A stretch of DNA of 64,000 nucleotides from Methanomassiliicoccales archaeon (GTDB taxonomy: Archaea > Thermoplasmatota > Thermoplasmata > Methanomassiliicoccales > UBA472). The stretch is taken from positions 200,547 to 264,546 of the forward strand of contig JAPKYK010000003.1 of NCBI GenBank assembly GCA_026394395.1. The letters are read 5' to 3'. Below are positions 1 to 64,000 of this stretch, piece by piece; the first letter of the stretch is position 1; each line of letters begins with the position of its first letter. A program made the position numbers and the translations under genes. The notes below the pieces were generated by a model. It was not told the origin of the DNA, ran no database searches, and saw nothing but the letters and a program-made list of their open reading frames with translations.

Positions 1-804
1 ATGGTCATGGACCTGTGCGGCACCGGGGGCGCCCCGGTACGGACCTTCAATGTCAGCACTATCAGTTCCTTCGTCCTGGCCGCGGCCGGGGTCCCAGTGG
101 CCAAGCACGGCAACCGTTCCTCGAGGGGACGTTGCGGCAGTGCCGACATGTTAGAGGCGCTGGGCGCAGACATCTCCCCCGGCACGGAGCAGACGACACA
201 AATGCTGGACCGGATCGATTTTACCTTCCTCTTCGCCCCGGCCTACCATCCGGCCATGCGCCACGTGGTCAAGGCGCGAAAGATGGTGCCCGTACACACC
301 GTCTTCAATGTGATGGGGCCGTTGATGAACCCGGTGCTGGGGCCCCGCCGGCAATTGCTGGGCGTGCATTCCCCGGCGCTGCTGGACGTCGTGCCCGCGG
401 TCCTGGACCTTCTCGGAGTGGACCGGGCGTTGGTAGTCCATGGCCAGCCGGGAATGGACGAGGTATCACCCTGCGGCGCCACTCAGGTGGCCGAGCTCAG
501 GGGCGGCACCGTCGAGAGGTACGAGATAACCCTGGAAGAGATAGGGATGAAACCTTGTCAGCCCAGATCCGTTGGCGAGCTGGCCCTCCAGGCGGCGGCC
601 CGCTGTTGTACCGATGTGCTGCGGGGTCGTCGTAACGAGCGCCGGGACATGGTCCTCATGAACTGCGCCTGCGCCTTCTTCGCCTTCGGCAAGACCAGCA
701 GCCTGGCCTCGGGGCTCTCCTTGGCGGAGATGACCATCGACAGCGGGAAGGCCTTCGCCAAGATGAGGGAATATGTGATCGCCAGCAGCAGGGGGGCGTC
801 GTGA
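1..804 (+). CDS. trpD: Anthranilate phosphoribosyltransferase (5' end outside window)
   Basis: Transfers phosphoribose from PRPP to anthranilate, the second step of tryptophan synthesis. The visible 267 residues begin at the glycine-rich PRPP loop (DLCGTGG, then TFNVST), and continue with HGNRSSRG, GSADMLEALG and GMDEVSP. The family is usually about 330-350 residues, so roughly the first 70-80 are outside the window and the ATG at base 1 is internal. The loop reads GTGGA where many family members have GTGGD; I believe some archaeal TrpD share this. The gene overlaps the next by 4 bases (801-804), and the neighbours trpC, F, B and A leave little doubt about its role. Confidence 0.93.
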   Translation: MVMDLCGTGGAPVRTFNVSTISSFVLAAAGVPVAKHGNRSSRGRCGSADMLEALGADISPGTEQTTQMLDRIDFTFLFAPAYHPAMRHVVKARKMVPVHTVFNVMGPLMNPVLGPRRQLLGVHSPALLDVVPAVLDLLGVDRALVVHGQPGMDEVSPCGATQVAELRGGTVERYEITLEEIGMKPCQPRSVGELALQAAARCCTDVLRGRRNERRDMVLMNCACAFFAFGKTSSLASGLSLAEMTIDSGKAFAKMREYVIASSRGAS

Positions 805-1601
805 TGCTCAGCGACGTGGAGGACCGTTTGTCGCTGCTGGTGAGCAACGCCCAGGAACTGGTGGGATGTGGTTTCTATTCCGATCCTGCGGTGCGTCCTG
901 GCGGATCGCCCGGGGCCGGCCCGGCCTCACTGACCAAGGTGGTGAGGGAGCACCCTTCCTTCCCTATCCTGGCGGAGATAAAGCTGGCCTCCCCCACCGC
1001 TGGACGGCTCGGCCCGCACCTGGCCCAGGAACTGATCGACGACTACTGCCAAGGAGGGGCGGCCGCCCTGTCCGTCATCACCGAGCCACGGTACTTCAAG
1101 GGGTCGCTCCGATATCTGGAGCTGGCTGCACGTACCGGCCTGCCAGTGATGATGAAGGACTTCGTGGTCGATGTCAGGCAGGTGGAGGCCGCCGCCCGTC
1201 TGGGCGCTTCGGCCATACTGCTCATCGAAGGAATATTCGAACGTGGATTGGCTTCCGGGCGGGACGACCTTATCGAAAAAGCCCACCGCCTAGGGTTGGA
1301 AGTGGTGCTGGAGGCGTCCGACCTGGAGGAGGTGCAGGGGGCGATGACGTCCGAGGCCGACGTCCTGGCCTTCAACCGGCGGGACCTGCGCACCTTCCGC
1401 CAGGGCCCGGATGCGCTCGGTGAAGCCCTGCGCCTGATCGGGGAGGGCGGCCGACCGGCCATGGCCATGAGCATGATGGACACCAGGGAGGACGTGTGCC
1501 GGGCTCGGGACCTGGGCGCTTCCTGCGTGCTCATCGGCTCCGCCCTGAGCGGCACGCCCAGCCCACGGGACAAGCTGCTGTCGCTGAAGGTGGGAAGATG
1601 A
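801..1601 (+). CDS. trpC: Indole-3-glycerol-phosphate synthase
   Basis: Closes the indole ring of carboxyphenylamino-deoxyribulose phosphate in tryptophan synthesis. The 266-residue single-domain TIM barrel shows the family landmarks: AEIKLASPTAG near residue 58 (catalytic lysine and phosphate loop), MKDFVVD near 117, ASAILLIEG, LEVVLEASD, and a C-terminal phosphate loop ending in CVLIGSAL. Length is normal. It starts inside the end of trpD and overlaps trpF by 4 bases (ATGA), which suggests translational coupling. It is not fused to trpF, unlike in enteric bacteria. Confidence 0.95.
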   Translation: MMLSDVEDRLSLLVSNAQELVGCGFYSDPAVRPGGSPGAGPASLTKVVREHPSFPILAEIKLASPTAGRLGPHLAQELIDDYCQGGAAALSVITEPRYFKGSLRYLELAARTGLPVMMKDFVVDVRQVEAAARLGASAILLIEGIFERGLASGRDDLIEKAHRLGLEVVLEASDLEEVQGAMTSEADVLAFNRRDLRTFRQGPDALGEALRLIGEGGRPAMAMSMMDTREDVCRARDLGASCVLIGSALSGTPSPRDKLLSLKVGR

Positions 1602-2215
1602 CCGCGATCAAGATATGCGGCATGCGCCACCGCGCCGACCTGGAGAGCTGCCGTGAAGCCGACTACCTGGGATTCGTGGTGTTCACAGATTCGTCGAGGA
1701 GCCTGGACCTTGGTACTGCCTCGGACCTCATGTCCTGCTGCGGCAATCTGAGAGTGGTAGTGACCACGGAGACAAGACGGAGGGAGCTGGAAGGGATAGT
1801 CCGCCGGCTGGACCCGGACGCTCTGCAGCTGCACTCACCTTTTGACAGGAAGCTCCTGGAGAGCACGAGGGATCTGGGGGTCCCGGTGTGGGGGGTCATG
1901 ACCGTTCGCCCCGGAGCCTGCCTTGACCGCGAGGCCTTGAACTCCATTCATGCATTGGTGCTGGATTCCCCAGGGAAGATGCCTGGGGGCAACGGGCAGG
2001 TCCATGACTGGACCCTGAGTCGGGCCATAAGGGACGAGGTGGATCCTCTGCCGGTGGTGCTGGCCGGGGGGATCACCCCCGGGAACGCCGTAGATGCCGT
2101 GAGGAAGGTGTCCCCCTTCGCCCTGGACGTGTCCAGCGGCGTGGAGGGGGAGGCGGGGAAGGACCCCGTAAAAGTGAGAGAGCTGATCATGAAGGTCAGA
2201 GGTGAGGACGGATGA
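1598..2215 (+). CDS. trpF: Phosphoribosylanthranilate isomerase
   Basis: Isomerises phosphoribosylanthranilate to the linear CdRP form. The 205-residue TIM barrel begins MTAIKICGM, the family's typical N terminus with the catalytic cysteine. It continues with [14 protein letters not shown] and the C-terminal [11 protein letters not shown] and LDVSSGVE phosphate-binding loops. An upstream in-frame start at 1496 exists but lies inside trpC and adds residues unlike the family; the ATG at 1598 overlaps the trpC stop as ATGA and is the better start. It overlaps trpB by 4 bases in the same way. Confidence 0.94.
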
Positions 2216-3384
2216 AGGACAGGTTCGGAATTTATGGCGGACAATACGTGCCGGAGGTGCTGGTGCCGGCCTTGCAGGAACTGGAGAGGGAATACGTCGC
2301 CGCCAGGGCGGATCCCGAGTTCGTCAGGGAGCTGGATGACTTCAACCGTCATTACGGCGGGAGGGAGACCCCCCTGTACTTCGCCAAACGATTGACGGAG
2401 ATGTGCGGCGGGGCCAGGATATACCTGAAAAGGGAGGACCTCTGCCACGGCGGGGCGCACAAGTTCAACAATGTGATGGGACAGGCGCTGCTGGCCAAGC
2501 GCATGGGGAAGGGACGCCTCATCGCCGAGACGGGGGCGGGTCAGCATGGGACGGCCACGGCCATGGCCGCGGCGGTGCTGGGGATGAGGGCGGAGATATA
2601 CATGGGAGAGAAGGACGTGGCCAGGCAACGCATGAACGTCTTCCGCATGAAGCTCATGGGGGCGGAGGTGCACGAGGTGCGCTCCGGCTCCCGGCTGCTG
2701 AAGGACGCGATAAACGAGGCGTTGCGGGACTGGGCAGGAAGCGTGGAGAGCACCTACTATCTACTGGGCACGGCGGCCGGACCGCATCCCTATCCCACGA
2801 TGGTCCGGGACTTCCAGAGCATAATCGGACGGGAGATAAGGCATCAGCTGATGGAGGCCGAGGGCCGTTCACCGGACCTGCTGGTGGCCTGCGTGGGAGG
2901 GGGGAGCAATGCCATAGGCACCTTCCATCCGTTCATCGAGGACCGGGGGGTGCGCATGCTGGGCGCGGAGGCGGCTGGTGACGGTCTGGAGACCGAACGC
3001 CATTCGGCCACCCTGTCCCGGGGCGAGGTGGGCGTGCTGCAGGGCTGCAAGTCCTATCTGCTGCAGGACGAACATGGCATGATCAAAGAGACCTACAGCC
3101 TCGCCCCAGGTCTGGACTACCCGGGCGTGGGTCCGGAGCATAGCTTTCTTATGGATATCAAGCGGGCGGAGTACGTCGGAGTGACGGACGCACAGGCCCT
3201 GGAGGCTTTTGTGACGCTGTCCCGGGTGGAAGGCATAATACCGGCGCTGGAGAGCGCCCATGCCGTGCATGCCGGGATGCGGGAGGCTTCGGGCATGCGC
3301 CGGGACCAATTGGTGGTCATCACCATTTCCGGCCGCGGGGACAAGGACCTGGAGACCGTGTTCGGCCTGGGAGTGGTGGGATGA
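2212..3384 (+). CDS. trpB: Tryptophan synthase beta subunit
   Basis: Condenses indole with serine using PLP. The 390-residue product is normal length for the TrpB1 type that pairs with TrpA. It begins with [13 protein letters not shown], has the PLP lysine in GGAHKFNN near residue 86, ETGAGQHG near 108, the phosphate-binding GGGSNAIG near 230, and HSATLSRG. It follows trpF with an ATGA overlap and overlaps trpA by 4 bases, as expected for subunits of one alpha2-beta2 complex. Confidence 0.96.
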
Positions 3385-4184
3385 GCCGGCTGAGCGAGGC
3401 GTTCGCCGAGGCGCGGCGGGAAGGCCGGACGGCACTGGTCTGCTATCTCATGGCCGGCGTCCCTTCCCCCGAGGGCTTCATCGACATGGCCATGGCCTGC
3501 CTGGAGGGCGGGGCGGACGTTCTGGAGATAGGCATACCCTTCTCCGATCCGTTGGCCGACGGGGCGGTCATACAGGAGGCGGGGGTCAGGGCGCTGGAGA
3601 ACGGGGTGACCCCGCCCATGGTACTGGAAATGGTGAGACAGCTCCGGGGAAGGACCACCAGGCCCCTGGTGCTCATGGGCTACTACAACCTCATATTCCG
3701 CATGGGGGAGGAAAGGTTCGTCTCTGCCTGCTTGAAAGTGGGAGCGGAAGGCGTCATCGTACCCGACCTACCATTGCATGAAGGCGAATCACTGCGTCGT
3801 ACATGTTCGCAAAAGGGTTTGGACTTGGTGCAGTTGAGCACCCCCCTGACCCCGGACGATCGTAACCATGCGCTGATGGATGCCACATCCGGTTTTCTGT
3901 ACTTAGTTACCCGCACTGGTGTCACCGGGGGAGGGGTGGTCGATACAAATGACCTCCGACGCATGGTGGAGCGGGCCAGGAAGGCAAGGGATGACGTTCC
4001 CTTGGCCGCGGGTTTCGGCATCTCCGGACCAGAGCATGTTCAGATGGCAAAGGAGGCGGGCGTGGACGGAGTGATCGTAGGTTCGTCGTTAGTAGCGATG
4101 ACGTTGAACGGTTCTTCCCCGACCGAGGTCCGGAACGCTGTTAGACGATTGTCCGTGGCATGCGGTCGGGGGGCTATTATATGA
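3381..4184 (+). CDS. trpA: Tryptophan synthase alpha subunit
   Basis: Cleaves indole-3-glycerol phosphate to indole, which is channelled to TrpB. The 267-residue TIM barrel carries [14 protein letters not shown] (catalytic Glu and Asp both present), the loop [25 protein letters not shown], and the phosphate loop GFGISGPEH and GVIVGSSLV. It is the last gene of the operon; after its stop the DNA turns AT-rich and non-coding for about 500 bases. Confidence 0.95.
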
Positions 4185-4261
4185 TCAATGGGTGCTCATT
4201 CTGTAAAATTCATTTATTAACATTGTTAAAATGAATACTAACCTTATTCTGAGCTGATTTT

Positions 4262-4510
4262 TTTATCCTGAATTCGACAGTTGATCTTGAGAATATTCAC
4301 TGCTTTTAGAATTTGACAGATGATTTTTCGGTGTTCTAACCTCATCGAAAACGCCCGTTTTCGGGCGTTTTCAACTAGGTCGAACACAGATATTCAGCCA
4401 AAATGGCCTTGTTGACCGCGTTGAAGTTCGAATAGAACCTCTTTTTAGCCCGTTGCCCATCGAAACCACCGTTTGTCCTGAGATCGACACTTGGTCGTGA
4501 TAATTTTCAG
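4262..4510 (+). repeat. Degenerate 39-base direct repeat (two copies)
   Basis: Copy 1 is 4262-4300 and copy 2 is 4472-4510. Aligned without gaps, 30 of 39 positions agree; shared blocks include TCCTGA, TCGACA and TTG. The copies are 210 bases apart and flank the hairpin at 4347-4372. Neither falls in a gene. The family is unknown to me. Confidence 0.5.
4347..4372. repeat. Perfect 11-base inverted repeat, possible transcription terminator
   Basis: Arms GAAAACGCCCG and CGGGCGTTTTC enclose a TTTT loop with no mismatches. It lies about 160 bases after trpA. A GC-rich stem with a T-run in the 3' arm could end transcription, although archaeal terminators usually need only T-tracts. It may instead belong to the degenerate repeat unit around it. 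Confidence 0.45.
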
Positions 4511-4689
4511 AGAAATTGAGCATCTATTGAATTCAACGAGATCGACTGTCGAAGTCAGAATAGAGAACCAAAACAAGAGATGTACCTCCTGCTATACTTG
4601 AGGTTCGTATGCTACAACATTAAATCGTAATGAATAAATATATATTCCCAATAGAACCTTAGAAATATCAACGCCGATAGTTCAAGTTA

Positions 4690-5361
4690 ATGAAGTTCAA
4701 GAAAATGAACAATAAAAATACTGCATGCAGCTGGAGTGGCGGAAAAGACAGTTGTTTTGCATTAATGAAAACTATTCAAAATGGTTATACACCTAAAATT
4801 TTATTGAATGTATTGAATGAAGAAGGAAAGATTTCCCGGTCACATGGTATTCCTTCGGCTATATTACAAGCACAGGCAAGTGCAGCAGGGTTGCCCATTC
4901 ATTTCATCAGCAGCAGTTGGAAAGATTATGAGAAAAAATTTATTGGCACCTTGCAACTATTGCAAAAGCAGTATCAATTACAATATGCGGTGTTTGGAGA
5001 TATTAATCTACAACCGCATAGGGATTGGGAAGAAAAAGTATGCGCCGATGCGGGAATAAAAGCCATTTTACCACTCTGGCAACAAGACAGCAGAAACTTG
5101 ATGATGCAAATGATGAGCAGCGGCATCGAAACAATGATCGTCAGCTGCAATGAAACATTGGGCGAGCAATTTTTAGGAAAAATTATGAATGAAGAACTCA
5201 CCGATGAATTAGATACACTAGGTGTTGATGCCTGCGGTGAGAACGGCGAGTTTCATACTCTTGTTTTGAATTGTCCCCTGTTCAAACAAAGGATTGATGT
5301 TGTCGTTAAAAACAAACTGAAACAGGAAAAGTATTGGTTCACAGAATTAGTATTGCCTTAA
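4690..5361 (+). CDS. Dph6/MJ0570-family ATP-binding protein (probable recent acquisition)
   Basis: The 223-residue protein belongs to the PP-loop ATPase family that includes diphthine-ammonia ligase (Dph6, DUF71). It has the ATP loop SWSGGKDS near residue 15, SRSHGIPSAIL, VFGDI near residue 100, and the family hallmark CGENGEFHTL near residue 182. It lacks the C-terminal extension of eukaryotic Dph6, so it may be a Dph6-like amidase or ligase of unknown substrate. Codons are strongly A/T-ending, in contrast to the trp genes and the rest of the window, and the protein reads like Bacteroidetes members of the family. I infer horizontal transfer. Starts at 4690 or 4705 are both possible. Confidence 0.75.
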   Translation: MKFKKMNNKNTACSWSGGKDSCFALMKTIQNGYTPKILLNVLNEEGKISRSHGIPSAILQAQASAAGLPIHFISSSWKDYEKKFIGTLQLLQKQYQLQYAVFGDINLQPHRDWEEKVCADAGIKAILPLWQQDSRNLMMQMMSSGIETMIVSCNETLGEQFLGKIMNEELTDELDTLGVDACGENGEFHTLVLNCPLFKQRIDVVVKNKLKQEKYWFTELVLP

Positions 5362-5860
5362 AAAATTGGCTCCAACCCCATTCATGCGGGTATGAGGCTT
5401 CCCAGGATCACCTGCGAGAGATATTGCTTCTTTATGCCATTGCTTTCCAATCCTATTTTCATACATTCGGATTATGCTGATAAATCGGAGAAATACGTCA
5501 TCCCCTCCACCTTCTTCCAAGGGAAAATCGAGAACAGTTCAGAAAATGGTCATTTTCAATCTATATACTTATCATAATGATTGTGAGGTAGGCTTTTTTC
5601 AATTCTATATATTACCCCCGCACTTAGATTTATTTAGTATGGCTGTGGAAAATAGTGGTTCGATTTATTTATCCGCATCGAATAAATGTAAACATCTAGA
5701 CCGCTATCCTTTAGAACATGGGAAAGGGGGCATTAGGTTGAGTCATGTATTGATATTATTAGGGGATTTCGTATATTTCGATGCTTTTTCATAAATACTA
5801 ATGACGCCAATCAGCTTTTCCAGTAATCCCCTAAGTAGATATTGACACTTTTATGAGTGG
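5362..5860. other. AT-rich gap without a convincing gene
   Basis: This is about 500 bases between the Dph6-like gene and the nitroreductase. Two overlapping short frames exist (5392-5577 and 5474-5794), but their products show no family features and have erratic composition. I regard the stretch as non-coding or decayed. Confidence 0.55.
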
Positions 5861-6514
5861 TCAAATCCATCTTGTAACCTCGTCCATTGATGGCCTTTTA
5901 GATAGTGCAGGGGAAGCATCTGGGTAACCGAGTAAGCAGCCATCTAGGGCATACTCCCCGAAAGGAATGCCGAGGAGCTCACAGAACTCCTTGTCCTCAG
6001 CCATCCGTTCGGTGATAGAGAAAAGTTGGAAGCCAAGTCCAAGGGCGTTGGCCTTCAGCCACATGTTCTCCAGGCAGTGGGCCAGGGAAAGCTGTGCCAC
6101 ATCAGGAACACCTCTCTGTTCGGCTACTACGACATAGTACGGCGCCTTCCCCAGGTTGGGTGGTCCTTGCTGGCTGGTCATCCTCAGCATGCCAAGGTAC
6201 CGCTCCCCACGACTTCTTTGAAAAGCATCATGCTGCATCCGTTCCCCCAGCTCTTCGGACAGGATGGCACCTCGATGCTTCATTAGTGAGATTACTTTAG
6301 CGGTCGCATCACTTTCCCGAGGGATTATCACGAACCGTCGAAAGTCTTCTCGGGTTACGCTGAGCTGGGCATAAGGAGCAAGGAGACCGGCCTGAAGGAC
6401 CATCTCTACCAAAGGTCTTGGAGGGCTCTGTGCTTTGAACTTGCGGACCGTTCGTCTTGAATCAATCAGATGATCAAGCACCTGGTTCTGCTCTTCAATG
6501 GTGAATGAGGTCAT
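5861..6514 (-). CDS. Nitroreductase-family flavoprotein
   Basis: A putative FMN-dependent NAD(P)H oxidoreductase of 217 residues. The N terminus has the family pattern LIDSRRTVRKFKAQSPP (FMN-phosphate-contacting arginines). The middle has PYYVVVAEQRG and LSLAHCLENMWLKANALGLGFQLFS, the helix and strand that close the FMN site. The start at 6514 is chosen over 6532 because GGAAAGGG (6523-6530) lies at ribosome-binding distance. The substrate cannot be read from sequence. It stands alone, with AT-rich gaps on both sides. Confidence 0.82.
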   Translation of the reverse strand: MTSFTIEEQNQVLDHLIDSRRTVRKFKAQSPPRPLVEMVLQAGLLAPYAQLSVTREDFRRFVIIPRESDATAKVISLMKHRGAILSEELGERMQHDAFQRSRGERYLGMLRMTSQQGPPNLGKAPYYVVVAEQRGVPDVAQLSLAHCLENMWLKANALGLGFQLFSITERMAEDKEFCELLGIPFGEYALDGCLLGYPDASPALSKRPSMDEVTRWI

Positions 6515-6532
6515 AATTATATCCCTTTCCAC

Positions 6533-6913
6533 ATACCCGATTAATCAATGATATCTTTATTCTTCGGCATTAAACATCTTACTCTCCCCCAAGTAGGATT
6601 GGTTTGAAACTACTAGTTTATCTTAATTTCCGATGAAATTTAAAGTTTAGAATTAACCTTTTTTACATTTTATAGCATTAAAAAGAATCTCCTTTTTTTA
6701 AAAAAATAATTTTACTTATGATTCCTGAGATAATAATTCTATTAATTTTAAGTCTCATGATTCTATTCTTTATAGTTCAAGGGTTCGAATCCTTTCCCCT
6801 GCCCAATTTTTATAAATATTTATGGATAATTAGATTTTCGTAGACACCTCTCATATACTATCAATAAGTACAAAATAATATAATTGAGTTATATACTAGG
6901 AAAATTGAACCTC
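6533..6913. other. AT-rich gap holding a tRNA remnant
   Basis: Very AT-rich non-coding DNA between the nitroreductase and the membrane-protein gene. It includes a T7A7 palindrome at 6693-6706 and the tRNA 3'-half remnant at 6749-6802. The upstream region of the membrane-protein gene must contain its promoter; AATATAATT at 6876-6884 is a possible TATA element. Confidence 0.55.
6749..6802 (+). pseudogene. tRNA 3'-half remnant, copy 1
   Basis: The stretch aligns with the tRNA-Leu-like remnant at 8000-8054. An anticodon-arm-like part (TAAGT, loop CTCATGA, TTCTA) pairs poorly. It is followed by a 13-base variable region, then a T arm with AAGGG, loop TTCGAAT and CCTTT (one G-T pair), then CCCCTGC. 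No D arm or matching 5' acceptor strand lies upstream. It shares the 18-base core GTTCAAGGGTTCGAATCC (6775-6792) exactly with copy 2. I read it as a degraded integration-site copy. Confidence 0.6.
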
Positions 6914-7492
6914 ATGATTTACAAAGAGGATAGATTAAATCATTATTATTCGAGTAGTGGGGTTTTTGATTTTTTTCATCAGCTCATCCTTCATTCTAAC
7001 AAACTATCAAAGATCATTATTCTAACATTTTTTTCAATTTTCCTCATCGTTCCATTATTGGGCGGTCCGAATGAAAGTACAACACGTCAATTAGAGTCAA
7101 TTACAGTCTTCTCCGGGCTGACCATAGTCTTCAGTCTGATGATCATAGTCGTACACACATTTGCAAAAAGACAATCGGACCCAAGACTCAAGAAAGCTGG
7201 TTCGGGAATCATTTTAATAATTTCAATACCAATCTTGCTCTATCTTCTAACCATCATCTTGACATTCTTGTTAGGTTTAGAGGTAATCGTGGTGCTTAGG
7301 GCGATCTCATCGGTAGTCATCATAATCCCCCTCATACTGATCATCATGATTCTGGTCGAATCGGTAATTCGGCAAGGGATTGTCAAAAAAAGAGTCGAGA
7401 GTGCCTTTGGGCTTGATCTTCCTGACCATTGTATTGATAATATACACATTTGCCACGGTTTATTACGTCAACGGTCTATTAGAAAAGGCTGA
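6914..7492 (+). CDS. Multi-helix membrane protein, probable S1-S4 part of a split channel
   Basis: The 192-residue product (ATG at 6914; a TTG at 6884 would add 10) has about four hydrophobic helices. They lie near residues 33-50, 60-82, 96-121 and 123-150, joined by short charged loops. After residue about 158 (the run of seven A around 7384-7390) the frame leaves the membrane-protein pattern and ends in a short, unrelated-looking tail. The overlapping +1 frame continues with a fifth helix, a pore loop and a sixth helix (7380-7712). Together they would form a six-helix channel. I infer that this gene is the front half of one protein. Codon use is AT-rich like the rest of the island. Confidence 0.55.
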   Translation: MIYKEDRLNHYYSSSGVFDFFHQLILHSNKLSKIIILTFFSIFLIVPLLGGPNESTTRQLESITVFSGLTIVFSLMIIVVHTFAKRQSDPRLKKAGSGIILIISIPILLYLLTIILTFLLGLEVIVVLRAISSVVIIIPLILIIMILVESVIRQGIVKKRVESAFGLDLPDHCIDNIHICHGLLRQRSIRKG

Positions 7493-7712
7493 TCCAGCGG
7501 GCGATTTCTTAAGCACTAGCGTGATCAATGTCAGTTTTGAGGATTCGATGTATTATAGCGGTCTCATTTTTACAACGCTTGGTTCATCAGAAATCATCCC
7601 CATCGGCATTGGTCAAGGGGTCACATTGTTCGAATCCGTCACGGGCTATCTAGTGCTAGGCTTCCTTACTGCCATATTCATTCAAGCAATCATTACTGGG
7701 AGAGAAAAATGA
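7380..7712 (+). CDS. Ion-channel pore domain (two helices and a P loop), probable S5-P-S6 part
   Basis: The 110-residue frame has a helix near residues 10-33, a pore-loop-like segment SGLIFTTLGSSEIIPIG near 60-76, and a second helix near 83-106. This is the Ion_trans_2 layout, but the selectivity filter TVGYGD is replaced by TLGSSE, so potassium selectivity is doubtful. The only nearby start is TTG at 7380, immediately at the A7 run, and it has no separate promoter. It overlaps the preceding gene by 113 bases in another frame. It is probably the back half of a six-helix channel joined by a frameshift (programmed, mutational or a sequencing error). Confidence 0.55.
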   Translation: MSKKESRVPLGLIFLTIVLIIYTFATVYYVNGLLEKADPAGDFLSTSVINVSFEDSMYYSGLIFTTLGSSEIIPIGIGQGVTLFESVTGYLVLGFLTAIFIQAIITGREK

Positions 7713-8367
7713 AGGTCTGCAAAATTCCCACTTTGTAAAATCAGTGCCATTGATGGATATCATCTGGCGAAAGTGGGAAACCTTGAGGTCCATTGCAGCC
7801 AATATTATATTACTGTGGGGTGGTTTTCGAAAATAGGCCCAAGCCCCCGGGGTCCTTCATTCTATTATCAGGGATTATTGCACTTATAAAGGCATCAACG
7901 GTCTGCACGGACACGAAAAACATCTTCGGCAAGGCTTAAAATTGTGAGTTTTCAGTAGCATATTAATATCGATCTGTACAATCATTTTTTTCGTGTTGGC
8001 AGGACTTAAGATTCTGTCCCTAGCGGTTCAAGGGTTCGAATCCCTTTCCCCGTAATACATACCTATTATACAAGAGAACAAGAAAGTAAGATATAGATAT
8101 TGTATAAATCTATTTTTTATCAATTGAAGACAAACGAATTAGAGAGTTATTATATATGATATATATTTATAAATAAAAAGAAATGGGTTTAAGTCGATAA
8201 TCCTCTGATTAATTAAAAAAATTGACTTACTGGTTATCGTGTCGGACAAATCCTGGCGCCCGCACTTCAACAATTTCAAGCTGCCTCGATTTTGATTCTA
8301 TCGAAGGGGCTTTATTGCTGGTAGGGAACCAGCTTCTTTTTGCTTTCCCAATACAGATGGAACTCCC
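7713..8367. other. Non-coding stretch between channel gene and DEAD-box helicase
   Basis: About 655 bases with no supported gene. It holds the second tRNA remnant (8000-8054) and very AT-rich DNA after it (8055-8220). The open frame at 8222-8623 on the plus strand is mostly antisense to the helicase. The 3' end of the minus-strand helicase gene enters from the right. Confidence 0.55.
8000..8054 (+). pseudogene. tRNA-Leu(UAA) 3'-half remnant, copy 2 (probable attachment site)
   Basis: A well-formed 3' half: anticodon stem CAGGA/TTCTG around loop CTTAAGA (anticodon TAA, leucine), and a 13-base variable region. The T arm AAGGG/CCCTT pairs perfectly around TTCGAAT, and it ends with the acceptor strand TCCCCGT and discriminator A at 8054. 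No D arm and no ACGGGGA 5' strand are found upstream, so it is not a working gene. Anticodon-to-3'-end tRNA halves are what archaeal integrases leave at element ends. With copy 1 at 6749-6802 it brackets about 1.25 kb that holds the split channel. Confidence 0.68.
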
Positions 8368-9603
8368 TTACCTGTTGTACGCAGGTCTGTTCCGGTTCGT
8401 CCTTGTGGGCGGGCTCGCTGGCCCTCTTCCTCGGGGAGCGTTATGGATGGGAAAGGGCCTCTTGATCTCGGGTTCAGGCCGGTGCACGATCTCTATGTCT
8501 AACAAGTCAATGGGCTTGCCGGTCCTGCGCTGGATGTCCCTGATCATGCCGCGCTCCTCGGGCAGGAATATCGATACCGAGGTGCCTTCCTTCCCCGCCC
8601 TGCCCGTGCGTCCGATGCGGTGAATGTAGGTGTCCGGATCGCTCGGCGCGTCGAAATTGATAATACAGTCCACGGCGTCGATGTCCAGTCCGCGGGCGGC
8701 TACGTCAGTAGCTACCAGTATCTTGATTGAACCGTCCTTGAAGCTCTTGATGACCCTTTCCCTCTTGTTCTGGGCCACATCGCCGTGTATCGCGCCGACG
8801 CGGTAATTGTAGGCCATTAGCTTCCTGGTCAGCTGATCGACCTTGTGCTTGGTGTGACAGAACACAATGGCCTTGGGATTGTTCGTGTCGAGGATGGTGC
8901 AGAGCGTGTCGCGCTTAGAGTCCTTGTCCGATATGATGTAATATTGTTTGGTCAGGTCCAGGACCGGCTTATCCTTGGAGACCAGTATCTCCTGGGGGTT
9001 GACCATCTGATGCATTGCCAATTGTTTAATATCCGGCGACATGGTCGCGGAGAACAGCAGCGACTGCCTCTTCCTGGGCACCTTCGATAAGATGAAATTG
9101 ATGTCCCTGATGAAACCCATGTCCAGCATACGGTCCGCCTCGTCCAGTACCACGACCGATATCTTGGAAAGGTCCAGGTCGTTCCGGTTAATGAGGTCCT
9201 TGGTCCGGCCAGGTGTAGCCACTACGATGTCCACACCCCTTCTGAGCTTGGCTATCTGAGGCTCGATGCCCACTCCCCCGTAGATGGGGATGCATCTGTG
9301 ACCGGTGAACTTGGAGAGCTTGGTAAGCTCCTCGGAGACCTGATTGGCCAGTTCCCTGGTGGGAACCAGGACCAACGCGGATGCGAACCGCATCCCGGGC
9401 TTGATGTTCTCCAGTATTATGGACCCGTATGCGCCGGTCTTTCCCGTCCCGGTCTGGGCCTGGGCGAACATGTCGCCGCCCTTGAGGCCTAACGGTATCG
9501 CTTCTATCTGCACGGGTGTGGGCTCTGTCCACCCCATGCCGTTCATTGCCCTGATGATCTCCTTTGAGATCTGTAGATCTGTGAAAGTTGTCACGATGTT
9601 CAC
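8368..9603 (-). CDS. DEAD-box RNA helicase
   Basis: A 411-residue ATP-dependent RNA helicase. Motifs in order: Q motif EPTPVQIEAIP, I AQTGTGKT, Ia PTRELA, Ib TPGR, II DEAD, III SAT, IV VFCHTK, V TDVAARGLDID, VI HRIGRTGRAG. The C terminus is a short basic, R/G/P-rich tail (about residues 385-411), typical of an unstructured RNA-binding end. Such proteins unwind rRNA or mRNA structures, often in ribosome assembly or cold response. The gene stands alone. A second family member with a different C terminus is at 26477. Confidence 0.93.
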   Translation of the reverse strand: MNIVTTFTDLQISKEIIRAMNGMGWTEPTPVQIEAIPLGLKGGDMFAQAQTGTGKTGAYGSIILENIKPGMRFASALVLVPTRELANQVSEELTKLSKFTGHRCIPIYGGVGIEPQIAKLRRGVDIVVATPGRTKDLINRNDLDLSKISVVVLDEADRMLDMGFIRDINFILSKVPRKRQSLLFSATMSPDIKQLAMHQMVNPQEILVSKDKPVLDLTKQYYIISDKDSKRDTLCTILDTNNPKAIVFCHTKHKVDQLTRKLMAYNYRVGAIHGDVAQNKRERVIKSFKDGSIKILVATDVAARGLDIDAVDCIINFDAPSDPDTYIHRIGRTGRAGKEGTSVSIFLPEERGMIRDIQRRTGKPIDLLDIEIVHRPEPEIKRPFPIHNAPRGRGPASPPTRTNRNRPAYNR

Positions 9604-9675
9604 TCTATGAGGAAATTGAAAAACGCCCTGTAAAAAGACGAATTTGATTTCGAACAGTGGTTGCGATTTCAGTAT

Positions 9676-10878
9676 TTAAATGTGCGTACTAACGGTGATG
9701 GGTACGTGCATCTTCAACGCGAAGATGACAGCCCCTACGATCAAGAGGACCGCTGCCAGGCCGAAGCCGGCCATGAACGATATCGCTCCGATCATCATGC
9801 CCGTCACGAGCGGCCCTAATGAATGGCCTATGTCCATGACCGAGCTCAGGACACCGATGGAGGACCCATGGGACGACGAGCCAGCTATCTCCGTCACCAG
9901 GGCGGAAGTGGACGCCGTGACCGTGGCCACGGTGAGCCCGAACCCTATGGAGAGAACGGATAGGATCAGGATGTTTGAGGATATGGGCATGAGCGTCATG
10001 GTGACCGCTCCCAATAGCAGACCGGCGACGATGAACTGCACCCTTCCATGTTTATCGGACATCCTTCCCATCAATGGCTTGGCCATGAGCATGGCTACGA
10101 CCTGAATGCCCATTACAAAACCTATTTCCAGCGCGTTGAAATGAAGCATGCTGCTCATGTAGATGGGCAGGAACGTCTCGAAGGCGCCCATGGCAAAGTA
10201 CTGCAGCGCCTCCATCGAGGATGTGACCATGATCTTACGCTCCTTTACCACATTTTTTAGGGCCGAGATCATAGACCCTTCGAACTTTTTGGCGTGGGCG
10301 GTCGCCCCCTTCCCCTCCCAAGGAACAAGCAGAGAGAACACCAGGGCCATGACGGCGGTGATGCCGATGATCAGGTAGAGGGAGAAGAAGCTGGTATAGA
10401 AGAGCAATGTCCCACCGAGGAAGGGCGCCATGAACCTGCCCACCATAGTGAACGAGGAGTAGGTTCCCATGGCTTGGCCTCTGACCGATGAATCATAACG
10501 GTCGGCCACCGCTGCCGTGGCCACGGGCATGAACATCGCGGTGGCGAACCCGTGATAGAACCTCACGAGCGCCAGCTGCCAAACCTCGGTGATGAAGAGG
10601 TAAAGGAATGGGGCGGTAGCGAATATTAGGAGGGAGAGGGTTATGATCCGTGCCCTACCGTGCTTGTCGGAATAGGCACCGGCAATGCCGCTGACTAGAA
10701 TACCAGGGATCGGACTGATGGCAGAAATGAGCCCAATCTGCGCATCAGTGGCACCGATGTGGAGCGCCAGCAACGGCAATGCAGGATTCTTGGACATTGT
10801 GGAGGATAATATTGCCAGCGCTGCCAATGACCCAAGGATGAGAAGGAAGCGGCCGGCGGTGTCCCGTTTGCTTTCCAC
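9676..10878 (-). CDS. MFS transporter
   Basis: A 400-residue, about 12-helix major facilitator. Motif A appears in both halves (GAYSDKHGRARI near residue 67 and GRMSDKHGRVQF near residue 270), as expected from the ancient duplication. The first half has RFYHGFATAMFMPV, reminiscent of drug-efflux members. The substrate cannot be read from sequence. It is a single gene, with the helicase downstream on the same strand after 72 bases. Confidence 0.88.
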   Translation of the reverse strand: MESKRDTAGRFLLILGSLAALAILSSTMSKNPALPLLALHIGATDAQIGLISAISPIPGILVSGIAGAYSDKHGRARIITLSLLIFATAPFLYLFITEVWQLALVRFYHGFATAMFMPVATAAVADRYDSSVRGQAMGTYSSFTMVGRFMAPFLGGTLLFYTSFFSLYLIIGITAVMALVFSLLVPWEGKGATAHAKKFEGSMISALKNVVKERKIMVTSSMEALQYFAMGAFETFLPIYMSSMLHFNALEIGFVMGIQVVAMLMAKPLMGRMSDKHGRVQFIVAGLLLGAVTMTLMPISSNILILSVLSIGFGLTVATVTASTSALVTEIAGSSSHGSSIGVLSSVMDIGHSLGPLVTGMMIGAISFMAGFGLAAVLLIVGAVIFALKMHVPITVSTHI

Positions 10879-11100
10879 ATATTCGCATCGACGATTCCTT
10901 ATTTATGATATCTTCATCCAATCCTGGTTGATGAGATCCGACCTCATGCACTAATCATATATTTAGCGATAGATGCAACGACCTCTAAATCCAGCGTACC
11001 TACTTCTGCAACATCCATTCGGCCTGAAAATTGTCTAAGGGGACGTATGAATCGTCCTTTATTAGTGCCTGATTAAGAAAGGTTTAATGGGTTTGACAGA

Positions 11101-11583
11101 TCACTTCTTCAGTTCGGCCAGTACCTGCTTCGTGAATTGCTTGGCCTCATCCTGGCCTGTCGCGGTCAATGGCCCCTTCATTCCAGTGACCCCTATGTGC
11201 AGCACGGCCTCCTGAGTTTTGAGACCCTCAGCTTTGGCCAGGTCCCTGAGCTTTGGAGCCGCCCCTTTGGTGGCCCAAGAGCCCTTGTTCCTCTCGGCCA
11301 TGTCCTCAGGTACGCCCATCATGGTGTCGAACATGACGATGGGTTGGTCCTTCCAGCCCAAAGACTTCAGGTCCTTGACGAAGTTCTTTGCGGCCGAGGT
11401 CATCTTGAACATCCTGGTCGGTGAACCGACGAACATTATGTCCCCGTCCAAAGAAGGCTTGGAGTTATCCTTCAAGTTCACCAGAACGGCCTCGTTCCCG
11501 TCGGCCTTTATCTGATCTGCTATGGCTTCGGCCACCATCTTGGTGTTGCCGTACACGCTGTCGAAAACTACCATACTTTTCAT
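11101..11583 (-). CDS. Flavodoxin-family protein
   Basis: A 160-residue FMN-binding electron carrier or flavodoxin-like protein. The phosphate-binding loop DSVYGNTKMVAEAIA is near residue 8, and the second flavin loop is in VGSPTRMFK near 52. It continues with PIVMFDTMMG and an open C-terminal helix. Length matches short-chain flavodoxins. The neighbours do not reveal a partner. Confidence 0.85.
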   Translation of the reverse strand: MKSMVVFDSVYGNTKMVAEAIADQIKADGNEAVLVNLKDNSKPSLDGDIMFVGSPTRMFKMTSAAKNFVKDLKSLGWKDQPIVMFDTMMGVPEDMAERNKGSWATKGAAPKLRDLAKAEGLKTQEAVLHIGVTGMKGPLTATGQDEAKQFTKQVLAELKK

Positions 11584-11939
11584 GCAATGGCCTCGTGAAT
11601 GGCTATGTGAGTGTTATTCGATGTCACATATCTAAAAATTACTCCGCATGTTATTTCCAACCATCCGGTCCGGAAATCGATGCCCCCTCAGAGCTCGCTT
11701 GCAAGTATACCTTCCTCGAAACTGCCTTTATTCCTTTACGCATTATAACAAAAATGAAGGTCTTTTGATAATGCTGGAACTCTCTTTCCGCTACCTATTT
11801 CTAATCAATTTATTTATTGTTAATGAATAATTCTTTGAAAAATTGTTAGAATGCATCCAGTTAAATACTAGAGGAAATATGGCATCCTTATCCCGCAACC
11901 ACAAGGAAGCGAGATATAACAACAGTAGGTAGTTTAGTA
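11584..11939. other. Intergenic region with promoter for the mini zinc protein
   Basis: About 356 AT-rich bases between the divergently transcribed flavodoxin and zinc-protein genes, so it holds both promoters. A TATA-like GAGATATAAC sits at 11911-11920. No gene longer than a few dozen codons is convincing here. Confidence 0.55.
11911..11920 (+). promoter_or_regulatory. TATA box for the 61-residue zinc protein
   Basis: GAGATATAAC is centred about 24 bases before the ATG at 11940. In archaea transcription starts about 25 bases after the TATA centre, so this predicts a leaderless message. No ribosome-binding site is seen before the ATG, which agrees. Confidence 0.55.
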
Positions 11940-12125
11940 ATGTACGGAAACAGAGGTAATTCCGGCGGATACAACCGCCCAAGAAACGATGGACCCCGCG
12001 AGATGCACGACGTTGTTTGTTCCGACTGCGGAGCAGCGACTCAGGTACCTTTTAAACCGACTGAGGGCAGGCCTGTCTATTGCAGGGACTGCTTCCAGAA
12101 GCACAAGCCGAAGGACCGGTTCTAA
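11940..12125 (+). CDS. CxxC-x17-CxxC mini zinc protein
   Basis: A 61-residue protein with an N-terminal, flexible G/N/R-rich stretch (residues 1-20), then CSDC at about 28-31 and CRDC at about 49-52, ending in a basic tail. This matches the small CxxC-x17-CxxC zinc-binding family found in archaea and bacteria, whose function is unknown but which resembles nucleic-acid-binding ribbons. Two hairpins follow the stop codon. Confidence 0.8.
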   Translation: MYGNRGNSGGYNRPRNDGPREMHDVVCSDCGAATQVPFKPTEGRPVYCRDCFQKHKPKDRF

Positions 12126-12163
12126 GCACTTAGGTGCTAAACCTTTCTGGGGCGTAAGCCCCA
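12125..12163 (+). terminator. Two tandem hairpins after the zinc-protein gene
   Basis: First stem AGCAC/GTGCT with loop TTAG (12125-12138), beginning at the stop codon. Second stem TGGGGC/GCCCCA with a GTAA tetraloop of GNRA type (12148-12163), followed by ATTTAAACCATTTT. They could end transcription or stabilise the 3' end of a short, abundant message. Confidence 0.5.
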
Positions 12164-12197
12164 TTTAAACCATTTTCACTTTATTCTATCAAGCTCC

Positions 12198-12521
12198 TCA
12201 TATCTGGCCAATGCTATGGACCGTGTCATCGAAAATGTTCCCAGGGACCAAAGGGTTTTTTATGTCAGAACCGATGGAACTGGATATCGTGTCGAAATCC
12301 TTGGACGGGAAAATGTTGAGGAAGGTACCTCTGCGGAATCCAAGCTCTATCGTGCTCTGCGAGATGGGGTTCGTATGCATCGATGTAGGCCATTTTCCCG
12401 ACAGAAGGTCCAGGCGTATGTCCCCGAAGATCTTGGTGGCCTGCGTTTCCATGATGAAGCGCACCTCCCCCGGACCTTCGTTCTCCGGGGAGTTGGTGAA
12501 TTGGACCAAGGGATGGCTCAC
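12198..12521 (-). CDS. Small conserved-looking hypothetical protein, coupled to UspA gene
   Basis: The frame opens with GTG overlapping the stop of the universal stress protein gene (GTGA) and gives 107 residues. Third codon positions are strongly G/C, as in true genes of this window, which is why I accept it over the antisense frames. The predicted protein is soluble, with a central VRFIMETQATKIFGDIRLDLL and no cysteine pairs or membrane helix. I do not recognise the family. Overlap with the UspA gene suggests co-translation and a shared job. Confidence 0.6.
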   Translation of the reverse strand: MSHPLVQFTNSPENEGPGEVRFIMETQATKIFGDIRLDLLSGKWPTSMHTNPISQSTIELGFRRGTFLNIFPSKDFDTISSSIGSDIKNPLVPGNIFDDTVHSIGQI

Positions 12522-12952
12522 TTCATGGCCTTGATGACCAGCACCGGGCACTTGGCCTCGCGGACCACCTTTTCAGCCACACTGCCGATGAGCAGGTGCG
12601 GTAATCCGGTGCGGCCCTGGGTGCCCATGACGATAAGGTCGAACTTATCGGACATAGCGATGATGTCAAAGGCCGGGCTGCCCATCTTGACCTCGGGGGT
12701 TATCTTGATACCCATAGCTTTCGCCATCTCGGTGGCCTCTTTCACTGCGGCGTCCGCGACGTCCGCCTCAGGGTTTCCGAGGGGCATAGAGGTCATGCTC
12801 TGGACCCGGGAACTCGGTTTGCTGATATCGATCACGCTCAGGGCGGTCACTTCAGCGTTCGAAAGCTTGGCTATCTGAAGTCCATGCTCGAGGGCCTTAT
12901 TGCTGTTCTTGCTACCGTCGGTAGGTATCAGTATTTTTTTGTACGGAAACAT
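12518..12952 (-). CDS. Universal stress protein, UspA family
   Basis: A 144-residue single-domain Usp. It begins MFPYKKILIPTDGSKNSNKALEH (first strand and Walker-A-like aspartate) and ends with IVMGTQGRTGLPHLLIGSVAEKVVREAKCPVLVI, which contains the ATP-binding G-x2-G-x9-G-S pattern. It therefore probably belongs to the ATP-binding subgroup. Its stop codon overlaps the GTG start of the following small gene. Confidence 0.92.
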   Translation of the reverse strand: MFPYKKILIPTDGSKNSNKALEHGLQIAKLSNAEVTALSVIDISKPSSRVQSMTSMPLGNPEADVADAAVKEATEMAKAMGIKITPEVKMGSPAFDIIAMSDKFDLIVMGTQGRTGLPHLLIGSVAEKVVREAKCPVLVIKAMK

Positions 12953-13011
12953 GTCAACACCTTACTATTCTCTGTCATGATATTTCTTAGATGAGATGGA
13001 TGAAAAGGTTT

Positions 13012-14679
<1,668 letters not shown>

Positions 14680-15345
14680 CTATGAATTTTGAGCTACCTT
14701 ACCGTCTTGATCGAAGCGGCCCATCTCTTCGAGCAGGGTGAACGAGCCGGGTTCCATGCACAGGAGCCTCTCGATAAGTCCCTGCATCACTTTGAGCCGA
14801 GCTTCGGTCGAATCTGTTCTAACTGAGGTCATATAGATGTCGCGCAGCCAGTTCATGGATGCCAGCAGGGCCACGGACGTCTCGAAAGGGTGCTGGGCGT
14901 GGAAAACGCCCTCCTCGTTCCCCTGTTCGATTATACGCTGCAAAACGGGGACCATGGACACCCTGGCACGTTCCTCCATGAGCAGATGGATAGCCTGGTT
15001 CCGTTCCTGCCGGAACAAAGATACCAGGTCCTTGGAGCGCTCGCTGACCCCGGAACTTACCGAGATCAACGCCGCGTACCGATCCAGGGCGCTAAGCCCC
15101 TCTTTTTCCATGATCTTGGCCACCGACGAGTCGACCTCGTCGAGCGTCCTGAGGACGATGTTCCTGAGCATCTCCTCCTTGGATTCGAAATAGTGATAGA
15201 ACAGGCCTTTGGAAACGCCCATGGACCCCACGATGTCATCTATGGAGGTGTTCTCGAACCCATTTTCCTTGAAGAGAGAAAGAGCTGTCTCTAGGAACTC
15301 GTCCTGGCGGCTCGATAGCATGGTAGTACTGCGGCGTCTGTTCAT
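14680..15345 (-). CDS. TetR-family repressor of the adjacent exporter
   Basis: A 221-residue regulator with an N-terminal helix-turn-helix: FLETALSLFKENGFENTSIDDIVGSMGVSKGLFYHYFESKEEML, with the recognition helix around GVSKGLFYHYF. The C-terminal ligand domain is variable. I place the start at 15345. A longer frame from 15375 would translate the palindromic operator itself, and the TATA box at 15374-15383 puts the transcription start inside that operator. The message would then be almost leaderless. The first gene of the operon with the DHA2 exporter; autoregulation is likely. Confidence 0.88.
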   Translation of the reverse strand: MNRRRSTTMLSSRQDEFLETALSLFKENGFENTSIDDIVGSMGVSKGLFYHYFESKEEMLRNIVLRTLDEVDSSVAKIMEKEGLSALDRYAALISVSSGVSERSKDLVSLFRQERNQAIHLLMEERARVSMVPVLQRIIEQGNEEGVFHAQHPFETSVALLASMNWLRDIYMTSVRTDSTEARLKVMQGLIERLLCMEPGSFTLLEEMGRFDQDGKVAQNS

Positions 15346-15362
15346 TGACCGACCGTCGGTCA
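15346..15362. promoter_or_regulatory. Palindromic TetR operator
   Basis: TGACCGACCGTCGGTCA is a perfect inverted repeat of 8+1+8 bases. It touches the tetR start codon and covers the predicted transcription start, so bound repressor would block initiation directly. Inference from position and symmetry; binding is untested. Confidence 0.75.
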
Positions 15363-15373
15363 GTTTCAGAACC

Positions 15374-15383
15374 ATATTTAAAT
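15374..15383 (-). promoter_or_regulatory. TATA box of the tetR-exporter operon
   Basis: On the minus strand the element reads ATTTAAATAT. Its centre is about 33 bases from the tetR ATG and about 25 bases from the middle of the palindrome, the expected transcription start. Confidence 0.6.
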
Positions 15384-15411
15384 TTGGCGGTCCGGATGAG
15401 TCGTATAATAA

Positions 15412-15804
15412 TCACTGTTCGATCCGATCCTGCCTCTTGATCGCTTCGGCGTCAATTGTATCCAGCAGTCTGCGCAGACGCTCTCCCTTCTCCCGGACCT
15501 CCTCTTTGGTAAGAGTCCGACCTTCCGGGCACAGGTCGTCAATGATGATATCGCCCTCGTCCGTCAAGTTCACGGGATAGATGCTGCATCCAAGCGGTCG
15601 GGCGGCGTATTCCCGGCAGCGTTCCTGATCGCGGTCAAAGAAAAAGCAGTGACCGTTCACGTTCCTGAGCCGAGGTATGCGGTCCTGGCCTATGATCATG
15701 AACTCCCCCTCGGAGTATCCACGCCGCACCAGTCTGGATATGTCCGCCTGGCACAGCTCCATCTGAGTGTCCTGGCAGCATTTGGTGCAATGGGTGCAGC
15801 GCAT
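15412..15804 (-). CDS. YkgJ-family CxxCxxCC metal-cluster protein
   Basis: A 130-residue protein starting MRCTHCTKCCQDT, with further cysteines in HCFFFDRDQERCREYAARPLGCSIYP and DLCPEGR. This cysteine set defines the YkgJ/UPF0153 family, thought to hold an Fe-S or zinc centre; its function is unknown. A GTG at 15822 would extend it by 6 residues. Confidence 0.82.
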   Translation of the reverse strand: MRCTHCTKCCQDTQMELCQADISRLVRRGYSEGEFMIIGQDRIPRLRNVNGHCFFFDRDQERCREYAARPLGCSIYPVNLTDEGDIIIDDLCPEGRTLTKEEVREKGERLRRLLDTIDAEAIKRQDRIEQ

Positions 15805-15891
15805 CGTTAGAAGGGATGCCACAGGCGTGATTTAACCTTGAGCCCGATCCCCTCGACCTACCAGGAACACATTAATTATCAAGGACCTGCC

Positions 15892-16206
15892 ATGTGTGAA
15901 ATGGAAGAACGAGGTAAGGAAATGGGAGTGAGATACGGATTGTTCAATCATACCAAGAAAGAGTTCGTGGTGCCCGAGCACATACCCGTGGACGCGGCCG
16001 ACCCGACCACCCACCCCTACGCGGCCTTCATCGCCTACCTGATGGTAGAGGATTGGAGGTACGATCACGTGGTGCTCATGGACGACTCGAATGACTTCGA
16101 TTGCCAGCGCATGTTCGGTTCGAAGTACAAGGACCGCTCGGTCGATCTGTGGAACTGTTTCGTGACGATATTCGGCTGGCAGTTCAAGGACCTGAAGAAG
16201 GTCTGA
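15892..16206 (+). CDS. Hypothetical small acidic protein
   Basis: A 104-residue protein with no family I recognise. It is acidic and aromatic-rich (WRYDHVVLMDD, SVDLWNCFVTIFGWQF), with no membrane helix. ATG at 15892 is chosen because AAGGA at 15881-15885 sits at ribosome-binding distance. G/C-rich third positions support coding. Confidence 0.65.
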   Translation: MCEMEERGKEMGVRYGLFNHTKKEFVVPEHIPVDAADPTTHPYAAFIAYLMVEDWRYDHVVLMDDSNDFDCQRMFGSKYKDRSVDLWNCFVTIFGWQFKDLKKV

Positions 16207-16231
16207 GCCCTATACGTCGGATGTGCGCGGC

Positions 16232-16705
16232 TCAGATCTTTTTGAGCATGTTCAGGCTCATGGTATCGTAGCCCAGCGATTCGTAGAGGTGTCTGGCCGC
16301 ATCGTTGTAGGCGAACACGTGAAGCGCCAAGGAGCTGATCTTCATAAGGCGGGCTTTGGCCTCCAACGCCTCCATCATAGCCCTCCCGTAGCCCCGCCCG
16401 CGGAACCCTTCCTCGATGAACACCGTGAAGATGAATCCGCGCCGCTCTTCTCCGGGCTCTACTCGGATCCAGACGTGGCCGACCGGTACGTCTGTCTCGG
16501 AATCTTTGGCGGTGTAGAAATGGTGACCTTCGGTGTGCGAGCCGTTCGGCAGCAGGTTGTCGTGGGCCTCGCGGGACCTCTCCAATGAGTTGTAGGAGGA
16601 CCAATACCCGGCCTTGACGTTCTCGTCGGCGTACCGTCTTATGCCCCCTTCCACCATGGCCTTGAACTCCTTCTTGGTCATGGTGACCAAACGCACCTCT
16701 ACCAA
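16232..16705 (-). CDS. GNAT-family N-acetyltransferase
   Basis: A 157-residue acetyl-CoA-dependent acetyltransferase. Motif A is seen as FTVFIEEGFRGRGYGRAMMEALEAKA (the R-G-x-G-Y-G pyrophosphate loop), followed by LALHVFAYNDAARHLYESLGYDT (motif B, including the catalytic-region tyrosine). The start is TTG at 16705, with GTG or ATG (16681) alternatives. The substrate is not predictable. Confidence 0.87.
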   Translation of the reverse strand: MVEVRLVTMTKKEFKAMVEGGIRRYADENVKAGYWSSYNSLERSREAHDNLLPNGSHTEGHHFYTAKDSETDVPVGHVWIRVEPGEERRGFIFTVFIEEGFRGRGYGRAMMEALEAKARLMKISSLALHVFAYNDAARHLYESLGYDTMSLNMLKKI

Positions 16706-16794
16706 CTGAGCTCACCTGACCCTGGGACATGCGCAAGGAAATTATTTTAAACGATTGACGCGCGCCCTGGGATGCACACATCTTTTAAATCTAA

Positions 16795-17754
16795 TCAATG
16801 ATCGCTGGCGGGGCGGTCGAGGTCCAATGGCACGCTGTAGAACGTTTTGCCGGAATACTTCGTTGGCCGCAGCCTGCCCGTGTCCACAAGCCTTCGTAGG
16901 CCCTCCCTGGCCTCCTCCTCTCCCATGGCGAACGCCAGCAGCTCCAGGGCCTGGTCTTCGCGCAAGGGGTGGTTCTTGGCGATCTCTACCAGCTCGGCCT
17001 CACGCTCCTCCTTGTTCCTTATGAACGGGCCCTCCTCTGGTCCGGTCATGTCTATGGCCTCGGGGAAGACATCGAACACCTGCTGCAGCGCCTCCTTGGT
17101 CGGAGGCCTTACCCAGCTCTCCGCCGGCGGCCGTATGGGCGCGTTCACGTACACCCGATCGGCGCCTACTTGCCTCATCACCTTGCGTATGTTCAGTAGA
17201 GAGGGCAGCGAATCGTTAACCTCTTGCACCAGCATCAGTTCCGCCCATATCTGCCCGTGATATTCATCGCGCAGTAGCCGAAGGCCTTCCAGGACATCGT
17301 CCAACTTCAGCGACCGCGGGGGCCGGTGCAATCGGCGGAAGGTCCGTTCGTCCCCGGCGGAAACGGTCGGGGAAATCACATCGAAATAAGACGCGGCCGC
17401 CCGCACTTCGGACAGGCGGAACATGGACCCGTTGGTGATCAGGGCCATCTTCCCGTCCCAGAACCTGCGGACCCCCTCGGCCATCTCTCCCAGGTTCAAA
17501 GCTATGGTCGGCTCTCCATCCCCCATGAAGGTGACGTAGTCGATCTCATTCCCAGAATCGATCGCCTTCTTCACGTCGGCGATGACCTCCGCCGTCTCGT
17601 AAAGCGCCACCCTTTCGGCCTGCAATTTCGGCGTTCTTCCCAGCTGACAATACACGCAGGAGTAGTTGCAGGTCTTGCGCGGCAGCGGATTGACGCCTAG
17701 GGACCTCCCGAACCTGCGGGACGGCACCGGGCCGAACACATACTCGGATATCAT
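16795..17754 (-). CDS. Radical SAM protein, UPF0026/MJ1312-like
   Basis: A 319-residue radical SAM enzyme. The Fe-S motif CNYSCVYC (CxxxCxxC) is near residue 29, after the family's leader FGPVPSRRFGRSLGVNPLPRKT. GDGEPT near residue 79 is the SAM-binding GGE-like motif. The C-terminal 70 residues resemble a small winged-helix-like domain. Substrate unknown. Confidence 0.87.
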   Translation of the reverse strand: MISEYVFGPVPSRRFGRSLGVNPLPRKTCNYSCVYCQLGRTPKLQAERVALYETAEVIADVKKAIDSGNEIDYVTFMGDGEPTIALNLGEMAEGVRRFWDGKMALITNGSMFRLSEVRAAASYFDVISPTVSAGDERTFRRLHRPPRSLKLDDVLEGLRLLRDEYHGQIWAELMLVQEVNDSLPSLLNIRKVMRQVGADRVYVNAPIRPPAESWVRPPTKEALQQVFDVFPEAIDMTGPEEGPFIRNKEEREAELVEIAKNHPLREDQALELLAFAMGEEEAREGLRRLVDTGRLRPTKYSGKTFYSVPLDLDRPASDH

Positions 17755-17869
17755 GGACGTTTTCGTTGTATGTTAGGCCGGCATGGGGTAAAATGATAAT
17801 CCCGTAATGCAAAGAACTCAGAATAATGGATTAGTTAAAAGGTTTGACGGGAAAGTTTTGAGGGCTTGA

Positions 17870-18079
17870 TCAGCCCTGGAAGCAGCGGTATACCCAGTAC
17901 TTCTTTCCGTCAACGGTGATCTCCTCGGGCTTGGCCCTGGGGTCTCCGACGGAGTAGTACGGCGGGAAGTTGGGGTTGGCCTTGGTCACGCGCAGTGCGT
18001 CCTTCTCGTTGGGGAACTTCTTCTTTACCTCTTCAGCGACCTTGTCCGGAACGCCGAAAGTTAATTCGACAGTGGTCAT
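17870..18079 (-). CDS. Small hypothetical protein
   Basis: A 69-residue charged protein with a strong ribosome-binding site (AAGGAGG on the minus strand, 18087-18093) 7 bases before the ATG. This suggests good expression. The C terminus has repeated tyrosines (PPYYSVG, KKYWVYRCF). No known domain recognised. Confidence 0.65.
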   Translation of the reverse strand: MTTVELTFGVPDKVAEEVKKKFPNEKDALRVTKANPNFPPYYSVGDPRAKPEEITVDGKKYWVYRCFQG

Positions 18080-18223
18080 ATAATTTCCTCCTTGTAGCGG
18101 TCTTCACCGCTGAATACTCCAACCTCTTGCAGGGGTATAAGGGTTTGTTACACGCCCGTGTAACCAGATACACCCTGATGATACAGGTTCAGAGCATATG
18201 AAACGAGAATATCGGGGAAAGGA

Positions 18224-18523
18224 TCAAGGGCCGGCACAGGCGGTCTGCTTGATGAGGTCGAGGTTGATACTGCGGGCGGCCAGGCGGTACACTATCTCTT
18301 TGCTCTCCCCCTTGTACAGCTTCACCAGGAAGTTGGACTTGTAGAGCACCTCCAGCTCCCGATAGATGGTCGCCCTCTCCTTGCGCTCCGGGAACCTCTC
18401 GTTGTACATCTTGTAGACGTGCACCGCAGAGGCCTCTCCCTCGGCCATTATCTTGAGTATCCTTAGGCGGGTGTCCGACGACAGCGCCTTGGCCACTTCC
18501 TCGATCTCCATCTGGGCGAGCAT
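18224..18523 (-). CDS. ArsR-like winged-helix regulator
   Basis: A 99-residue DNA-binding protein. EEVAKALSSDTRLRILKIMAEGEASAVHVYKMYNERFPERKERATIYRELEVLYKSNFLVKLYKG is a typical winged helix with the recognition helix around ERATIYRELEVL. No metal-binding ELCVCD-type motif is seen; two cysteines are near the C terminus (only one in ACAGP). The start at 18523 has GGGA upstream. The target is unknown. Confidence 0.78.
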   Translation of the reverse strand: MLAQMEIEEVAKALSSDTRLRILKIMAEGEASAVHVYKMYNERFPERKERATIYRELEVLYKSNFLVKLYKGESKEIVYRLAARSINLDLIKQTACAGP

Positions 18524-18681
18524 GTACTTCCCAGTTAATAAGCGTTGAACCCCCACCTAAAGTCAATTGGCTCTGGAATGTGGGGACGATTCCCGATCGG
18601 GGCTGGCACTGGACCTGGGTAATCGTTCTATATGCCTCCGGCCCATTACTTTTGAAAGGTGGACGCTTGGGCCGCAAGACC

Positions 18682-19509
18682 ATGCTTTACGTGCGCATCA
18701 TCAAGGGCGGTTTCCGTTATCGTTTCAGGCTGGCCAATCTGACCCGGTGGCCTCTCCTGGGAAGGATGATGGACCGTGCGTTCTTCGAGGGCGATGACAT
18801 ATACGTGCTGCCCAAGGAGACCACCGGCAGAATGGTGGACATCTCCCTGGACCTTCCCGACCAAGTCCGTGAGGACGCCATGGTCCCTTCCGAGGTCGTG
18901 CGCCACTTCGTGGAGGGCTCCCGCTACCATTTCCTCATGAACTACTGCATATGCCGCACCTCGGCTCACTGCCAGGACTATCCGTGAGAGTTGGGCTGCC
19001 TGTTCCTGGGGAAAGTTGTTCTAAAGATAGACCCCCAGCTGGGCCGTCTGGTCAGCAAGGAGGAGGCGCTGGCACATCTGGACCACTGCCAGGAGGCCGG
19101 GCTGGTCCACCTCATCGGGCGGAACAAGATAGACAGCGTGTGGACCTCCGCCACCCCGAAGGAGGACCTCATGACCATCTGCAACTGCTGCCCCTGTTGC
19201 TGCCTGTGGAAGATGCTCCCCCAGCTGGACCTTGGAATATCCAGCAAGATAAGGCGCTTGCCCGGGGTGCACCTCACCGTCGACCCTGAGAAGTGCGTGG
19301 GCTGCGGCAAGTGCGTCGAAGGCTGTTACGTCAAGGCCGTCACTCTCGTAGGTGGTAAGGCGGTAATCAATCAGGACGTGTGCAAGGGCTGCGCCCGCTG
19401 CGCGCACGGTTGCTCGGAGAAGGCCATAACGCTGCACCTGGAAGACCTGGACTTCATCGCCCACGCCGTAGAGTCTTTGACCCCACTGGTGGACGTGAGC
19501 AAGGAATGA
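18682..19509 (+). pseudogene. Ferredoxin-domain Fe-S protein interrupted by an in-frame TGA
   Basis: Reading through one TGA (18985-18987) gives a 275-residue protein in a single frame. The part before it has a conserved-looking LMNYCICRTSAHCQDYP. The part after it continues at once with ELGCLFLGKVV, a block that I recognise from archaeal Fe-S proteins as contiguous with the first. There follow NCCPCCCLWKML and two 4Fe-4S motifs, CVGCGKCVEGC and CKGCARCAHGC. The only restart is a TTG at 18991 in the middle of the conserved block. Starts upstream at TTG 18667 (with AAAGGTGG at 18654-18661) or ATG 18682. Either a recent nonsense mutation, a sequencing error, or UGA read-through. Confidence 0.75.
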
Positions 19510-19612
19510 ATGTGGACGATACCAAGCGGTTAATTATCTCTTCAGTGAATGTTATTACATCAATGCGCTAACCTCGAGCGAGGCGAGCGGGCGGTCCGGA
19601 GGTGGATGACAT

Positions 19613-20125
19613 ATGGTCAAGAGCATCCCGTACGAGGTAGTCAGGCACCTGGGCGAGGCAGAGCTGAGACGCTACGACGAACTGGTCCTGGCCACGGTCT
19701 ACGATATGGAAGAGGACGAGTCCTTCCAGCTCCTGTTCAGGTACATCGGCGGGGAGAACGACGGTCAAGTGAAGCTGTCCATGACCACTCCGGTCGTTAC
19801 CCGTACAGGGGAGCCGGCGGACCCGGACTCCGAAGGGCACATGTCCTTCATCCTGCCCAGTGAGGTCAAGGTATCGCAAGCCCCGAAGCCCAGCGATCCG
19901 CGGGTGGTGCTGGAAACTAAGAAGGGCGGCATTTTCGCCATCATGCGCTTCCGAGGGAAGGCCGTCGGCGACGACGTGCAGAGGATGACCAATGAGCTGC
20001 TGGGCGAGCTAAAGGAAGCCAATTACGTGATGGACGGGCGGCCGTTCCTGCTCCGCTACAATTCACCTTTCACCCCGGGATTCTTGCGGCACAACGAGGT
20101 GGCTGTGCGGGTGGCGCAGAAGTAG
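19613..20125 (+). CDS. SOUL-family heme-binding-like protein
   Basis: A 170-residue SOUL/HBP domain protein: IPYEVVRHLGEAELRRYDE at the start, KLSMTTPVVT (the conserved M-T-x-P-V) near residue 55, and HMSFILPSEV, then VAVMRFRG-type FAIMRFRGKAVGDDV. Family members bind heme or porphyrins in plants, animals and some prokaryotes; the archaeal role is unknown. GGAGGTGG lies before the ATG. Confidence 0.87.
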   Translation: MVKSIPYEVVRHLGEAELRRYDELVLATVYDMEEDESFQLLFRYIGGENDGQVKLSMTTPVVTRTGEPADPDSEGHMSFILPSEVKVSQAPKPSDPRVVLETKKGGIFAIMRFRGKAVGDDVQRMTNELLGELKEANYVMDGRPFLLRYNSPFTPGFLRHNEVAVRVAQK

Positions 20126-20158
20126 CTGAAGAACTTCTGTCAAGGCCCCTTCGAGTGC

Positions 20159-20671
20159 TTACGTTTTCTTTGGTCGTGATATGAGGTCCACGGACATCTT
20201 TAGCTGCTCGGCCCTCTGCGAACCGATCATTACCTTTCTGCCATCCCTCAAATTGAACTTTACTCCACGCCTTTCGGACACATTGTAGGCCCGATCGGAC
20301 GCCGTCCCTTTGATCCCCCAGCCGCCGTAATCGGAGAGAGGATCGTAATCCATCGCCTGATAGGAGTCGATGTCCCGGGGGGATAGCATTCGGGCCCGGG
20401 GCATGAACGGCCAAAGCTTGATGTATACCGCGTCCGAGACCGTGATCGTCAGGTGCATATTGAACATTATCAGCGGAAACAGAATGCCGAAGCCGATGAA
20501 GAACACGAGCACGAACTCATCCGAGGCGGGGTTGTTGCCCCAGGGCTCGCCCATTACCAGCTGTGTCACCGCCGCCCACCAGGCCAGACCGCTGGCGAGC
20601 AGGATGATCAGAACGAACCACCAGGGGCGGTAATACTTCAACTCGCGGAAGCGGACAGCGGGAACGCTCAT
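20159..20671 (-). CDS. DUF6141-like two-helix membrane protein
   Basis: A 170-residue protein with two N-terminal membrane helices (about residues 17-38 and 50-72) and a cytosolic or external C-terminal domain. That domain carries YGGWGIKGTASDRAYNVSERRGVKF. The layout and the YGGWGI block fit the DUF6141/PH-like family of unknown function. Its 3' end converges with the SOUL gene. Confidence 0.65.
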   Translation of the reverse strand: MSVPAVRFRELKYYRPWWFVLIILLASGLAWWAAVTQLVMGEPWGNNPASDEFVLVFFIGFGILFPLIMFNMHLTITVSDAVYIKLWPFMPRARMLSPRDIDSYQAMDYDPLSDYGGWGIKGTASDRAYNVSERRGVKFNLRDGRKVMIGSQRAEQLKMSVDLISRPKKT

Positions 20672-20760
20672 GCGCAAACGTATCGGAGCCCTGAGTTTTT
20701 AATCCTCTGGTGGGGAGCAAGCCAAATAAACCCATCCATCCATATCATGCCGGGGTGGAC

Positions 20761-21153
20761 ATGGGCAGGAAGGTGGAGAGGACCGAGGAGGAATGGCGGA
20801 AGGAGCTGAGCGCGGAGGAGTACCGTGTGCTCCGCAACAAGGGAACGGAGGCCCCGTTCACCGGCAAATACTTCAAGAGCCACTATCAGGGCGCTTACGT
20901 GTGCACCGGCTGCGGCAAAGTGCTTTTCTTCTCCGATGACAAGTTCGACTCTGGATGCGGTTGGCCCAGCTTCATCAAGCCGGCGGAGGAAGTGGAGGAA
21001 AAGCGGGACCTGAGCCATGGCATGGCGCGCACCGAGGTGCTTTGCCCGGACTGCGGAGGGCACCTCGGGCATGTGTTCGACGACGGGCCGGCTCCCACCG
21101 GCCAAAGGTATTGTATAAATTCCGTTTCCATTAGGTTGAGACCGAGGGAGTGA
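20761..21153 (+). CDS. msrB: Peptide-methionine (R)-S-oxide reductase
   Basis: Repairs methionine-R-sulfoxide in proteins. The 130-residue protein has the two zinc CxxC pairs (CTGC near 47 and CPDC near 95), GWPSFIKPAE, the conserved GHVFDDGPAPTGQRYCINSVS containing the catalytic cysteine, and full family length. The ATG at 20761 is preferred over an in-frame start at 20710. It ends 4 bases before corA. Confidence 0.93.
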   Translation: MGRKVERTEEEWRKELSAEEYRVLRNKGTEAPFTGKYFKSHYQGAYVCTGCGKVLFFSDDKFDSGCGWPSFIKPAEEVEEKRDLSHGMARTEVLCPDCGGHLGHVFDDGPAPTGQRYCINSVSIRLRPRE

Positions 21154-21157
21154 TCTT

Positions 21158-22237
21158 ATGGAATCAGGGAAGACCAAGGCTAACACCCAACGAGCCACGA
21201 CCAAGGTGGGAATGCCCCCTGGCTCCCTGGTCTACATCGGAGAGACCGGCCCGGCGCCTACCACCGTATGCCTATTGGACTATACCGAGACCGACGTGCT
21301 GGAGAAGACCGGGGTCACCCTGGAGGAATGTCTGCCTCTGAGGGACAGCCCCAGCGTCACCTGGCTTAACTTCTCCGGTATGGCCAATGTGGACATGGTA
21401 AGACAGCTTGGTGAGGCCTTCGGTCTGCACCCTCTGGTCATGGAAGACATACTCCACATGGGACAGAGGCCGAAGCTGGAGATGTACGATAAGTACGTCT
21501 ATCTCGTGGTAAAAATGATCTACCGGAGAGAGAACGACAAAGAGGTCACCTACGAGCAGCTCTCCCTTGTCCTGGGCAAGAACTATGTCCTTTCCTTCCA
21601 GGAGCGGGAGGGCGATGTTTTCTGCGGATTGCGCGAGCGCGTCCGCAATAATAAGGGCCGCATCAGAAAATTAGGAGCCGACTACCTGGTATACTCCATG
21701 TTGGACTTGGTGGTGGACAATTACTTCCCGGCCTTGGAGAAGGTCGGGGACCTGGTGGAGGACATCGAGGAGAGGCTGTCCGATAACCCTGAGCCAGACA
21801 TACTGGGTGATATCTATCGATTGAAAAGGGAGGTGCTCTTCCTGCGCAAGTCCATCTGGCCCATTAGGGAGGTGGTGGCCGCCCTTATGAGACAGGACAC
21901 CGAGCTGGTTTCCCCGGGGACCAACACCTACCTGCGCGACGTCTACGACCACACCATCCAGGTGATGGATGTCGTGGAGACGTACACGGACATGCTGGCC
22001 GAGCTCCTTGACGTCTACATGTCCAGCGTCAGCAACCGCATGAACGAGATAATGAAGACGCTGACCATCATAGCCACCATATTCATCCCCCTGACCTTCA
22101 TCGTAGGTGTATTCGGAATGAACTTCGCGTTCATGCCAGAACTGACCAACGAACTGGCCTATCCGGCGGTGTTGATCGGCATGACCGGCGTATCGTTGCT
22201 GATGCTCTACTACTTCCGACGCAAGGGCTGGATGTGA
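21158..22237 (+). CDS. corA: CorA-family magnesium/cobalt channel
   Basis: A 359-residue divalent-metal channel subunit. The N-terminal cytosolic funnel domain has HPLVMEDILHMGQRPKLEMYD (near residue 88), and a long stalk helix runs to about 290. The two membrane helices are at the C terminus. The signature GMN is seen in VGVFGMNF near residue 327, and the C terminus ends with a basic RRKGWM. The next gene follows after 3 bases, so it is probably co-transcribed with the phosphate-transport pair. Confidence 0.92.
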   Translation: MESGKTKANTQRATTKVGMPPGSLVYIGETGPAPTTVCLLDYTETDVLEKTGVTLEECLPLRDSPSVTWLNFSGMANVDMVRQLGEAFGLHPLVMEDILHMGQRPKLEMYDKYVYLVVKMIYRRENDKEVTYEQLSLVLGKNYVLSFQEREGDVFCGLRERVRNNKGRIRKLGADYLVYSMLDLVVDNYFPALEKVGDLVEDIEERLSDNPEPDILGDIYRLKREVLFLRKSIWPIREVVAALMRQDTELVSPGTNTYLRDVYDHTIQVMDVVETYTDMLAELLDVYMSSVSNRMNEIMKTLTIIATIFIPLTFIVGVFGMNFAFMPELTNELAYPAVLIGMTGVSLLMLYYFRRKGWM

Positions 22238-22240
22238 AGG

Positions 22241-23278
22241 ATGGACATGGACGTACTATCGGTGCTGGCTGTCGCAGGGATCCTGCTATCTCTCTTCTTC
22301 GCTTTCACCAATGGTTACAACGACGCCGGGGCGGATGTGGCCACCATGGTCTCCTCCGGGGCGGCCTCGGTGAAGGGGGCGCTGCTCACTGCCTCCACCG
22401 CCAACTTCGTCGGCGCTCTGGTCGGGGGGAGCGCGGTGGCACTGACCTTGCAGGGCGTGCTGACCAACGATGTGGGGCAGGACGTGGCCCTGGCCATGTT
22501 CGCCGCCATCGTCGCCGCCAACGCCTGGAACCTGTTCACTTGGTATTACGGCATTCCGTCGTCGTCCACCCATGCTCTGATAGGCGGGCTGATAGGCGTC
22601 GGCCTGGCCTTCCATGGCCTGTCCGGGGTGAACTGGGGATGGGAGGAACTGCTGGGAGGGCACCTTACTGGAGTGACCAAGGTGCTGACCTTCCTTATAG
22701 CCTCGGTACTGCTTGGGTTCTGGGGAGGGTACATTCTGATGAAAGTAGCACAATTGGCCCTCCGTCGGGCCAAGGTCAGCGTCAACGCCGACCTGAAGCG
22801 GGCGCAGTGGATAACCACTGGCATGCAGACCTTCGCTCACGGGGCTAACGACGCCCAGAAGCAGATGGCTTTGATCGCCCTTCTTTTGATAGCGCTCGGA
22901 TCGTCCTCTAGCATGGATGTGCCGCTGTGGGTTCGGGTGGCCTGTGCCGCGGCCATCGCCCTGGGTACGCTGGGCGGCGGTTACCGCATAATGAGGACGG
23001 TGGGTCGGAAGATATTCAAGATCAGGCCGGTGCACGCCCTGGTGGCTCAAGCCAACTCGTCACTGACCGTGCTATTCTCCACGCTGCTGGGAGCGCCGGT
23101 GTCCTCCACCCAGGTGATCACCTCTGGCGTGATGGGCGTGGGCACGGCGGAGAACCGCAAGCTGGTGCATTGGCGGGTGGGGAAAGACCTGGTGGTCTCT
23201 TGGTTCCTGTCCATCCCGGTCACCATGGTCTTGGCAGCGATACTGGTAATAGCATTGAGGTCGCTCATGGGGTTGTAA
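22241..23278 (+). CDS. PiT-family inorganic phosphate transporter
   Basis: A 345-residue, about 10-helix phosphate permease driven by protons, sodium or metal-phosphate symport. The duplicated PiT signatures are visible: FTNGYNDAGADVATMV near residue 23 and FAHGANDAQKQMALIAL near 197; STHALIGGLIGV and SSTQVITSGVMGVG mark the repeated re-entrant parts. It is followed after 1 base by a DUF47 gene, the usual partner. Confidence 0.93.
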   Translation: MDMDVLSVLAVAGILLSLFFAFTNGYNDAGADVATMVSSGAASVKGALLTASTANFVGALVGGSAVALTLQGVLTNDVGQDVALAMFAAIVAANAWNLFTWYYGIPSSSTHALIGGLIGVGLAFHGLSGVNWGWEELLGGHLTGVTKVLTFLIASVLLGFWGGYILMKVAQLALRRAKVSVNADLKRAQWITTGMQTFAHGANDAQKQMALIALLLIALGSSSSMDVPLWVRVACAAAIALGTLGGGYRIMRTVGRKIFKIRPVHALVAQANSSLTVLFSTLLGAPVSSTQVITSGVMGVGTAENRKLVHWRVGKDLVVSWFLSIPVTMVLAAILVIALRSLMGL

Positions 23279-23279
23279 C

Positions 23280-23906
23280 ATGGAAGAGAAGAAAGGTCTG
23301 TTGGACGGTCTGTTCCCTCCGAAGTATGATTTCCACGCCATGCTGGTCTCCCAGGCGGATTCCACGGTCGAAGGCGTCGAGCTGTTGTTAGCGGCCTTGA
23401 GGGGGGAGAGGGAAAATCACTTGAGAGCGCTGGTGGAGCTGGACCACCGCACCGACCAGTTTAGGCACGACATGGAGCGCAAACTGGGGGAGGCCTTCTC
23501 TACGCCCTTCGACCGGCAGGACATATACAGCATGTCCCGGCAGTTGGAGGCGGTCATGAACTTCGCCCGGACTACGCTGGTGGAGATGGACGCCTTCGAC
23601 GTGGAACCGGACCGTTGCATGCTGGACATGGCCGAACACCTGTTAGTGGGTACGAGGGAGGTGACTGAGGCCATGAAGGTGCTCGGCAAGGGTTTGGATA
23701 GGACCGACCTGCTCATCAAGAAACTGCGGGCAGAGGAGGAGCTTCTGGAGGAGACGTACATCCTCGGCATGCGCGAGGTCTTCCTATTGCCAGATCACAT
23801 GATGGTGCTGAAGAAGCGGGAGATATACCATCACATAAAGGACGCCGGCAGGGCGATGAGCGCCACCGCCGACATACTGCACCGGGCGGCCTTTGGTATG
23901 GGTTAG
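23280..23906 (+). CDS. DUF47/PhoU-like phosphate transport accessory protein
   Basis: A 208-residue, all-helical protein of the DUF47 (TIGR00153) family. It begins with a leader typical of the family and has FDRQDIYSMSRQLEAVMNF near residue 78, which is the PhoU-like FDREDI pattern. Family members sit next to PiT genes and are thought to regulate phosphate uptake. Its 3' end overlaps that of the convergent EF-Tu-like gene by 4 bases. Confidence 0.9.
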   Translation: MEEKKGLLDGLFPPKYDFHAMLVSQADSTVEGVELLLAALRGERENHLRALVELDHRTDQFRHDMERKLGEAFSTPFDRQDIYSMSRQLEAVMNFARTTLVEMDAFDVEPDRCMLDMAEHLLVGTREVTEAMKVLGKGLDRTDLLIKKLRAEEELLEETYILGMREVFLLPDHMMVLKKREIYHHIKDAGRAMSATADILHRAAFGMG

Positions 23907-24877
23907 AGGTCGATGGTGCCCACGATGCGCAACTTCCCGCCCTCGAGATAATGGACGACGGCGCGCGATCCCTTGTAATGGATGAGCGGCTTTTCCAGCG
24001 TCAGCACGACCTGTGGTGCCTTAACGTCCCCGCTGACCGATTTCACCCGGCAGGGCAGGAACTGCATCCAATGTCCCAGGTGCAACACCATACCTTCCTT
24101 GATCGGCGATTGCCAGTACTTTACCAGGTTCAATTGGACGTTGATCTCTGAGGTGACGATCATGCCCGGGTCGTTGGTGAGCACGAAACCACGGTCCAGC
24201 TCCTCGGCCTCGATGTTCTTCAGGGCCAGGCCGACCCGGTCGCCCCGGTAGGCCACGTCGAAGTCGTCGTCGTGCTTCTGGATGGAGCGCACCAGCGCCG
24301 TCCGCTCCGTCGGCAGCACCTTGAGGTTGTCGTGCCTGTTCACGACGCCCTTGGCCACGTACCCCAATATGACGGTCCCGACCCCCTTCACGTTGAAGTG
24401 ATGGTCTATGGGCACGACGCCCAGCCCTTCGTTCACATATTGGACCTTGGCCGCCTCCTCCAGCAGGAACTCGCGGATGATGTTGGCGTCGTCGGGCATG
24501 TAGGTGTAGTTGGTCAGGACGGTGTCCTTGAGCAACGGGGCGATGCGGTCCGGGGTGAGGTAATCACGCAGGATGAAGACGCCGCGCTTGACCTTGGCGC
24601 AGTCCAGCATGAGCAACGTTTCGCCCAAAGAGGCGTCTATCTTGTCCACCACGACCAGCGCTATCTCGGCCAGGTTGACGCAGAAGTACAGCGAGTTGAT
24701 GCGCTCCGGGTACTTGGACGGTTCCAGGATGCTGACGGTATCATGACCCTTCTTCAGGTCGTAGATGGTGATGTCGCTGACGGTCCCCTTCTTCCCCAGC
24801 TCCTTGGCCAGTCCGAGGACGCCGACCGCCGCCACGTTGAGGTTTCCCATGAACGGGGTCAAGCCCTGAAGGGACAT
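23903..24877 (-). CDS. EF-Tu/SelB-like protein with degenerate GTPase domain
   Basis: A 324-residue protein built like an elongation factor: an N-terminal G-like domain (about 1-175) and EF-Tu domains 2 and 3 (HHFNVKGVGTVILGYVAKG near 184, DRGFVLTNDP near 248). The G domain has lost the GxxxxGKS/T loop; the region reads GVLGLAKELGKKGTVSD. No DxxG or NKxD is evident. Related proteins occur in methanogens and are sometimes called SelB-like. It probably binds RNA or protein without GTP hydrolysis. The start at 24877 is chosen; a longer frame would run into the divergent neighbour. Confidence 0.75.
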   Translation of the reverse strand: MSLQGLTPFMGNLNVAAVGVLGLAKELGKKGTVSDITIYDLKKGHDTVSILEPSKYPERINSLYFCVNLAEIALVVVDKIDASLGETLLMLDCAKVKRGVFILRDYLTPDRIAPLLKDTVLTNYTYMPDDANIIREFLLEEAAKVQYVNEGLGVVPIDHHFNVKGVGTVILGYVAKGVVNRHDNLKVLPTERTALVRSIQKHDDDFDVAYRGDRVGLALKNIEAEELDRGFVLTNDPGMIVTSEINVQLNLVKYWQSPIKEGMVLHLGHWMQFLPCRVKSVSGDVKAPQVVLTLEKPLIHYKGSRAVVHYLEGGKLRIVGTIDL

Positions 24878-24934
24878 TAGCCTTTCGCCGAGCCAATCGT
24901 TATCTATCCCCCTCCGCCATCTCCCATAGGGAGA

Positions 24935-26431
24935 ATGTTCGAGCACGTAGATCTGGACAAGCACTTGGACCAGGCTAGCTACGACAAGGTGGTCCCGGAG
25001 CTGAAGGACCGGCTGGGCGAACTGCAGCGGCAGGCCAGGGACGCGGGCATGCCCGTCATAGTGGTCTTCGAGGGCTGGGACACCGTGGGCCTTAGCGAGA
25101 TCGTAAACAAGTTCATCCTGCCCTTGGACCCCCGTGGCTTCCTGGTGCATCCCATATCTGCACCTAGTTCCGAGGAGCGCTCCCGACCTTTTCTATGGCG
25201 ATTCTTCGTGCGCATCCCCGCCCGTGGCCGGATAGCGGTCTTCGACCGCTCCTGGTACTTCCGTTCCTTGGCCAGGGCCATAGACCGCAAGGAGGACGAC
25301 GCCCGCCAGACCTGGCGCGAGATCGCGGAGTTCGAGGAGATGCTCTCCCGGGACGACTACCTCATAATGAAGTTCTTCCTGCATATCAGCAAGAAGGAGC
25401 ACAAGAAGCGCCTGGAGAAGTACCGCGAGTCCGAACTGAACCAGTGCGGCATAAGCGACGTGGAGCTGGATTTCTTCAAGAAGTACGAGAAGATGCTGCC
25501 GCTGATCGAGGAGATGATCGAGAGGACCGACCGGGAGCACGCCCCCTGGACCATCGTGGAGGCGGAGGATCCAAAGTTCGCCTCGGCCAAGATTCTCACC
25601 ACCTCGGTGCGCATGCTGGAGTACGGGCTATCAAAATTGGCCAGTAAGAACCAGATCCATATGGACAGCAACCCGCTCATCAAGAACGGACAGATGTTCA
25701 ATTCCTCGCGCGGCGGAGTGGATCTGCAGAAGAATCTTTCCCAGGCCGAGTACCGGGATAAGCTGAAGAAGCTGCAGGACCGGGTAGGGGAACTGCAGTG
25801 CGAACTTAACCGCCTTAAGTTCTCGACCATCGTGGTCTTCGAGGGCTGGGACGCGGCGGGGAAGGGCGGGGCCATTCAGCGCCTGACGGCCGAGCTTAAC
25901 CCCCGGGGCTACGAAGTGGTCCCGGTGGGCTCGCCGACCGTGGACGAGAAAGCTCACCATTACCTGTGGCGGTTCTATCAGAAGCTGCCCCCGGCCGGGC
26001 ACGTCCGCATCTTCGATCGCTCCTGGTACGGAAGGGTGCTGGTGGAACGGGTGGAGGGTTTCTGCTCCACCGAGGAGTGGAAGTGCGCCTACAAGGAGAT
26101 CAACCAGTTCGAGGAGATGCTGGTGAAGAACGGCACCGTTCTGGTGAAGATATGGATGGAGATCGACAAGGATACACAGATGCAGCGCTTCAAGGAGAGG
26201 GACGCCGACCCGCACAAGCAGTGGAAGATCACCGAGGAGGATTGGCGCAACCGGGACAAGTGGGACTTCTACGGACGGGCGATAGACGAGATGCTCTTCC
26301 GCACCAGCACCAACCAGGCCCCTTGGACCATCGTGGAGAGCAACGACAAGTACTACTCCAGAGTGAAAACGCTGCAGACCATAGTGGCGGCCATGGAGGC
26401 TCGGGTCCCGAAGGGAAAAGACTCCAAATGA
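24935..26431 (+). CDS. Tandem-domain PPK2, polyphosphate:AMP phosphotransferase type
   Basis: A 498-residue protein with two PPK2 domains, about 1-245 and 265-498. PPK2 enzymes move phosphate between polyphosphate and nucleotides; two-domain members usually phosphorylate AMP. The second domain has an intact Walker A (FEGWDAAGKGGAIQ) and RIFDRSWYGRVLVERV. The first has FEGWDTVGLSEIV, lacking the lysine, so it is probably inactive or regulatory. It diverges from the EF-Tu-like gene across 57 bases and lies near the phosphate-uptake genes. Confidence 0.9.
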   Translation: MFEHVDLDKHLDQASYDKVVPELKDRLGELQRQARDAGMPVIVVFEGWDTVGLSEIVNKFILPLDPRGFLVHPISAPSSEERSRPFLWRFFVRIPARGRIAVFDRSWYFRSLARAIDRKEDDARQTWREIAEFEEMLSRDDYLIMKFFLHISKKEHKKRLEKYRESELNQCGISDVELDFFKKYEKMLPLIEEMIERTDREHAPWTIVEAEDPKFASAKILTTSVRMLEYGLSKLASKNQIHMDSNPLIKNGQMFNSSRGGVDLQKNLSQAEYRDKLKKLQDRVGELQCELNRLKFSTIVVFEGWDAAGKGGAIQRLTAELNPRGYEVVPVGSPTVDEKAHHYLWRFYQKLPPAGHVRIFDRSWYGRVLVERVEGFCSTEEWKCAYKEINQFEEMLVKNGTVLVKIWMEIDKDTQMQRFKERDADPHKQWKITEEDWRNRDKWDFYGRAIDEMLFRTSTNQAPWTIVESNDKYYSRVKTLQTIVAAMEARVPKGKDSK

Positions 26432-26476
26432 TTAATATCCTCAGGGCTATGCCCTTGCAATTGACAAGTGATCCTG

Positions 26477-27901
26477 ATGACTAGTTTCCAAGATTTCGGC
26501 CTAAGGGATGAGATAATGAGGGCCGTCGAACGCATGGGGTTCGTCGAACCGACCCCGGTGCAGGAGCGTACCATCCCCCTTATCATGAAGGGGAGGGACG
26601 TCATAGCCCAGGCCCAGACGGGCACGGGCAAGACCGCGGCCTTCGGCATACCCATCCTTGAGTCCCTCACTAAAGGAGTCAAACCGTTCTCCCTCGTCAT
26701 CGTGCCCACCAGAGAGCTGGGGGCCCAGGTGGCCGACGAAATAAAGAAGCTTTCCTATTACATGGACGACGTGCGGGTGCTGTCGGTCTATGGCGGAAAG
26801 TCCATTGACGATCAGATCGATGTACTGCGCAAGGGCGTGGACATCGTCGTCGGCACCCCCGGCCGCATCATCGACCATCTGCACCGGGGGACGCTCAGCC
26901 TCAACGAGATCGAGGTCCTGGTGCTGGACGAGGCCGACCGCATGCTGGACATGGGGTTCATCGAGGACATCGATTACATCGTCTCCAAGGTCAAGACCCC
27001 GCGCCAGACCATGCTGTTCTCGGCCACCATCCCCGTCGGGGTGCGCGAGATAGCACAGAAGTACATGAACGACCCGGAGACGATAATGATTGGCGAAGAA
27101 CAACTAGTGCTGCCCACCACCAAACAGATCTACTTCAACATCGAGCGCAAGAACAAGATATGGGCGCTCTGCCGGGTGCTGGACGCCTACAAGCCCAAGG
27201 CCATGGTCTTTGTGCAGACCAAGGTGATGGTGGAAATAATTGCCAAGCATTTGGCGTCATACGGCTACCCCGTGAGCTCCCTGCATGGAGATCTTACGCA
27301 GGCCAAGAGGGAGAAGGTGCTGCAGGATTTCCGCGATGACAAGACTGCTGTGCTGATCGCCACGGACGTGGCCGCCCGCGGACTGGACATCGAGGGTGTC
27401 ACCCACGTCATCAATTATGATATACCGGAGGACCCGGAGATCTACGTGCACCGCATCGGTAGGACCGGGCGCGCTGGCAAGGAAGGCGTAGCTATCACCT
27501 TCATCACCTCAAAGGAGAACTACCTGCTGAAGAAGATCAACGAGTTAGGCGTTACGGAGATCACCCACGAGGAGGTTCCGGAGAGCGGTCGCAAGGACGT
27601 CATCCGCCGGGTCATGGACTTCGAGGACCAGGCGGACCTGTTCGGCATGGTGCTCTTTGCGGTCACCGCGGAAGGCGCGTCGGTGGAGCGCGGGGCGCTC
27701 CTGGATATGTTGGTGCGCAAGCTAAGGGTCCCGGAGCTCGGGGTGGGCAACATCAACGTGCTTCAGGACCGCACCGAGTTCGAGATCCACAAGGACTCGG
27801 CCAAGAAGGTGCTTATGGAGCTGAAGTCCCTGCGCCTGAACGACAAAAGGCTCAAGGTGGAGATCGTCCACCGCGAGCTGCCCCCGATATCCATGCAGTA
27901 G
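26477..27901 (+). CDS. DEAD-box RNA helicase with DbpA-like RNA-binding domain
   Basis: A 474-residue helicase with AQTGTGKT, PTRELG, TPGR, DEAD, SAT, TDVAARGLDIEG and HRIGRTGRAG. The last about 75 residues (LRVPELGVGNINVLQDRTEFEIHKDSA onward) look like the DbpA RRM that binds 23S rRNA hairpin 92 in bacteria. This suggests a ribosome-assembly role, although the target in archaea is unknown. A GTG at 26468 would add 3 residues. It differs from the helicase at 8368 in its C terminus. Confidence 0.9.
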   Translation: MTSFQDFGLRDEIMRAVERMGFVEPTPVQERTIPLIMKGRDVIAQAQTGTGKTAAFGIPILESLTKGVKPFSLVIVPTRELGAQVADEIKKLSYYMDDVRVLSVYGGKSIDDQIDVLRKGVDIVVGTPGRIIDHLHRGTLSLNEIEVLVLDEADRMLDMGFIEDIDYIVSKVKTPRQTMLFSATIPVGVREIAQKYMNDPETIMIGEEQLVLPTTKQIYFNIERKNKIWALCRVLDAYKPKAMVFVQTKVMVEIIAKHLASYGYPVSSLHGDLTQAKREKVLQDFRDDKTAVLIATDVAARGLDIEGVTHVINYDIPEDPEIYVHRIGRTGRAGKEGVAITFITSKENYLLKKINELGVTEITHEEVPESGRKDVIRRVMDFEDQADLFGMVLFAVTAEGASVERGALLDMLVRKLRVPELGVGNINVLQDRTEFEIHKDSAKKVLMELKSLRLNDKRLKVEIVHRELPPISMQ

Positions 27902-27958
27902 GCGGAAACCTCTTCCTTCGTTTCTAATCAGATAAAGTGATGGAAAGGGGTTTGCCGA

Positions 27959-29263
27959 TCAGCGCCGCTTCCTCTTCGACATCTTCATGATCGCTGCCAG
28001 CACCGGGAACTTGGCCATCTTCTCCTCGCTGATCATCTTCCCCGTCAGCAGTATGTCCTTCTTGAACAGGGTGACGGCGACGAACATGGCCAACAGCGCC
28101 ATGATCGTCGAGTAGGCAATCCCGGCGAGCACCAGCGGATAATCGTCGAACATCAGGGAGCGCATGGCGATCATGGGATGGGAGAAGGGTATGGCGAACA
28201 CCAATATCTTGGCCACCAGCGGCAGGGTGTCGAAATCGGTGAACATGGTGATGAACATGGGTATCATGGCCAGGAACGTCACCGGCATGGTCATGGTCTG
28301 GGCCGCCTTGTAGTTCTTGGTGAATATGCCTAGTATCATGCACAAGGCCAGGGCGAACACCAGGGCGGCGAAGAGCGAAGCCCCGACCAGCACGTAGTCC
28401 AGAAGGTCCAAGGTCAGCCCGTACTGCGCCAGGTCGATGCTGGACGATCCCATCAGGGAATTGAAGTAGAAGCTCATGCCCAGCATGTAGATGACCGCCA
28501 TTATCAGGCCGACCACGGCCGCGCCCAGCAACTTGCCGAAGACGATGGACGTGCGGCTGATGGGCATCGTGAGCAGCGTTTCCAGGGTCTTGTTCTCCTC
28601 CTCCGAGCCCATGGAGGAGATGACGATGCTACCAGCGTAGATTATCACCATCATGACGATCAATGGCATGATGAAGGACTGGGAGGACATGACGCTGGAG
28701 AGGGTGACCGGGGATATGCCGGCCATCTCCTTGTCCTTGAAAATGGTGGTCTCGGTCAGCTGCGTGGGGTTCAGGATGATGGTGGCATTGTTGCTCAGGT
28801 CATAGGTGATCAGGGTGGCCGAGATGGTCTGGTCCACATTGAACAGCACGTTCTCCGCCACGGCGCTTGGGAGCGAATCCATGATGCCGGCGCCCTTCAT
28901 AATCCAGTAGGCCTCGATGGTGCCGGTCTTGTTACTCAGTATGTCCGAGGTGAAGTTGCTGGGGATGATGAAGAGGGCCACACCGTCCTCGTCGTCCAGG
29001 GTCTGCAAGGCCTCCTGCACGCTGTTCCCCACGTACACTATCTCAGCCGTCTGGTTCATGACCTGGAAGGCCACCTCTGAAAGGATCTCGGTGTCGTTGT
29101 TTATCAGGGCGATCTTGGGCGGTTCGTCCAGCGAGTTCTCCACGCCGCTGAAAGCCCCTCCGAGGGAACCGAACAGCAGGGCGATGACGATTATGGGGAT
29201 TAGAGTGGCCGGGGTGAGCAGCTCTTTGATCTCCTTCCTGGCTATCTTCGACAGGTTGCTCAT
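27959..29263 (-). CDS. ABC-2 type permease (NatB-like)
   Basis: A 434-residue membrane subunit. One helix lies at residues 16-38, a large external domain at about 45-210, and about five or six helices follow from 220 to 420. The topology matches the sodium/drug-export NatB/YhaP type. It overlaps the ATPase gene by 4 bases and the two form one exporter. Substrate unknown. Confidence 0.87.
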   Translation of the reverse strand: MSNLSKIARKEIKELLTPATLIPIIVIALLFGSLGGAFSGVENSLDEPPKIALINNDTEILSEVAFQVMNQTAEIVYVGNSVQEALQTLDDEDGVALFIIPSNFTSDILSNKTGTIEAYWIMKGAGIMDSLPSAVAENVLFNVDQTISATLITYDLSNNATIILNPTQLTETTIFKDKEMAGISPVTLSSVMSSQSFIMPLIVMMVIIYAGSIVISSMGSEEENKTLETLLTMPISRTSIVFGKLLGAAVVGLIMAVIYMLGMSFYFNSLMGSSSIDLAQYGLTLDLLDYVLVGASLFAALVFALALCMILGIFTKNYKAAQTMTMPVTFLAMIPMFITMFTDFDTLPLVAKILVFAIPFSHPMIAMRSLMFDDYPLVLAGIAYSTIMALLAMFVAVTLFKKDILLTGKMISEEKMAKFPVLAAIMKMSKRKRR

Positions 29264-29979
29264 TCCTTCACCACCGTGACGAACACTTCCTCGATGTTGT
29301 TGGCCCCATATCTCTCCTTAAGTTCGGCCGGCGTCCCTTCGGCCATTATCCTGCCGTCGTTGATGAGGGCGATGCGGTCGCATAGGAGCTCGACCTCTAA
29401 CATATTGTGCGAGGACAGTAGCACCGTAGTGCCCTGTGCGGCGAACGCTTTCACCGTGCGCCTTATCTCCTGCGCGTTCAGCACGTCCAAGCCGGAGGTC
29501 AGCTCGTCCAGGATGGCCAATTTCGGTTTGATCATCAGTGCTCTGGCCACCAGCAGGCGCCGGGCCATGCCCTTGCTGTACGTCTCGACCTTATCATCTA
29601 TCCTCTCGCCCAGGTTAGCGATCTCCAACCCCCGGGCCACCAGTTCTTCCGCTCCCTTGCCCTCGGCGAAGAACTGGGCAATGAACTTCAGGTACTCGCG
29701 ACCTCTGAGGTGCTTGTAGGCCCCGGCGTCCTCAGGGAGGTAGCTTATGACCTTCCTGACCTGGTCCGGCTTGTTCCTAAGGTCGATGCCTTGTATCTTA
29801 ACTTCCCCTCCGGTGATCTCCAGCAGCGTCGACAGGATACGCAGGGTGGTGGTCTTGCCCGCCCCGTTCGGGCCGATGAGACCGTATACCTCTTTCTCCC
29901 GCACGTTGAACGATATCCCCTTGATCGCTTTGAAGGACCCATAATCCTTGACCAGGTCCTTGACCTCAATGGCGAACAT
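29260..29979 (-). CDS. ABC transporter ATPase (NatA-like)
   Basis: A 239-residue ATP-binding subunit. Walker A GPNGAGKTT near residue 40, signature YSKGMARRLLVARAL near 135, Walker B LAILDELTSGLD near 158, and the switch histidine in LLSSHNM. The ATG at 29979 matches the usual family start (MFAIEVKDLVKDYG); the frame is open upstream but composition there is poor. It is the partner of the permease that overlaps it. Confidence 0.92.
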   Translation of the reverse strand: MFAIEVKDLVKDYGSFKAIKGISFNVREKEVYGLIGPNGAGKTTTLRILSTLLEITGGEVKIQGIDLRNKPDQVRKVISYLPEDAGAYKHLRGREYLKFIAQFFAEGKGAEELVARGLEIANLGERIDDKVETYSKGMARRLLVARALMIKPKLAILDELTSGLDVLNAQEIRRTVKAFAAQGTTVLLSSHNMLEVELLCDRIALINDGRIMAEGTPAELKERYGANNIEEVFVTVVKE

Positions 29980-30081
29980 CAAGATTCCCCGGTTGGTGGT
30001 TAATACATACTCGTTAAAAAATTTGTTGCATCTGGATAAACACTGAAAAACGGTTGGAGATAAATATCGGAAAAAATAATC

Positions 30082-30708
30082 ATGGACGATATGCGAGAAC
30101 GCCTCATCCAATTAGGTCCCCTAGCTGGAATAGCGGGTACGTTCTCCTTCAACCTTCTTTTCATCGTGCCGGTCTCCCTGCACAGCGATTGGCGCTTCGG
30201 TATCGACTTCATGAACGTGCTGGGAACCCCTAAATCGGACGCCGGACTTTTCAATTATGCCGTCATGCTGATGGGCGCCCTGAGCGTCGTTTTCGCCCTG
30301 GGCCTTGATCAGTTCATCTCCTGGCACTTTCTGGGAAAGATATCGACCTTTAGCTTCATCGTGGGCTCCGCCGCCCTCTTCCTGGTGGGCTTCTTCCCTA
30401 TCAATTACGGAGATCTGCACGACAAGTTGACCTGGGTGTTCTTCATCTTCGTGATGTCCATGATTCTAATGGTGCCGCTGATGTGGAACACCAACAGGCT
30501 GGACAGAATAGCCTTTATCAGCATCATTATCGTTTCGGCCTTCAGTTTGATAGGCGAGGCTATGGTGCAATTGGGGCTGATCAGGAACGAGCTTTGCGAG
30601 ATCCTGGTAGTGCTGGTCTTAGGCGTGTGGATCGTGGTCATCTCGGTGCTTATGCTGTTGAAGCTGCGGAAGGAGCGCCTGACGGTCACTCCCGATAACG
30701 GTAGCTGA
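30082..30708 (+). CDS. DUF998-family membrane protein
   Basis: A 208-residue protein with six predicted helices, beginning LGPLAGIAGTFSFNLLFIVPVSLHSDWRF. The six-helix DUF998 family is of unknown function, common in archaea and actinobacteria. It lies divergent from the ABC exporter (about 100 bases apart) and overlaps the convergent hypD gene by 23 bases. Confidence 0.72.
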   Translation: MDDMRERLIQLGPLAGIAGTFSFNLLFIVPVSLHSDWRFGIDFMNVLGTPKSDAGLFNYAVMLMGALSVVFALGLDQFISWHFLGKISTFSFIVGSAALFLVGFFPINYGDLHDKLTWVFFIFVMSMILMVPLMWNTNRLDRIAFISIIIVSAFSLIGEAMVQLGLIRNELCEILVVLVLGVWIVVISVLMLLKLRKERLTVTPDNGS

Positions 30709-31759
30709 TGTTGCAGCTGCCTTCCCGGCTGACCATGCAAGGGCCCATGGGGCGCTTGGGCGAGCAGCCGTGGCCGAAGGCCGGACACTCCTCCGAACGG
30801 ATCAGCCCACGCAGCACCTCGCCGCAGCGGCATCCGCCCATGTCCTCCTTGACCTTGGGAGCGCCCTTCAGAACATTCTCGTAGACAAGGCGGGCGTTGT
30901 GCCTGGATAGGTCGTCGGCCACTTCCAAGGCGCTCAGGGGCAGCATGGGGAAGCCGCGCCAGGCTCGGTCCTCCTCTTTGAACGCTCGTGCCAGCATCTC
31001 CTTGGCCTTGGGATTGCCCTCCGGTCGGACCACCCGGGGATATTCGTTCTCCACCTCGGACCGCCCTTCCTTCACTTGCTTGGCCAGCATGTATACGCCC
31101 ATTAGAAGGTCTAGGGGCTCGAAGCCGGTGACCACCTGCGGAACGCCTTTCGGACCGGCGAACGGAGCGAAGGGCTCCATGCCGATTATGGTGGCCACGT
31201 GCCCCGGCTGGATGAGCCCGTCTATCCTGACCTCGCCCATGGCGAAGAGGGCTTGGAGGGCGGGTGGCAGCAGCCGGTGGCAGCTGAGCACGCTGAAGTT
31301 CTGGGGAGGGGAGTGCAACAGGGCGTAGGCGGTGGAAGGGCTGGTGGTCTCGAAGCCGATGGCCATGAACACCATGCGATCGACCTCGTGGCTCATGCGC
31401 AGAGCGTCCTCGACAGAATAAACGACACGTATGTCCGCCCCCTCGGCCTTGACGTCCGCCAGCGAACCGATGGGCGTGGGCACGGCCATCATGTCCCCGA
31501 ACACCGTTATGGTCATGCCGGCCCGGGCCAGGGTTATGGTCTCGACGACCTCCTTGGTTGTAGTGACGCAAACGGGGCATCCCGGCCCCTGCCCGATGGT
31601 CACGCCGACATCGGAGAGCATCTTCTCCAGACCGAACTTGACCAGGGTGTCCTGATGCGTGCCGCAGACGTGCATGAACCGGACGTCCAGGTCCATGCCT
31701 TTCAGCTTCTCCATTATCTTGGAGGCCGTACCCTCGTCACGATATCTGAGGTCCTTCAT
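30686..31759 (-). CDS. hypD: Hydrogenase maturation protein HypD
   Basis: Scaffold for making the Fe(CN)2CO group of NiFe hydrogenases. The 357-residue protein has HVCGTHQDTLVKFG near residue 28, GPGCPVCVT near 60, GFETTSPSTAYAL near 139, and a C-terminal cysteine set in GGCRCGEVLRGL, ECPAFGHGCSP and GPCMVSREGSCNI that holds a 4Fe-4S cluster. The ATG at 31759 shares one base with the hypA stop, so the two are translationally coupled. Confidence 0.95.
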   Translation of the reverse strand: MKDLRYRDEGTASKIMEKLKGMDLDVRFMHVCGTHQDTLVKFGLEKMLSDVGVTIGQGPGCPVCVTTTKEVVETITLARAGMTITVFGDMMAVPTPIGSLADVKAEGADIRVVYSVEDALRMSHEVDRMVFMAIGFETTSPSTAYALLHSPPQNFSVLSCHRLLPPALQALFAMGEVRIDGLIQPGHVATIIGMEPFAPFAGPKGVPQVVTGFEPLDLLMGVYMLAKQVKEGRSEVENEYPRVVRPEGNPKAKEMLARAFKEEDRAWRGFPMLPLSALEVADDLSRHNARLVYENVLKGAPKVKEDMGGCRCGEVLRGLIRSEECPAFGHGCSPKRPMGPCMVSREGSCNISYRYRE

Positions 31760-32127
31760 TATTGCACCACCTTCATCGACGTCACCCGGCAGGACTGTCC
31801 CTTCAGCACCTTGACCTTCCCCCGACATTTGGGGCAGATCAGGGAGGGCATGGTCATGTGGTATTCCTCGCCCAGCTTGTCAGCCTTTCCCTGATAGCCG
31901 CAGGACAGGCAGAGCAGTTCGGTCTCCTCCGGCTCGATCACCAGCTTGGAGCCTTCGAGCAGCGTTTCCCGGGTGATTATCTCGTAGGCGAACTGCAGCT
32001 GCTCCTCGCCCAGGAAGGTGAGTTCGCCGAGGGTCAGGCTGACCTCCTCCACCTTCAGGACCTTGTGCTTCTCCAGTTCCTTGAGCACGCTCTCCACGAT
32101 GCCGGACATCACCGAGACTTCATGCAT
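31759..32127 (-). CDS. hypA: Hydrogenase nickel-insertion protein HypA
   Basis: A 122-residue nickel metallochaperone. It starts MHEVSVMSGIV, whose amino group, H2 and E3 form the nickel site. The zinc domain has CLSC near residue 74 and CPKC near 100. In other organisms HypA hands nickel to hydrogenase together with HypB. It is the first gene of hypA-hypD. hypB, C, E and F are not in the window. Confidence 0.95.
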   Translation of the reverse strand: MHEVSVMSGIVESVLKELEKHKVLKVEEVSLTLGELTFLGEEQLQFAYEIITRETLLEGSKLVIEPEETELLCLSCGYQGKADKLGEEYHMTMPSLICPKCRGKVKVLKGQSCRVTSMKVVQ

Positions 32128-32201
32128 CGTCTACGCCAATCCATCAACCATTATTAATCCCTGCCCTCACCTCGTCCGCCGGGGGCGAAGGAAGACTGGC
32201 G

Positions 32202-32534
32202 TTGAGCAATCCTGATATACGCTTAGGGAAATACCAATCCCCGTTCAACATGCCGGACGAAAAACCGAACAGCGACGCGGCCATCGAGTCCATCATCGAG
32301 GGCAAGAAGATGGAGGCCTATGCGGAGCATCGCACCAAGGACATGCACGCCTGCACCCTGTGCGGCGCCATCGGCTACCGGAAGCGCCCCATGCGTCCGG
32401 TCGGCCATAGGTGGATATGCATCGACTGCCTGCGGTCGCTGAAGGAGACCTTGGAAGGACTGGATCAATGGGAAGCGGAGATCCAGCTGGAAAAGGAGAT
32501 GTCCAAGAAGATCGATGAGACCCTGCGCACTTGA
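32202..32534 (+). CDS. Small zinc-ribbon hypothetical protein
   Basis: A 110-residue protein with CTLC near residue 51 and CIDC near 73, a zinc ribbon with a basic loop (YRKRPMRP), flanked by acidic helices. TTG at 32202 is favoured because AAGGAAG (32188-32194) lies 7 bases upstream; ATG at 32250 is the alternative. No family recognised. It is divergent from hypA and convergent with nth. Confidence 0.62.
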   Translation: MSNPDIRLGKYQSPFNMPDEKPNSDAAIESIIEGKKMEAYAEHRTKDMHACTLCGAIGYRKRPMRPVGHRWICIDCLRSLKETLEGLDQWEAEIQLEKEMSKKIDETLRT

Positions 32535-33188
32535 TCATACCTTCTTAGGCAGCTTGGCGTAGTAATTGCACACATCTTTTACCGGACAGTTCGCGCAGTG
32601 GGGATTGCGCGGAAGGCACACCTTTTGCCCGAAGCGAACCATGGTGGCGTTTATGTCGCACCACAACCCCCGGGGGAACTTTTTTCGCAGCGCTATCTCC
32701 GTCTCGTCCGGGGTCTTGCAATCGGCCAGCCCGATGCGGTTGCTGATGCGGTGGACGTGTACGTCCACGCATATGGCCGGTTCCTTGAAGGCGTAGGCCA
32801 TTACGCAGTTGGCCGTCTTCCGTCCTACCATCGGCCATTTGGTCATCGCCTCTATATCCTTGGGCACCTGCCCCCCGTTCTCCTGCACCAGACGGGCGAT
32901 CTCCTTTATGGCCTTGGACTTGGCCTTGTAGAAGCCTACCGGTCGGATGATATTCTCCAGTTCCTCGAGCGGAGCCCCGGCCATCTCCGCCGGGCTGTAG
33001 AAACGGCGGAAGAGGTCCGAGGACGCCTTGTAGGTATTGAGGTCCCTGGTCCTTTGGGACAGAACGGTCGCCACCATCACATGGAAGGGGTCCCTCTCCC
33101 ACCAGGTCTCCCCCTCGTCGATCAGGCCGGGGAAGGCCTGCCCCTTCACCGAATCGCGCATGGTCCGCAACAGCCACCTAAGGTCCAT
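32535..33188 (-). CDS. nth: Endonuclease III (DNA glycosylase/AP lyase)
   Basis: Removes oxidised pyrimidines in base excision repair. The 217-residue protein has the helix-hairpin-helix with catalytic lysine in MVGRKTANCVMAY near 123, the catalytic aspartate in CVDVHVHRISNRIG near 140, and the 4Fe-4S motif C-x6-C-x2-C-x5-C (CLPRNPHCANCPVKDVC) near 190. Its start overlaps the end of folC by 11 bases. Confidence 0.94.
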   Translation of the reverse strand: MDLRWLLRTMRDSVKGQAFPGLIDEGETWWERDPFHVMVATVLSQRTRDLNTYKASSDLFRRFYSPAEMAGAPLEELENIIRPVGFYKAKSKAIKEIARLVQENGGQVPKDIEAMTKWPMVGRKTANCVMAYAFKEPAICVDVHVHRISNRIGLADCKTPDETEIALRKKFPRGLWCDINATMVRFGQKVCLPRNPHCANCPVKDVCNYYAKLPKKV

Positions 33189-34464
33189 GCCTTCCCTCCA
33201 AGTAGCTCATGGCCTCGCCCACCGTGTACAGCGAGCCGCTGACCATGACCATTCCTTTTTTACCGGCCAACTGCCTGGCCTCCCGTACGGCGTTGCTTAC
33301 GCCCTCCACGGTCCGGCAGCGTGGGTTCGCTCCCTGGCAGGCAGCGAGCAGCTCCTCGGACGACAAAGCTCGAGGCGTGCGAGCGCTGGTGCAGATGACC
33401 TGGTCGAAATGAGGCCCCAGGATTCTCATCGTCCCTCGCACGTCCTTGTCGCGCAGCATGCCAACAACCAATATGCGGGGGGAGCCTGGCAGGATGTCCA
33501 GCTCTGCGGCCACAACCGAGGCTCCGTGCGGGGTGTGGGTGACGTCCAGGATGGTAAGGGGCCCCTTGAGCACCACATCCAATCTCCCTGGCCATCTGAC
33601 CTTGGCCAGACCTTCCAAGATGCTTTCCTTGGACAGTTCGATGTGCTGCCCCAAGATCAGCGCGCACTCCGCGGCCACCGCCGCGTTCTCGCACTGGTAT
33701 CTTCCCAGCAAGCCGAGGCGCACGTCGGTTCCCAGCGACGGCAAGCGGACCGTCGTTCCTTCCATTTCCCTTCCTATGCATTCCGCCTGGAAGTCCACTC
33801 CCATCGCCCTGAGGGAGGAGGAGTGGCATCTGGCCATGTGAGATATCATACGAAGCGCCTCAGGCGACTGGGGGGAGGAGATGACCGGAACGCCTTCTTT
33901 GATTATGGAGGCCTTCTCGTAAGCGATCTTGCTCACCGTGTCCCCCAGAAAAGCGGTATGCTCCAGGCTGATGGGGGTGATCACGCAGCACCGGGGATGA
34001 AGGACGTTCGTAGCGTCCAGCCTTCCGCCCATGCCCACCTCCACCACTGCTTCCTCCACCCCCTGATCGGCGAAATGCAGGAAGGAGAGGGCCGTGGTTA
34101 TCTCGAAGAAGGTCAGAGGGCGGGGGAACCTTCCGTCATCCATAAGCTCCCTGACCTCGGAGATCATCTTGCCCAGTCTGGCCTCGGGCATCTCCACTCC
34201 GTCGATGGTGATCCTCTCGGTGAAACGGACCAGGTGGGGGGAGGTGTACAGCCCGGTGCGGTATCTTCCGGAGCGCAGGATGGAGGCGGTGAGGGCGGAT
34301 ACGGACCCTTTGCCGTTGGAACCGGCCACGTGCACCGTTCCGAACTTGTCCTGGGGGTCTCCGAGGCGACTCAGCAAGGCCCGCACGTTCGACAGGCCCA
34401 GCTTGAGGCCGGCGTTCTCCAGGGAATACAACCAGAGCAGATCCTCATTCAGAGTGGCGTTCAC
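33178..34464 (-). CDS. folC: FolC-family folate/dihydrofolate glutamate ligase
   Basis: A 428-residue Mur-ligase-type enzyme adding glutamate to pteroate or folates. It has the ATP loop HVAGSNGKGSVSAL near residue 45, TSPHLVRFTERI near 73, FFEITTALSFLHF near 119, VEVGMGGRLDATNV near 141 and HTAFLGDTV near 170. FolC is patchy in archaea, many of which use methanopterin instead, so it suggests a folate-type C1 carrier here. It overlaps both neighbours (nth and the asparagine-synthase-like gene) in one operon. Confidence 0.9.
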   Translation of the reverse strand: MNATLNEDLLWLYSLENAGLKLGLSNVRALLSRLGDPQDKFGTVHVAGSNGKGSVSALTASILRSGRYRTGLYTSPHLVRFTERITIDGVEMPEARLGKMISEVRELMDDGRFPRPLTFFEITTALSFLHFADQGVEEAVVEVGMGGRLDATNVLHPRCCVITPISLEHTAFLGDTVSKIAYEKASIIKEGVPVISSPQSPEALRMISHMARCHSSSLRAMGVDFQAECIGREMEGTTVRLPSLGTDVRLGLLGRYQCENAAVAAECALILGQHIELSKESILEGLAKVRWPGRLDVVLKGPLTILDVTHTPHGASVVAAELDILPGSPRILVVGMLRDKDVRGTMRILGPHFDQVICTSARTPRALSSEELLAACQGANPRCRTVEGVSNAVREARQLAGKKGMVMVSGSLYTVGEAMSYLEGRHGP

Positions 34465-35219
34465 AGGCGCACCTCCTGGACCCAGCTTCGGAGGTCCATC
34501 TTATCCCTCGATGCCATCCTCTTTATGGAGTTGGCGATGCCCGAGCCGTACTGCGCGGCCTTCTTTGGAGCGGCCGCGGCGGACAGCATCAGATCCGATG
34601 CCAGAAGACGGAGGGGCGCCTTATTGCCCAACTCGCCGATCATCTCACCGGAGGAGAAGCGGCGGGCGGCCTCGACCACCTCGGGACACAAGTAAGGACA
34701 GATCATCTCCTTCCCGAAGTAGCTGACGATGCGGTTCTCCAATTGACGCCCCCGGGTCAAAAGATTTTCCTGGTCCAAGCGCATGGCCCTTTCCCTTTCC
34801 TCGGTTCCCATGGCCGCGTAGCGGGCGTAGCCGCAGAAAAGCTCGTCGGCCCCCTGGCCGCTCATCAGCCTTATCTCGGGGACGACGGAACAGACGAAGT
34901 ACAGGGGTAGCTCGAATGATATGACCAGAGGATCGTCCAGTCCCATCTCGGAGCGCAAAAAGTGCACGCCCTGTCGGACCATCCCATCGTTCAGGGTGAT
35001 CTGTTGCCAGGGCAAGCTCAGCTCCTCCGCACCTTTTCTTGCCGCCCCTATGTCGTGAGCCCCGGGGAACCCCACGGTGTACAGTTGAAGTTGGCTGTAC
35101 GGCCGGGCCATGGCGGCAAGCAGAGAGCTGTCCAGGCCTCCGGAGAACATCACCCCTGACTTACCATCCAGCCTGGCCTCCAGGCACGCTTCCAACGATC
35201 TCCGCAAATGAGAAAGCAT
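34461..35219 (-). CDS. Asparagine-synthase-like PP-loop protein without glutaminase domain
   Basis: A 252-residue protein corresponding only to the synthetase half of asparagine synthase B: SGVMFSGGLDSSLLAAMARP near residue 20 (PP-loop), LMSGQGADELFCGYARY near 117, and a helical C terminus. The N-terminal Cys-type glutaminase domain is absent and the preceding DNA is intergenic. It may use ammonia or have another acyl-adenylate substrate. It overlaps folC by 4 bases and is the first gene of this operon. Confidence 0.8.
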   Translation of the reverse strand: MLSHLRRSLEACLEARLDGKSGVMFSGGLDSSLLAAMARPYSQLQLYTVGFPGAHDIGAARKGAEELSLPWQQITLNDGMVRQGVHFLRSEMGLDDPLVISFELPLYFVCSVVPEIRLMSGQGADELFCGYARYAAMGTEERERAMRLDQENLLTRGRQLENRIVSYFGKEMICPYLCPEVVEAARRFSSGEMIGELGNKAPLRLLASDLMLSAAAAPKKAAQYGSGIANSIKRMASRDKMDLRSWVQEVRL

Positions 35220-35279
35220 GTCGTTGCCCAGTATGGACGACCATCTGATAATCCTTTCTTGAGATGCTGAATAGCATTA

Positions 35280-35298
35280 TTATTAATCAGAGTAATAA
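35280..35298. promoter_or_regulatory. Inverted repeat in the nikR upstream region
   Basis: TTATTA and TAATAA are separated by 7 bases, located 13 bases before the nikR ATG, in the short divergent region shared with the asparagine-synthase-like gene. It could be a regulator site, but AT-rich palindromes arise easily in archaeal promoters and it does not match the Escherichia coli NikR site. Confidence 0.3.
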
Positions 35299-35310
35299 GG
35301 AAGGGAGCCC

Positions 35311-35760
35311 ATGGATAATGTTACTAGGATTGGCGTCTCCCTCGAGCCGGAACTATTGGAGGATTTCGACAAGCTCATAGAGCGCAAGGGATACATCACC
35401 CGGTCCGAGGCCATAAGGGACCTGATCCGCAGCAATATGGCCAAGGATATCATCAAGGAAGATGAGAACGCCGAGGTCTTCGGGACCATCACCCTTTTCT
35501 ACAGCCACCACAAGGGCGGGGTGAAGGAGCGTCTGATGGATATACAGCACGAACATCACCATAAAATATTATCCTCCATCCACGTCCATTTGGATATCGA
35601 GCAGTGCCTGGAGGTGCTGATCGTTCATGGGACCGTGAAGGAGGTCAGACAATTGTCTGACGAATTGGGCAGCGTAAAGGGCGTCATACACCGGACGCTG
35701 CACCGCACGCCAGTGATCCTGGGCGAGGACCACGGGGAACATCATATCCACGAGCAGTGA
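35311..35760 (+). CDS. nikR: NikR nickel-responsive regulator
   Basis: A 149-residue ribbon-helix-helix regulator. Residues 1-45 (RIGVSLEPELLEDFDKLIERKGYITRSEAIRDLIR) form the DNA-binding domain. The ACT-like domain carries the nickel ligands in HHHKILSSIHVHLDIEQCLEVL (His, His-x-His and Cys). The C terminus is His-rich (GEDHGEHHIHEQ), perhaps extra metal binding. It probably represses nickel uptake. Context fits: hypA/hypD at 30.7-32.1 kb and a Ni-CODH at the window's end. Confidence 0.94.
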   Translation: MDNVTRIGVSLEPELLEDFDKLIERKGYITRSEAIRDLIRSNMAKDIIKEDENAEVFGTITLFYSHHKGGVKERLMDIQHEHHHKILSSIHVHLDIEQCLEVLIVHGTVKEVRQLSDELGSVKGVIHRTLHRTPVILGEDHGEHHIHEQ

Positions 35761-35825
35761 GCTGTTCAGAAAGGCGGGAGCTGGGGGAGAAACCTTTTAA
35801 AACAATAGCTCTTGATGCCCCCTCA

Positions 35826-38342
35826 ATGAAGAGACTGGTCATCTCGGAGAAGTCCAACGCCGCGGCTCGCGTGGCCACCATCCTTTCGGATGGCAGCGCC
35901 AAACGCAAGAGCGTGCACGGGGTCCAGGTATTCAATTTCGAGCGCGGAGAGGACGAGTTCTTTGTGGTAGGTCTCCGCGGCCACATCATCGAACTGGACT
36001 ATCCACCAGAGTTCAACGAGTGGAGCAAGGTGGACCCGGCGGAGCTGGTCCGGACCGCCCCGGCCAAGCGGGTGACCGCGCTCAACATCCTGCACACCCT
36101 CAGCGAGCTGGCGCAGGAGTGCGACGAGGTGATCATCGCCACCGACTTCGACCGGGAAGGAGAGCTGATCGGACTGGAGACGGTCAATCACCTGGACAAG
36201 AAGCCGCAGAACGTCCGCAGGGTCAGGTTCAGCGCCCTTACCAAGTATGAGATAGAGAACGCCTTCAAGCAGCTGACCGACCCAGACCACCGCCTGGCTG
36301 AATCGGCGGAGACCAGGCAGATCATCGACCTGGCCTGGGGGGCCGTGCTCACTAGGTTCATCTCCCTTGCCAGTAGCCAGATGGGCAAGAACTTTCTTTC
36401 CGTAGGTCGGGTGCAGAGCCCTACTCTCACGCTCATCGTCGATCGCCACAGGACGATCAGCGAGTTCGTACCCGAGCCCTATTGGACCGTCTCGGCCAAG
36501 ATGGAGAAGGGACATGAGTTCTTCGGTAATCATCAGGCCAATCCATTCAAGGACGAGAAGCTGGCCCAGACGGCGCGGCAGAAAGCCGACTGCGGTTCAG
36601 GAAAGGTCGTATCCATGGAGAGGAAGGAGAAGGACGAGTATCCTCCGGCCCCTTTCAATACCACCTCCATGCTTAGCGAGGCTAACAAGATGGGGCTCTC
36701 GCCGTCCATGGCCATGAAGATCGCCGAGGACCTGTATACCTCCGGATACATATCCTACCCCAGGACGGACAACACCGTCTATCCTCGCTCTTTGGGCCTC
36801 AGGAACATCTTGGAGAAGCTAAGGAAATCTGACCTGGGCAAGGAGGCCGAGGAGATCCTGGTACAGGAGCAGATCCGGCCTTCGCGCGGCAGAGTGGAGA
36901 CCACTGACCATCCGCCTATCTATCCCACCGAGGCGGCCAGCAAGAAGGACCTGAAAGGGGCGAAATGGACGCTGTACGAACTGGTCACCAGGCGCTTCCT
37001 GGCCACTCTGGCCCCTTCGGCCCGCTCCGAATCGGCCAAGTGCGTCCTGGACCTAGGAGGGGAGCCTTTCCAGGCTGACGGTTACCGCTTGCTGTACCCC
37101 GGCTGGAGGAAGTATTACCTCTACTGGAGGGTGACCGAGGTCCTGCTTCCCGATCTGAAAGCCGATGACCTCGTCGCTGTCAAGGAAGTAGGGTGCGAAC
37201 ACAAGGAGACCAAACCTCCGGCCCGTTACTCTCAAGGTGCCCTGCTGCAGGAAATGGAGAGGCTGGGACTGGGCACCAAGAGCACCAGGCATGACATCAT
37301 CCAGAAGCTCTACGACCGCAAGTATGTTGACGGCAACGACCTGATACCTACCCTCAGCGGCGTGGCCGTGGTCAGCGCTCTGGAGAAGCACGCTAAGATC
37401 GTCACCGAGAGTCGCATGACCGCCCAGCTGGAGAAGGACATGGACGACATCGCCAACGGCGGTTCGACCCAGGCCGAGGTGGTGGAGGAATCCCAGGACA
37501 TGCTGGAAGATATCGTCAAGGTCATGACCGAACACCGCAAGGAGATCGGCGACGAGATCCACAAGGCCCTGCAGGAGCAGCGCTTCATCGGAGAATGCCC
37601 CAAGTGCGGCAAGGACCTACGCATCATCCGCACCCACAAGGGGAGCGAGTTCATCGGATGTTCCGGCTACCCGGAGTGCAACGTGACCTACCCCAAGCCC
37701 GGCGGGGCCTTGGTCCAGCCGAGCGATGAGAAATGCGAAACGTGCAAGCTGCCCATGGTCAGGGTCATCCGGCGCGGTTCGCCGGTCAAGGTGCAATGCA
37801 TCGACCCGGACTGTCAGAGCAACCAGGGCAAGGACAGCGTGGGCGATTGCCCGGTGTGCGGCAAGGAACTGCGCATCCTCTATTCGCGGGCGGGCAAGCG
37901 GTTCATCGGCTGCTCCGGCTACCCGGAGTGCAAACGGACCTATCCCCTTCCGCAGTTCGGCGTGCTCGAGTTCCTGGGCCAGAAATGTCCGGAGTGTGGG
38001 GCGCCTCAGCTCCGGGTCAAGGGGAGGGGAGGATGGCAGTTCTGCGCCAACATGGATTGCCCCACCAGCAAGAGGAAAAAGGCCGAGAAGGCGGAAAAAG
38101 ATACCGATATCGCGGAGAAGAAGCCAGTTAAGAAGGCTGCGGTCAAGAAGGCCTCGATTAAGAAAAAGGAAGAGGCGGTCGAAGAGGATAAGCCGGCTAA
38201 GAAGACGGCAACCAAGAAGGTCTCGACCAAGGGCTCGACGGCGACAAAGACCAAGACCGCGGCCAAGAAAGCCAGCGGATCCGAGGCAAAGCCCAAGAAG
38301 AAGGCACCCGCTAAGACCAAGAAGGTCAGCTCAGGCGAATGA
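35826..38342 (+). CDS. topA: DNA topoisomerase I (type IA) with zinc ribbons and a basic tail
   Basis: An 838-residue enzyme that relaxes negative supercoils. The Toprim domain starts MKRLVISEKSNAAARVA and has the acidic triad region ATDFDREGELIG near residue 102. The catalytic tyrosine is in YISYPRTDNT near 310. Four zinc ribbons follow from about 590 to 740 (the CxxC pairs of CPKC, CETC, CPVC and CPEC). The last about 90 residues are a Lys/Ala-rich, histone-H1-like tail. ATG at 35826 starts at the Toprim strand; the earlier in-frame start overlaps nikR and is unlike the family. Confidence 0.93.
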   Translation: MKRLVISEKSNAAARVATILSDGSAKRKSVHGVQVFNFERGEDEFFVVGLRGHIIELDYPPEFNEWSKVDPAELVRTAPAKRVTALNILHTLSELAQECDEVIIATDFDREGELIGLETVNHLDKKPQNVRRVRFSALTKYEIENAFKQLTDPDHRLAESAETRQIIDLAWGAVLTRFISLASSQMGKNFLSVGRVQSPTLTLIVDRHRTISEFVPEPYWTVSAKMEKGHEFFGNHQANPFKDEKLAQTARQKADCGSGKVVSMERKEKDEYPPAPFNTTSMLSEANKMGLSPSMAMKIAEDLYTSGYISYPRTDNTVYPRSLGLRNILEKLRKSDLGKEAEEILVQEQIRPSRGRVETTDHPPIYPTEAASKKDLKGAKWTLYELVTRRFLATLAPSARSESAKCVLDLGGEPFQADGYRLLYPGWRKYYLYWRVTEVLLPDLKADDLVAVKEVGCEHKETKPPARYSQGALLQEMERLGLGTKSTRHDIIQKLYDRKYVDGNDLIPTLSGVAVVSALEKHAKIVTESRMTAQLEKDMDDIANGGSTQAEVVEESQDMLEDIVKVMTEHRKEIGDEIHKALQEQRFIGECPKCGKDLRIIRTHKGSEFIGCSGYPECNVTYPKPGGALVQPSDEKCETCKLPMVRVIRRGSPVKVQCIDPDCQSNQGKDSVGDCPVCGKELRILYSRAGKRFIGCSGYPECKRTYPLPQFGVLEFLGQKCPECGAPQLRVKGRGGWQFCANMDCPTSKRKKAEKAEKDTDIAEKKPVKKAAVKKASIKKKEEAVEEDKPAKKTATKKVSTKGSTATKTKTAAKKASGSEAKPKKKAPAKTKKVSSGE

Positions 38343-38739
38343 GTTCCTTCTCCTCGATCTCCAGGTCCTCTATGCTGAACGAGCTGTATCCGGCGAAGTT
38401 GCGCTTGGCGCATTCGGCCACGATGCGGACCAGCTCTTTTTTCGCTAGTCCGTATTGCAGGACGTTGATGATTACGTCCACCCGCTCTTGAGGGGATTCG
38501 AAGCGGCCGCGGCAGCGCACCAGGGCGTCGTGGTCGGTGACGCTACAGGCGATGAGCGACTCCCCATTCTCCACCACGCTCTTGATGTGGCCGATGAGCC
38601 TGGTACCTGATTCCAGGCAGTCCATGGCCACCCCTCCCATGAACGATTCCAGCATCTTCTGAGAGTCCTCCGGGGATACCGGAGCGGGAAAGCCTATGCG
38701 CACGCGGGCAGCGTAGGCGGCGAAGTCTTCGGTGATCAT
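38326..38739 (-). CDS. Hypothetical protein coupled to the COG0523 GTPase gene
   Basis: A 137-residue soluble protein I do not recognise. It is predicted alpha/beta with a helical C terminus (DVIINVLQYGLAKKELVRIVAECAKRNF). Its start overlaps the stop of the GTPase gene by 4 bases, so the two are likely co-translated; its 3' end overlaps topA by 17 bases tail to tail. A partner or client of the GTPase is possible. Confidence 0.68.
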   Translation of the reverse strand: MITEDFAAYAARVRIGFPAPVSPEDSQKMLESFMGGVAMDCLESGTRLIGHIKSVVENGESLIACSVTDHDALVRCRGRFESPQERVDVIINVLQYGLAKKELVRIVAECAKRNFAGYSSFSIEDLEIEEKELIRLS

Positions 38740-39335
38740 GCTCCCACTATTCTTTCCACGAATACATCCAAATTGTGGCCAGTTATGGCGGACACGGGTA
38801 TGACTGGTTTATCGCCTACCAGCTGCCTGGCATAATCCTCGACCTGTTTCAGTCTGGTCGTGTCGACCTCATCGGCCTTGCTTATGAGGACGATGTCCGC
38901 CACCCGCAGCTGATTGTGCAGGGGATTCTTCATGGCCTGGATAAGCACGGGGAAGCGCACCGCGTCCAGAAGGACCACGACTTTTATGTAGCCCAGCGGA
39001 GGCCCGCGATAGTGCTCCATGGTGGCCAGAATGGCGTCCGGGTCGGCGATGCCCGATGGCTCGACAATGACGAGGTCGGGTTGGTACTTGTCGTAGATGA
39101 GACGGACGGTCTCCAGGAAGCTGGGACCGAGAGTGCAGCATATGCAGCCGCGGGGCAGCTCCTGCACCTTCAGCCCATATTTCTCCATGACCTTCCCGTC
39201 GATGCCGATGTTACCGAAATCGTTGACGATGACCGCGATCTTCTTGCCAGTACGTTCGGTGATCTGGCCAATGCTGTTCATTATAAGGGTGGTTTTCCCG
39301 CTCCCCAGGAAACCTGCTATGATGACCATGTCCAT
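38736..39335 (-). CDS. COG0523/CobW-type G3E GTPase
   Basis: A 199-residue GTPase of the G3E group. Walker A GFLGSGKTTLI is near residue 8, the metal-binding CxCC motif is seen in GCICCTLG near 64, DLVIVEPSGIADP near 87 is Walker B, and ISKAD near 152 is the NKxD-like base motif. Such proteins insert or traffic zinc, cobalt or nickel. It lacks the C-terminal CobW domain, so it is the short form. The metal cannot be deduced; the nickel genes nearby are suggestive only. Confidence 0.88.
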   Translation of the reverse strand: MDMVIIAGFLGSGKTTLIMNSIGQITERTGKKIAVIVNDFGNIGIDGKVMEKYGLKVQELPRGCICCTLGPSFLETVRLIYDKYQPDLVIVEPSGIADPDAILATMEHYRGPPLGYIKVVVLLDAVRFPVLIQAMKNPLHNQLRVADIVLISKADEVDTTRLKQVEDYARQLVGDKPVIPVSAITGHNLDVFVERIVGA

Positions 39336-39420
39336 TTCAACACCTCGAGCCGGAGAAAATTAATCCAGAGGGATGTATAAGAAGGTTGTCCGTTGGTCAA
39401 GTGGAGGTGACGGATGGAGA

Positions 39421-39747
39421 TTACTCTCCCTCGCGATCGTAAAATTCCATGTCTATGTCCTCGTGTTCGAGGGCCACCCGGCGATTGCGGCACTGATGGC
39501 ACTCCACCGGCTTTCCCATCATCCGGCGGCGTCGGACCGCAGCCTGGTCGATCCTCACCAATGCCCCGCAGGAGCATAGGACTGTGGAGCCATGCCATTC
39601 CCCAAAGAACGAATGGAGGCTGGAGCGACGCTCTGTCTCGGGGTCGAACACCACTACCTCCTTCTCCCTGATGGGGACCTCAAGCCTGGATCTCATGACG
39701 GCCCCGTCCGACCTGAACATGGCTTGCGCTAATTGACCATTATGCAA
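39421..39747 (-). CDS. Small zinc-binding hypothetical protein
   Basis: A 108-residue protein with CSC near residue 58-60 and CHQC near 82, likely one zinc ribbon with a basic RRRRMMGK segment between, and an acidic C terminus. It has no family I recognise. Codon third positions are G/C-rich. Initiation could also be at internal ATGs near residues 10 or 18. Confidence 0.6.
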   Translation of the reverse strand: MHNGQLAQAMFRSDGAVMRSRLEVPIREKEVVVFDPETERRSSLHSFFGEWHGSTVLCSCGALVRIDQAAVRRRRMMGKPVECHQCRNRRVALEHEDIDMEFYDREGE

Positions 39748-40028
39748 TAAACCCCTTCCTATTCAGAGCCTGCTGCCCTCCCAACCAGCAGCCCACAAGT
39801 TACTGGACGGTAAGACCGACGCCTTGCAATTTTCTGAACAAAAATGCCTAAGGTTGTTGACTATTTTAAAGATTTCCTTAACGTCATAAACGATTTTTTT
39901 ATGTTATCCAGTACGATAATGAGCAATGCTCGTTTAATATAAAAACAGAAGCGGTCGTTACCGGAAAAAACGGCACCTACCCGAATTTAGTTAACGATTG
40001 ATTTTATATACTTTGAATTTTGAGGCGG
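39748..40028. other. AT-rich intergenic region
   Basis: 281 bases between two minus-strand genes, carrying the promoter of the 39421-39747 gene and the 3' end of the Lrp gene's message. GAGCAATGCTC at 39920-39930 is a near-palindrome next to TTTAATATAAAA. A run of T (39895-39901) could end transcription. No gene is seen. Confidence 0.45.
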
Positions 40029-40469
40029 TCACTCGTCCTTCACCGTGGCGAAACAAGTGCATGTTAGCGTCCTGCCGACGCCGTCCAACTGCCTGATCTT
40101 GTCGATGACCAAATCGCCGATGCGCTCCATGGACTCCCCCCGCACCTTCAGCAGGATGTCGTGCTCGCCGGAGATCAGATGGACCTCGTGCACTCCGTCC
40201 AATCGGCTGATCTTGTCCGCCAGCTCCCTCTGGGAGATGTTGTTGTTAGGGAGGAAAGAGACCAGGATGAAGGCCGTTACCGGCTCACCCAGTTTGCTGA
40301 AGTCTGGAACTACGGTGAATCTCTTGATTATGCCCCTCTCGGTCATTCGCCGGATGCGCTCGTGCACCGTGGCCCGGGGTATGTTGAGGTCTTTGGCGAT
40401 GGACTTGGTGCTGCGCCTCGAGTCCTTCTCCAGCTCATTCAGAATGGCTCGGTCCTTGTCGTCGAGCAT
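40029..40469 (-). CDS. Lrp/AsnC-family transcription regulator
   Basis: A 146-residue feast/famine regulator. The helix-turn-helix is at residues 5-55 (DDKDRAILNELEKDSRRSTKSIAKDLNIPRATVHERIRRM) and the ligand-binding RAM/ACT domain runs from about 65 to 140 (VTAFILVSF, HEVHLISGEHDILLKVRG). These bind amino acids and control metabolism; the effector is unknown. It lies 33 bases after the OsmC gene on the same strand. Confidence 0.92.
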   Translation of the reverse strand: MLDDKDRAILNELEKDSRRSTKSIAKDLNIPRATVHERIRRMTERGIIKRFTVVPDFSKLGEPVTAFILVSFLPNNNISQRELADKISRLDGVHEVHLISGEHDILLKVRGESMERIGDLVIDKIRQLDGVGRTLTCTCFATVKDE

Positions 40470-40502
40470 GGATGTTGGAAATGAGCGACCATCTAAAATA
40501 GG

Positions 40503-40940
40503 TTATGCCCCTCGTTTGGTCTGGGGCTCGACAATCACTTCGATGTCGATCCCTTTCCGCACCGCGGCGCTGACCGTGCAGAAGTCCTGGAAGAGCGGAA
40601 GGCAGCGCTCGAGCTTGGCCGGGTCGTCCACTTCAGGGAATATGGTGACCTGCATGCCCTGCACCCTAAGCCACCCCTTTTCGTTCCTCCCCAGTACCGT
40701 TTTGACCCTGGCCTTGATGGATATCGGTTCGGACCTGGCCTTCCTCAGGCAGAACGTCAGCGAGGCGCACAGGCAGTTACCCACCGCCGCCGACAGGTAT
40801 CTGGTGGCGTTGGGGTATTCTCCGCCCCCCACCGGCTTGGGCTCATCGCTGATTATGTCCGCCAGCCCCTCGTCGTCAAAGCTCACGCGGAACTGGTAGT
40901 CGTGCACCATCTCCAGGTCGGTAAGGAACTCCTCTTGCAT
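40503..40940 (-). CDS. OsmC-family protein
   Basis: A 145-residue protein of the OsmC/Ohr fold. The two redox cysteine positions are seen in SAAVGNCLCASLTFCL near residue 52-64 and in LPLFQDFCTVSAAVRKGID near 122. Family members reduce organic hydroperoxides with thiols; the exact substrate is unknown. It follows the nicotinate phosphoribosyltransferase gene by 9 bases. Confidence 0.85.
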   Translation of the reverse strand: MQEEFLTDLEMVHDYQFRVSFDDEGLADIISDEPKPVGGGEYPNATRYLSAAVGNCLCASLTFCLRKARSEPISIKARVKTVLGRNEKGWLRVQGMQVTIFPEVDDPAKLERCLPLFQDFCTVSAAVRKGIDIEVIVEPQTKRGA

Positions 40941-40949
40941 GCCATCCCC

Positions 40950-42134
40950 TCACATCGAGACCTTTTCCAGCTGGCGCAACACCTTGTTCCGTATGGAGTC
41001 GGCGCTTTCCTCCGGCACTATGCGTTTGCCCTTCTTCAGCACCTGGATCTCGGCCCATTTCATCTCCTTGCCGCAGGAGCAGGTCGGCGGCGCTTCCTTG
41101 TCTAAAGAGACCTCGAACTCCAAACAATCTGGACAGCGGAAGACGTACTTGCGTCCGGCGAACTTGCCCCTTTTGGCAATCGGTCTTCCGTCCTTCTCCA
41201 CAATGTCCATGGCGAAGTCCACGGTCGGCGCGTTGCTTATGGCCGTGCCGACCCCGAAACCGCTGGCACCAGCCCCGACTAGCTCCTTGACTTTGACCTC
41301 GTCCAGCCCGCCGGAGACGAACACCCCTACGTCGGAATGTCCTCTCAGGTCCAGCTCCCAACGCACCTCGCGCACGATGTCGGCCATGGATCCCCGCCGG
41401 GAACCCGGGGTGTCCAGGCGCACCGCCTGCAACCCAGGCATCTCCTCCGCCGCTATCAGTGCCTCGGCCTTCTCGTCCCAGAAGGTGTCGGTGAGCGCCA
41501 CCCTTGGAACGGACGGGTCCATGATCTCGCCATAGGCCTTGAAGGCCTCGCGCTGGTCCCCCATCATTATCACCAGGGCGTGGGGCATGGTCCCGCTGGC
41601 CGGATGGCCGACCAGCTCCGCCCCCTTCAGCGAGGAGACGCCGTCGCAGCCTCCGATGAAGGAGGAACGATCGATGACCGGGGCCATGGCCGGGTGCATG
41701 CGGCGGACGCCAAACGAAAGCACCGGGAGGCCTTCGGCGGCCATCTTGCACCTGGCGGACATGGTGGCCACGCCGGTGGCGAAGCAGATGAACCCTAAGG
41801 CGGGCGTCTCCAGCGAGCAGTACTGACCGTAGGGGCCATCGATGCTGGCCACTGGCAGCTTGATCCCCTTTTTGGTGCGAGAGGTGAAAATGGTACCTTC
41901 CGGAAGGGCGAATAGGTCCACCTTCTTGCCCTCGAGGATGCGTATCATCTCCTCCGTCCCGCACAGCACGGCCCAGGGCCAGGCGTCGGGAAGGGCGGCC
42001 ACGGTGAACTCGGACCTGGTGTCCAGGTCCAGCAGCCCTTTGGCCTTCAGTATGGCCTCGGTGCGCTGGAAATAGACGTCGGTGGTCAGCCCCTTGCGTA
42101 TGTCCTCGTGGTCGGCAGAGAAGAACTTGCCCAT
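40950..42134 (-). CDS. Nicotinate phosphoribosyltransferase
   Basis: A 394-residue NAD-salvage enzyme making nicotinate mononucleotide from nicotinate and PRPP. It starts with MGKFFSADHEDIRKGLTTDVYF. VRRMHPAMAPVIDRSSFIGGCDGVSS is near residue 142, LRGHSDVGVFVSGGLDEVKVKEL near 272, and a C-terminal zinc ribbon has CPDC near 347 and CSC near 366. The short, zinc-tailed form is typical of archaea. Confidence 0.9.
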   Translation of the reverse strand: MGKFFSADHEDIRKGLTTDVYFQRTEAILKAKGLLDLDTRSEFTVAALPDAWPWAVLCGTEEMIRILEGKKVDLFALPEGTIFTSRTKKGIKLPVASIDGPYGQYCSLETPALGFICFATGVATMSARCKMAAEGLPVLSFGVRRMHPAMAPVIDRSSFIGGCDGVSSLKGAELVGHPASGTMPHALVIMMGDQREAFKAYGEIMDPSVPRVALTDTFWDEKAEALIAAEEMPGLQAVRLDTPGSRRGSMADIVREVRWELDLRGHSDVGVFVSGGLDEVKVKELVGAGASGFGVGTAISNAPTVDFAMDIVEKDGRPIAKRGKFAGRKYVFRCPDCLEFEVSLDKEAPPTCSCGKEMKWAEIQVLKKGKRIVPEESADSIRNKVLRQLEKVSM

Positions 42135-42181
42135 GTCATCACTTCCCGGGGGGAACCGCCTTACGCACTATTCAAGTTTCG

Positions 42182-43453
42182 TCAGTAGAAGGCGCTCTTG
42201 CCTATGAACTTGGCCTTCTTGCCCAGTCCCTCTTCTATGCGCAGCAGGCGGTTGTATTTCGCCGTCCTCTCCGCTCGCGCCGGGGCCCCGCTCTTCATCT
42301 GCCCGCACTCCAAGGCCACGGCGATGTCCGCAATGGTGGTGTCCTCCGTCTCCCCGGAGCGGTGGCTGACCATGACGTTGAAGCCATGGTCGAAGCACAT
42401 CTCCGCCGCCTGCATGGCCTCCGTGATGGTCCCGATCTGGTTGACTTTGAGCAGCATGGCGTTGCCCGCCCGCATATCGATCCCCTTCCGCAAGCGGACC
42501 GGATTGGTGACGAAGATGTCGTCCCCCACCAGCTGCAGCTTGCCACCGATCTTCCTGGTCAGTTCGGCCATGGCCTCGAAGGATTCTTCCTCCATCGGGT
42601 CCTCCAGGCTGATCAACGGATATTCCTTGCTCAACGCGACGTAGAAGTCCACGATCCCTCCAGAGGTCATCTTCTTACCGTCCAGATCGTAGATGCCGTC
42701 CTTGTAGAACTCGCTGGCCGCGGCGTCCATGGCCAAGAAGACCTCCTTGCCCGGGGTGTAGCCGGCGTTCTCGATCGCTTTCAGCAGAGTGTCCATGGCC
42801 TGGCGGCTGGTGTCGAACGGGGGGGCGAAGCCGCCCTCGTCGCCCACGTTGATGGCCATGGGGCCCCTTTCCTTCTTCAGCACCTGCTTCAAGGAATGAT
42901 ATACTTCGGCTCCTACGCGCAGGGCCTCGGAGTAACTGGGGACTCCGCAGGGGGCGATCATGAACTCCTGGATCTTCAGATTGCTGCCGGCGTGCTTCCC
43001 GCCGTTTATCACGTTCATGCAAGGGACCGGCAGCACCTTGCTTCCGGAGCCGAGGTGCTCGTACAGTTCCACGCCCTTGAGGATGGCCCCGGCCTTGGCC
43101 GCGGCGTAGGAGACGGCGGTCGTGGCGTTCCCGCCCAACCTGGCCATGTTCCCTGTCCCATCCAGTTCCTTCATGGCCGCGTCCACCGCCTTCTGGTCGG
43201 TGACGTCCATTCCGGTTAATTTCGGTGATATGAGCTCGCGGACGTTCTTCACGGCCTTCTGCACGCCTTTCCCGCCGTACCTCGTTTCCCCGTCCCTGAG
43301 CTCCAGGGCCTCGAACGTGCCGGTCGACGCTCCCGAGGGGGCGATGGCCGTGACCAGCACCGATTCCGTCTCTATCTGGGCCTCGACCGTGGGGTTGCCG
43401 CGGGAATCTAGAACTTCTCTGCTCCAAACCCTGGTTATCATGTATTCTGACAT
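42182..43453 (-). CDS. eno: Enolase
   Basis: Interconverts 2-phosphoglycerate and phosphoenolpyruvate. The 423-residue protein has VLDSRGNPTVEAQ near residue 13, SGASTGTFEALELRDG near 40, GDEGGFAPPFD near 200, ISLEDPMEEES near 280 (magnesium ligands), GDDIFVTNP near 312, LLKVNQIGT near 336 (catalytic lysine) and SHRSGETEDTTIADIAVA near 364. The ATG at 43453 is chosen over one 9 bases upstream. It follows the response-regulator gene by 18 bases. Confidence 0.96.
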   Translation of the reverse strand: MSEYMITRVWSREVLDSRGNPTVEAQIETESVLVTAIAPSGASTGTFEALELRDGETRYGGKGVQKAVKNVRELISPKLTGMDVTDQKAVDAAMKELDGTGNMARLGGNATTAVSYAAAKAGAILKGVELYEHLGSGSKVLPVPCMNVINGGKHAGSNLKIQEFMIAPCGVPSYSEALRVGAEVYHSLKQVLKKERGPMAINVGDEGGFAPPFDTSRQAMDTLLKAIENAGYTPGKEVFLAMDAAASEFYKDGIYDLDGKKMTSGGIVDFYVALSKEYPLISLEDPMEEESFEAMAELTRKIGGKLQLVGDDIFVTNPVRLRKGIDMRAGNAMLLKVNQIGTITEAMQAAEMCFDHGFNVMVSHRSGETEDTTIADIAVALECGQMKSGAPARAERTAKYNRLLRIEEGLGKKAKFIGKSAFY

Positions 43454-43471
43454 GGTCTGCACTTCCAGATC

Positions 43472-44431
43472 CTATTGGCGCGGGCGCGGTTCTTCAGTCT
43501 CGATAATCTCCATGTTGCGTTCCAGGAGGGCCAGCTCCCTGGTCTCCAGGGTGCGGGGATCGACCGAGACGATGAGCCGGGACCGGTTCTCCATTACCGC
43601 CTCGGTGATGTGGTGTATCATCCTCAGCACCTTCTCGAAATCGTTGTTCACGATGAGGAACTCCACGCCGTCTATGAGCGTCACGCTGTCCTCGCTCTTC
43701 TCCACGAACCGGATGATGGTATCGCTGAGAATGCCGATGTTGGACGGGTTCACGTAAACTTTGCCCAGCTGGTTGCTGAGCCATATGATGGGGGTCTTCT
43801 CCATGCCCCACTCCTTGCGCAGGATGGTCGGATGCTGCCGGGTCACGCACAGCCCCTGTATGTTGTGGGTGACCTGGTCCATGAATATCTCGAAGGACTT
43901 GTGGGGCTTGGCCTCCTTGACCAGGTAGCTGAACCCGCGCCGTATCTCGTATACCTTGGCGCTGCTCTTGGCCACCTCCATGCCGTCCTGCTCGTCCTTC
44001 TTTCGCAGCAAAGAACGCAGTCCCCTGTGGTCCTTCTCCGGCTTGACCTCCTTCTTCACCGGAGGCTGGTCGCCAAGGACTTCTCTCAATCTTGCGCCAA
44101 GCTCGTCGTTGTTGAACGGCTTGCGGATGTAACCGGTGACGACGTCCTGCAGCCCGAAGATGTCCGTGCCTATCTCGGTGGTGGCGGTGAGCATCATTAT
44201 CTTGGTGTTCTCGGTGAGCCCCTTTTCCTTCAGGGTGCGCAGCACCGTCCATCCGTCCATGTCCGGCATGTTGATGTCCAGCAGCACCAGGTCCGGTTTA
44301 TCGCTAACGATCTTTTCCAGACACTGCTTTCCACCGGAAGCGGTCACGGGCTGATAGCCCGCCACGGAGATAAGCTCGGAGACTATCTCCAGAATGGCGG
44401 CATTGTCATCCACGACCAGAACCTTCTTGAT
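43472..44431 (-). CDS. Response regulator with DUF835 domain, probable non-AUG start
   Basis: A 319-residue protein with a receiver domain (1-125) and a C-terminal DUF835 domain (about 165-305). The receiver has VDDN, the phosphorylated aspartate in LVLLDINMPDMDGW, MLTATTE, and the conserved lysine in GYIRKPFN. No ATG, GTG or TTG allows the first strand (KKVLVVDD) to be made. GTG at 44413 would start at the DD pair. ATC at 44431 lies 7 bases after GGGAGGG and restores the full domain, so I infer initiation there. No kinase is adjacent. Confidence 0.8.
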   Translation of the reverse strand: MKKVLVVDDNAAILEIVSELISVAGYQPVTASGGKQCLEKIVSDKPDLVLLDINMPDMDGWTVLRTLKEKGLTENTKIMMLTATTEIGTDIFGLQDVVTGYIRKPFNNDELGARLREVLGDQPPVKKEVKPEKDHRGLRSLLRKKDEQDGMEVAKSSAKVYEIRRGFSYLVKEAKPHKSFEIFMDQVTHNIQGLCVTRQHPTILRKEWGMEKTPIIWLSNQLGKVYVNPSNIGILSDTIIRFVEKSEDSVTLIDGVEFLIVNNDFEKVLRMIHHITEAVMENRSRLIVSVDPRTLETRELALLERNMEIIETEEPRPRQ

Positions 44432-44546
44432 TAGAACTCCCTCCCGACGCCTATGGACGGTTGGTCATGCACGAACTAAATTAAAAAAGGTATCCTGTAA
44501 AAGGACAGGATGGATAATTAGTGTGAAGGAATGGGTTTGATTAAGC

Positions 44547-44696
44547 TCAGGCCTTGCGGCTTTCCTTGGCCTTCAGGCGCAACTGGGTGTACCCGCACTT
44601 GCGGCACCTGGTGGCCTTCACGGCATTACGGGCATAGCAGCTAAGGCATACCTTTTTGTTAAGCAGCCTTTCGTCAGCTTCCTTGAAACGGGCCAT
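44547..44696 (-). CDS. rpl40e: Ribosomal protein L40e
   Basis: A 49-residue large-subunit ribosomal protein. It reads [15 protein letters not shown], then CLSC near residue 17-20 and CRKC near 31-34 forming a zinc finger, ending in [11 protein letters not shown]. Sequence and size match archaeal L40e closely. It is a single gene between the RFC and response-regulator genes, and is easy to miss because of its length. Confidence 0.93.
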
Positions 44697-44747
44697 TTGA
44701 CTCCTCCCGCCTTGAAATAAGGAGCGGGTATAAATACGTTGGCAATC

Positions 44748-45701
44748 TCACTCTTTCCCCGTAAGGGCCAGGTAGGCCAACAGGGCCTCCAATTGGATCC
44801 TCTCGTTGCTGCCCTCCACGATGCGGAACTCTATCTCGCCCGTCCGGTCGATCAGCTTTATCTTGTCCCGGTCCGGAATGTTCAGGTCCATGAAGGAGCG
44901 GTGTATCTGCTTTATGATGTCCTCGCCGCTGAGCCCGTAGGTGACGATCATATCGTCCAGCTTGGAACGGGCTCCGAGGAAATCACCGTTCAGGGCGGTC
45001 TCTATCATGTCCACCACATCCTCCGGGCGGGCGTTCCCGGTGGCCTCGAAGACCACCTCGATGGTGACATCCTTGCCGATGGTGGCCGCCACCTGCAGGG
45101 AGTTGATGGACTTGCGCATGTCCCCTTCCCCCACGTGCACGATGGCGTCAAGGGCGGCGTCGTCGATCTTCACGCCTTCCTTCTTGGAGATGGACTTGAG
45201 ATAGGCCCGGATGTCCTCGCCCTTGAGCGGACGGAAGCGGAAGACGGCACAGCGGGACTGAATGGGCTCGATGATCTTGGACGAATAGTTGCAGGAGAGC
45301 ACGAAGCGGCAGTTGCGGCTGTACTTCTCCATGGTCCTCCTCAGAGCGGCCTGCGCTTCCGAGGTCAGCGCGTCCGCCTCGTCCAGGAAGATTATCTTGA
45401 ACGACGCGTCCCCGATGGGCGCGGTGCGGGCGAACTCCTTGATCTTCCCGCGGACCACGTCGATCCCCCTCTCGTCGGAGGCGTTGAGCTCGATGAAGTT
45501 ATCCCGCCAGGACTCCCCGTACATCTCCTTGGCCATGGCCAGGGCGGAGGTGGTCTTCCCGGTACCGGCGGGACCGGCGAACATGAGGTGTGGCAGATTG
45601 CCCGAGCGCACGTATGAGGCCAGCCTTTCCACTATTTCCTTCTGCCCCACTACCTCCGACAGCTTGTGCGGACGGTACTTCTCGGTCCAAATCTCCTGCA
45701 T
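44748..45701 (-). CDS. rfcS: Replication factor C small subunit
   Basis: Clamp-loader ATPase that opens PCNA. The 317-residue protein starts MQEIWTEKYRPHKLSEVVGQ. It has Walker A GPAGTGKTTSA near 46, Walker B DEAD near 110, the arginine-finger SRC in IIEPIQSRCAVFRF near 152, and the C-terminal collar helices. A longer frame from 45854 would overlap the divergent tRNA-thiolase gene. The large subunit is not in the window. Confidence 0.94.
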   Translation of the reverse strand: MQEIWTEKYRPHKLSEVVGQKEIVERLASYVRSGNLPHLMFAGPAGTGKTTSALAMAKEMYGESWRDNFIELNASDERGIDVVRGKIKEFARTAPIGDASFKIIFLDEADALTSEAQAALRRTMEKYSRNCRFVLSCNYSSKIIEPIQSRCAVFRFRPLKGEDIRAYLKSISKKEGVKIDDAALDAIVHVGEGDMRKSINSLQVAATIGKDVTIEVVFEATGNARPEDVVDMIETALNGDFLGARSKLDDMIVTYGLSGEDIIKQIHRSFMDLNIPDRDKIKLIDRTGEIEFRIVEGSNERIQLEALLAYLALTGKE

Positions 45702-45804
45702 GTTCTCCGGCCACTTCAAGGCCGTATCGGGGTTAAAAGGTTTCCTGGGGAACCGCCGAATGTGACCGCTAACATTTATTAATCCGTCCAACGTCAGCGG
45801 GGTC

Positions 45805-46713
45805 ATGCACTGCTCCAAGTGCTCCGCTCCGGCCGTGACCTTCGTCAGGTACAACGGCGCCCACCTCTGTCAGGGGCATTTTCTCGAGTACGTGGAGAAG
45901 AGGGTCAAGAAGGAGGTTCGCCAGCAGCTGAGGTTGGAAGGGAACGTGCACATAGGTGTCGGGGCTTCCGGGGGCAAGGACAGTCAGACAGCCCTTCTCC
46001 TCCTGCATAAGATCTTGGGATGCCGCCAGGGGGTGCGCATAACCGCCATCACCGTGGACGAGGGCATCGAAGGTTATCGCCATAAGACCTTGCCCAAGGT
46101 GCGGGAGCTCTGCGATTCCTTGGGGATAGAGCACGCGGTCATCCCGTTCCAGGAGGTCACCGGGATGACCCTTGACGACATGGTCCGGAGGACGGACGAG
46201 AGAGAGGCCTGCACCTACTGCGGGGTGTTCCGCCGCCGCTGCCTGAACCTGAAAGCTAAAGAGCTAAAGGTGGACGTGCTGGCGTTAGGCCACAACCTGG
46301 ACGACATGACCCAGTCCATCCTCATGAACTTCATGCGGGGGGACGTGGAGCGGCTGGCCAGGTTGGGTCCTCACGAACGGGTCCAGCCAGGACTGGTGCC
46401 TAGGGTCCAGCCCCTTCGCCTCATCCCGGAGAAGGAGACGTTACTGTACGCCATGCTTTCCGACATACCGTTCTCCGACGCCGAGTGCCCGTACGCCGTG
46501 CACGCCCTGCGCAACGAGTACCGGGAGATAGTGAACGGCATGGAGATGAAGCATCCAGGCACCCGTCATTCCATACTGAGCAGCTATGATCGGCTACGCC
46601 CCCTCATGCGGGACGGCTTCCCTCAGGCCGATCTTAGGGATTGCGAGTGCGGAGAACCCACTTTGAACGAGCGATGCATGGCCTGCGAGATGCTCAGAAA
46701 ACTTAAAAAATGA
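45805..46713 (+). CDS. CTU1/NcsA-type tRNA 2-thiolation enzyme
   Basis: A 302-residue adenylating sulfur-transfer enzyme of the TtcA/CTU1 (TIGR00269) family. Two zinc-type pairs at the N terminus include CSKC near residue 3. The PP-loop is GASGGKDSQTA near residue 53. CTYCGVFRRRC near 136 supplies the catalytic Fe-S-binding cysteines, and CECGEPTLNERCMAC near 285 is a second zinc site. It probably makes 2-thiouridine at the tRNA wobble position with an ubiquitin-like sulfur carrier. Confidence 0.9.
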   Translation: MHCSKCSAPAVTFVRYNGAHLCQGHFLEYVEKRVKKEVRQQLRLEGNVHIGVGASGGKDSQTALLLLHKILGCRQGVRITAITVDEGIEGYRHKTLPKVRELCDSLGIEHAVIPFQEVTGMTLDDMVRRTDEREACTYCGVFRRRCLNLKAKELKVDVLALGHNLDDMTQSILMNFMRGDVERLARLGPHERVQPGLVPRVQPLRLIPEKETLLYAMLSDIPFSDAECPYAVHALRNEYREIVNGMEMKHPGTRHSILSSYDRLRPLMRDGFPQADLRDCECGEPTLNERCMACEMLRKLKK

Positions 46714-46743
46714 ATTTTAGGAAGAGGTTTGGCGCAGCAACAC

Positions 46744-48021
46744 TCACACCAGCTTGTGGTAGGCGTATCCTTCTTCGCCCTCGTGCAGGCAGTACCGCAC
46801 CTTGGTGAAGTTGCGCTTCAGGGCCATGACGTCCTTCTTGACCACTTCGGGAGACTCCTTCTTGGCCACCACCCGGTGTATGAGGCTGGCGACTTCCTTC
46901 ATCTCGCTCTCCCTCATGCCCACCCGGGTCAGCTCCTGGGCTCCCAGGCGAATGCCGGAGGGCTTATTGGCGCTCTTGTCGCCGGGCAGCATGTTCTTGT
47001 TGGCGATCATGTTGGCTCTTTCCATTAGGTTGGCCGCCTCCGCACCCCCGCCGTAGGCGGCGACGTTCACGGCGATGGTGTGGCTCTCGGTGAACCCTTT
47101 GTGGGCGCATAGCACTTCAATGCCCAATTCGTGTAACGCCTGGCCGAGGGCCTTGGCGTTCTTGCACACCTGGGCGGCGTACTTCTCGCCGTAGATCTCC
47201 CATTCCGCGAAGGTGATGGCCAAGGCGGCCATGGCATGCAGGTGGTGGCTCGAGGTGACGCCGGGGAAACATGCTGAGGTAAGCTTCTTGCTTAGATCCT
47301 CGTTCAGATTTTGCCCTAGCACGATGCCGTGGTTGGGTCCGGGGAAGGTCTTGTGCGTAGAGGCCGTCAGAACGTTCGCTCCCTCGTGTAGGGGGTCCTG
47401 GAACTTTCCGCCAGCGATCAGGCCGAGCACGTGGGCGCCGTCATACCAGATGGGGGCGCCGACCTCGGCGGCGACATCCTTTAGCTGTTTGACCGGTGCG
47501 GGGAAGAGGAAGACAGAAAGACCGAACTGGACGACCTTAGGCTTAGTCTCGCGTATGACCTTTTCCGCACCGTCCACATTAATCTCCATCTCATGAATAT
47601 CGAAGGGATAGGTCACGGTGTTCACGCCGCGGAAGCCCACGGCGCCGAACTTGGCGGTGGATATATGCGCCCCGTGGTCCAGCGAGGTGCAGGTTATGGT
47701 ATCGCCCGGCTGGGTCAGGGCCATGAGCGCGGCCATGTTGGCCACGGTGCCGGATATCGGCCGGACGTCAGCGAACTGGCACTTGAAGATGCGCTGGGCC
47801 AGCTCGAGGCACTTGATCTCCACTTGGTCCACGTAGATGTTGCCATTGTAGTAGCGCTTTCCGGGAAGTCCCTCGGCGTAGCGGTCGTGGAAGTCGGATA
47901 TCATCATTTCCTTGGCCAATGGGCTCATCAGGTTCTCGGAGGCTATCATGGGCAGCGATTCTTCGAACCACTTATTGTGCTTCTGCACCTGGTCCCGAAT
48001 CCAGTAGGCATCCTCTTTCAT
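46744..48021 (-). CDS. glyA: Serine hydroxymethyltransferase
   Basis: PLP enzyme that moves C1 units from serine to a pterin carrier. The 425-residue protein has SLPMIASENLMSPL near residue 23, YAEGLPGKRYYNG near 47, LDHGAHIS near 114, IWYDGAHVLGLI near 187, and the PLP lysine in TASTHKTFPGPNHG near 218. The ATG at 48021 gives the family-like start MKEDAYWIRDQV. Its pterin (tetrahydrofolate or methanopterin) is not readable; folC in this window favours folate. Confidence 0.93.
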   Translation of the reverse strand: MKEDAYWIRDQVQKHNKWFEESLPMIASENLMSPLAKEMMISDFHDRYAEGLPGKRYYNGNIYVDQVEIKCLELAQRIFKCQFADVRPISGTVANMAALMALTQPGDTITCTSLDHGAHISTAKFGAVGFRGVNTVTYPFDIHEMEINVDGAEKVIRETKPKVVQFGLSVFLFPAPVKQLKDVAAEVGAPIWYDGAHVLGLIAGGKFQDPLHEGANVLTASTHKTFPGPNHGIVLGQNLNEDLSKKLTSACFPGVTSSHHLHAMAALAITFAEWEIYGEKYAAQVCKNAKALGQALHELGIEVLCAHKGFTESHTIAVNVAAYGGGAEAANLMERANMIANKNMLPGDKSANKPSGIRLGAQELTRVGMRESEMKEVASLIHRVVAKKESPEVVKKDVMALKRNFTKVRYCLHEGEEGYAYHKLV

Positions 48022-48145
48022 AAGGTCACTTGAACCCTCATCATGAGGCGGGGTTAAAAATGTTGGCGTTCCCGGATGAAATTCGATTCCGATTGGACTA
48101 TCCAACAATTAATTACCCAGCACGCCTTGCGTTAGATGGAGCTAG

Positions 48146-51100
48146 ATGACCGAGCCGGAAAAGTTGGTAGCCAACAAGGTGGAGTTGTGGAAGAGCAAGC
48201 TCCTCGACGTGTCCAACCGGAACCCTCTCATAAGGTTCCGGAGGCAAAAAGCATCCACGCTGGCCGTGGCCTTGCCTGATTCTGCTACTCTTTACCGGGA
48301 ATTGGACCAGGGTAAAGCGTTCACCGTGGTCTCCGATCCACAGGCCAAGGAAGAGGCGGGATGCTCCCGTCTGCTCGTCTCCGCCCACGACGCCGACCAG
48401 CAGGTGGACAAGGTATTATACAACCTGAGGAGCAAGTCCCGGACCTTCCAGGCCGATCACGGGGTGAACATCCTCTTCGTCTCCGTGGGGTCGCTGCTCT
48501 GGAAGGAGCTAGGGAGCGATGAGTTCAGCGAATCGCCCTTGTTCTTGATCCCCGTGAGCTTGGAGAGGAAGGATTCCTTCTCCCCGTATAAGCTCGTACC
48601 TCTGGACGAGGATACCGCATTCAATCCCAGCATCCGGAAGCGCTTGGAGATGGACTACCGTCTGAAGCTGCCGGACTTCGACCTGGACAACGGGTTCGAT
48701 CTCCCTTCCGCCCTGGAGAAGATACAGACCGCCCTGCCTCCAGCCTCGGGATGGAAGGTTACGGGAGTGACTTATCTGGCCCTCTTCCACTTCTCAAAGC
48801 TATTGATGTACGCCGACCTTGATGGCGGCCTGGGGACCATGGTCGCCTCGTCGGTGATAAGGGCGCTTTCCGGGGACCCCTCGGCGCTGCCGCCGGAACC
48901 GTCGAACATGCTGTCGCCCAGGGATTACGATTCTCGCATACGTCCGGAGGATAGCTTTCAGGTCCTGGACGCTGACTCCAGCCAGCAGGAGGCCGTCCAG
49001 GCGGCCCTGTCCGGGGTCAGCTTCGTGCTGCAGGGACCGCCGGGCACCGGTAAAAGCCAGACCATCACCAATATGATGGCGGAGCTGATCGTTAGGGGCA
49101 AGCGCATATTGTTCGTCTCCCAGAAGATGGCCGCCCTGGACGTGGTCCGGGGGAACATGGAGAAGTGCGGGCTGGGGGACCGCTGCCTGGAACTGCACGA
49201 CCCTAAGCGAAATCGCGCCGACATCGTGAAGGAGATAGCCGCCAACCTTGAGTCGGCGGATAAACCACCGCTGGCTGGGGCCAATGTCCGGGAATTGGCC
49301 GCAGTTCGCCAGGAACTGGCCGAGTACGTCCGGGCCTTGCATGCCTCCCGTGGACGACTGCAGGGCATGAGCGTTTTCCGTATGATCGGACTCTATGCTT
49401 CATTACCGGACGCTCCGGAGATGTCCTTCCAGCTGCCCGAGGTACTGGATGTGGATGACGAGCGGCTCGGTCGCATGGAATCGGACGTCCATCGGCTCTC
49501 GCAGATGTCTAAGGCGTTCTGTGATAACGACCACCCCTGGGCCGGAGCGATAGCCACAGAATGGAGCGACCGACTGCAGGCCAAGGTGCAGGAGGAGCTA
49601 TCCTCGCTGATCGAGGCCCGTGACCGCCTGTCCAACGTCCTTCCCAACGCGGCCCAGGCTCTGGGACTATCACAACCGGACGCGCTGCCGGAAGTGCGGC
49701 GCTGGCGCCTTCTGTACCGGGACCTGAACGAAAGGCTGTCGGTGCGCAGGGAATGGCTGGATGGCGACCTCGATCTCTTGATCAAGATGGCCAAGGAGGG
49801 CCAGGCGCTACATAGGGAGGTCTCTGAGCTAGAAAAGATGCTCCTCAGCATGGGTTCCCGGGATATACTGGACCTGGACGGGAAGGCTTTCAAGCAGCGC
49901 TTCGAGGTGGAATACGCCGGGGCGCTCAGGAGCCTGAAGGGTGGCTTCCGCCAGGACATGAAGGTGCTTCAGACCATTTCCGGCCGCAACTTGACCTATC
50001 CCGAGGCCCGGCACTTGGTGGTCATCGTGGAACGATACCAGCAGGTGCTGTCGTCCTGGAAGGTGAGACGGGACGACCTCGTCACCGCCCTTAAAGGGGC
50101 GTTCTCCGGGGATGGGGACGAGCTTCAGGGGCTGGTGGAACGGCTGAACTGGACCAGGGCCTTCCGCACCAACCATGCTCTTCTGCTCAACCCTCAGGTG
50201 TTGGACGCCTTGACCTCCATCGCCCTGCCGCCGGCCGTGATCGACGCCGGCGTGGACCTGGAACTGTACCTGGGCCGTTTCGATTCCGCCCTGAACGTGT
50301 TCCTCGCACGGTTTGCTTCGGACCGACCGCTCAACGGCCGGCCGCTGCGCGACGCCCGGTTGAACGACGTCCGATCTTGGACGGACAAGGCCCAGGAGGG
50401 AAGGTATCGCTATCAGGAATGGCTGGACCTAACCTCGTTGTTGCAGGGGATGGAGGCCTTGGGCCTTACGGATGCGCTCATGGACCTGCGGGCCAGGAGG
50501 GTGCCGGCGGAGGTCATGCTGCCAGCCTTCCAGAAGAGGTTCCGCCGGCTATGGACGGAGGAGGCTTTGGCCTCCGAACCCTCCCTCAACCGCTTCCGCC
50601 GGGACCAGCAGATGGGCCTGATACAGAAGTTCGTGCAGCTGGACCAGATGTACGTCGAAGGAAGCCGGCGCCGGGTGCAGGCCCGGGTGGAGGAGAACAT
50701 CCGGAAGAGGCGCACCGGGCCGGAACAGCCCATGCTGCAGAAGCAGGAGATAGAGATAGCTAGGCTGGCCAAGCTCAAGAGGCAGAGGAAGGCGGTCAAG
50801 GCCATGCTCAGCGATTGCTGGGACCTTATCGGGCTGCTTAAGCCCTGCATCCTGATGAGCCCGCTGTCCGTGAGCCAGTTCCTGGATCGGGAGCGGTCCA
50901 GGTTCGACGTGGTGATCTTTGATGAGGCCTCGCAGATCTGTCCGGAGGATGCCGTAGGCTCCATCGCCCGGGGAAAGCAGGTCATCGTGGTCGGGGACAG
51001 CAAGCAGATGCCGCCCACCTCGTTCTTCGTTCTCTCCGCGGACGAGGATGACGAGGAGCCGGACCTGGAGAGCGTTCTCGACGAATGCGAGACCTGCGGC

Positions 51101-52126
51101 ATGTCCCGTCGCATGCTCATGTGGCACTATCGCTCCAAGGACGAATCGCTCATCGCCTTCTCCAATTACCAGTTCTACGGCGGTCGGTTGAACACCTTCC
51201 CCAGCTCGGTCTTCGGCCGGGAAGGCTTTGGCATCCGCCACGTCTTCGTTCCCAACGGGGTCTTCGACCGAGGTAAGACGCGGACGAACCGGGAGGAGGC
51301 CAAGGTGGTGGCCGCCATGGTCCAGGAGCATTACGCCCGCAAGGACGGCAGGTCCTTGGGAGTGATCGCCTTCTCCGAGGCCCAGATGGATGCGGTGGAC
51401 CAGGCCTTGATGGAACTGCGGCGCAAGGATAAGGATCTGGACGCTAAGCTGAGCTCGGACGAGGGAGAACCGTTCCTCTTGTACAACCTGGAGAACGTCC
51501 AGGGGCACGAACGCGACCGCATAATCCTCAGCGTGGGCTACGGAAAGGATGAGGGAGGCAAGTTCCTGCTCAACTTCGGCCCGCTGAACAAGGACGGCGG
51601 CGAGCGTCGCCTGAACGTCGCGATAACCAGGGCCAAGCTATGCTTGGACGTCGTTTCATCGATCCATTCCGAGGACATCGACCTGGCGGGGGCCAAGAGC
51701 ACCGGGGCTCGGCTCCTGAAGCAGTACCTTTCCTTCGCCGAGTCCGGAGGGGACCGCCGAGCCCTGCCCGTTCCTCCTGGACGGACCTGGGATCCCCTAT
51801 CGCCGTTCGAAGAACAGCTGGCGAAGACGTTGGAGGCCCGGGGGCACAAGGTGAAGAGGGACGTGGGCACCTCTGATTACCGCGTCGATCTGGCCATCGA
51901 GGACCCCAACGAGACAGGCAAGTACCTGCTGGGAATAGAATGCGACGGGGCGCACTACGCTTCCGGACTGACAGTAAGGGACCGGGACCGCACCAGGCAG
52001 GCGCAGTTGGCCAGACTGGGATGGAAGCTGCACCGCACCTGGAGCACGGAATGGTTCCGCAACCCGCAGGGCGAGATGGAAAAGATAGAGGAGGCTTTGC
52101 GGCCAGCGGAGAAGAAGGTCAGCTGA
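48146..52126 (+). CDS. DUF4011-type SF1 helicase with C-terminal endonuclease-like domain
   Basis: A 1326-residue protein. The N terminus (VELWKSKLLDVSNRNPLIRF) fits DUF4011. Walker A is LQGPPGTGKSQTI near residue 295. The large middle (about 400-860) is helical, with coiled-coil-like stretches. Motif II is FDEASQICPEDA near 923, and GDSKQMPPTS near 951. Motifs V and VI are ENVQGHERDRIILSVGYG near 1115 and VAITRAK near 1158. The last 110 residues (YRVDLAIEDP, LLGIECDGAHY) look like a Vsr/MTES_1575 nuclease fold. Related multi-domain proteins are candidates for mobile-element defence. It stands alone among housekeeping genes; its end overlaps the PGI/PMI gene by 8 bases. Confidence 0.82.
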   Translation: MTEPEKLVANKVELWKSKLLDVSNRNPLIRFRRQKASTLAVALPDSATLYRELDQGKAFTVVSDPQAKEEAGCSRLLVSAHDADQQVDKVLYNLRSKSRTFQADHGVNILFVSVGSLLWKELGSDEFSESPLFLIPVSLERKDSFSPYKLVPLDEDTAFNPSIRKRLEMDYRLKLPDFDLDNGFDLPSALEKIQTALPPASGWKVTGVTYLALFHFSKLLMYADLDGGLGTMVASSVIRALSGDPSALPPEPSNMLSPRDYDSRIRPEDSFQVLDADSSQQEAVQAALSGVSFVLQGPPGTGKSQTITNMMAELIVRGKRILFVSQKMAALDVVRGNMEKCGLGDRCLELHDPKRNRADIVKEIAANLESADKPPLAGANVRELAAVRQELAEYVRALHASRGRLQGMSVFRMIGLYASLPDAPEMSFQLPEVLDVDDERLGRMESDVHRLSQMSKAFCDNDHPWAGAIATEWSDRLQAKVQEELSSLIEARDRLSNVLPNAAQALGLSQPDALPEVRRWRLLYRDLNERLSVRREWLDGDLDLLIKMAKEGQALHREVSELEKMLLSMGSRDILDLDGKAFKQRFEVEYAGALRSLKGGFRQDMKVLQTISGRNLTYPEARHLVVIVERYQQVLSSWKVRRDDLVTALKGAFSGDGDELQGLVERLNWTRAFRTNHALLLNPQVLDALTSIALPPAVIDAGVDLELYLGRFDSALNVFLARFASDRPLNGRPLRDARLNDVRSWTDKAQEGRYRYQEWLDLTSLLQGMEALGLTDALMDLRARRVPAEVMLPAFQKRFRRLWTEEALASEPSLNRFRRDQQMGLIQKFVQLDQMYVEGSRRRVQARVEENIRKRRTGPEQPMLQKQEIEIARLAKLKRQRKAVKAMLSDCWDLIGLLKPCILMSPLSVSQFLDRERSRFDVVIFDEASQICPEDAVGSIARGKQVIVVGDSKQMPPTSFFVLSADEDDEEPDLESVLDECETCGMSRRMLMWHYRSKDESLIAFSNYQFYGGRLNTFPSSVFGREGFGIRHVFVPNGVFDRGKTRTNREEAKVVAAMVQEHYARKDGRSLGVIAFSEAQMDAVDQALMELRRKDKDLDAKLSSDEGEPFLLYNLENVQGHERDRIILSVGYGKDEGGKFLLNFGPLNKDGGERRLNVAITRAKLCLDVVSSIHSEDIDLAGAKSTGARLLKQYLSFAESGGDRRALPVPPGRTWDPLSPFEEQLAKTLEARGHKVKRDVGTSDYRVDLAIEDPNETGKYLLGIECDGAHYASGLTVRDRDRTRQAQLARLGWKLHRTWSTEWFRNPQGEMEKIEEALRPAEKKVS

Positions 52127-53156
52127 TGCGCTTCTTGAACTCTTTGATGACGGTCACCGGCGCCGGGTCGATGCCTTTGAGCAGCGCCATGTAGTAGCTG
52201 ACCATGTCGCCCAGGGCGATTCCCTGCAGGACGTTGTCCATGAGCCCTTTACCAGGCAGCTCGACCTTGACCGGGTCCAACCCGCGCTCGTTGAGCATCT
52301 GCAGGGTGACCTCGGTCATCTTTCGAACGGTGGGATGGATTTCCTCGGGCATCAGCACGACCGGGCGGCAGGAGCAGTCCTGGCCCCCTTCCAGCCAGCC
52401 GACCAGCTGGTTGTGGTCCATCTCCGGTATCTCCCCGGAGAAGGACACCGCCTTGGCGTTCTCATTTATCTGGTTCTGCCAGCGCAGGGCGACCGATCTC
52501 ACATTGCGGGGGGAGTAGATGACTGCCACCCCTTGCCGCAAGGCCAGGGCGATCTTCTTGGCCGGATTCTTGGACGCGGGCACGTTTACTCCTATGCTCT
52601 GGATGTACTCGTGCAACGCTGGCACTGCTCGGATGAGCTCTTGATGCACCTGACCTAGTCCAGCACCCTGAAGCACTGCCGCCGAGGTTCCTAGCAGATA
52701 ACCGAGGGAGGCTCGGGGCTGGTTGCCCGGGGGAACCTTGAGGTTCGGTACCGAATCCTTTTTCGCCAGTTCCTCCAGCTCTCCGCCGGAGGTTATGACC
52801 ACCATGCGGCACCTTCGTTCTGTGGCATCATGGTACAAGTTCAGGCTCTCGGCGGTGTTTCCGGAATAGCTGATGACTAGGGCCAGCGTCCCTTCGTTGG
52901 CGTAACCGGGCAAGGCCACATGCCGGGAGGTAGTAATCGGGATCCTGCAGGTAGGCGTCAGCAGGTCGGTGATGACGTCCCCGGCGATGGCCGAACCGCC
53001 CACGCCGCATATGACCACGTTGTGGATGCCTTCCATCGGCAGGATGCGTGAATCCTTTGACCACAGCAGTTGGTCTGGAAACGAGACAAGTTGGGCCATC
53101 ATGTCACTGGGGTCCAGGGCTTTCGTTCCAGCAGCGTCGTCCAGTCTATCAACCAT
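52119..53156 (-). CDS. Bifunctional phosphoglucose/phosphomannose isomerase
   Basis: A 345-residue two-SIS-domain isomerase. It has CGVGGSAIAGDVI near residue 50, ISYSGNTAESL near 93, VITSGGELEELA near 122, NQINENAKAVSFSGEIPEMDHNQLVGW near 229 (catalytic Glu and His region) and a C-terminal VTVIKEFKKRI. This compact form is the archaeal-type enzyme for gluconeogenesis and mannose metabolism. Confidence 0.92.
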   Translation of the reverse strand: MVDRLDDAAGTKALDPSDMMAQLVSFPDQLLWSKDSRILPMEGIHNVVICGVGGSAIAGDVITDLLTPTCRIPITTSRHVALPGYANEGTLALVISYSGNTAESLNLYHDATERRCRMVVITSGGELEELAKKDSVPNLKVPPGNQPRASLGYLLGTSAAVLQGAGLGQVHQELIRAVPALHEYIQSIGVNVPASKNPAKKIALALRQGVAVIYSPRNVRSVALRWQNQINENAKAVSFSGEIPEMDHNQLVGWLEGGQDCSCRPVVLMPEEIHPTVRKMTEVTLQMLNERGLDPVKVELPGKGLMDNVLQGIALGDMVSYYMALLKGIDPAPVTVIKEFKKRIS

Positions 53157-53275
53157 CGCTATCGGTAACGTATGGCGGATATATGTTTTTCACCATGTGC
53201 TGGACGCTGTTCTTTACCAAATGAGTTGTAGTAACGCAATAACTAATATGCTATCTCTTTCTCGGAGAGGCCATC

Positions 53276-53982
53276 ATGAGCGACGAAGTTATCTTGGATG
53301 CCATGAAGGACATCTGCGAGGGCAAGATGGTGTTCATCTTCGATTCTGACAACCGGGAGAAGGAGACGGACATGACCATAGCCTCTCAGTTCGTGACCTC
53401 CGCCTCCATCAGGGAGATGCGGAAGAACGCCGGCGGGCTGATCTGCACTACCGTCGACAACGACATCTGTCGCAAGCTGGACATGCCGTTTCTGGTCGAC
53501 GTCCTGGCCTGCAATCACCGCCAGCATCCGGTCCTGGAACTGCTGTCCCCGAACGACATTCCCTACGATACGAAGTCGGCCTTCTCCATCACCATCAATC
53601 ACCGCAAGACCTTCACCGGGGTGACCGACAACGACCGCGCCCTCACCGTGTCCGAGTTCGCCAAGTTGGCACAGGAAACTGTGTCCATGAGCGACGAGGA
53701 GGCCAGGACGGAGTTCGGAAAGCGCTTCCGTTCTCCCGGACACATCCATATGCTGAATTCCACGCCCCAGCTGCTGAGCAAGCGTAAGGGGCACACCGAA
53801 CTGGCCACGGCCATGATGGTCCTCGCGGGGGTCACCCCTAGCGCCACCATCTGCGAGATGATGGGCGACGACGGGTACGCCCTCAGCAAAGAAAAGGCTA
53901 AAAAGTATGCAAAACGATTTGACCTATGCTTCCTGGAAGGGAAGGACATCATCGAATTTTGGAAGAGGGGCGGTAACGGGAA

Positions 53983-53986
<4 letters not shown>
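53276..53986 (+). CDS. ribB: 3,4-dihydroxy-2-butanone-4-phosphate synthase
   Basis: Makes the four-carbon riboflavin precursor from ribulose-5-phosphate. The 236-residue monofunctional protein has the acidic loop FDSDNREKETDM near residue 22, FVTSASIREMRKNAGGLICT near 38, RSPGHIHML near 152, and GHTELATAMMVLAG near 171. It is the first gene of a four-gene operon with 4-base or smaller overlaps. Confidence 0.94.
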
Positions 53987-55303
<1,317 letters not shown>

Positions 55304-55358
55304 AACCTCTTTATCATCAATTTTAAAGATAAAACAAAAGCGTTTGAGAAGGGCGGCC

Positions 55359-56549
55359 TCAGGCCACCTTTCTCATGTAGCTCTCGATGGAGTCGAACGC
55401 CTTACCTAGTATCTCCTCGTTGGGCAGGAACACCATGCGGAAGTGGTCCTTGCCGTACACCGGGCAGAACCCGGAGCCGGGGACGAGGAGCACGTGGCAT
55501 TTGTTCAGGATGTCCAGCACGAACTCCCGGTCGTCCTTCCAGTGATCGGACTCGATCTTGGGGAACATGTAGAAGGCCGCCTGGGCCTTCACGCAGCTCA
55601 GCCCGGGGATTTCGTTCACCCTCTTATAGGCGAACTCGCCGCGGGCCTTGAGCTTGTTGCGCATCCCTTCCAAGTGGTCCTTGGGGTGCTTCAAGGCCTC
55701 GATGACCGCCATCTGGCAGGGAGCGTTGGCGCTTAGCCTGAGCCTGGCTTGCTTGTGCACGGCCTCCTCAATCTCGTCCAATTGGCCGGTCGTGTCGTGG
55801 AAGGCCGCGTAGCCCAGCCTCCAGCCGGGAAGCAGGTCCACCTTGGAGAACCCGTTGACCAATATGCAGGGTACGTCCTTGGCCAGGGTGGCCGGGGAGT
55901 AGTGCTCGCCCTCAAAGGTCATCAGGTCGTAAATCTCGTCGGATATGACGAAAAGGCCGTACTCTCCGGCCAGGTCAGCGATCTCCTTCAGCTTCTTCCG
56001 GCCATATACCGCTCCAGTGGGGTTGTTAGGGTTGATGACCGCGATGAACTTGGTATGTGGAGTGATCTTCTTCCTCAGGTCGTCGATGTCCGGTTGCCAG
56101 TTCTCCTCCTCGATGGTGCGGTAGGTGACCGCCTTCCCGCCGAAGAACTTGGGGAACTCCAGATAAGAGACGTAGCTGGGTCCGGGGACCAGCGCTTCGT
56201 CGCCGTTGTCGATGGTGGCCGCGCATATCATCTGCAATGCTTCGGTCACACCGTTGGTGACGATCAGGTCCTGGAGGTCCAGGTCGATGCCGTTCTTCTT
56301 CTTCTCCTTCTCGATGATGGCCTTCCTCAGCTCGACGTTGCCTTCGGACTCCTCGTAACCGTTGTCGCACTTCTCCACGGCAGCGCAGAGGGCGTCCCTT
56401 ACATGCTTCGGCGTCTTGAAGTCGAACTTGTTGGGGTCCCCGATATGCAGCTTTATGATCTCGTGACCCTGCTTCTCCAGTTCCCTCGCTGGCAGCAGCA
56501 TCTCCCGGATCGCATAGCTGATACCCATCGTGCGCTTGGTGGCTTTCAT
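55359..56549 (-). CDS. Class I aminotransferase (alanine/aspartate type)
   Basis: A 396-residue PLP aminotransferase. It has NGVTEALQMICAATIDNGDEAL near residue 91, AVINPNNPTGAVYG near 174, DEIYDLMTFEG near 208, and the PLP lysine in NGFSKVDLLPGWRLGYAAF near 240. This is typical of archaeal alanine- or aspartate-transaminase relatives; the exact amino acid is uncertain. No operon partner. Confidence 0.9.
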   Translation of the reverse strand: MKATKRTMGISYAIREMLLPARELEKQGHEIIKLHIGDPNKFDFKTPKHVRDALCAAVEKCDNGYEESEGNVELRKAIIEKEKKKNGIDLDLQDLIVTNGVTEALQMICAATIDNGDEALVPGPSYVSYLEFPKFFGGKAVTYRTIEEENWQPDIDDLRKKITPHTKFIAVINPNNPTGAVYGRKKLKEIADLAGEYGLFVISDEIYDLMTFEGEHYSPATLAKDVPCILVNGFSKVDLLPGWRLGYAAFHDTTGQLDEIEEAVHKQARLRLSANAPCQMAVIEALKHPKDHLEGMRNKLKARGEFAYKRVNEIPGLSCVKAQAAFYMFPKIESDHWKDDREFVLDILNKCHVLLVPGSGFCPVYGKDHFRMVFLPNEEILGKAFDSIESYMRKVA

Positions 56550-56691
56550 GGTATCAGGGCGGGATGATGAAATTACTGCTATTTAGGCTTAGATATGCTG
56601 ACACTATACCCGAAGGAAGTCATTTTGACCGACAAAACCTACCCCGAAGGGAAACGGAGATTTTATAGGGGTCCCTGCACTAGCCGCAGGC

Positions 56692-58611
56692 ATGGCCTTG
56701 GTCCGCCTTGGGAAGATGCACCTGCGCTGGTGCGATCAGTGCAACGTCCCGGTCCTCGAGGATGATAAGTGCGGGCGCTGCGGAGGTAGGACGGAGGCGG
56801 TGGAAATGACCCCTCCGGGTGACGCCAGACCGGCCTTCCCATATGACTTGAACATGGTTCGAAGCCTGATAGACCTGCAGTTCGGTCCAGGTTCCGGAGA
56901 GGCCTTGCTTCCGATGGACCAGGCCCATGTCATGAACAAGGTCCCCGGGCTGGACCGTATGGACGAGGTCATCTCCGGAGGCATGGTCGTGGCCACTATG
57001 CGCTACGACCTGGGGGTGGGATGGAAAGTGCTCCTCAGGGTCAAGGGCGCGTCCCGCATAATTGCGAAGGCCACCAAGAATATGGTCGTGGCCGACGCCG
57101 GGGCGGTGGAACCGATCCTTGGCTCGCAGAACCTCATGGCCCCGGGTGTTGGGAAGGTCGTGGGCGAGTTCGGCAAGGGAGAGGAGGTTATCGTATTGCA
57201 CCCCGACGGGAACGCCCTGGCCACTGGCGTCGCCCGCATGGACTCCGCAGAGATGTGCTCTGCCGAGAGGGGGGTGGCCGTCAAGGTCCGGTGGTCGGAG
57301 AGGACAGGCGCGGTGGAGATTGGCGCAAAGGCCGATTGGAAAGTGGCCATCGAGGCCAATTCCAAGGTCATGCACCGTCGCGTGGAGGAAAGCATGGAGT
57401 TCGTGCGCCGCCTGGCGGAGGAGCACAAGGACATTCCGCAGGTGGTTTCCTTCTCCGGAGGTAAAGACAGTCTGGCCACGTTGCTTTTGACCAGGGATGC
57501 CGGCCTAAGGCTCCCGGCATTCTTCATCGATACCGGACTGGAATTCCCGGAGACGGTGGAATACGTCTATCGCCTCAAAGAAGAGCTGAACCTCGATCTT
57601 GTCCTGGGGAAGGCGGAGGAGGACGCCTTCTTCGGCAACTTGGAGTTCTTCGGGCCTCCGGGAAAGGACTATCGCTGGTGCTGCAAGACCAATAAGCTGG
57701 GACCTACAGTGAAGGCCATCGTTGAACACTATCCGAACGGTCTTCTCTCTTTCATCGGCCAGCGCAGATACGAATCGGAGCAACGGGCCAGCAAGCCCCG
57801 GGTCTGGCGCAATCCTTGGACTCCGGGGCAGATCGGCGCCTCCCCTATACAAGACTGGACCTCCCTACACGTCTGGCTATACATCTTCCAGAGCGGCGTC
57901 AGCTACAACCCCTGGTACGAGAGGGGATTGGACCGCATCGGCTGTTTCCTGTGCCCGGCCTCGGACATGGCCGAGATCGGATTAATCAGGGGGAGCCCGG
58001 CCTACGAAAGATGGGAGGCTTTTCTGCGCAGCTATGCGGAGAAGAAGGGGCTGGGCCCGGAATGGGTGGAACATGGTCTGTGGAGGTGGAAGAAGGTCCC
58101 TCCGTCGGTGATGGAGGAGCTCAAGCGCAACATCCCCGGTTTCGAGCTGACCAGAAAGGAGGGGATGCGCACAGGAGAAGGGAACCTCCGTTTGCGCATG
58201 CAGGACGGGTTCTCTCCCTGCACCTTAGGATTCAGCATCGAAGGGGCCTTCAGCCGGGACCTGGACCTGGAGCAGGTCAGCAGTGTGCTCAATATGTTAG
58301 GGGAAGTGGAGAACGGCGCGATGGACGGATGGGCTGCCGTTGGCAACGTCACGGTGTTCCGCGAAGGGGCGTTGATCGCCAAAGGTCCGGACCAAGAGCA
58401 AATAAGAAAAAATGTGGAAAAGGTTCGCCGTGCGGTGGTTAAGGCCGAGGAATGCGTCGGTTGCGGAGTGTGTATCGCCAGATGCAATGAGGGTGCACTT
58501 TTACTGACGCAGGGCAGGATTCGCGTGGAAGCGAGCCGATGCATCCATTGCGGTAGATGCTTCGAGCCCTGCCCGGCGATCAGCTTCGGCGACGCCGCTT
58601 TTGACTTTTAG
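56692..58611 (+). CDS. PUA-PAPS-reductase-ferredoxin fusion protein
   Basis: A 639-residue multidomain protein. The N-terminal zinc ribbon has CDQC near residue 14 and CGRC near 26. A PUA-like RNA-binding domain lies at about 130-220. A PP-loop adenylyl/PAPS-reductase domain starts with SFSGGKDSLATLLL near 254 and has CCKTNK near 332 and a CxxC in GCFLCPASD near 420. The C terminus has two 4Fe-4S motifs, CVGCGVCIARC near 589 and CIHCGRCFEPC near 615. Methanogen relatives are annotated as PAPS reductase-like, but the RNA-binding domain makes RNA thiolation or a related sulfur transfer equally plausible. Confidence 0.87.
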   Translation: MALVRLGKMHLRWCDQCNVPVLEDDKCGRCGGRTEAVEMTPPGDARPAFPYDLNMVRSLIDLQFGPGSGEALLPMDQAHVMNKVPGLDRMDEVISGGMVVATMRYDLGVGWKVLLRVKGASRIIAKATKNMVVADAGAVEPILGSQNLMAPGVGKVVGEFGKGEEVIVLHPDGNALATGVARMDSAEMCSAERGVAVKVRWSERTGAVEIGAKADWKVAIEANSKVMHRRVEESMEFVRRLAEEHKDIPQVVSFSGGKDSLATLLLTRDAGLRLPAFFIDTGLEFPETVEYVYRLKEELNLDLVLGKAEEDAFFGNLEFFGPPGKDYRWCCKTNKLGPTVKAIVEHYPNGLLSFIGQRRYESEQRASKPRVWRNPWTPGQIGASPIQDWTSLHVWLYIFQSGVSYNPWYERGLDRIGCFLCPASDMAEIGLIRGSPAYERWEAFLRSYAEKKGLGPEWVEHGLWRWKKVPPSVMEELKRNIPGFELTRKEGMRTGEGNLRLRMQDGFSPCTLGFSIEGAFSRDLDLEQVSSVLNMLGEVENGAMDGWAAVGNVTVFREGALIAKGPDQEQIRKNVEKVRRAVVKAEECVGCGVCIARCNEGALLLTQGRIRVEASRCIHCGRCFEPCPAISFGDAAFDF

Positions 58612-58680
58612 AGGCCACCGGCGACATATAGTGGACGGTGGCCGGGTCAATCGGCGCAGCCCTCGTTGACCCCCTCCGCA

Positions 58681-59910
58681 TCAGCGCACGAAGTCGATAT
58701 CGTCGTCCCGGTTCTTCGGCCTCTGCTGCTGGTATTGCTGCTGTTGCGGCTGCTGGTTCTGCTGCGGGTAACCCTGGCCACTGCGCTGTGCCTCCATTGG
58801 GGCGCCGCGGCTGCCCATGATGTACTTGGACTTGGCCCCGGTCACTATGAGCAGCACCTTGACGATCCCTTCCAGTTCAGGATCGATGGAGCATCCCCAT
58901 ATGATGCGAGCACGCGGAGAGACGCTGTTGGTGACGAGCTCGGCCACCCTTTGGGCCTCGCCCACGGACAGGTCTGGACCGCCGACGACACGGATCAGGG
59001 CGCCTTTAGCATCCTTCAGCTCGATCTCTCCTAGCATGGGGGAGGTTAGCGCCTCGTGCACCGCGGACTTCACGCGGTCGTCCTCGTCGCTGTTTCCCTC
59101 TCCGATACCGACGAAGGCTACTCCACCCTCGTTCATGACGGTCATGATGTCGGCGTAGTCCAGGTTGACCAGGCCGGGCTTGGTAATGATCTCGGTCAGG
59201 CCCTTGATGGTCTGCATGAGCACCTCATCGGCCACCTTGAAGGCGGCGTCGACCGGCAGTTTAGGCACCAGCTCCAGCAGCTTGTCGTTGGGTATGACGA
59301 TGGTGGTGTCGCAGATCAGCCTCATCTTGTTGAGGCCGTCCAGGGCGTTCTCCATGCGTACGGTCCCTTCGGCCTTGAAGGGGATGGTGACGACACCGAT
59401 GGTGAGCGCGCGGACCTGCTCTTTGGCGATCCGCGCTACATAGTGCGCAGAGCCAGTACCGGTCCCGCCACCCATACCGGCGGTTACGAAGACGATGTTG
59501 GAGCCGTTCAGGAACTCCCTGATCTCTCCATCGTTCTCTCGAGCGGCTGACTCGCCGATCTCGGGCTTGGCACCGGCGCCCATTCCGTGAGTGGCCGTGC
59601 GTCCGATCAGGATCTTATGCGGGGCCTTTATGGTCAGCAGGTGCTTGGCGTCAGTGTTGATGGCGCAGAGCTGAGCACCGTTGATGTTGGCTTCCCAGCA
59701 ACGGTTGATGGTGTTGCAACCGCCGCCACCGCAGCCTATGATCTTGATGCAGACATCAAGCTGGGCGGCTATCTTTTCCAAATCCTCATCGATGGCGGAC
59801 TTGGGGGCTGGTTGCGACTGGATCGGCTCCTGCTTTGCAGGGTCGACCTTGCCGTTGGCGTTCTCATACTTAGTGTTCGCTAAAGCATTCTTAACCAAAG
59901 AACTGGTCAT
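58681..59910 (-). CDS. ftsZ: Cell division protein FtsZ
   Basis: Tubulin-like GTPase that forms the division ring. The 409-residue protein has [15 protein letters not shown] near residue 51, the tubulin signature [11 protein letters not shown] near 145, NALDGL near 195, and the T7 synergy loop [15 protein letters not shown] near 250. After about residue 365 there is a Gln-rich linker and a short conserved-type end DDDIDFVR, likely a membrane-adaptor contact. Start at 59910 is chosen: GAGGGATG lies just before it and a TATA box is about 40 bases upstream. FtsZ1 versus FtsZ2 is not settled. Confidence 0.93.
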
Positions 59911-59943
59911 TAGTGCATCCCTCTGCATAGGATAAGGAAAAAC

Positions 59944-59960
59944 GCAAATATAAAGTTTGC
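59944..59960 (-). promoter_or_regulatory. TATA region of ftsZ with small inverted repeat
   Basis: GCAAA/TTTGC arms flank TATAAAG (59949-59955). On the minus strand the element reads CTTTATA and lies about 40 bases before the ftsZ ATG, so transcription would begin near 59926 and leave a short leader containing the GAGGGATG ribosome site. The flanking repeat may be a protein-binding site. Confidence 0.45.
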
Positions 59961-60157
59961 TTTATTTTAAAACCCTGGATATTGGATGACGGGTGTCAGA
60001 CATGACCCGGTGTAACAGGGTTGATGTTGCTCACTGAGGAGTGTTTTCAATGAGGATAGCTGATAAAAAATGGGAATCTGGATTCGATCATTGATGTGAT
60101 CGACGCGACAAAAAAGTGTTCTGGAAGGTGCGTTGATATGATCGGATGACCTACGAT

Positions 60158-60820
60158 TTACATTCTTTTCAGGCCACGACCCATCCATTGACCGATGCAC
60201 TTTACCCCATACCCGACCGACTCCACCCTGGGCCGGTTCCGGCCCCCGGTGTTGCCAGACCCGGAAAGGATCTCTTTGATGACCTCTTCCACCGAACCGC
60301 AGTCCCTTGAGGTCTCGAAATATGTTGTCCCGATAGTCTCTGGTTCGTGGGAGTCGCTGCCTGCCGAGAAGGGGCGCTTCAGATCGGAGGCCAGCTTTCT
60401 GGCCATGGCGTTGTGCCGATGGGTGGAGCGGCCGTTGTGTACCTCGATGGCGTCGAAGTCGTTCGCTCGTACGACCTCCTCGCCCAGGCCTGACCAGACA
60501 CGGTAGGGATGGGCGGCCACGGCGATGCCTCCCTGTGCCCGAATACGGTCTATGGTCTCCCCCACCTCCAGGTTCCGAGGGACCTCCTCCTGGATGTTAT
60601 AAGCCAATATGTGCCCCTTGGACGAGGATATCTCCATCCCAGGGATGACCAGAACGTCCTGGCAGTGCAACGCTATGGCCTTAAGGGATCCGTTCATGGA
60701 ATTATGGTCCATTATGGCCACTCCGGCCAGGCCCTTTTTGGCACAGGCGTCCAGCACTTCCTCAATCAGGTTGCTGGAATCGCGGGACTGACAGGAGTGC
60801 ACATGAAGGTCGAACCTCAT
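60158..60820 (-). CDS. PHP-domain phosphoesterase
   Basis: A 220-residue metal-dependent phosphoesterase-like protein. Metal-binding motifs: FDLHVHSCQSRDS near residue 3, GVAIMDHN near 33, PGMEISSSKGH near 60, AAHPYR near 98, and SDSHEPETIG near 155. The PHP family includes histidinol phosphatase and nucleotide phosphatases; the substrate is not readable. The gene overlaps the end of metG by 4 bases. Confidence 0.86.
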   Translation of the reverse strand: MRFDLHVHSCQSRDSSNLIEEVLDACAKKGLAGVAIMDHNSMNGSLKAIALHCQDVLVIPGMEISSSKGHILAYNIQEEVPRNLEVGETIDRIRAQGGIAVAAHPYRVWSGLGEEVVRANDFDAIEVHNGRSTHRHNAMARKLASDLKRPFSAGSDSHEPETIGTTYFETSRDCGSVEEVIKEILSGSGNTGGRNRPRVESVGYGVKCIGQWMGRGLKRM

Positions 60821-63036
60821 CTCACTTTCGCCCCGTTGTCCAATTCCCCGTCCACGCCGATGCTCACCTTCTTCTCGGTGTACAGCGGCAGGGCGACGTC
60901 CGCCCCCTCCTTGGGTAAGAAGAAGGCCGCCTGCTTGCCCTTCACCAAGGATGATGTGTCCGCTTTGACCCTGTATCCTAGGTCCGCTTCTTTGTCGTCG
61001 ACGACGGTTCCGGTGCGCAGCACGAACGCTTGGAACTCCGAGAAAGAGAGTACTTTACTACCGGGGTTCAATCCGCTGGTCACCTTATCGCCAGGATCGG
61101 CAGGTCCCGAGGGCGTGAGCACTTTGACCTTCTCTCCGGCCTCGGCCGCTAGGACCATACCCTGTGACTCCACGCCGCGCAGCTTGGCCGGCTGCAGGTT
61201 GGTGATGACCACTACCTTCTTCCCGGTGAGCTCCTCCTTGCTGTAGAATGCCTTCAGCCCGGCCACCAACTGTATCGGCCGGCCGATGTTGACCTTGAGC
61301 ACCATCAGCTTGTCGGCGTTAGGATGGTCGCTGACCTCCTCGATCAGTCCGACGCGGAGGTCCAGGGACTCGAACGCGGAGAAAGGAGACTCCTCTTTGG
61401 GCATCTCCACCTTCTTGTATAGCGGCTTCGGCTCTGGTAATGTCCGTCCTACGTTCAATTCCTTGGTGGCCCATTCCCAGGAGCCGTCGGCAATCTTACC
61501 GTCGTTGGCCAGGAACCCCCAGAGTTTTTGCGTGGAGAAGGGCAGGTAGGGGTTGGCGAGGACCGCCAGCGCCTGCACGATCCTGAGGTTCAGGTGCAAC
61601 ACTCCGCCGCACTTTTCTTTGTCCGTCTTCAGCAGGCTCCATGGTGCCACAGAATCGAAGAAGCGATTGCCGAACTGGGCCAGGTCCATGACCGCTTTCA
61701 GACCCTTCTTGAATTGGCAGATGGAGACGTTGGTGTCCATTTCCAGCAGTGCCTGGGCGATGGCCTCGTCGACCAGCTTCGTTTCCGCCTCTAGCCCTTC
61801 CGGCAGGGGCGGGACCTCCTTGAAGTTCTTCTGGGTGAAACTGAGGACCCGGTGGAAATAGTTGCCAAGCGTGGCTACCAGTTCGTTGTTGATCTTGGTC
61901 TCGAAGTCCTCCCAAGAGAAGTCGGCATCCTTGCCCTCTGGCATGTTGATCGACATGTAATAACGCAACAGGTCGGCGTCGAACAGCTTGAGTATGCTTG
62001 GTATGTCGATGCTCGGCCCCTTGCTCTTGGATAGCTTCATCTCTTTGAAAGTAAGGAACTCGTTGGCCGGAACATCGTACGGTAGGTTCAGTCCGCCATA
62101 TCCCATTAATATGGACGGCCAGATGATGGTGTGGAAGGGTATGTTGTCCTTGCCCAGGAAATAGTAGCTCTTGATCTCGGGGTCCATCCAGTAGTCCTTC
62201 CAGGCGTCAGGCCGGCCGATCCTCTGGGCCCACTCCTTACTCGCCGAGAGGTAACCGATGACCGCCTCGAACCAGACGTAGATGACCTTGCCTTCCGTTC
62301 CCGGAAGCGGTACCGGCACGCCCCATGTCATGTCACGGGTGATGGGGCGGTCCTTGAGACCCGATTCCAGCCAATTCTGGGTGAAGAGCTGCACGTTGGA
62401 GCGCCAGTGCTTGCTTCCTTGAACATAGGAGAGCAACGGCTGCTCGAAATCGGTCAGCTTGAAGAAGTAGTGCTGCGCCTCACGCATCTCCGGGCGGGAC
62501 CCGCAGTTGATGCACACTGGATCGACGACGTCTCCCACTTCGAAGGTGGTGCCGCAATTATCGCACTGGTCGCTGCGGCTGTTCTCGTTACCGCACTTTA
62601 CGCACTTTCCTTCTACGTACCTGTCGGGTAGGAACTTGGCGCACTTGTGGCAGTAGTACTGCATCGTCTGGCGTTGTTCCAGATATCCTTTCTTCAAGAG
62701 CGTGAGGAAGATATCGTGCACCACGTTGATATGGTTCTGAGTATGCGTCTTGGTGAAGAGGGAGAACTCTATGCCCAGGTCCTCGATGGCCTTCTTGTTG
62801 ATCTCGTGGTAGCGTTCGGCCACCTGCTCCGGCGTTGAGCCTTCCTTATCAGCGCGGACCGTCACCGGTGTCCCGTGCTGGTCCGAGCCGGATACCATGA
62901 GGACCTCGTGACCCTTCAGACGATGATAGCGACAGAAGATGTCGGGGGGCAGCAGCGATCCTGCCAGGTGCCCCATGTGAATTGCGCCGTTGGCGTAAGG
63001 CCAGGCCACGCCGATGAATACTTTTGGTCGCTCCAT
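60817..63036 (-). CDS. metG: Methionyl-tRNA synthetase with C-terminal tRNA-binding domain
   Basis: A 739-residue class I synthetase. PYANGAIHMGHLAG near residue 14 is the HIGH motif, zinc knuckles YCHKC near 128, CVKC near 145, CDNC and CINC follow, and MKLSKSKG near 332 is the KMSKS motif. The anticodon domain is at about 400-560. A C-terminal EMAPII-like tRNA-binding domain covers about 570-660 (LDLRVGLIEEV, LQPAKLRGVESQGM), and a further 70 residues end the chain. It is fully sized, with a clear start. Confidence 0.95.
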   Translation of the reverse strand: MERPKVFIGVAWPYANGAIHMGHLAGSLLPPDIFCRYHRLKGHEVLMVSGSDQHGTPVTVRADKEGSTPEQVAERYHEINKKAIEDLGIEFSLFTKTHTQNHINVVHDIFLTLLKKGYLEQRQTMQYYCHKCAKFLPDRYVEGKCVKCGNENSRSDQCDNCGTTFEVGDVVDPVCINCGSRPEMREAQHYFFKLTDFEQPLLSYVQGSKHWRSNVQLFTQNWLESGLKDRPITRDMTWGVPVPLPGTEGKVIYVWFEAVIGYLSASKEWAQRIGRPDAWKDYWMDPEIKSYYFLGKDNIPFHTIIWPSILMGYGGLNLPYDVPANEFLTFKEMKLSKSKGPSIDIPSILKLFDADLLRYYMSINMPEGKDADFSWEDFETKINNELVATLGNYFHRVLSFTQKNFKEVPPLPEGLEAETKLVDEAIAQALLEMDTNVSICQFKKGLKAVMDLAQFGNRFFDSVAPWSLLKTDKEKCGGVLHLNLRIVQALAVLANPYLPFSTQKLWGFLANDGKIADGSWEWATKELNVGRTLPEPKPLYKKVEMPKEESPFSAFESLDLRVGLIEEVSDHPNADKLMVLKVNIGRPIQLVAGLKAFYSKEELTGKKVVVITNLQPAKLRGVESQGMVLAAEAGEKVKVLTPSGPADPGDKVTSGLNPGSKVLSFSEFQAFVLRTGTVVDDKEADLGYRVKADTSSLVKGKQAAFFLPKEGADVALPLYTEKKVSIGVDGELDNGAKVR

Positions 63037-63166
63037 CGGCGGAGGAATAGTTTTTCGGCATTTAACTTTGCTGTCGAAAGAAAATAGCGCAACTTCATAT
63101 ACTTACAAATTCAAATTTTAATATCATTATCGTGCAGAAGATATTGAAGATGATGCAGGTGGTCGT

Positions 63167-64000
63167 ATGGCAGATGATCAGGAAATCGAAATCATTACGG
63201 TGGAATGTATAAGAACACCTCCAGGACGCGTCACCCCGGATAAGGTGCCGGAGAATGTGGAAAAGAGGGCAATGGACCCTTCGGTCAAGGAGGTACTGGC
63301 CAAAACCATGCTGGAGGGCGTGGAGACCGTTTGGGACCGTTTCGAGAAGCAACAGCCTTCTTGTAAGTTCTGCGACAGCGGGGTATCCTGTCAACGCTGC
63401 GCCATGGGCCCCTGCCGTATCATGGGTGAAGGGAGGGACCGCGGGGTCTGTGGCGCCACAGCTGATCTAATATGTTCCCGCAACTTGTTGGACCAGATCG
63501 CCACTGGGGCTGCCGCGCACTCCGACCACGGGCGAGAGGTGGCTGAGACCCTGCTTAAAGCGGCCAGAGGCGAAGCCCCCAAGTATGGGATCACGGACGA
63601 GGTCAAGTTGATGACCTTGGCCAAGGAATACGACCTGGACATCAAGGCCCCGGTGAACAAGGTGGCGGAGAGTTTGGCCCTGGCCATGCTGGAGGAGTTC
63701 GGCACTTTGAAGGGGGAACTGACCATGATAAAGCGCCTACCCCCGGGAACATACGAGATGCTCAAGAAAGGTGGGTTGCTTCCCCGTTCCGTCGACCGCG
63801 AGATCGTGGAGGCCATGCACCGGGTGCATATGGGCGTGGGTGCGGATTACCGCAACATCCTGGCGCACGGAGTGAGGGCCTCGCTGGGTGACGGCTGGGG
63901 AGGCTCCATGATCGGGACCGAGGTCAGTGACGTGATGTTCGGTACGCCAAGCATCAAGAAGACTAAGGTGAACCTGGGCGTTCTGAAGAAGGACCAGGTG
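63167..64000 (+). CDS. cooS: Nickel carbon-monoxide dehydrogenase catalytic subunit (3' end outside window)
   Basis: The frame runs open from ATG 63167 to the window edge, 278 residues. The cluster motif CKFCDSGVSCQRC near residue 66, and MGPCRI and GVCGATADLI after it, are the B- and D-cluster cysteines of anaerobic Ni-CODH. EEFGTL and SDVMFGTPS fit the family. Full length is usually about 620-640 residues, so less than half is visible. It could oxidise CO or feed a Wood-Ljungdahl pathway. The nickel maturation and NikR genes in the window fit this enzyme. TATA-like sequence lies near 63095-63120. Confidence 0.9.
   Translation, partial: MADDQEIEIITVECIRTPPGRVTPDKVPENVEKRAMDPSVKEVLAKTMLEGVETVWDRFEKQQPSCKFCDSGVSCQRCAMGPCRIMGEGRDRGVCGATADLICSRNLLDQIATGAAAHSDHGREVAETLLKAARGEAPKYGITDEVKLMTLAKEYDLDIKAPVNKVAESLALAMLEEFGTLKGELTMIKRLPPGTYEMLKKGGLLPRSVDREIVEAMHRVHMGVGADYRNILAHGVRASLGDGWGGSMIGTEVSDVMFGTPSIKKTKVNLGVLKKDQV

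Follow-up and report, generated by a model that had tools for sequence, protein, structure and literature searches.

Probable integrase-less cassettes bounded by tRNA-Leu 3′ halves, away from any tRNA gene, in a Methanomassiliicoccaceae archaeon

A 1.2-kb AT-rich segment in the genome of a Methanomassiliicoccaceae archaeon is best read as an integrase-less cassette in a short array, because its right end resembles those of three units carrying unrelated cargo. We put at about 0.7 the probability that the segment is one unit of an array of such cassettes, which use the 3′ half of tRNA-Leu as their attachment site, and that this array was later separated from its own tRNA-Leu gene. Comparison with related genomes reveals integrase-less units bounded by a tRNA and a half copy of it, with clean empty sites, a shared right end, and related integrases at the same tRNAs. 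The array lies within a stretch of 64,000 nucleotides (hereafter the window; G000:C3:200547-264546) of a 1.64-Mb genome with a completeness of 99.85%, and positions given without a contig are those of the window.

The array occupies an AT-rich stretch between trpA, which ends at 4184, and a DEAD-box helicase gene (8368-9603, minus strand), whose closest named matches are Methanomassiliicoccaceae metagenome assemblies (74-80% identity). According to Pfam, this stretch holds diphthine-ammonia-ligase-like, nitroreductase and ion-channel genes. Its GC content is 0.28-0.54 across 4.2-8.4 kb, compared with 0.65 leftward and about 0.55 rightward, and neither Pfam nor tblastn with related integrases detected an integrase between these limits; the GC-rich neighbours and the missing integrase of the preliminary description are thereby both borne out. 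ARAGORN found no tRNA across the window, an intact tRNA gene being absent at either end of the array, and Rfam returned only chance matches over 4000-8800. The trp genes to the left (1-4184) have a GC content near 0.65, far above that of the window overall (0.574). At 4245-4575 lies a dispersed repeat with imperfect inverted ends (4259-4287 and 4539-4567) and a strong central hairpin, copies of which occur in this genome (two) and in G002, G003, G005 and G008; it is probably an insertion-sequence remnant, as the opposite strand of the copies resembles the end of a protein gene.

Two tRNA-Leu 3′ halves bound the segment, and neither has a 5′ half. The one at 7999-8054 (plus strand), a right attachment-site remnant, derives from tRNA-Leu(UAA): over 7999-8052 it is identical at 53 of 54 positions, with 48 exact bases, to the only intact tRNA-Leu(UAA) gene of the genome, which is on another contig (G000:C2:64005-64088), and past 8052 the acceptor ends diverge (TCCCCGTA against CCCCCGCA). 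A model built from ten tRNA-Leu 3′ halves (R1) assigns 80.4 bits to 8000-8054 (E 7e-23), a score that is high by construction because this half is among the ten; independently of the model, blastn matches the half to the C2 gene at 98.1% over 54 nt. The other half, at 6749-6803 (plus strand), is decayed and was no part of the model, which scores it at 33.7 bits (E 3e-9); after these two, the next-best match between 4 and 9 kb of the window has 5.4 bits. The two halves have an exact 18-mer in common (6775-6792 and 8026-8043), which is found nowhere else in the window, against a chance expectation of 0.04. These results agree with the preliminary description of a leucine tRNA 3′ half (TAA) without its 5′ half at 8000-8054, and of a decayed relative with an 18-base core at 6749-6802. 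They do not agree with its dating of the whole as old, since the half at 8000 is almost undecayed, and hence at least the event that left it is not old.

The intact tRNA-Leu genes of this genome have the anticodons UAA, GAG, CAG and UAG, with an extra copy, containing an apparent intron, at C3:321208. A split or permuted tRNA gene was rejected as an explanation of the half at 8000, given the intact tRNA-Leu(UAA) at C2:64005-64088, a gene that the preliminary description had proposed to look for in the rest of the genome. A dispersed genome-wide repeat was also rejected: only one more half was found elsewhere in the genome (C2:65452-65505, 34.2 bits), and all three halves bound gene-bearing units, rather than occurring singly at many unrelated loci, the pattern that the same description had set against integration.

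Between the two halves, the first unit carries an ion-channel gene (6914-7712, plus strand; PF07885, E 6e-8 on the second part), the homologue of which in G011 is a single intact frame of 280 aa (46-67% identity). In the window, a one-base shift at an A7 run (7385-7391) cuts this gene into two overlapping frames, for which mutation, slippage or assembly error are all possible. The array reaches left beyond 6749. Because 5614-5691 matches the end and flank of a tRNA-Leu(UAG) gene in the congener G008, the stretch from the nitroreductase gene through the 6749 half constitutes a second unit, with that half serving both as its right border and as the left border of the first unit. The probable left border of this second unit is a remnant of the tRNA-Leu acceptor 3′ end (CCCCCGCA; 5615-5622, plus strand), an 8-mer that is not significant by itself (3.3 bits), and which directly precedes a left-end segment (5623-5691, plus strand) shared with the sequence directly behind the G008 gene (81% over 78 nt, blastn E 1e-9; alignment score 49 versus 8.7+/-1.3 for shuffled sequence). 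The cargo is a nitroreductase-family gene (5861-6532, minus strand; PF00881, E 4e-15) with a GC content of 0.53 amid AT-rich DNA. Further left, the AT-rich diphthine-ammonia-ligase-like gene (4690-5361, plus strand; PF01902, E 2e-47) is possible cargo of a third, older unit, the left border of which is not recognisable. The best match to this gene in a plasmid collection, at 52%, belongs to the bacterium Aureibacter tunicatorum, hinting at a bacterial source.

The first unit is linked to units elsewhere by its conserved right end (7932-7998, plus strand), immediately before the tRNA half. The 75 bases preceding the half at 8000 align with both units of the congener G003, and with the unit at tRNA-Leu(GAG) in G009, at scores of 24.5-30, compared with shuffled means of about 7.4 (z 13.6-17.8), and none of 300 shuffles reached the observed scores. 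This likeness, which extends over about 65 bases, is seen despite differing cargo, and the half in G009 is of the GAG type. Other tested units do not share this right end, and hence more than one subfamily is present; a search with the right-end model (R2) over 22 genomes of the family yielded no further strong members, and no autonomous element with this right end. The half at 6749 is without right-end sequence, for the left ends of the units in the window one other site alone gave a match, and no conserved left end was found for the ion-channel unit. Between the window unit and the unit on C2 there is no homology outside the tRNA part.

Units of the same build stand behind intact tRNA-Leu genes in the host genome and in G001, G003, G009, G018 and G028. 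They span 0.57-2.9 kb, usually contain one gene, and each ends in a tRNA-Leu 3′ half; neither the window segment nor the other short units examined have an integrase of their own. In the host genome, the decayed half on C2 lies 1.37 kb past tRNA-Leu(UAA), with a TerB-family gene (PF05099) between. In G003, a congener (UBA472), a 1.23-kb unit with a membrane-protein-like frame ends in a half, and is followed by a 2.78-kb unit of HTH, ABC-transporter and cupin genes that also ends in a half, after which comes a conserved chromosomal neighbour also present in G008. G001 has a 0.75-kb methyltransferase unit, G009 has two units of 0.81 kb and 2.88 kb, and G018 has 1.37- and 0.89-kb units plus a further decayed copy, while G028, which represents another family of the order, has a 0.57-kb unit with a YdhR-type gene. 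In G005, the same YdhR-type gene precedes a half at a spacing equal to that in G028; hence related cassettes are present in two families. The genomes compared are mostly fragmented metagenome assemblies, and two of the G003 tRNA copies contain N. At one locus of G001 (L059:3393-3540, C111), a second half follows about 42 bases behind an intact tRNA-Leu(UAA), joined to it by left-end and right-end motifs, which reflects an artefact of assembly or else a mini-unit that is empty.

Empty sites were found in G001 and G009, sister species in which several flanking proteins are 96-98% identical. The methyltransferase unit behind tRNA-Leu(UAA) in G001 is absent from G009; conversely, the unit of about 2.9 kb (2.88 kb) behind tRNA-Leu(UAG) in G009 is absent from G001, and at both sites the flanks align straight across. 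As the tRNA of the empty site runs directly into the sequence that otherwise follows the half, the presence or absence of units is precise to the tRNA 3′ end. Such a pattern would fit insertion or precise excision alike.

Tyrosine recombinases of one family are found at the same tRNAs. In G001, a 308-aa member (PF00589, E 3e-15) ends four bases behind tRNA-Leu(GAG), and a 426-aa relative abuts a tRNA-Leu in G014; behind tRNA-Leu(GAG) of G009, a unit is followed by sequence like the start of the G001 integrase element. Behind tRNA-Leu(UAA), both G001 and G009 have a C-terminal stub of the same integrase family (E 0.002-0.005). The methyltransferase unit of G001 lies between the tRNA and this stub, and was therefore added after the older element; since the methyltransferase frame takes up most of its 746 bp, an integrase could not fit as well. 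Unlike SSV-type elements, whose integrase gene is split into N and C parts at the two ends, the window unit carries no fragment of an integrase at its left or right border, and the related integrases are unbroken frames that terminate next to the tRNA. A tblastn search for relatives of these integrases in viral contigs returned none. On a 3.4-kb contig of G008 (C7; L202:1350-2505), an integrase directly adjoins 17 bases that exactly reproduce the 3′ end of tRNA-Leu(UAA); this contig may possibly be a free element whose attachment site is short, and comparison of its ends gave no overlap.

The units are best explained by cassettes, presumably circular before integration, that consist of one or a few cargo genes, the right end of about 65 bp and a tRNA-Leu 3′ half. 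A tyrosine integrase, which would be supplied in trans, would recombine such a cassette with a tRNA-Leu gene at its 3′ half, restoring the tRNA and leaving a half copy at the far end. As each event would have both consequences, cassettes would stack behind the tRNA through repeated events, and a later rearrangement would have separated the window array from its tRNA-Leu.

Rather than arriving as a cassette, each unit might be the decayed core of an integrase-bearing tRNA-Leu element, from which the integrase and replication genes were deleted. Such loss of the integrase after integration has been described for archaeal elements (PMC8371274), and both the persisting stubs behind tRNA-Leu(UAA) in G001 and G009, and the full integrases at tRNA-Leu in G001 and G014, would be in keeping with it. 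However, units as small as 0.57-0.81 kb retain an open cargo frame and no remnant of an integrase, the 0.75-kb unit of G001 sits on top of an older stub common to G009, and the right ends are conserved while the remainder differs, making this origin rather unlikely. A further alternative is a route by homologous recombination, in which cassettes would enter through the 40-55 bp of tRNA-Leu identity with no dedicated integrase. The long identity at the halves, 48 exact bases in the window, and the units' want of integrases favour such a route, but integrase sites, unlike capture through homology, would be expected to have a common sequence beside the half, as the shared right end is, and one integrase family occupies the same tRNAs; hence we regard it as improbable. 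That the half at 8000 is instead a functional half-tRNA gene (a split tRNA), or a regulatory RNA, is barely credible: a TATA-like ATATTAATA that might drive it is located some 40 nt before the half, and related units partly preserve it, but the genome has an intact tRNA-Leu(UAA), a corresponding 5′ half was not found, and half copies decay in other genomes.

The position of the window array away from a tRNA gene has to be accounted for as well. The array joins trpA to the helicase gene, neighbours in this genome uniquely among the relatives examined, and hence it was probably stranded by rearrangement after integration. In congeners, the genes that come after trpA are cobalt-transport-like or of other kinds, and those after the helicase are different again; in several the gene after trpA is CbiM-like, of which this genome has only a 29%-identical relative. 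Neither a tRNA-Leu gene nor a strong tRNA-Leu half was found at the trpA or helicase loci of the congeners examined. The usual neighbour of the helicase in congeners, a gene named by eye as lipocalin-like, sits at G000:C4:118588-119052, with no tRNA-Leu half in the 19 kb examined around it, and a search for the partner breakpoint through the neighbours of the helicase and trpA did not find one. Alternatively, the array may have integrated in place, with a secondary site of the trpA-helicase region as its target, since sites that are divergent or lie between genes are open to archaeal integrases (PMC8371274), and the decayed left half could have served as such a site. This is a tentative possibility, against which stand the presence of at least two units, the insertion-sequence-like remnant at the trpA end, and the separation of trpA from the helicase in every relative examined, which points to rearrangement. 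The preliminary description, which interpreted the segment as an integrated element or its scar at a tRNA-Leu 3′ half, is supported as regards integration, for which speak the intact tRNA elsewhere, the congener units with the same right end exactly at tRNA-Leu, and the empty sites of the sister species. Its lone decayed element is better viewed as a small integrase-less cassette belonging to a family, and its single segment as one unit of an array that includes the nitroreductase gene; nor is the locus at a tRNA gene, as an element sitting in its tRNA target would be.

Among known systems, the array most resembles the additive islands that are anchored at tRNA genes. In bacteria, these flexible genomic islands of the additive type are stacks of cassettes at tRNA genes with partial tRNA repeats (PMC10872708, PMC7771536), which in the Methylophilaceae fGI-2 are the last 20 bases of tRNA-Lys (PMC10872708); their cassettes are exchanged between genera, and can be shifted within the island by rearrangement (PMC10872708; Actinomarinales cassettes, PMC7771536). 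Like the window units, these cassettes are small, and each is terminated by a directly repeated copy of the tRNA 3′ portion. The window has the stack and the partial tRNA repeats, whereas the tRNA anchor is absent there and present in relatives. Here, by contrast with the bacterial islands, the host is an archaeon, several tRNA-Leu isoacceptors are involved, one array is without any tRNA, and both a shared right end of about 65 bp and an integrase family at the same sites have been identified.

Archaeal elements at tRNA genes, their tandem integration and the loss of their integrases are already known (PMC8371274, PMC6563490). The cryptic integrated elements of Thaumarchaeota have tyrosine integrases at tRNA genes, direct-repeat attachment sites and mixed cargo (PMC6563490), but are defined by the integrase gene and span 2.6-98 kb, with a median of 17 kb (PMC6563490), whereas the present units span 0.57-2.9 kb and have none. 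The Thermococcus pTN3 integrase has been shown to generate chromosome inversions between tRNA-Leu sites (PMC5495485), and a rearrangement of this type between tRNA sites is a possible way in which the window array was stranded; pTN3 uses the 5′ half of tRNA-Leu (PMC8371274), unlike the 3′ half in the window units. Integrons and CALIN are arrays of single-gene cassettes with one recombination site each, mobilisable in trans, and have been reported from archaea (PMC9668308). The site here, unlike attC, is a tRNA half with tRNA structure, and we do not claim the integron label.

To these the present analysis adds integrase-less units of small size, found in an archaeal order at tRNA-Leu genes of several isoacceptor types; the corresponding empty sites of sister species; a right end that recurs with different cargo; and an array that stands apart from any tRNA. 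The integrated elements in the archaeal literature compared are for the most part large, and it is the integrase that identifies them; searches based on it would miss integrase-less units below 3 kb, and hence the extent to which methanogens acquire genes in this way may be underestimated. Together, the right end common to several units and the empty sites of the sister species provide a test system for which integrase acts, for circularisation, and for the arrival of bacterial-type cargo. A more speculative proposal, which we consider doubtful, is that Methanomassiliicoccaceae use an integron-like cassette system built on tRNA genes, in which a trans-acting tyrosine integrase recognises the tRNA-Leu 3′ half and the right end, shuffling single-gene cassettes among tRNA-Leu genes and between families. 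Were this the case, arrays without a tRNA anchor, such as that in the window, would correspond to the clusters of cassettes that lack an integrase.

Two loci on another contig of the host genome (C4) concern tRNA genes other than tRNA-Leu. At one (L112:8443-9764), tRNA-Met(CAU) and a gene for a 402-aa protein of the integrase family lie side by side, with about 39 bases between the 3′ end of the tRNA and the end of the gene. At the other (L113:5769-8762), FtsZ-like and HTH-like genes, named by eye, lie behind tRNA-Lys, followed by an apparent decayed tRNA-Lys 3′ end and an integrase fragment, such that a similar stack may be present at another tRNA.
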